The notes under the pieces were generated by a model. That model did not search any database and had not been told where the DNA came from. It worked only from the letters and a program-made list of their open reading frames with translations. Of a stretch of 21,622 nt of DNA, positions 1 through 21,622 are shown in pieces. The stretch's first letter is position 1. Every line of letters starts with the position of its first letter. This DNA is from a virus. The position numbers and the translations under genes are program-made. Where the stretch lies: IMG/VR virus record IMGVR_UViG_3300017773_005284, positions 1 to 21,622 of that record. One strand, given 5' to 3'.

Positions 1-839
1 TCTCCTTTTTTAGCATGCCCATTGTAGCTAACATCTCCATACGTTTGCTCAACGGCAACATAAGCTGCGTTGTTGTTAGTACAGAATGAACGTAATGATA
101 CTCCTTTGTCTTCGAATTTGCGATACAATTTAAAATCATAACTTACATCAATTAATTTTTGAAAGTGTTTTTGTGGTGCTTCAAATCTAACACCTATTTG
201 TACTGGTTTAGATTCAGTTGGAAGATCATATTCCTCTGCTAATTGTTTACCAAAATCAATACCACTTTTACCTACACCAAATATAAGTTTATCATACCTA
301 CGTTCATATTCTAAATCTTTAATTAATGATTTACCTAATACCCTTTCATTTACAAAATCAATAGCATGTACTTTAGTTTCCCATAAAAATTCTACACCAC
401 CCTCTACTAAAAAGTCATACCAATTTTTACCTATTTCGTGTAAATAATCAGTACCAACGTGCCATACTGGGAATAATCTTAAACCAAAATATGGTTTAAT
501 AAAATCTGGTTCTGCTATAGGATTTGAACATTGTACTTCTTCTGGTTTAGGGTGAAAGCGTTTAAAATTATTAATTACTTGATCAAATAATTCCATTGCT
601 TTTTCTTCACCTACATATTTACTTAAATGACCTCCAATTGATGTGTGGTATGTTAATTTACCATCAGACCAACCTCCAGCTCCTAAAAAGCCTGTCATTA
701 CTTCTTCATAAGGTCTTAAATATGGATCTTTACCCATATCAATAATGGTAATTTTACCATTAAATCCCTCATCAATTAATTTAGTAGCAGCATTTACATT
801 TGCTACTCCTGCTCCAACCATTACTACATTTGTACTCAT
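1..839 (-). CDS. FAD-dependent oxidoreductase, COG2509-like (partial, C-terminal part beyond left edge)
   Basis: The open frame starts at the ATG at 837-839 and stays open for 279 codons to the left edge, so the end of the gene is missing. The N-terminus has a Rossmann dinucleotide-binding turn (VGAGVAN, residues 8-14) with Asp34 at the end of the second strand. It is followed by GFLGAGGWSDGKLT (50-63) and GGHL (69-72). Later come GVGKSGIDFG (188-197), IGVRFEAP (215-222), RSFC (250-253) and YNGH (272-275). This set of motifs matches what I know of the COG2509 family of uncharacterised FAD-dependent dehydrogenases, so FAD binding is well supported but the substrate is unknown. The gene lies beyond a terminator, separate from the virion-type operon, and would be an auxiliary metabolic gene in a phage. 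The leader is A-rich with no Shine-Dalgarno. Confidence 0.8.
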   Translation of the reverse strand, partial: MSTNVVMVGAGVANVNAATKLIDEGFNGKITIIDMGKDPYLRPYEEVMTGFLGAGGWSDGKLTYHTSIGGHLSKYVGEEKAMELFDQVINNFKRFHPKPEEVQCSNPIAEPDFIKPYFGLRLFPVWHVGTDYLHEIGKNWYDFLVEGGVEFLWETKVHAIDFVNERVLGKSLIKDLEYERRYDKLIFGVGKSGIDFGKQLAEEYDLPTESKPVQIGVRFEAPQKHFQKLIDVSYDFKLYRKFEDKGVSLRSFCTNNNAAYVAVEQTYGDVSYNGHAKKG

Positions 840-860
840 TTTATCTTAAGTTTTATTGGT

Positions 861-870
861 TACAATATAC
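861..870 (-). promoter_or_regulatory. possible degenerate promoter element before the FAD oxidoreductase
   Basis: The coding strand reads GTATATTGTA, 21 bases upstream of the ATG at 839 and just downstream of the terminator stem. It resembles the recurring TATATTTATA element seen in other gaps, with one base lost or changed. A promoter would be expected here because the terminator should stop transcription from upstream. The match is weak. Confidence 0.2.
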
Positions 871-905
871 GAAAACAAAATGTGACCTCCAAATTGGAGG
901 CCACA
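869..905 (-). terminator. Rho-independent terminator ending the main operon
   Basis: On the minus strand the arms TGTGGCCTCC and GGAGGTCACA form a 10-pair stem with one G-U pair and a five-base loop (AATTT), at 881-905. A T-rich tract (TTTTGTTTTC) follows directly. GC-rich stems are rare in this AT-rich window, so this one stands out. It sits between the 21-residue Cys-rich ORF and the FAD oxidoreductase. On the plus strand the stem has an A-C mismatch and a poorer T tract, so it points leftward. Confidence 0.85.
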
Positions 906-954
906 GATCTCTATTTATTTTGAAAAAACACCCGGCTATGAATCGAGCTATAAA

Positions 955-1020
955 TTAACAATTACAACATGAACAATCACATGATTTTCCACATTTACAT
1001 TTTTGACAATTACATTCCAT
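955..1020 (-). CDS. 21-residue Cys-rich metallothionein-like micropeptide
   Basis: A short ORF runs from the ATG at 1018-1020 to TAA at 955-957. Of its 21 residues nine are cysteine (positions 3, 5, 8, 10, 14, 16, 18, 19, 21), mostly as C-x-C, with four lysines or acidic residues between. This is the spacing seen in metallothioneins and other metal-thiolate peptides, so metal binding is a reasonable inference, though no family match is claimed. Support for it being a gene: it is the last ORF before a terminator, it starts 18 bases after the stop of the 281-residue gene on the same strand, and it has an A-rich leader (AAATTATAAAA) like its neighbours. Chance occurrence of nine Cys codons in a genome with few Gs is unlikely, but expression is unproven. 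Confidence 0.6.
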   Translation of the reverse strand: MECNCQKCKCGKSCDCSCCNC

Positions 1021-1038
1021 TTTTATAATTTTTTATTA

Positions 1039-1884
1039 TTATCTACCATGTATCTTCCACCCATTATTACCCCCATTAACTGAACCAGCTGAAAAGGATG
1101 GTAAGGTTGAAACTAATCTAGTTCCTGTATAATCTACAGCCATATTATATACTGATATTCCTCCTCCAACAACTAAATCTATAACTGATTTAGAAAATGG
1201 TTGACCAGTTGCTGGATTGGGAATGAATACACTTTTACATGGTAAACCTATATCATTAGCTAATTGGTCAAACCCTGCAGGATTTGTATTATATACTAAA
1301 ATATTACCATTATTTGAACCAAAATTTGTTGAACCTAATATTACAATACTCATTAGTTTAAAACCTGCTCCATTATTAACTCTATGCCAAACAAAATCTT
1401 GTTTATCATCAGTCCATTCATGTCCTCCTTCAACCTGAAAATTATAACCATAATAGGGTTGAGAACCTGTATTAACTGTAGCATGAGAGCCACTATGTAT
1501 AATTGATGCTGAAACATTGTATTTACCATTAAAATATTTTGTTGATTCACTTACAGCACATGAATCTAAAGAATAAGCTCCAGCCATAGTGTCATTGTCA
1601 TTTCTTCCAGCATATTTTAATGGTCCATCTTCAATAGTTGTCGACCCATTTCCAAATCCAAATGAATGACTAGTATTTAAGTAATCTGCCTCTACTTGTA
1701 AAGAACCCGAAAAATAAGTAAGTACACCTCCACTATTTACTTTTGATTCCCACCACGTACTAATAAAATTTTGACCATACCAAGTTGGAGTATTATTATG
1801 AAGAGGAGGTGTCCACCCATTATTAATCTGCCCTACACTATGTAAAAAGCTTGATGATTTTGAAGTTATAGGTGTTGTTGCCAT
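1039..1884 (-). CDS. 281-residue protein of unknown function, virion-like composition
   Basis: I do not recognise this protein. It is rich in Gly, Ser, Asn and Thr with many aromatic residues and few charged ones, which is typical of beta-rich tail, fibre or decoration proteins. There is no signal peptide or membrane helix. Tryptophans cluster near the N-terminus (GQNFISTWWESKV, residues 37-49) and near the C-terminus (NNGWKIHGR). There are two cysteines. The start at 1882-1884 overlaps the end of the cupin-like gene by 19 bases, so it is co-transcribed with it. A candidate promoter lies inside the upstream gene at 1941-1950. A host-binding or virion surface role is possible but is only inferred from composition. 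Confidence 0.5.
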   Translation of the reverse strand: MATTPITSKSSSFLHSVGQINNGWTPPLHNNTPTWYGQNFISTWWESKVNSGGVLTYFSGSLQVEADYLNTSHSFGFGNGSTTIEDGPLKYAGRNDNDTMAGAYSLDSCAVSESTKYFNGKYNVSASIIHSGSHATVNTGSQPYYGYNFQVEGGHEWTDDKQDFVWHRVNNGAGFKLMSIVILGSTNFGSNNGNILVYNTNPAGFDQLANDIGLPCKSVFIPNPATGQPFSKSVIDLVVGGGISVYNMAVDYTGTRLVSTLPSFSAGSVNGGNNGWKIHGR

Positions 1885-2147
1885 ATTTTTAATTTTAATT
1901 TACCCGTTCCTTTAATGACACGATGCCATTGATGTCTTTTTATAAATATACGTTCGTTTAAGGAAGATGGTAATTTATTATCTAATTGTAACATCCAATC
2001 AGTTTTACCTATTATTTCAATAGATCTATCTTCATCATCACGATGCCAAAGTAATTCAATAGGATCTATATTTTCACTAAATTCTCTTATAGTGTATTCT
2101 TTTGTAACCTCTAAGTCTTTATAAGGTTTTATTTTGTTTTCCCCCAT
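1866..2147 (-). CDS. small cupin-like protein
   Basis: 93 residues. The central part reads ELLWHRDDEDRSIEII (31-46) and then a strand-turn-strand pattern to IFIKRHQWHRVIKG (67-80). A His-x-Asp pair (H35, D37), Glu44 and His75 are spaced as in one-domain cupins, where two His and a Glu coordinate a metal in a small beta barrel. I recall similar short proteins from marine phages, but the assignment is a pattern match and the catalytic role, if any, is unknown. It overlaps both neighbours by 19 bases, which shows tight translational coupling between the basic protein upstream and the 281-residue protein downstream. Confidence 0.45.
   Translation of the reverse strand: MGENKIKPYKDLEVTKEYTIREFSENIDPIELLWHRDDEDRSIEIIGKTDWMLQLDNKLPSSLNERIFIKRHQWHRVIKGTGKLKLKIWQQHL
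1941..1950 (-). promoter_or_regulatory. TATATTTATA motif inside the cupin-like gene
   Basis: The coding strand reads CGTATATTTATAAAAAG here, 56 bases upstream of the ATG at 1884. It is the same ten-base motif found in the gaps before three other genes. Because it lies within a coding region, chance is a real alternative. Confidence 0.3.
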
Positions 2148-2590
2148 TTTTTACCTTTACCTTTATCTTTACATTTAGAAGGAGTAGGTCTACAGGATGG
2201 ATATTTTGCTCGTTTTTCACCTTCTTTTCTACCACAAGATTTATATTTCATCTTGCCTGTTTTTTTATCCTTTCTTCCAGTATTACAATCAACCCATCCC
2301 CCTCCTTTACCTGGGGCTCCTTGTCTTTTAAACCATTTATTTAAGGATTCATCAACAACTTTTTGAAGTCTTTTATACCCTGAGCCATAAGGTGATGATT
2401 TTCCATCATGATTATCAACTACATTTTCTTTAACTCCCTTCCAGATATTTCCTTTTCTACACCTTACTACAGCACCTGATTTATAAGCAGAGGGTTTGTC
2501 AAATTTACGATCGGCGATACGTAAACATCTATCCCTTTTTTTCTTTTTTTCAAGAATTACTTCTCTTATTATGTTATTTAATCTACTCAT
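2129..2590 (-). CDS. basic Cys-containing small phage protein
   Basis: 153 residues from the ATG at 2588-2590. This start is preferred to a TTG two codons upstream because the ATG overlaps the previous stop as TAATG, a junction also seen at 10034 and 15916. The protein is very rich in Lys and Arg. Its N-terminus (MSRLNNIIREVILEKKKK) is a short amphipathic stretch that ends in L-E before a lysine run. A central segment reads KPSAYKSGAVVRCRKG. The C-terminal half holds WFKRQGAPGKGGGW, then CGR and YPSCRPTPSKC, with six cysteines overall. This C-terminal pattern recalls small conserved proteins of marine phages and some large DNA viruses of eukaryotes, from memory only. Nucleic-acid binding or packaging inside the head is inferred from charge. 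Confidence 0.55.
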   Translation of the reverse strand: MSRLNNIIREVILEKKKKRDRCLRIADRKFDKPSAYKSGAVVRCRKGNIWKGVKENVVDNHDGKSSPYGSGYKRLQKVVDESLNKWFKRQGAPGKGGGWVDCNTGRKDKKTGKMKYKSCGRKEGEKRAKYPSCRPTPSKCKDKGKGKKWGKTK

Positions 2591-3360
2591 TACCAAAAAC
2601 CACTAAATGATGATTTTAATCCTAATAATTTAGCATATCTAGGAAGTCTACAACTCCAATACCCTGCTTTTGTTCTGTCTTTTTTCTGTGAACATTTATG
2701 TCTTTTAGCAAATGCAGAACGTGCTTTTGAGTCATTTATTTTTGCTCTTAAACCACCAGATCCAAATCTAACAGTTTTAACTTTTTTAGTTTTAGGATCT
2801 TTAACATATACTTTATAAGCTTTTCCACCTGAAGATGAGCGCATTGGTTTTCCTATTGGTCTATTGTCTTTTTTCTTAGCTTTTTTCTTTTTTGCTTCTA
2901 TAATATTAACTATTCTTTCTTCAATAGATTCAAATTTCATATTATCCATTTCATCACGAACCCATTCTTTCTCATTATCACCTAATTGGTCATAATCCAT
3001 TCCGAATTCCATATTCGCTAACTCATCTTCAAGATCCATTTGCTCATTTAATTCAATAGGAAAATCTAATGGTACTTTTTCACCTTCAAACATACCATAA
3101 TGTCCTAAATCAGTTTCTATAAGAATTTCTTTATCATCTCCTATTACTTCAAGTATTCCTCTACTATATAATGACCTTGCTTCTGCAAATAAATTAAAGT
3201 ATTCTTGTGAACCTGCCCTATATAAATGTTCAGTTAACGGTCTATTATTGTCCATATGGAATTTTAATCCTTCAGACAATATAGCCTTTGGAGCTTTATT
3301 TTCATTAAGTACTAACGCAGTACTTTTAGTTTTACATGAGCCGCATCCACATTTACACAT
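2590..3360 (-). CDS. 256-residue protein with N-terminal Cys cluster and basic C-terminal domain
   Basis: The protein begins with MCKCGCGSCK, four cysteines in the first nine residues, a possible metal knuckle. Residues 15-155 are acidic and contain L-N-E at 18-20 and 104-106, L-S-E at 28-30 and I-I-E-A at 153-156. From there the protein changes to a strongly basic domain: AKKKKAKKK (156-164), then KPMRSSSGGKAYKVYVKDP, FGSGGLRAKINDSKARSAFAKRHKC and GYWSCRLPRYAKLLG. I recall this last domain as common in marine T4-like phage proteins but know no function for it. The sharp acidic-to-basic switch suggests an acidic propeptide and a DNA-binding mature part. It lies 7 bases after the previous gene and overlaps the next by three bases. 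Confidence 0.5.
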   Translation of the reverse strand: MCKCGCGSCKTKSTALVLNENKAPKAILSEGLKFHMDNNRPLTEHLYRAGSQEYFNLFAEARSLYSRGILEVIGDDKEILIETDLGHYGMFEGEKVPLDFPIELNEQMDLEDELANMEFGMDYDQLGDNEKEWVRDEMDNMKFESIEERIVNIIEAKKKKAKKKDNRPIGKPMRSSSGGKAYKVYVKDPKTKKVKTVRFGSGGLRAKINDSKARSAFAKRHKCSQKKDRTKAGYWSCRLPRYAKLLGLKSSFSGFW

Positions 3361-3367
3361 AATATTA

Positions 3368-4480
3368 TTAATTAAATTTGTTATAAGGTAAAGTTATGTT
3401 TTTACCTACTAATTTTCCATTTCTATATAATGATTTTTCAGTTTGAAGTAAAGCTCTTAAACCTCTTGTATTTCTTTTGGTCATATCATGTCTAATATTT
3501 AATACAGGCATTGCTCCATCTTCTTTAACATCTTCTATATCTTCATATACTTTTGAAGCTTCAATAATTAAATCATCTCCTTGTAATGAAAAATCACTTT
3601 CTTTAAATGTACCCATAACAACTGGTACTTTATCATTACCAAATATAGCTTGATAAGTATCTATTTCAGGTAAATCACTAACTATAACCCCTGGGATTTT
3701 TTCATTTGTTACTTTATTCCACATTCTTATAATAGTATCATCTTCATTTCCTCTTTTATCTACTAAAGGTTTGTATGAAATTTCATCTCCTAATTTTCCT
3801 GATATAATAGCATCTAATAAATTCATTACTTCATCTTTAAATCTTACATCTGCTGATTCCCAATAAATAGCATTCATTTTCTTTAATGATACACCACCTA
3901 AATCTTTTTCTCCTCTGTAAAAATTAGCATCTGATTTTGAATATGCTGTTGTTGAAGTTCCTGTTCCTTTTGTTTCAGTAACATCATTCCATTCTATTGA
4001 TCTATTTCCATCTGTTATAATAATATTTTTAGGACCATCTTCAAGATATTTATTTATATTAGTTACAAATATATCTTCATTTTCTAATCCTGCTGATTTT
4101 TTACCTTGAATTCCTGATGGTTTAACAGCTATTTTTACATCACCATAAGATATATAACCTAAACTTGAAAATGAAGAAGGTTGGGGATTATATTCAAATC
4201 CCTCTAATTTTTCTATATTATCAATGTATGATTGACGTTCTTGTCTAGGAACTAATAAGTGAAAATTTAAACCTTTATCTTTAAAAGCCTCATCATCTAA
4301 TTTAAAAGTATCTTTTATTATTTTTATAGCTATGGCTTTATCTTCAGCTTTAGTTTCATTCATAATACCAGTTACCATTTCGAATAACATTTTTTTATCA
4401 TTAGGATCATCCATATCTGGGTATCCTTTAGGAAATTTATATGCTACACTATTTAAAAATGTAATTAATGGATCTATCAT
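3368..4480 (-). CDS. putative nuclease of PD-(D/E)XK type, otherwise unknown
   Basis: 370 residues with no clear family. The best clue is an arrangement resembling a PD-(D/E)XK core: LENED (132-136) in a helix, a predicted strand NIIITDG (152-158), then SDANF (183-187) followed by GVSLKK (196-201), which would give Asp184 and Lys200 as the D and K of the motif. The next stretch, YWESADVRF, would be a helix. The C-terminal third (MWNKVTNEKIPGVIVSD to the end) looks like a second domain containing NTRGLRALLQTEK. The same order (GKKSAGLENE then K-x-D then S-L-K-K) is familiar to me from unnamed marine phage proteins. It follows the 151-residue gene after only 4 bases. A structure prediction would decide whether it is a nuclease. 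Confidence 0.4.
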   Translation of the reverse strand: MIDPLITFLNSVAYKFPKGYPDMDDPNDKKMLFEMVTGIMNETKAEDKAIAIKIIKDTFKLDDEAFKDKGLNFHLLVPRQERQSYIDNIEKLEGFEYNPQPSSFSSLGYISYGDVKIAVKPSGIQGKKSAGLENEDIFVTNINKYLEDGPKNIIITDGNRSIEWNDVTETKGTGTSTTAYSKSDANFYRGEKDLGGVSLKKMNAIYWESADVRFKDEVMNLLDAIISGKLGDEISYKPLVDKRGNEDDTIIRMWNKVTNEKIPGVIVSDLPEIDTYQAIFGNDKVPVVMGTFKESDFSLQGDDLIIEASKVYEDIEDVKEDGAMPVLNIRHDMTKRNTRGLRALLQTEKSLYRNGKLVGKNITLPYNKFN

Positions 4481-4484
4481 ATTT

Positions 4485-4940
4485 TTATACTTCTATGTCA
4501 ACATCAACGTCTGTTTCTTCAGCAGGTATATCTTCACTACCCCCACCATCAACATTAACGTCTGTTTCTGATTTTGATTTAGGACCATAACGTAAAATAC
4601 GACCTATAGCTTCTGCTGCTCTTTCTTCTTCAGGTAAATTAAGTAAATAATATTTTTTACCCTCTATTTGAGCAATCCAACTTCTAGAAGAATAAATAAG
4701 ATAAAATTCTTGATCATTTTTCAAATTAATTCTAAATGTTGTTGGTCTAGGTGATACCCAACCTATAGATGATAGAAAACTATCAAAATCATAAGTTAGT
4801 AAATTAATAATTACTTCTTTTAATTCTGGAAATTTTGTAAGTTCATCATACTCAACTGCTGCAGCTTCTCCTTGCTTAACACTAGCATAGACTTGAGGAA
4901 CTAATACTCTGATTTTCTCTCTTAACTCCGCTGCTGTCAT
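4485..4940 (-). CDS. 151-residue phage protein with acidic VNVD/VDVD tail
   Basis: Two parts can be seen. Residues 1-118 form a globular domain: a Glu-rich N-terminal helix (TAAELREKIRVLVPQVYASV), FPELKEVIINLLTYDF and a beta-rich part TTFRINLKNDQEFYLIYSSR followed by IEGKKYYLLNLPEEERAAEA. Residues 122-151 are a low-complexity acidic tail containing TDVNVDGGG and ETDVDVDIEV. The same V-N-V-D/V-D-V-D pattern occurs in the 287-residue protein two genes upstream, which points to a shared role or shared sequence exchange. I do not recognise the fold. The gene sits 2 bases after the EF-hand protein and 4 bases before the putative nuclease, so it belongs to the same transcript. A head-core role is inferred only from its neighbours and acidity. 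Confidence 0.5.
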   Translation of the reverse strand: MTAAELREKIRVLVPQVYASVKQGEAAAVEYDELTKFPELKEVIINLLTYDFDSFLSSIGWVSPRPTTFRINLKNDQEFYLIYSSRSWIAQIEGKKYYLLNLPEEERAAEAIGRILRYGPKSKSETDVNVDGGGSEDIPAEETDVDVDIEV

Positions 4941-4942
4941 TT

Positions 4943-6397
4943 TTACTTTTGTTTTGCTGTTGGACCTTTTCCTCCGCCTTTTGATTTATATGATGCTACT
5001 GCTCCTGCTATTGCTGAAGCTGCTTTTTTAGATTTACCTTGTTTTCTAATTTTTTTAACTAATGAATCATATGATTCTTCAATATCCTCTTCATAATCTC
5101 CATCTGCTAATTCACCACTATCAAAAGGATCTCGACTACTTTCAGCATCTCTTCCTTGCATGTGTTTGTCTGCTCTTGCGTAGGCGTCTTCTTTAACATC
5201 TTTTTTACCATCTTGATTTTCATCTTCAGCATCGATTTTTTTATCCCAAAATCCTTTAGGTAAACCTTCTAATATTTTTGAAATTCTATCTTTAGTAGTA
5301 TTTTCATTTACTTTAGCAGCATCAAAATATTTTGCTGGTTTAATATCTACTATTCTTTGCACACCTGTGTCAAACCATTTTCTAATTGCATCATCAACAT
5401 TTTTTCCACCTAAAAAGAAACTTAACATATCTTCTAAACCTTTAGATCCTTCTTTTGTAAAGTTATCAAATTCTTCATCTGAGCCAAATTCCATTTTATC
5501 ATCAGATGTAAATAAATATTCTGGTTTATTTTGCATATTAGACATTGAAAATGGCATTGCACTACCTTCATGCCCACCCATATGTCTTTCTCTTAAACTA
5601 ACTACATCTGCTCTTGGTGTTTCATTATATCTAAAGAAAATAACATATCTCTTTTTATTACCCATTCCATCTTGTGCTAATACTACTTTACTTGCAAATG
5701 CTTTTCCATTATAAGCACGGCGCCATTTATCCATATTCATATTTTCTGTAATTTTTTCATTTTCATCAATAGCATCTGTAGCTATATCTACTACAGCATC
5801 AATTTGTGGTTCTTTAATTTCAAAATCAAGGTAATGTTTAGCCCCAACTAATGCATCTTTTGCCTTGAATACTTTTGCTTGCCACCATGATGGGAAATCT
5901 ACTTCTCCCATACCATCAAATTTATCTATCATACCATATAACTCCATAGCATATTTACCAATTCTATATAAATCAGCTTTTAACATATGGGGTTCATTAT
6001 CTTCATGACCTATATCTAAATCTTCTTCTAAGTTTGAAACGTCATGTTTTTTATATTTGTCACCATCTTTTCCTTTAACAACTTTTTCTTTAAGATTTTT
6101 TTCTATGGCAGCACCTCTAGTTTTTTCATAATCTGATAATTTGCCATCTTTATTTAAATCTGCTTTTTTTGGATTTTTTAAAGAGTCTTTTATTAATTCT
6201 GTAAGTCTATTAGGTTTTGCTTTCATTGATTCTGTTTTGTTTTTTACCATATTAGTAGCACGACCATACATTACTGCTTCGGCATCTTTACCATACTTTT
6301 TAACAAGACTACGTTTATTATCCTTCATTTTCATGATAATATCTTCACGGTCTTTTACCTCAGCAGGTGTAAGTTTGCGTTCGTGTACTTTATCCAT
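4943..6397 (-). CDS. 484-residue phage protein with two EF-hand-like calcium loops
   Basis: The N-terminal 70 residues are lysine-rich. Residues 80-91 (DLNKDGKLSDYE) fit the 12-residue EF-hand loop exactly: D80, N82, D84, G85, hydrophobic L87, S88, E91. A second loop at 392-403 (DENQDGKKDVKE) keeps D392, N394, D396, G397, D400 and E403 but has Lys at the hydrophobic position. Between them is a globular part containing DIGHEDNEPHMLKADLYRIG (a layout I recall from marine phage proteins), VDFPSWWQAK and AKHYLDFE, then MDKWRRAYNGKAFASKVVLA and RYVIFFRYNETPRADVV. The C-terminus is a basic helix, SLVKKIRKQGKSKKAASAIAG, followed by GGGKGPTAKQK, probably a DNA-contact tail. Calcium binding is inferred from the motif. 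It starts 10 bases after the acidic 287-residue gene. Confidence 0.55.
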   Translation of the reverse strand: MDKVHERKLTPAEVKDREDIIMKMKDNKRSLVKKYGKDAEAVMYGRATNMVKNKTESMKAKPNRLTELIKDSLKNPKKADLNKDGKLSDYEKTRGAAIEKNLKEKVVKGKDGDKYKKHDVSNLEEDLDIGHEDNEPHMLKADLYRIGKYAMELYGMIDKFDGMGEVDFPSWWQAKVFKAKDALVGAKHYLDFEIKEPQIDAVVDIATDAIDENEKITENMNMDKWRRAYNGKAFASKVVLAQDGMGNKKRYVIFFRYNETPRADVVSLRERHMGGHEGSAMPFSMSNMQNKPEYLFTSDDKMEFGSDEEFDNFTKEGSKGLEDMLSFFLGGKNVDDAIRKWFDTGVQRIVDIKPAKYFDAAKVNENTTKDRISKILEGLPKGFWDKKIDAEDENQDGKKDVKEDAYARADKHMQGRDAESSRDPFDSGELADGDYEEDIEESYDSLVKKIRKQGKSKKAASAIAGAVASYKSKGGGKGPTAKQK

Positions 6398-6407
6398 TAT
6401 TAAAGAT

Positions 6408-7271
6408 TTATTTTATTAGCCCTGCTAATTTTTTAAATCTTTGTACTTCTTGTAAGTTTAATGCAGATTCAGCATCTAATACTCCAGCTACATCACTTTC
6501 ACCTCCAGTAACATCTAATTCTACTTCATTAGTAGCAACAACGTGTGCTCTAGTGTAATAAGTAATTGTATTTCCAATTTGGTCAAGTAATTTTTCATCA
6601 CCCATACCTTTAGCTTTTTCTTGGGCCTTAGTTAATAATCCTAATACAGCTGCTGTTTCTGAATCTTCTCCAGCTAATTCTGAATCTACTTCAATTTCTG
6701 ATTTGTCGGATACATCATCAACAGTAACGTCATCTTCTACATCTACGTCAACATTAACATCATCTTCTACATCTACATTAACATCTTCTTCTTCTGCTTC
6801 TTTAAGATCATCTTCTTCATAAGTAGAACCACGCATTCCTTCATCTATCTCTTCACCACGCATTGCTTCATCTACTTCCTCACCACGCATTGCTTCATCT
6901 AAATCTTCTTCATTTAATCTTTTCTTCATTGCCACCACAAATTTTTCGATCTTTGTAAGATAATCTTCATGATCTTCACGTGGTAATCCTCTCATAAAAT
7001 TAGCAATTTCTCTCATCTGTTCATTGTAATCTTTTCCATCACCGAATTCATTTAATGTAGTTTCATTAACATCATCTTTAAAGTCTTTTTTAAGTTTAGA
7101 TAACTTATCTTCATTATCTTTAATATCTTTTTCAAGATCTTTAATATGGTCTCTATCATCACGGATAGCACCTTCCATACGTTCTTGTTCTTCTTTGTTT
7201 CCTTTTTTAGAATCTTCATCTTCTCTAAGTAGAGATGACTTGATAAATTCTTTTAATTCAGATTTTTTCAT
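6408..7271 (-). CDS. acidic repeat-bearing 287-residue protein, possible head-core or scaffold protein
   Basis: The N-terminus MKKSELKEFIKSSLLRE is a short amphipathic helix ending in L-R-E. Residues 25-66 are a Lys/Glu/Asp-rich predicted coiled coil. Residues 125-149 hold three copies of a nine-residue repeat (DEAMRGEEV, DEAMRGEEI, DEGMRGS). Residues 163-186 are a V-N-V-D/V-D-V-E-D acidic low-complexity run. The C-terminal part contains ETAAVLGLLTKAQEKAKG and a DQIGNTITYYTRAHV helix, and ends RFKKLAGLIK. The high acidity, coiled coil and processing-like tripeptides resemble phage scaffold or prohead-core proteins, but no homology is claimed. L-N-E occurs at 73-75 and 119-121. A promoter-like motif precedes the gene, so it may head a transcript of the genes to its left. 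Confidence 0.45.
   Translation of the reverse strand: MKKSELKEFIKSSLLREDEDSKKGNKEEQERMEGAIRDDRDHIKDLEKDIKDNEDKLSKLKKDFKDDVNETTLNEFGDGKDYNEQMREIANFMRGLPREDHEDYLTKIEKFVVAMKKRLNEEDLDEAMRGEEVDEAMRGEEIDEGMRGSTYEEDDLKEAEEEDVNVDVEDDVNVDVDVEDDVTVDDVSDKSEIEVDSELAGEDSETAAVLGLLTKAQEKAKGMGDEKLLDQIGNTITYYTRAHVVATNEVELDVTGGESDVAGVLDAESALNLQEVQRFKKLAGLIK
6828..6908 (-). repeat. three tandem 27-base repeats in the acidic protein gene
   Basis: Three units run head to tail at 6828-6854, 6855-6881 and 6882-6908, each starting accacgcatt on the plus strand. The two right-hand units differ at only a few bases near their ends, and the left one adds a G-to-C change. Each unit codes for nine residues (DEAMRGEE plus one), so the reading frame is kept. 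The similarity at the DNA level suggests recent expansion by slippage. Confidence 0.9.
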
Positions 7272-7296
7272 TATTTTTATTTTAGTTGGGTTTATT

Positions 7297-7306
7297 TATA
7301 AATATA
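7297..7306 (-). promoter_or_regulatory. candidate phage promoter before the 287-residue gene
   Basis: In the 52-base gap the coding strand reads TTTATATATTTATAAATAAA, with the core TATATTTATA 25 bases upstream of the ATG at 7271. The same core is found in the other gaps. Here the element also contains TATAAATA, the T4 late promoter sequence, on the coding strand. Confidence 0.5.
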
Positions 7307-7323
7307 TAAAAATTATTAATCGT

Positions 7324-8601
7324 TTATTTTTTATTATTTTTTTCTTTTAGTTGATTTTTGTAAACTTCTTTTACTAGTTTTTCTAACTTAAGTAAGTCAG
7401 GACCTGCTGGTTTTTTTCTTGGTTTTCCATCTGGTGTATAACCACATGAACCTTCATTGATTTGACTTATTATATAATCTAAAGCAGCCTCTTTATCTCC
7501 ATTGTGTAATTGATCAACAACTTTTTGACCTATCTCTGCATATTCACCATTAGTCTGTGAAGGACGTTCTCCAAACTTACTTTTAATATCTAAATATCCT
7601 GAACCAATTATAACTAAGTCCTCATCTGGATCGTCTAGATCTTCATTTAATCTATCAAATTTTGAAGATTTTTCAAATTCATCTCTAGTTATTGGATTTA
7701 TCTTAATATAATTTTTTACACCATTTTTACCCATAGTATAAGTACCAGTTTCATCAGTTATTTCTTCTCTACCTATTGCTTGATCATATGTAAGTTGTGC
7801 TTTTTCTTTTCCTTTATTTTTTATAAATCGAATAGCTTCTTCGTGGAAATGAATTTCATCAGCATATTGGTCTGATATAGGACCACCTTCTGGTTCTGCT
7901 TCCTGTTCCATATCTCTATAAAGTTGTTCAAGATTTCTTTCTAAATCTTCTAACTCATACCCATCAACTAAATCTGCTGATTTTTGGTGTAATTCTTTTA
8001 TAATATATTTTGTTCCTGATTCTAAACTATTAAAATCATCTAATTTTTTTAATTCTTTTTCTTTTCCATCTTTATCAACTGCAATTACAGAATCAATAGT
8101 AGATTTACCCATTCCATCATCACGTTTGCCTGCTAATTTTTGTTTTAGTTCAGATTTAGCTCTTCTTTTACTAACAAAGGCTTCTTTTATTTCTTGAAGT
8201 TCTTTAGGGGTTGCAAAAAATGAAACTGAAGCTGCCCATGATCTATCATCATCAATATCGGTTTCATAATCAGAAACACTTCCATACTCATAATCAAATT
8301 TATTAGTTATTTTATTTACTTTTTCAAATGCTTTTTGTAATTTTAAAATATCATCATTTTCAAAGTAATGATAACCTCTACCTGACATTCTTATATAATA
8401 TCCTTTTCTACCATCTGACATAGAGCCTCTAACTCTATCATCAAATTCTAACCCTGTTTCATCATTTATAGTTTTTACTAATTTTTTAAGATCATCTTCT
8501 TCTTCCATTTCATAAGGAGAAAGAGAATTTTCATTTAATTTAGAATATGATTCTTCTAAATATTGTTTTTTTAAATAATTATGTATACTGAATTTTTCCA
8601 T
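7324..8601 (-). CDS. 425-residue phage protein of unknown function
   Basis: I do not recognise the fold. The N-terminus MEKFSIHNYLKKQYLEE is an amphipathic stretch ending in L-E-E, soon followed by KLNENS (21-26). The middle is highly charged with predicted helices (for example ELEDLERNLEQLYRDMEQEAE, 216-236, given here as a coiled-coil candidate) and GRKGYYIRMSGRGYHYF (65-81) as a beta segment. L-N-E recurs at 318-320 before an Asp-rich run, and I-N-E at 381-383 before GSCGYTPDGKPRKKPAGP, a segment I recall from other marine phage proteins. These tripeptides could mark cleavage sites. It is flanked on both sides by gaps with the promoter-like motif. A packaged or head-core protein is a guess from context. 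Confidence 0.4.
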   Translation of the reverse strand: MEKFSIHNYLKKQYLEESYSKLNENSLSPYEMEEEDDLKKLVKTINDETGLEFDDRVRGSMSDGRKGYYIRMSGRGYHYFENDDILKLQKAFEKVNKITNKFDYEYGSVSDYETDIDDDRSWAASVSFFATPKELQEIKEAFVSKRRAKSELKQKLAGKRDDGMGKSTIDSVIAVDKDGKEKELKKLDDFNSLESGTKYIIKELHQKSADLVDGYELEDLERNLEQLYRDMEQEAEPEGGPISDQYADEIHFHEEAIRFIKNKGKEKAQLTYDQAIGREEITDETGTYTMGKNGVKNYIKINPITRDEFEKSSKFDRLNEDLDDPDEDLVIIGSGYLDIKSKFGERPSQTNGEYAEIGQKVVDQLHNGDKEAALDYIISQINEGSCGYTPDGKPRKKPAGPDLLKLEKLVKEVYKNQLKEKNNKK

Positions 8602-8621
8602 TATAGGTATGTTTTATATTG

Positions 8622-8631
8622 TATAAATATA
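8622..8631 (-). promoter_or_regulatory. candidate phage promoter before the 425-residue gene
   Basis: The 36-base gap contains TATATATTTATAC on the coding strand, with the core TATATTTATA ending 20 bases upstream of the ATG at 8601. Spacing to the start is like that seen before the genes at 7271 and 19042. Confidence 0.5.
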
Positions 8632-8637
8632 TAAGAA

Positions 8638-9222
8638 TTATTTAGCATTATTAATTTTTAAACTCTTTAAATATTCAATCATTTTCTCAAGACCTAGATC
8701 TACTCTTTTATCATCTGGTTTTCCTACCCAAGTTTCTATATCTCCTTGTTCTGTAATAAAATTGTCATTAGTTACTAACATTTCTTCTTTTACCCATAAA
8801 CTAAATTCAGAAATTAAATTATCAATTTCTCCATTATGTATTTTATTATGGTATTCTTCCCATACCCCATTAGCTTTTAAATCATTTTCAAATTGAATAA
8901 CACAACCCCAACACATTTTATGTAGTTTATAATAATCATTATCAAACCTATGCTTCATTACTGTGTTACAGTTAGGACAAAAAATTGGAGTTTTTCCTAA
9001 TTTTTTTATTTTATCCAACTTAGTAATATTTTGTTTTATACCTTCTTTAATAGTCCAAGTTTTACCACTTTCTTCCCATATATCTCCTTCTTCATAAAAT
9101 GATTGTTTTTTTGAATAACCAACCCCTTGAGTTGTTTTTTCTCCTGTATTTCCTGTAATTAAATTTCTAGCTCTTTGAACATCCTTTTTACTCCATTCTT
9201 TTCTTAAAACATTATCTGACAT
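8638..9222 (-). CDS. 194-residue zinc-ribbon protein
   Basis: Residues 81-108 form a treble-clef or zinc-ribbon module: FCPNC (C82, C85), an 18-residue stretch with several His and Tyr, then CWGC (C104, C107). Before it lies a segment VQRARNLITGNTGEKTTQGV (15-34) and EEGDIWEESGKTWTIKEGIK (44-63), a beta-hairpin-like part. After it comes FENDLKANGVWEEY. I recall the same order of motifs in unnamed proteins of marine T4-like phages, so it is probably a conserved phage protein. The zinc site is well supported, but the partner, whether DNA or protein, is unknown. It begins 5 bases after the internally duplicated protein and carries no L-N-E tripeptide, unlike many of its neighbours. Confidence 0.55.
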   Translation of the reverse strand: MSDNVLRKEWSKKDVQRARNLITGNTGEKTTQGVGYSKKQSFYEEGDIWEESGKTWTIKEGIKQNITKLDKIKKLGKTPIFCPNCNTVMKHRFDNDYYKLHKMCWGCVIQFENDLKANGVWEEYHNKIHNGEIDNLISEFSLWVKEEMLVTNDNFITEQGDIETWVGKPDDKRVDLGLEKMIEYLKSLKINNAK

Positions 9223-9227
9223 AGCTT

Positions 9228-10034
9228 TTATTTTTTATATCCTACTGCTAGGGTGTTTATTTTATCTTTTGGTTTTTGTTCTTTTACTTTAGGTAATTCA
9301 GGTAATTGAGTTAAATATAATATTGATACTTCTTGAATTATAAAATTTAATTGTGTATGTGATAATTTTTCATCACTATATAAAGTTTTAATAAATTCAT
9401 ATGTTTTATTTAAAAAAAATGACATTGGGGGATTAACAGAATTAGAATTTTGTTTTAATTTTAATAAATACATTTTAAAATTATCTAATTCATCTTTTGA
9501 AAATTTTCTATCTAAATAATAATCTTTTATTTTATTTATAATTGATTTTAATTCTTTAGCTTTTACTAAATTATTAATAACTTTTTTTACTTTTGGGGTT
9601 CTAACATTATTTGATTGGGGAGTTGGTAATGATGAAATTGTTTCATTTTCAACAGGTAATGTATTATTATCTTCTTTTATAGGGTATATATTTATTTGTT
9701 CTAAACCCTTTATTACACATTTTAAATATAAATTATTAATTTTATCATCACTATATAAATTTTCAATAGCTGAAATAAATTTATTTGTAATTATACCTGG
9801 TGTTAAAACTTGGGCTCCCATCATATTAGTACCAGTTTCTAATGTTTTACATCTATTTATTATAAATTTTAATTCTTGTATTGAAATAGTATTTTTTAAA
9901 AATTGTTGTTCTATAACATTAATTAACTTTTCTGCATCTGTTAAATCATATATTTTAGGTGATTTAGTTGGTTTGTATTCATTCCTGTTTCTAGGAGAAC
10001 CACCATTATACCCTATATTATTAATAATACCCAT
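9228..10034 (-). CDS. 268-residue protein built from two diverged copies of one helical domain
   Basis: No known family is recognised. Two related segments are visible, about 34-115 and 159-241, set 124-125 residues apart. Both begin with a helix after A-E-K-L or A-K-E-L, carry a helix around the middle (ELKFIIN and ELDNFKMYL), and share a clear signature: ENLYSDDKIN (91-100) against KTLYSDEKLS (216-225), followed by a hydrophobic helix (YLKCVIKGL and QLNFIIQEV). They are joined by a Pro/Ser/Asn-rich linker (122-145). The C-terminus is a Pro/Lys tail. The start overlaps the stop of the 965-residue gene as TAATG. An all-helical adaptor or structural role is plausible but not shown. Confidence 0.5.
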   Translation of the reverse strand: MGIINNIGYNGGSPRNRNEYKPTKSPKIYDLTDAEKLINVIEQQFLKNTISIQELKFIINRCKTLETGTNMMGAQVLTPGIITNKFISAIENLYSDDKINNLYLKCVIKGLEQINIYPIKEDNNTLPVENETISSLPTPQSNNVRTPKVKKVINNLVKAKELKSIINKIKDYYLDRKFSKDELDNFKMYLLKLKQNSNSVNPPMSFFLNKTYEFIKTLYSDEKLSHTQLNFIIQEVSILYLTQLPELPKVKEQKPKDKINTLAVGYKK

Positions 10035-12931
10035 TAAAGTCCTAATTTTTTTAATTGAGAAATAGTATCAGCAGCAGATGTATGTAGTATTCCTATACCC
10101 CCCTGTGATATCCATTGATCTATATTTGATTTTCTATCATCAATTAATATGTGATTAGGAGCAGCATAATTTTGTTTATGTGATGCTTGTGCTAATGTTA
10201 ATTTTATACCAGGCATATTATTTCTTACCCATAATCTTTTACCTAATCTAGATGTTGAAGATCTTGAAGGAGAAGATAATAACTCTGTATCATAATCTTT
10301 AATATAATCCCAATATTGTTTTCCATCTTCCATCCAAGGCATTCCTACCCAAAATCCAACTTTACCAGTTCCATCAATTAACTCCCAAAATTTTTCTTTA
10401 CCGAATTTTTTTTCATAATCTCTAGGTGCTATTCCTTTTGAATATTTTTTAAATGATTCATCAAAATCAGTTAATACTCCATCCATATCAGAAAATATTT
10501 TATAATTTTCTGACTCCACTATTGGGTGATCCATTTCAATATCTTTTGCAAGCATATCACTATTAATAGCTTCTTCTAAACCCATAGCTAATTCTCTAGC
10601 ATATGCATTTAAACCAAATGGATCTTTTGTTTTTTTCTTTTCCTCTATACTAGATGTAATATCGCCATCTAAAGAATCAGTCCAATTTCTAAATACCATA
10701 TTACCTTCTTGATAAGCTTCTCTTTCAATTGCATCTAAATCTTCACTATCATTAGTATTATTAGTATTAATGTTATTTAATCTATCTTCTAACCATTGAG
10801 TATGGTGAACCATTTCATGAGAAAATGATCTTACTATATCTTTTGGATGTCTACCTTCAGTATATAAAGCTATTATTTGACTATTAGGATCATAATAAGC
10901 AGTTTTTCCAAAAAAATCTTTAGCATTTTCATTATCCCCATCTATAAATTCTATTTTAGGTAAAGGTTCTATATTTCTACCCTTTTCTATCATATAATTA
11001 GTTAAATCTTGAATCATTTGTTTATAATCAATATAATCAGAATATGTAGCATTTTCATTTAAATATTCTTTATCTAATTGTGGGTGATATCCTAAATATA
11101 CATTTTTAATATCCCCAAATGACTCACCGTCACCTCTTAATTCTGCAGGAACAATATTATCAGGTGTTTCATACCAATATTGTACATCATACCCTCCATC
11201 ACTTTTCCAAGTAACAATTAAACCTCTTTCATATTTTTCTGAATCTGCTTGTAATATTACTGGTTCATCTACTGGTAATACAATATTATTTTCTTTTATT
11301 AATTTTATTATTTTTTCCTCTAAAGCAATTACAGGTGTTGATGTTTTAAAATCTTTTTTTCTCATAACAGTTTTTGCAACTAAATCAATATCATTAGGCA
11401 TTACATTTATAGCAAATGGAATGTTAATGTTACTATTAAAATCTTTTACTACAGCATCAAAGTCATTATCAATTTTAGATAAAGATTTACCATGTTTTTT
11501 ATGTAAACGTTTAAACATACCTATGAGTTCAGCTACTGATATAGGTTTATTATTACGTTTATCATTTAATCTATCTAAAAAATGTTTTGTAAATTCAATA
11601 TCAATTCCTAATTTAGCAAATAATTTATCAGCATAATCTTCAATACTATCTAATTGAGTTTTAGTTACATTTTCATTTATACTCATCATCATATCATATG
11701 ATTTTGTTTTTAAATCATTTAATTGTCCTACAAAATCAGTTCTTCTTAAAACTTTAAAAGCTAAATTTTCTACACTATACTCTCCTCCTTTTAAAAGACC
11801 TGATGATCTCATATTTCTTAATCTTTCTTTTATTGAATTAACTAAGTCAATTACTTTTTGATATTCACCCCTATTAAATAATATTTCAATTTGAGGTAAT
11901 TGAGTTAAATATCCTTCAGCTTTTGATTTAATATCCTCTTTATCTATAACAATTTTATTTAAAACAGGTTCATTAATCCATTCATCATTTAATATTGAAT
12001 ACAATCCTGAAGCTGTATGATCATCGTTTTCATCCTCAACATAAACTTCAACTGGGTACCCAAACATATCTATATCATGTGTTTGGTTCCAAATTGATTT
12101 TTTAGCTAAAAAGTAATCTCTTGCAAATTCTTCATTATCTGCTATTTGGGAATAATCTAATACTAAATGTAAATCAACATCTGAAAATTTAGACCAATTA
12201 TAATTTGCTAAACTCCCAGTTAATTTAATATCTTTTAATATTGTACCTTCAGGTAATTCTAATGAATCAAAAAAATCTTGAGCAATAACTAATAATTTTT
12301 CTCTAATTTCAGGTTTTAATTTATTATCCTCCCAAACATCTGCAACTAGTGTGTCTTGTATATTAAATGAGTTTATAACTTCAGAAGGTATATCTTCATT
12401 TAATTTTTCAGCTGGTTTTAGTATATTATAAACTTCAATTTTTTCATCTATTGTTAATTCAAACGGAAGATATTTAATAAATTCTTCTTGAGATGTTGTT
12501 AATGCTTTTCTAGCATTTGTACCGCTCATATTTGGATCATAAGTAGGAATAACTTTAACTTCAATATTAGGATATTTTTCTTTTAAATTTCCTGTTCTAG
12601 CTGCTACATCCAATAAATCATCATCTCTTCCTTCTCTATAACCAATAACAAAATAAATAGTATCTTGTGGGTTATTTTTTGCTAAACGAAGAATATCTCC
12701 AATAGGTTGTTTAACTGGTTCTATTTTAACCTTATTTGCTAAATAGTTGTGGTATATATCCCATACTAAAGTAGATTCTTCTTGATCCATTCCTTCTCTT
12801 TCTTTAGCACCTACATAAATAATAAATTCATCAATTTCAGGATAATCATCTAATGCCTTTTTTACTATAGCAAAATGTCCTGCTGTTGGAGGTTTAAATC
12901 CTCCCCCGTATGCTGCTAATACTTTACCCAT
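10034..12931 (-). CDS. 965-residue multi-enzyme protein: HxGH nucleotidyltransferase, Pol-beta-type NTase, HExxH metallopeptidase and HAD phosphatase
   Basis: Domains in order. (1) 1-170, nucleotidyltransferase of the NMNAT/PPAT superfamily: GGFKPPTAGHF (10-20, T-x-G-H site) and SGTNARKAL (136-144). (2) About 190-400, Pol-beta-type nucleotidyltransferase: TGSLANYNWSKFSDVDLHLV (238-257), with Gly-Ser and Asp251/Asp253 as the metal-binding pair. (3) About 440-535, unknown, with FTKHFLDRLNDKRN and VMRKKDFKT. (4) About 630-790, zinc peptidase: SHEMVHHTQW with H705-E706-x-x-H709, and EREAYQEG (736-743) as a likely third-ligand helix. (5) About 810-965, HAD phosphatase: FSDMDGVLTDF (D815, D817), LLSSPS (884-889), LIDDRKSN (929-936). 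L-N-E or I-N-E occurs at 177, 418 and 624, close to domain boundaries. It overlaps the kinase gene by 8 bases. All five catalytic motifs look intact. The combined role is unknown. Confidence 0.75.
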   Translation of the reverse strand: MGKVLAAYGGGFKPPTAGHFAIVKKALDDYPEIDEFIIYVGAKEREGMDQEESTLVWDIYHNYLANKVKIEPVKQPIGDILRLAKNNPQDTIYFVIGYREGRDDDLLDVAARTGNLKEKYPNIEVKVIPTYDPNMSGTNARKALTTSQEEFIKYLPFELTIDEKIEVYNILKPAEKLNEDIPSEVINSFNIQDTLVADVWEDNKLKPEIREKLLVIAQDFFDSLELPEGTILKDIKLTGSLANYNWSKFSDVDLHLVLDYSQIADNEEFARDYFLAKKSIWNQTHDIDMFGYPVEVYVEDENDDHTASGLYSILNDEWINEPVLNKIVIDKEDIKSKAEGYLTQLPQIEILFNRGEYQKVIDLVNSIKERLRNMRSSGLLKGGEYSVENLAFKVLRRTDFVGQLNDLKTKSYDMMMSINENVTKTQLDSIEDYADKLFAKLGIDIEFTKHFLDRLNDKRNNKPISVAELIGMFKRLHKKHGKSLSKIDNDFDAVVKDFNSNINIPFAINVMPNDIDLVAKTVMRKKDFKTSTPVIALEEKIIKLIKENNIVLPVDEPVILQADSEKYERGLIVTWKSDGGYDVQYWYETPDNIVPAELRGDGESFGDIKNVYLGYHPQLDKEYLNENATYSDYIDYKQMIQDLTNYMIEKGRNIEPLPKIEFIDGDNENAKDFFGKTAYYDPNSQIIALYTEGRHPKDIVRSFSHEMVHHTQWLEDRLNNINTNNTNDSEDLDAIEREAYQEGNMVFRNWTDSLDGDITSSIEEKKKTKDPFGLNAYARELAMGLEEAINSDMLAKDIEMDHPIVESENYKIFSDMDGVLTDFDESFKKYSKGIAPRDYEKKFGKEKFWELIDGTGKVGFWVGMPWMEDGKQYWDYIKDYDTELLSSPSRSSTSRLGKRLWVRNNMPGIKLTLAQASHKQNYAAPNHILIDDRKSNIDQWISQGGIGILHTSAADTISQLKKLGL

Positions 12932-13721
12932 TTAAAAATTGTTTTAATCTCATTTGTGCCTCTTCTTTAGATATAGTGTATTCAACTACATCATATATAA
13001 AATCATCACTTAACATAGCTTGGATTTCTTCTTTATCTTTAGCCTTTCTTTCATCAGATTTTTTCTGTTGTGATGGTGTTTTAGGTTTTGTGCCCGTGGG
13101 TTTGAATGGTTCAAGATATTTATCTATGATTTTATCTATATCTTGCATTCTATCATCTAAGGTATTAGCTACAGCAACAAAATTATCACCAAATAAATCA
13201 GCATATTTAGGTAAATTATCTGTTACACTTTTCCAAGTACGCATTACAATAGCAGGTGCTAAACTTCTATCTTTACCCTCTGATTTTTCATATCTATCTT
13301 GGTTTTGACTTAGGGAACGTTGTAAATCTGTATAAACATAAAGCATAAATACTTCATATCCTGCTTCTTCTAATTCATTTTTTAATTTAGATGTTGCATT
13401 ATATGAAGCTCCTGTACCGTCTAAAATAAATGATTCTTTTCCATCTATAGTAGCATCTACATCACCTTTGAATTGTTTATTTGCTGCTGCCATTTGTTTA
13501 GCTTGCTCACTTCTTTCTTCAGGAGTAGCATTTTTTAAATCTAGAGTAACATTAGCTTTTTTTAATAAAGGAACATAAATATCATCTACATTTAATATTT
13601 TTATACCTCCTAAATCTAAACCCCGTAATATATAGCCTTTACCTGCTCCTGGGGCTCCTGCTAATATAATGGCTTTTGGTTTATTTATTGCTTCTTTTAA
13701 AATGTTAATTAAGCTTATCAT
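12924..13721 (-). CDS. P-loop kinase (zeta-toxin/polynucleotide-kinase-like)
   Basis: 265 residues. A Walker A motif, GAPGAGKG, lies at 22-29, a NVDD segment at 44-47 and a Walker-B-like FILDGTG at 98-104, where Asp101 would coordinate magnesium. LYVYTDLQRSLSQNQDR (127-143) looks like a lid helix with arginines. This layout fits the AAA_33/zeta-toxin group of small ATP- or GTP-binding kinases that act on nucleotides, nucleic-acid ends or sugar nucleotides. The substrate cannot be told. The N-terminus MISLINILKEAINK precedes the catalytic core by about ten residues and resembles T4 capsid-targeting peptides (L-K-E before Ala). The C-terminal 60 residues are a charged helical extension. The gene overlaps the next by 8 bases and is preceded by a promoter-like motif. 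Confidence 0.7.
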   Translation of the reverse strand: MISLINILKEAINKPKAIILAGAPGAGKGYILRGLDLGGIKILNVDDIYVPLLKKANVTLDLKNATPEERSEQAKQMAAANKQFKGDVDATIDGKESFILDGTGASYNATSKLKNELEEAGYEVFMLYVYTDLQRSLSQNQDRYEKSEGKDRSLAPAIVMRTWKSVTDNLPKYADLFGDNFVAVANTLDDRMQDIDKIIDKYLEPFKPTGTKPKTPSQQKKSDERKAKDKEEIQAMLSDDFIYDVVEYTISKEEAQMRLKQFLNG

Positions 13722-13734
13722 AATATAATTTTAT

Positions 13735-13744
13735 TATAAATATT
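13735..13744 (-). promoter_or_regulatory. candidate phage promoter before the P-loop kinase gene
   Basis: The coding strand reads TAATATTTATAATAAAA, a one-base variant of the TATATTTATA motif, 13 bases upstream of the ATG at 13721. It overlaps the stop codon of the nuclease gene upstream. Confidence 0.4.
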
Positions 13745-14513
13745 ACAATTTTCTTTTAGCTGTAGTTTTAAATTCAGTAAATATAGGAGAATGTCTTGGA
13801 TTTTCTAAATCAAATAATTTTTTTACTGTTTTAAATATATCTATGTTGTCTTCTTGTGAACGTTTTGATTCATACATTTCCCATCCTTTACCTTGCATTG
13901 CGCCTTCCTTAGGTCCTCGTTTTGAGGATTTTAACCATAGTATACCATAATGGTCTGCTTTTTTACCATAACATTCTTCATAACATTTTCCATAAACTGC
14001 TGTTTGTAAATCGTAAGTTGTTTGTAAATGATTTGATGTTTTAAAATCAATAATCCATAATTTACCATCTATTTCACATACCATATCACAAGTACCTGCT
14101 ACTTTTAATTCATCAGAAAATAAATGTACTTCGGTTTCAATTAAAGTTGGATTATAGGTTTCCCACCAATCTACAAACTTTAAAAACATTTGCCATACGT
14201 CAGGATTATACATTGGAATTCCATTTTGTAAAAAATTTAATTCTTTACCATTAAGATAATCTTCACACATTTCATGTACTTGAGTACCTTCTTCTCCTGC
14301 TTTTCTAACAATCCAATCTGCACTATATCCTACTTTTTTTAGCCAATCTTGAAAGAATTTACCTTTAGGGTAATAACTTAAAACATATGTTATTGATGGG
14401 TAATATTTACCATTTCTTCTATAATATCTAGAATCAGGTAAGGTAATTTGTTTTGCATCTTCAGAAATTTGTAATATTCTGTTATAAGATTTTTTTATTA
14501 TTTTTTTCGTCAT
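13743..14513 (-). CDS. PD-(D/E)XK exonuclease of the RecB/Cas4 type
   Basis: 256 residues carry the full motif set of this family: GTQVHE (76-81, His80), ETEV (126-129), AGTCDM (139-144, Asp143), IIDFKTS (154-160, Asp156 and Lys158) and QTAVY (170-174, the Q-x-x-x-Y motif). Such proteins cut or resect DNA with magnesium and act in recombination or replication. There is no Fe-S cysteine cluster of the Cas4 kind, since the few cysteines are scattered (83, 142, 146, 177, 181). The N-terminus has SITYVLSYYPKGKFFQDWLK, a DNA-contact-like segment seen in phage relatives. The start overlaps the primase stop by four bases (ATGA), so the two are translated together and probably serve DNA replication. 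Confidence 0.85.
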   Translation of the reverse strand: MTKKIIKKSYNRILQISEDAKQITLPDSRYYRRNGKYYPSITYVLSYYPKGKFFQDWLKKVGYSADWIVRKAGEEGTQVHEMCEDYLNGKELNFLQNGIPMYNPDVWQMFLKFVDWWETYNPTLIETEVHLFSDELKVAGTCDMVCEIDGKLWIIDFKTSNHLQTTYDLQTAVYGKCYEECYGKKADHYGILWLKSSKRGPKEGAMQGKGWEMYESKRSQEDNIDIFKTVKKLFDLENPRHSPIFTEFKTTAKRKL

Positions 14514-15439
14514 ACTGAGAATAACTTCTTTTCCATTAAATTATATTGTGTTAATGGGGTTGTATTTTGGATTAATTTTGTAAAATGATTAAATCCCATT
14601 TCACTAGGGTCTTTCCCTTTTAATTCTACTAAATATACTTCTTTACCTTCATTTATAAATTCTTCAGCAAATCTAATTGCTTGTTTTATAGCATCTGTAT
14701 CTAACGCTATGTATATTTTTTTAACTGTTGATGTTACTATCTTTTTCATTAAATTAGATTGAATATTTTTACCTAATAAAGGTATTGCATTTCTTTTTAT
14801 AGCAATAGCATCAAACATTCCCTCACATAATACAAGAGGTAAATTCCAATTTATTAAATGTTCATTAGGGATTATATTTCTTGAGGAATCTGGGTTTCTA
14901 AATTTTATATATGGTTCTTTTTCAAATGAACGTGCTGTAAAATAATTTAATTTTCCTAAATAATCATAAGATGGAATAATAATCATATTATGATAATTTC
15001 CGTATTCACAATACCCTATATTATATTTTATAATATCGCTATCTGTAATACCTCTACTTTTTAAATAATAATATGCCTGTTTCCATGTTATAGTTTTATC
15101 ATCTGGAAATATAGGAACAAATTCTTCAGGTAATTTTACATCTATTGTTTTTTCTATTATTTCATATTCTGTTTCTTCTGCTACTAATTTATATAATTCT
15201 GTAAATTTATCTGTTGGGGCTTTTACTTGTTTAAATAAATTTGATATTCTAGTACCTTTTTTATTACATACCCAACAATGCCATGGATTATATCCTTTTT
15301 TATTTTCTGAAAAATTAACTTCTAATTTAGGTTTAGTATGATTACAAAAAGGACAATGGTAAGATTGATTACCCCTTGCAGTACGTTTACCGTTGCCTAA
15401 TACAGAATTAACTAGGTTAACTAATAGTTCATTTATCAT
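14510..15439 (-). CDS. DNA primase with zinc-binding and TOPRIM domains
   Basis: 309 residues. Zinc domain: HCPFC (C29, C32) and CWVC (C55, C58), the CHC2-type ribbon with Cys in place of the usual His. TOPRIM core: VLCEGMFDAIAI (203-214) gives catalytic Glu206, IALDTDAI (244-251) gives Asp247 and Asp249, and KGKDPSE (274-280) is the third conserved site. It should make RNA primers on single-stranded template during phage replication. It is much shorter than DnaG (about 600 residues) and has no helicase domain, so a separate helicase must exist elsewhere in the genome. It lies between a GIY-YIG nuclease gene and a RecB-type nuclease gene, inside a run otherwise made of virion-type genes. Confidence 0.9.
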   Translation of the reverse strand: MINELLVNLVNSVLGNGKRTARGNQSYHCPFCNHTKPKLEVNFSENKKGYNPWHCWVCNKKGTRISNLFKQVKAPTDKFTELYKLVAEETEYEIIEKTIDVKLPEEFVPIFPDDKTITWKQAYYYLKSRGITDSDIIKYNIGYCEYGNYHNMIIIPSYDYLGKLNYFTARSFEKEPYIKFRNPDSSRNIIPNEHLINWNLPLVLCEGMFDAIAIKRNAIPLLGKNIQSNLMKKIVTSTVKKIYIALDTDAIKQAIRFAEEFINEGKEVYLVELKGKDPSEMGFNHFTKLIQNTTPLTQYNLMEKKLFSV

Positions 15440-15457
15440 ATGGGGAATATACGGAAA

Positions 15458-15916
15458 TTATTTTATGTCTCCAAAGTCACGTGTAAAAAACTTACCTAAT
15501 ATATTATCATTAAAATACTCATCTGGTTTTTGTAGAACTTCATATAAAAATTGATATTTAGTTTCAAAATAAGTTAAAGATTTTTTACTAGTACATAAAT
15601 GCAATATTTCTCTTTTAAAATTTTTTTTATCTTCTTTTTTTAAGAGTTCTGTAAGTTGTTTATTGGATCCAAAATATGTTTTCCAATCAGATTCTTTTGA
15701 AACTATTTTAAATTTAGGAGGTCTACCTTTTTGACCCTCAAATATTTTTAATTCTTTTTTACCTAATTTTTGTTTACGAGTAAAAACAAGAAATTTTTTA
15801 CCAATATATTTTTTATTTGAAGGGATATGGGTTGTAACATATACAAATCCCATTATGTTAGTATCAAAATCATTAATGGAATTTATTTCTTTATTTCTAT
15901 ATATCCACTTATCCAT
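15458..15916 (-). CDS. GIY-YIG family nuclease
   Basis: 152 residues. The G-I-Y element appears as GFVY (23-26) and the Y-I-G element as KYIGKK (36-41). A basic stretch (RKQKLGKKELK) follows, then SDWKTYFGSN (76-85), KREIL (101-105) with the expected Arg102, YFETKYQF (116-123) with the metal-binding Glu118, and YFNDNILGKFF (134-144) with the conserved Asn region. This is a complete single-domain GIY-YIG core without an extra DNA-binding domain. Such proteins are often homing endonucleases or repair and recombination nucleases in T4-like phages. Which one applies is not clear. Its start overlaps the stop of the 462-residue virion-type gene by one base (TAATG), so it is not simply an intron-borne insertion. 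Confidence 0.7.
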   Translation of the reverse strand: MDKWIYRNKEINSINDFDTNIMGFVYVTTHIPSNKKYIGKKFLVFTRKQKLGKKELKIFEGQKGRPPKFKIVSKESDWKTYFGSNKQLTELLKKEDKKNFKREILHLCTSKKSLTYFETKYQFLYEVLQKPDEYFNDNILGKFFTRDFGDIK

Positions 15917-17304
15917 TATGAAATATCAAAATTAACTAATACAGTTGTATCTGAAAATTTAGATATAGGTGTTGGGTTTGATAGTTTACCTACAGCTAAT
16001 AATTGTTTATTATCATCATATAAACCTACAGTAGTTAAGTATGGAGAAAAATAAGATCCAGTCATATCATTTCTATAAGTAGATTGATCAAATGAAAAAT
16101 TAGTAAAAGCTTCTGGTTGGAGTTCTAACTGTATTTGAGGATAACCTGCTTGAATCATACCTACGGGTTGACCCGGTGTATAGCCTTTCCAAGAATTATC
16201 TGAATTATTTGGTGTAGAAGGAAAGCCTGCATATTGGACTGTTATTGAATCTAAAGTAAGATTTTGAATTGTACCTCCAACTACTATAGTTGCTGTAAAT
16301 TGTGGGCTGACTACATTAGGATCTAAAGAACCACCTGTAAATTGAAATAATAAATCTGTATAAGTACCAGGTGAAAAGTTTACATTACTTTGAAAATAAG
16401 TTATACTTGATAATAAAGCATCTTTTTCTGTTGATAATACTGATTTATTTAATAATGACGTTGGGTTTTGTGTATAGGTAAATTCATTTTCTCCTGCTGT
16501 ACATTCATAAGAATGTTCATATAATCTATATGATGATGAATAGAATAAAAAATTATTATCTAATCCTGATGATCCTAATCCACCATCTAAATAACCATTC
16601 ATTTCTTTTCCAAAATTTTCTAATCCACCAGATGTAAATGTAATTATACCATGAGAATAAAAAATATTACCTACATATATAACTTTATTTCCTTGACCTG
16701 ATAATGATTGAGAATAATATAAATTTCCTTCTCCATCATCTTTTACATCCCATCTTCCTAAAATATTATTCATAGTCATTCCTGATCCTGTGTATCTCAT
16801 TTCAAAAGTAGTAGGTACTATATTTTCTCCATATAATTTAGAAGGAATTGAAATAACAGAACATGAAGGGATTGTATTATTATGAAACGAACTTTGTATG
16901 AATCTTACTTGAGGTATAGTAGATTGTAAATAATTTTCATATCTAGGATTAGTTAAAACCCCTACAGTTCTATCTGAATCTATATTTGGATCTTGTACTC
17001 CTGGGATTAATACAGGTCTTTGAATTGTTGAAACTGTAGTAGAACCTGATGCATCTTGAGAAGATGAAATATAATTAGTATAATACATTTGTTTTACACT
17101 ATGGTATACTCCTACTACTGATTTTTTAGATGTTTGACCTGATGTATTGGTTTCATTACCTATGTAAGGCAAATCATAACCTTGATAAAATTCTACTTGA
17201 GTAGTGGATCCAGTGCACTCATTAGGGGATAATCCAAACCCCTTCATAGCATCAAATGGAGTAATTACTACATCCTTAGTTGTTAATTGTTTGTATGCTC
17301 TCAT
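15916..17304 (-). CDS. 462-residue virion-type protein, paralogue of the 351-residue protein
   Basis: Composition (Ser, Thr, Asn, Gly, Tyr) and length suit a phage structural protein. It shares its ends with the protein encoded just upstream: YKQLTTKDVVIT (4-15) against YKALTPEDLVIS, ENEFTYTQNPT (272-282) against NSEFNYSENPS, and YLTTVGLYDDNKQLLAVGKL (422-441) against YITTVGLYNDVDELLAVAKL. A stretch of about 130 residues (roughly 284-415) lies between the last two shared motifs here but is only about 20 residues long in the paralogue, so it is probably an inserted beta domain. Other features are VISIPSKLYGENIVPTTFEM (150-169), DDGEGNLY (189-196) and VGNIFYSHGIITF (211-223), which I recall from T4-like virion proteins. 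It starts 5 bases after its paralogue ends. Confidence 0.6.
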   Translation of the reverse strand: MRAYKQLTTKDVVITPFDAMKGFGLSPNECTGSTTQVEFYQGYDLPYIGNETNTSGQTSKKSVVGVYHSVKQMYYTNYISSSQDASGSTTVSTIQRPVLIPGVQDPNIDSDRTVGVLTNPRYENYLQSTIPQVRFIQSSFHNNTIPSCSVISIPSKLYGENIVPTTFEMRYTGSGMTMNNILGRWDVKDDGEGNLYYSQSLSGQGNKVIYVGNIFYSHGIITFTSGGLENFGKEMNGYLDGGLGSSGLDNNFLFYSSSYRLYEHSYECTAGENEFTYTQNPTSLLNKSVLSTEKDALLSSITYFQSNVNFSPGTYTDLLFQFTGGSLDPNVVSPQFTATIVVGGTIQNLTLDSITVQYAGFPSTPNNSDNSWKGYTPGQPVGMIQAGYPQIQLELQPEAFTNFSFDQSTYRNDMTGSYFSPYLTTVGLYDDNKQLLAVGKLSNPTPISKFSDTTVLVNFDIS

Positions 17305-17309
17305 TCATT

Positions 17310-18365
17310 TTAAAAATCTAACTTAACTCTTACTAACATTTCTTTAGTAAAATCTTTTGGCAATGGTCTTGATAATTTAGCTACTGCTAATAATTCATCA
17401 ACATCATTATATAATCCTACTGTTGTAATATAAGTTTGTGGGTTATTTATAAATGAATTAAATACTACTTCACCTGTTGATCCCGAAATAAATGATGGAT
17501 TTTCAGAATAATTAAATTCACTATTTTGGGCTCTAACAAAAACAAAATCAGAAGATAAAGCTTCTTCACTATTTAAAGTCCAACCTGATGAAGCTGAATA
17601 TGCCATTCTTTGTAAACCTTCAATTACTTTAGCTGGGTTAGTATCATTTGTATTGGAGTTTCTTCCTGTTCCTAACGCTATACCAAATGAGTTAGCCATA
17701 GGAGCATCTAAAGCTGCGCCATTTAATAGTATCATTGATATATCCGGTAAAAACCAACCATATGAACCTGATGCTGATGATGTTCCACCTGCCCATCCAT
17801 TAGGATTTTGTGATGTATTAACTGTACCAGCAGAACCTGAAACTAAATTAAATACTCTACCTGCATCTGTAAATGTTACTGATGGAGCTACTTTACTATC
17901 ATCTGTTAATGTTAATTTTGATGTACTTGTAGATCCTGATATTTGGAAGGTTGTTGTTCCAGGAAGTAGTGATTGTTTATATCTAGCTCTTTCTATTGGT
18001 AATGCATAAAAATATGATGCTGAATAGTTACCAAATACAAATGAAGCGTTTTCATCTCCTAATATTAAAGTTCTATATTGACCATATGAAGTTCTTGAAG
18101 GTGAAATTCCAGGAACTAATGCATTATACCACAAACTTCCACTACCTTTAGAATCACAATAAGCTACATCAAATTGTAATGCTGATTCTGAATTAGATGT
18201 TACTAAATTATATACTGAATAATAAAATTGTGCTGTAGTAGTTGCTACTTGTACTGATGAAGTAAAGTATGTTTGTAGTGTTGGATTATTATTACTCCAT
18301 ACCGTAGCTGTAACTGAGTCTGTACTTATTACTAAATCTTCTGGTGTTAATGCTTTATATCCCAT
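17310..18365 (-). CDS. 351-residue virion-type protein, paralogue of the 462-residue protein
   Basis: The protein begins MGYKALTPEDLVIS and ends with the block TTVGLYNDVDELLAVAKL (314-331), shared with its neighbour on the left. The middle has the low-charge, Ser/Thr/Gly/Asn-rich look of a beta-structured particle protein, with ERARYKQSLLPGTTTFQIS (125-143) and AQNSEFNYSENPSFISG (279-295). There is no signal peptide or membrane helix. Baseplate, neck or tail location cannot be told from sequence alone. It follows the 221-residue gene after 11 bases and precedes its paralogue by 5, so the three are surely in one transcript. The T-rich leader shows no Shine-Dalgarno. Confidence 0.6.
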   Translation of the reverse strand: MGYKALTPEDLVISTDSVTATVWSNNNPTLQTYFTSSVQVATTTAQFYYSVYNLVTSNSESALQFDVAYCDSKGSGSLWYNALVPGISPSRTSYGQYRTLILGDENASFVFGNYSASYFYALPIERARYKQSLLPGTTTFQISGSTSTSKLTLTDDSKVAPSVTFTDAGRVFNLVSGSAGTVNTSQNPNGWAGGTSSASGSYGWFLPDISMILLNGAALDAPMANSFGIALGTGRNSNTNDTNPAKVIEGLQRMAYSASSGWTLNSEEALSSDFVFVRAQNSEFNYSENPSFISGSTGEVVFNSFINNPQTYITTVGLYNDVDELLAVAKLSRPLPKDFTKEMLVRVKLDF

Positions 18366-18376
18366 TTTTTATTTTT

Positions 18377-19042
18377 TTAAACTGCTGTTTTTGTTATCAT
18401 AATTGGTACTTGTAATCTAGCTCCACTATCTCTTCCTACAATTGTTAATGTACCATATAATGTAGTTTGTGTACCAAATAATGTATTTACTCCTGTAGCT
18501 TGTAATGACAATGTAGTCCCAATTACTGTTTTAGAAACATTAGTTCCCATTGTTTGAGTTGAATTCATTGCTTGTGCTTGCGGAGTATCTATTCCAGTAC
18601 CTACAAATCCATTTTCAGACATTAATCTTACATCTGATATTGTAAATGAATAACCTGATGATTCATTACTTGTTGTATTACCTAAATAATTTAATGTTGA
18701 AGGTGTAATTCCATCTTCATCTAATTGAGGCATCGATATATTAGTTCTAGCTATAGAAATTATAGGCATTTTAGCTGTTCCTCTAGGTAAAGTAGCTAAT
18801 TTATATTTCATTACTTGAGTTTCATTAGGAAATGCTTCCATAAGAGGCATATTTTCAATAGCTTCTCCATAGTAAGCAGAGCCAGAGGGGTGAGTTGGAT
18901 TATAAAGAGTATAATCTATTTCATCATCTGCTAAAGCAAATTGTGTTATTTTAAAAGAACCATCTCCTTTAGCTAGTAATTCCCTTCCTTTATTTGTCAA
19001 GATAGCATCTACTGTTATTACTTGATTATTTAAATATCCCAT
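18377..19042 (-). CDS. 221-residue virion-type protein
   Basis: The N-terminus reads MGYLNNQVITVDAILTNKGR, followed by ELLAKGDGSFKITQFALADD and EIDYTLYNPTHPSGSAYYGE. I recall this strongly conserved opening from structural proteins of marine T4-like phages, though without a defined place in the particle. The rest is beta-rich: TQVMKYKLATLPRG, PIISIARTNIS, GYSFTISDVRL and a C-terminal run LYGTLTIVGRDSGARLQVPI. There are no cysteines. It is the first gene after the longest gap on the right-hand side (71 bases), which contains a promoter-like element, so it probably heads a transcript with the two genes to its left. Confidence 0.65.
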   Translation of the reverse strand: MGYLNNQVITVDAILTNKGRELLAKGDGSFKITQFALADDEIDYTLYNPTHPSGSAYYGEAIENMPLMEAFPNETQVMKYKLATLPRGTAKMPIISIARTNISMPQLDEDGITPSTLNYLGNTTSNESSGYSFTISDVRLMSENGFVGTGIDTPQAQAMNSTQTMGTNVSKTVIGTTLSLQATGVNTLFGTQTTLYGTLTIVGRDSGARLQVPIMITKTAV

Positions 19043-19061
19043 TATGTTAGTGTATTTTAGT

Positions 19062-19071
19062 TATAAATATA
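19062..19071 (-). promoter_or_regulatory. candidate phage promoter before the 221-residue gene
   Basis: The coding strand reads ACATATATTTATAACTAAAA, with the core TATATTTATA ending 19 bases upstream of the ATG at 19042. A TTTG lies 20 bases upstream of the TATATTTA core, close to the Bacteroidota TTTG / TAnnTTTG spacing, with A in place of the last G. Confidence 0.5.
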
Positions 19072-19113
19072 TGTATTTTTAATTTTCACTCCAAATTATA
19101 TTTTTCTTTTTTT

Positions 19114-21622
19114 TTATTTTGAAGGTTTTATATTATCATTCGTAAAGTTTCTTTTAGATTTTAATTGTTTTATTAAAGTCTGTGTGTTTTTTAATTGTTG
19201 TGGTGATAAATCATCTGGTATTAAATATCCATCACCTGTTGGAGTATTTATTCCATATGAACCTGATGGTTGTTTAATATCTACAACTACTCTATCATCT
19301 GCCTCTACTCTTTTTCTAATAGTAGCAGCAAATATTTGACCTAATGATCCTGATTTATTTGCATTTATTGGTAATTTCAATGTTCTTGGATCTGGATGTA
19401 CTATAAATCTATTTGATTGAAGTCCAGCATCAGCTGGGATTGCACCATAAACAGATGTAGCATATGAAGCAGTATTTAGAAATGATTTCCAACCAGGTGT
19501 AGTACCACCTGATGAGAAATCGTTTGTTGGTGGCCATAAAGATGATGATAAACTATAATTTCCTATAAATTGATTTTGGTAAAATACCATATGAGTTGGA
19601 TCAGTTGCTGAGTAACTAGGTAATAGACTCATTGAAATTTGTACTGCAATACTTCCAGATGAATTATATACACCACTAAAATAAGGGGATGTAGGATCAG
19701 TTGATTCTAAAATTCTAACATCCATTATAGAACCACTACCTGTTCCTGGCTGACCATCTAAAAAATAATTACCAGATAATCCTGTTCTCATAAAAACTTG
19801 ACCATTAGTAGTACGTTTAGCATGAAAATTATTTGCTGTATAATTACCTACACCTGACATATCTCCTCTACTTTCAGTAGCCATCATTTGAAGTCTTTTA
19901 TATAATTCTTCAGCTGAATATATACCTTCTTGGGGCAAAGCTGAACATGTAAACCATTGTGTTTCACCTTGTGAAACCCAATCTGATGTTGGAACTGCTT
20001 CAGTCCATATTGCTGGGGTTGGTTTAAAAATATCTACAACTGTAAAATCTTGATCAATAGTATTAACTTGTTTTGGAGCAGATCCTGTTGGAGAATATCG
20101 ATATGTTACTCTAATTTCATCACCTACATCAACTGAAAGTGGTATATTAAAATCTTCGTAAGCTCCGACTTGAGATTCTGAGTAATTATATGAAAATAAT
20201 TGTTTGGGATCATTAGGATTTTTTAAATTAGGCATTTGTTGATAAAATGCACTATAAGCACTACCTGTATTAAAATAATGAATATCTGTAGTATTATTAA
20301 CATTACCAAATTTAATTGTTGGAGTTGAAAAATTTGCTTGAGAAAAAGCTCCTACAGCCCAACCTAGCAAGGCATCATAAGGGTAATTATAACCATTAGG
20401 GCTTTGTAAATATCCATATGATGCATTACTACCAGTTCCTTCAGACACAAAACCCCCGGATTGTACAAGATTATTAATGTCATTCATTCCTTGTAAATTA
20501 GGACCAACCCAATCATATAATGATGATACATCTTCAAATGCGATAGCAGGACCTTTTAATTCTAATATTCCTAAATCTTCTCCAGAAGCTGGTTCTTGTA
20601 AGAAAGATTGGTTAACTACAATTATAATTTCACCTGTTCCTCCTGGGGATGAAAATGCTGAATTTAATGTTGCTTCGTTAAATGTAATTGTATCACCTAT
20701 TTTATATCCTTTACCTAATAAATCTGGGGTATCTATAATATTACCTGAAGAATAATTACTAATTTGTCTAATAAATCCAGCTCCACCACCTTGTATTGAA
20801 AATTTAAATTTACCTCCAATTCCTGCTCCTGATGTTGAAGAAGGAAGTACAGCAATAGGACTTGTACCAGGTGCACCACCATTATATCCTGTTGTATTAT
20901 TTTTAATAACTATATCAGTAGCACCTGTATATATCATTTGACTCCATCCAGCTTTAAATGAATTAGGACAATATTTATAATCTCTTACTTCAAATAATGC
21001 ATTATGTTGATTTTGACTACCAATGAACTTTCTTAAACCTTGACGTTCGTCTGGTTGAGCACCACTAATATCATCTATTCTTCCTCCAAAAATATTTAAA
21101 CTTTCAGATGCTTCACTTTGATAATTTTTCACTTCAGGAGTATTTCCAAATCCTGTATACCATATAGGGATTGAAAAAGATTGGGTTACACATAATGTTG
21201 ATGGTGTAATTTGATTTGTAAATTCTGTTTGAAATTCTGTTGCTCCTGCTATAATTTCATTAGATCCTACATTTAAAGCTGTATAATTAACAGTTACTTT
21301 TGATTCTGAATTTGATAAATCCCAATCAGCAACATCATAAAGAATTGAAGAATTATTATAAACAACACCAACTTTTCTAGTTTCCCAAAAAGTTGAGGAT
21401 ACATCTAATAAATTTTCATTATTACCATTTAACTGAATGATTTCAGCAGTTGGATTTCTCAATTTTGTTATTGATGATGTTGGAACTGTTATTAATGAAT
21501 CTATAGCAAATGTAGTAGATCCAAAATATTGATCTGATTGGTGAGATGTTTTAAAATGAGCAAAATAAATAGGACGATAATCAATTACTGCTGTTTTACC
21601 AAACGATTTATCACCTTCATAA
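19114..21622 (-). CDS. large virion-type protein (partial, N-terminus beyond right edge)
   Basis: The frame is open for 835 residues from the right edge to TAA at 19114-19116. A start at TTG 21460-21462 would give 782 residues, but the frame continues upstream with sensible sequence (YFAHFKTSHQSDQYFGSTTF), so the true start lies outside the window. Visible features are FWETRKVGVVYNN, a GKGYKIGDTITFNEATL segment of the kind seen in tail-associated beta domains, DVGDEIRVTYRYSPTGS and a C-terminal segment IRKRVEADDRVVVDIKQPSG ending in a basic helix QLKNTQTLIKQLKSKRNF. It is rich in Ser, Thr, Asn and Gly. A tail, baseplate or adhesin role is likely from composition and context. I cannot place it in a named family. 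Confidence 0.55.
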   Translation of the reverse strand, partial: YEGDKSFGKTAVIDYRPIYFAHFKTSHQSDQYFGSTTFAIDSLITVPTSSITKLRNPTAEIIQLNGNNENLLDVSSTFWETRKVGVVYNNSSILYDVADWDLSNSESKVTVNYTALNVGSNEIIAGATEFQTEFTNQITPSTLCVTQSFSIPIWYTGFGNTPEVKNYQSEASESLNIFGGRIDDISGAQPDERQGLRKFIGSQNQHNALFEVRDYKYCPNSFKAGWSQMIYTGATDIVIKNNTTGYNGGAPGTSPIAVLPSSTSGAGIGGKFKFSIQGGGAGFIRQISNYSSGNIIDTPDLLGKGYKIGDTITFNEATLNSAFSSPGGTGEIIIVVNQSFLQEPASGEDLGILELKGPAIAFEDVSSLYDWVGPNLQGMNDINNLVQSGGFVSEGTGSNASYGYLQSPNGYNYPYDALLGWAVGAFSQANFSTPTIKFGNVNNTTDIHYFNTGSAYSAFYQQMPNLKNPNDPKQLFSYNYSESQVGAYEDFNIPLSVDVGDEIRVTYRYSPTGSAPKQVNTIDQDFTVVDIFKPTPAIWTEAVPTSDWVSQGETQWFTCSALPQEGIYSAEELYKRLQMMATESRGDMSGVGNYTANNFHAKRTTNGQVFMRTGLSGNYFLDGQPGTGSGSIMDVRILESTDPTSPYFSGVYNSSGSIAVQISMSLLPSYSATDPTHMVFYQNQFIGNYSLSSSLWPPTNDFSSGGTTPGWKSFLNTASYATSVYGAIPADAGLQSNRFIVHPDPRTLKLPINANKSGSLGQIFAATIRKRVEADDRVVVDIKQPSGSYGINTPTGDGYLIPDDLSPQQLKNTQTLIKQLKSKRNFTNDNIKPSK

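Follow-up and report, generated by a model that had tools for sequence, protein, structure and literature searches.

The 21,622-nucleotide stretch of viral DNA analyzed here (the window) carries an open frame of 965 codons on the minus strand at 10034..12931. The original prediction had placed a 965-residue protein at 10034-12931. The open frame is indeed present, with the correction that it lies on the minus strand; a plus-strand reading was rejected, as it meets stops throughout. The prediction had also described the motifs of four enzymes in one frame, with one unknown domain in the middle. The motifs are as stated, but the chain comprises six modules rather than four, and the middle "domain" is really two modules, residues 421-537 and 540-623. 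Disparate enzymatic domains are thereby combined in a single chain of a mobile element, as in polyvalent proteins. The gene, its modules, and the neighboring genes with targeting-like N termini are as follows (in all sequences, a slash marks a candidate cut).

10034..12931, minus strand: gene for the modular chain, 965 aa (open frame; relatives with exchanged modules)
12404..12931, minus strand: module 1, residues 1-176, HxGH nucleotidyltransferase, NMNAT/CoaD-like (motif, Foldseek)
11681..12394, minus strand: module 2, residues 180-417, Pol-beta-type nucleotidyltransferase (phrog_36119, E 1.5e-43; single-gene relatives)
11321..11671, minus strand: module 3, residues 421-537, small domain with conserved H/D/R/K/T (phrog_23027, phrog_14518)
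11063..11314, minus strand: module 4, residues 540-623, small domain predicted to be mostly beta strands (single-gene relatives with targeting peptides)
10562..11053, minus strand: module 5, residues 627 to about 790, HExxH zincin, SHEMVHH (motif; kept in relatives)
10037..10516, minus strand: module 6, residues 806-965, HAD phosphatase of the 5'-3' deoxyribonucleotidase type (phrog_2643, E 8.9e-23)
12924..13721, minus strand: neighbor, Zeta-toxin/AAA_33-type kinase with start MISLINILKE/A (Pfam E 8e-17; targeting-like N terminus)
7324..8601, minus strand: neighbor with targeting-like N terminus MEKFSIHNYLKKQYLEE/SYSKLNE/N (sequence)
6408..7271, minus strand: neighbor with targeting-like N terminus MKKSELKEFIKSSLLRE/D (sequence)
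2129..2596, minus strand: basic neighbor with targeting-like N terminus MSRLNNIIRE/VILE/K (sequence)

The assignment of module 1 to the HxGH type draws on its motif, GGFKPPTAGH, and on its predicted fold, for which the best Foldseek match was CoaD/NadD (E 4e-5, target TM about 0.7); its matches in Pfam and NCBIfam lie below the curated cut-offs. In cyanophages and in a Maribacter phage, relatives of module 2 stand alone as a gene of their own, and huge phages also match this module. Module 3 is very common among viral contigs, with 363 loci in IMG/VR. Its alignment has the invariant columns H30, D33, R34, K100, T101, and R104, and it was modelled at pLDDT 80-92. Structure searches with a model of residues 418-965 returned HAD-domain matches and assigned no fold name to module 3, and neither the full-length chain nor module 3 gave a useful match when searched by sequence against solved structures; an RNase-like role for this module is only a guess. 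Module 5 matches Pfam Peptidase_M91 below the cut-off. In module 6, the sequence DMDGV fits the DxDG(V) motif and HAD folds match with Z up to 11.8; among relatives, the HAD domain also occurs as a separate gene with a targeting peptide.

Module exchange at candidate cut sites

The T4 prohead protease gp21 cleaves after L/I-x-E (PMC9026906). Three such tripeptides near domain junctions had been noted in the original prediction, and their residue numbers are exact (177-180 LNED, 418-421 INEN, and 624-627 LNEN), but the candidates number about five or six, and V and M also occur at P3. In the window's chain, [L/I]-x-E ends at residues 179, 420, 539, 626, 787, and 806:

12395..12403, minus strand: candidate site LNE/D, residues 177-179, at a module edge; pLDDT below 50 at 175-178
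11672..11680, minus strand: candidate site INE/N, residues 418-420; relatives join module 3 to other upstream modules here via [LIV]xE
11315..11323, minus strand: candidate site LEE/K, residues 537-539, LNE/ or LQE/ in relatives; low pLDDT at 537-541
11054..11062, minus strand: candidate site LNE/N, residues 624-626, before the zincin module; low pLDDT at 587-633
10571..10579, minus strand: candidate site LEE/A, residues 785-787; low pLDDT at 739-807
10514..10522, minus strand: candidate site IVE/S, residues 804-806, directly before the HAD module; low pLDDT

If the chain were cut at these sites, products of about 20, 28, 14, 10, 19, and 18 kDa would be expected by calculation. Because 15 [LI]xE tripeptides were observed in the chain against 13.2 expected, the motif is not over-represented, and we rejected its raw count as evidence. 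The narrower pattern [LI]NE[DN] was observed 3 times against 0.14 expected, a number reached in 0.035% of shuffles, for a pattern chosen post hoc. The main test of the cut-site reading is a comparison of homologs and not a count of motifs in a single chain.

Relatives of the chain are encoded at 67 loci in IMG/VR, and the complete ones range from about 380 to 1312 aa. The ends of the chain (module 1 on one side, modules 5 and 6 on the other) are mostly retained and the middle is swapped. Exchanged middle parts include a second type of zincin that starts with G[KR]YD, a basic module with DPKKGTGKKP, a zinc ribbon, and others, in varying order. When close relatives are aligned, the gaps left by modules 2 and 4 run exactly between [LIV]xE sites (for module 4, from the 539 site to 626), and a zinc ribbon is added exactly between two such sites. 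Relatives also carry modules inserted just behind the stretch that matches the 785-787 site (GLEEAILNE/GKYDSL).

To quantify this pattern, we examined the break-points of homology in 68 non-redundant multi-module chains with a strict analysis; a version with loose alignments was noisy. [LIVM]xE adjoins 41% of homology starts and 54% of ends, versus 17% of random positions (maximum of 300 draws, 21-23%), with the limits that break-points inside one protein family are not independent and that about half of them have no motif nearby. The Glu position peaks at the third residue of the homology block at starts and at its last residue at ends. None of the control motifs [other]xE, [LIVM]xD, and [LIVM]xK exceeded chance at the break-points of these 68 chains. 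Individual modules gave the same picture. The zincin start NA[ST]Y is preceded by [LIVM]xE in 31/32 matches, the exception being unrelated, so that all 31 genuine contexts (31/31) have the motif. The motif likewise precedes all 23 recognizable starts of the GxYD zincin module (23/23) and 19 of 21 starts of module 3.

Could these tripeptides simply belong to linkers of a stable enzyme whose several domains always stay joined, with LNE as a linker habit or a recombination scar? The composition of linkers can be conserved, cleavage has so far not been observed, and the window's chain has no targeting peptide, all of which would fit such an enzyme. However, the enrichment at break-points is motif specific, with negative controls. 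The codons of the junction motif also vary between copies (TTA/CTT/ATT/GTA AAT/AAC GAA); the constraint is therefore at the protein level, and this synonymous variation, together with that among L, I, and V, speaks against a DNA scar. Finally, single-gene modules replace the upstream linker with a targeting peptide that ends in the same motif. We therefore regard an uncut enzyme as unlikely.

Structure prediction had been proposed as a check on whether the tripeptides lie in linkers. In the full-chain model, modules 1 and 2 are confident (pLDDT mostly 70-93; module 1 mostly 70-90), and residues 175-178 fall below 50. In the model of residues 418-965, the low-pLDDT stretches 537-541, 587-633, and 739-807 contain the sites at 539, 626, 787, and 806. 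The remaining [LI]xE tripeptides are mostly found in regions modelled with confidence. Because the sites fall in low-pLDDT stretches, they appear to be located in linkers rather than buried inside folds, in agreement with the proposal, although AlphaFold confidence was moderate and the low-confidence linkers could partly stem from shallow alignments.

Targeting peptides and the prohead protease

Ten N-terminal residues of T4 IPIII are enough for packaging (PMC9026906). In many relatives of the chain, an amphipathic-looking N-terminal peptide ending in [LIM]xE stands ahead of module 1, for example MNELTKFLIKE/, MNQLTKFLVDGILNE/, and MNKLAAELVKGILSE/. Modules that occur as single genes often bear such a targeting-like peptide, ending in the motif, in place of the upstream linker. 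This is seen in single-gene copies of module 3 (MKTFSQYISE/RVSKSDLDQ) and of the HAD domain (MYKLTDLYKQIKE/), as well as in those of other modules (MIKLIDILFE/GDPKVGTG and MQLTLSDILFE/GKYDSL). In other phages, many genes that encode module 3 alone lack an N-terminal targeting peptide, and the phiM12 and Melnitz copies showed no clean targeting peptide with [LI]xE. In a 164-kb relative, the chain is encoded within the gp20-gp23 cluster, whose genes are enriched in N-terminal [LIVM]xE (15/30 versus 28/131, P 0.003). The basic neighbor at 2129..2596 in the window contains a linker-like stretch common to the chains.

The chain in the window has no targeting peptide of its own; it starts with MGKVLAAYGGG, and a stop lies shortly before this start. 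About ten close relatives likewise begin at the first enzyme. A frameshift fusion with the upstream kinase was considered as the source of a peptide and was rejected because the overlap frames differ among relatives. The retained sites argue, from sequence, that this peptide-less subgroup would still meet the protease. Alternatively, the chain might be cut and then act in the producing cell, in late nucleotide salvage, instead of being injected. A subgroup without targeting peptides would be compatible with such a role, and the DNA metabolism of the phage could make use of nucleotidyltransferase and deoxyribonucleotidase modules. However, cutting by a prohead protease would require entry into the prohead, and targeting peptides are found on close relatives and on neighbors, which makes action confined to the producing cell very unlikely.

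Which protease would cut the chain? Neither a prohead protease nor head genes were found in the 21.6-kb window. Because head genes are absent from it, we infer the protease of this phage from its relatives: all of the longer relatives searched (12/12) encode a gp21-type protease (PF03420), one per genome and above the curated cut-off. The major capsid protein of longer relatives and of Flavobacterium phage immuto shows a conserved [LI]VxE close to residue 60, where the propeptide ends, and their scaffold-like protein is rich in [LIVM]xE.

The original prediction had named the chain's own peptidase domain as another possible cutter. If the chain were a self-cutting polyvalent protein, of the kind proposed for P1 DdrB-type proteins, its HExxH zincin would free the modules either inside the head or once in the host. 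No domain is commoner in polyvalent proteins than the zincin, which has been proposed to process them (PMC5512222), and HExxH is intact in the window's chain. However, [LIVM]xE is retained at the junctions of multi-module chains that have no zincin (L005, L006, L028, L064, and L099); L099, for instance, has 1305 aa, NMNAT-like, HAD-like, Pol-beta, and ligase-like parts, and no HExxH. The motif also fits the prohead protease and recurs in the capsid and scaffold proteins. Since zincin-free chains keep their sites, we consider self-cutting quite unlikely.

A probable packaged polyprotein and its known counterparts

The probable explanation is a modular polyprotein that a T4-related marine phage packages into its head, where the prohead protease cuts it. 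The prediction of a polyprotein with gp21-type sites is supported, at the level of sequence, by swap boundaries and their controls, by the 12/12 proteases and the targeting peptides of relatives, and by predicted linkers. Under this model, up to six independent modules, connected through short linkers whose last residues are [LIV]xE (in most cases LNE), would enter the prohead core in one chain together with other internal proteins. A gp21-type protease would cleave after each Glu during head maturation, and the single enzymes would be injected with the DNA and could act on nucleotides, RNA, or proteins early in infection. We propose that [LIV]xE on both sides suffices for the release of a module and thereby allows modules to be exchanged. 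It is somewhat likely that T4-related marine phages share a plug-in cargo system of this kind, in which modules tagged with [LIV]xE are packaged, freed, and injected, and recombination at the tags reshuffles the kit. Two nucleotidyltransferases, a nucleotidase, a putative protease, and a neighboring kinase form a mix that suits an injected kit for nucleotides, RNA, or host proteins; a role of the enzymes in NAD, RNA, or nucleotide chemistry is a guess.

If this model is true, tailed phages would share with animal RNA viruses, the best-known users of this strategy, the making of true polyproteins, and would deliver a changeable set of enzymes in this way; it would be a natural multi-cargo form of T4-type head packaging. 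The model would also offer a guide to interpreting hundreds of marine phage genes with poor annotation, now labelled NMN adenylyltransferase or unknown, and would turn long-unknown modules into predicted injected effectors. We found no earlier report that a T4-type prohead protease cleaves polyproteins in the literature searched, with subscription journals and preprints outside its coverage.

The closest precedents are the internal head proteins of T4. IPI-III and Alt have capsid-targeting sequences and are cut by gp21 after L/I-x-E (PMC9026906, PMC3012670). The chains resemble them in cut motif and in diversity of cargo, and relatives have both a gp21-type protease and a short N-terminal targeting peptide; MKTFSQYISE/, for example, is ten residues long, like the IPIII signal. 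Each of the T4 proteins is a single cargo that loses only terminal pieces, whereas in the chains as many as six unrelated modules or more are joined and every junction has a site. Polyvalent proteins also combine disparate enzymes, including a zincin and a Pol-beta nucleotidyltransferase, in one polypeptide that is presumed to accompany the DNA into the host, but their release is ascribed to embedded peptidases (PMC5512222) rather than to prohead-protease sites at the junctions. ADP-ribosyltransferases of the T4 Alt type are not counted as genuine polyvalent proteins (PMC5512222). The phiKZ protein gp175 and the SPN3US protein gp245 are likewise head-packaged, and a protease related to gp21 matures them by cutting behind a short motif whose last residue is Glu; in contrast to the chains, the accessible text of the sources describes their maturation as propeptide removal from single proteins (PMC9026906, PMC10052503). 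The protein QQO92100.1 of phage immuto (907 aa) is annotated as NadR, a metabolic enzyme, and differs in module order and in that relatives of modules 2 and 3 were not seen in its chain. It nevertheless shares with the window's family the NMNAT, zincin, and GxYD modules, [LVM]xE ahead of modules, and an HAD gene next door with its own targeting-like start.

Related chains and single-gene modules
Locus L099 (positions 1603-5520) encodes a 1305-residue chain without the zincin (HExxH peptidase) module. The chain combines parts that resemble NMNAT, HAD and a KxDG ligase with a Pol-beta part and a basic DPKKGTG part, and, as in other chains, [LI]xE stands at the junctions. This make-up suggests an RNA-repair-like cargo. 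Upstream of the chain in L022-L026, the region of module 1 (the HxGH nucleotidyltransferase) opens with a targeting-like peptide, VNRLVQELI(R/K)PFL(N/G)E, which is possibly GTG-initiated; ATG-only gene finding overlooks this start. Module 3, a small domain, is a very common gene among marine phages (L206-L258), where many single-gene copies begin MITQSDL, without a targeting peptide, and others begin MKTFSQYISE↓ (↓, predicted cut).

The "NAD synthetase" label
15458-15916, minus strand: gene matching a PHROG named "NAD synthetase"
This gene also matches homing-endonuclease families, and the PHROG name, which a gene of the Flavobacterium phage immuto shares, may be wrong.

Neighboring genes with targeting-like starts
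2129-3360, minus strand: basic proteins rich in lysine, which have targeting-like starts or carry LNE↓N and IIE↓A sites
12924-13721, minus strand: Zeta-toxin/AAA_33-type kinase, N-terminus MISLINILKE↓A
The lysine-rich proteins are possibly additional head-packaged polyproteins. The kinase gene shares its last 8 bases with the beginning of the gene for the proposed polyprotein, and the kinase N-terminus closely resembles a T4 targeting peptide.
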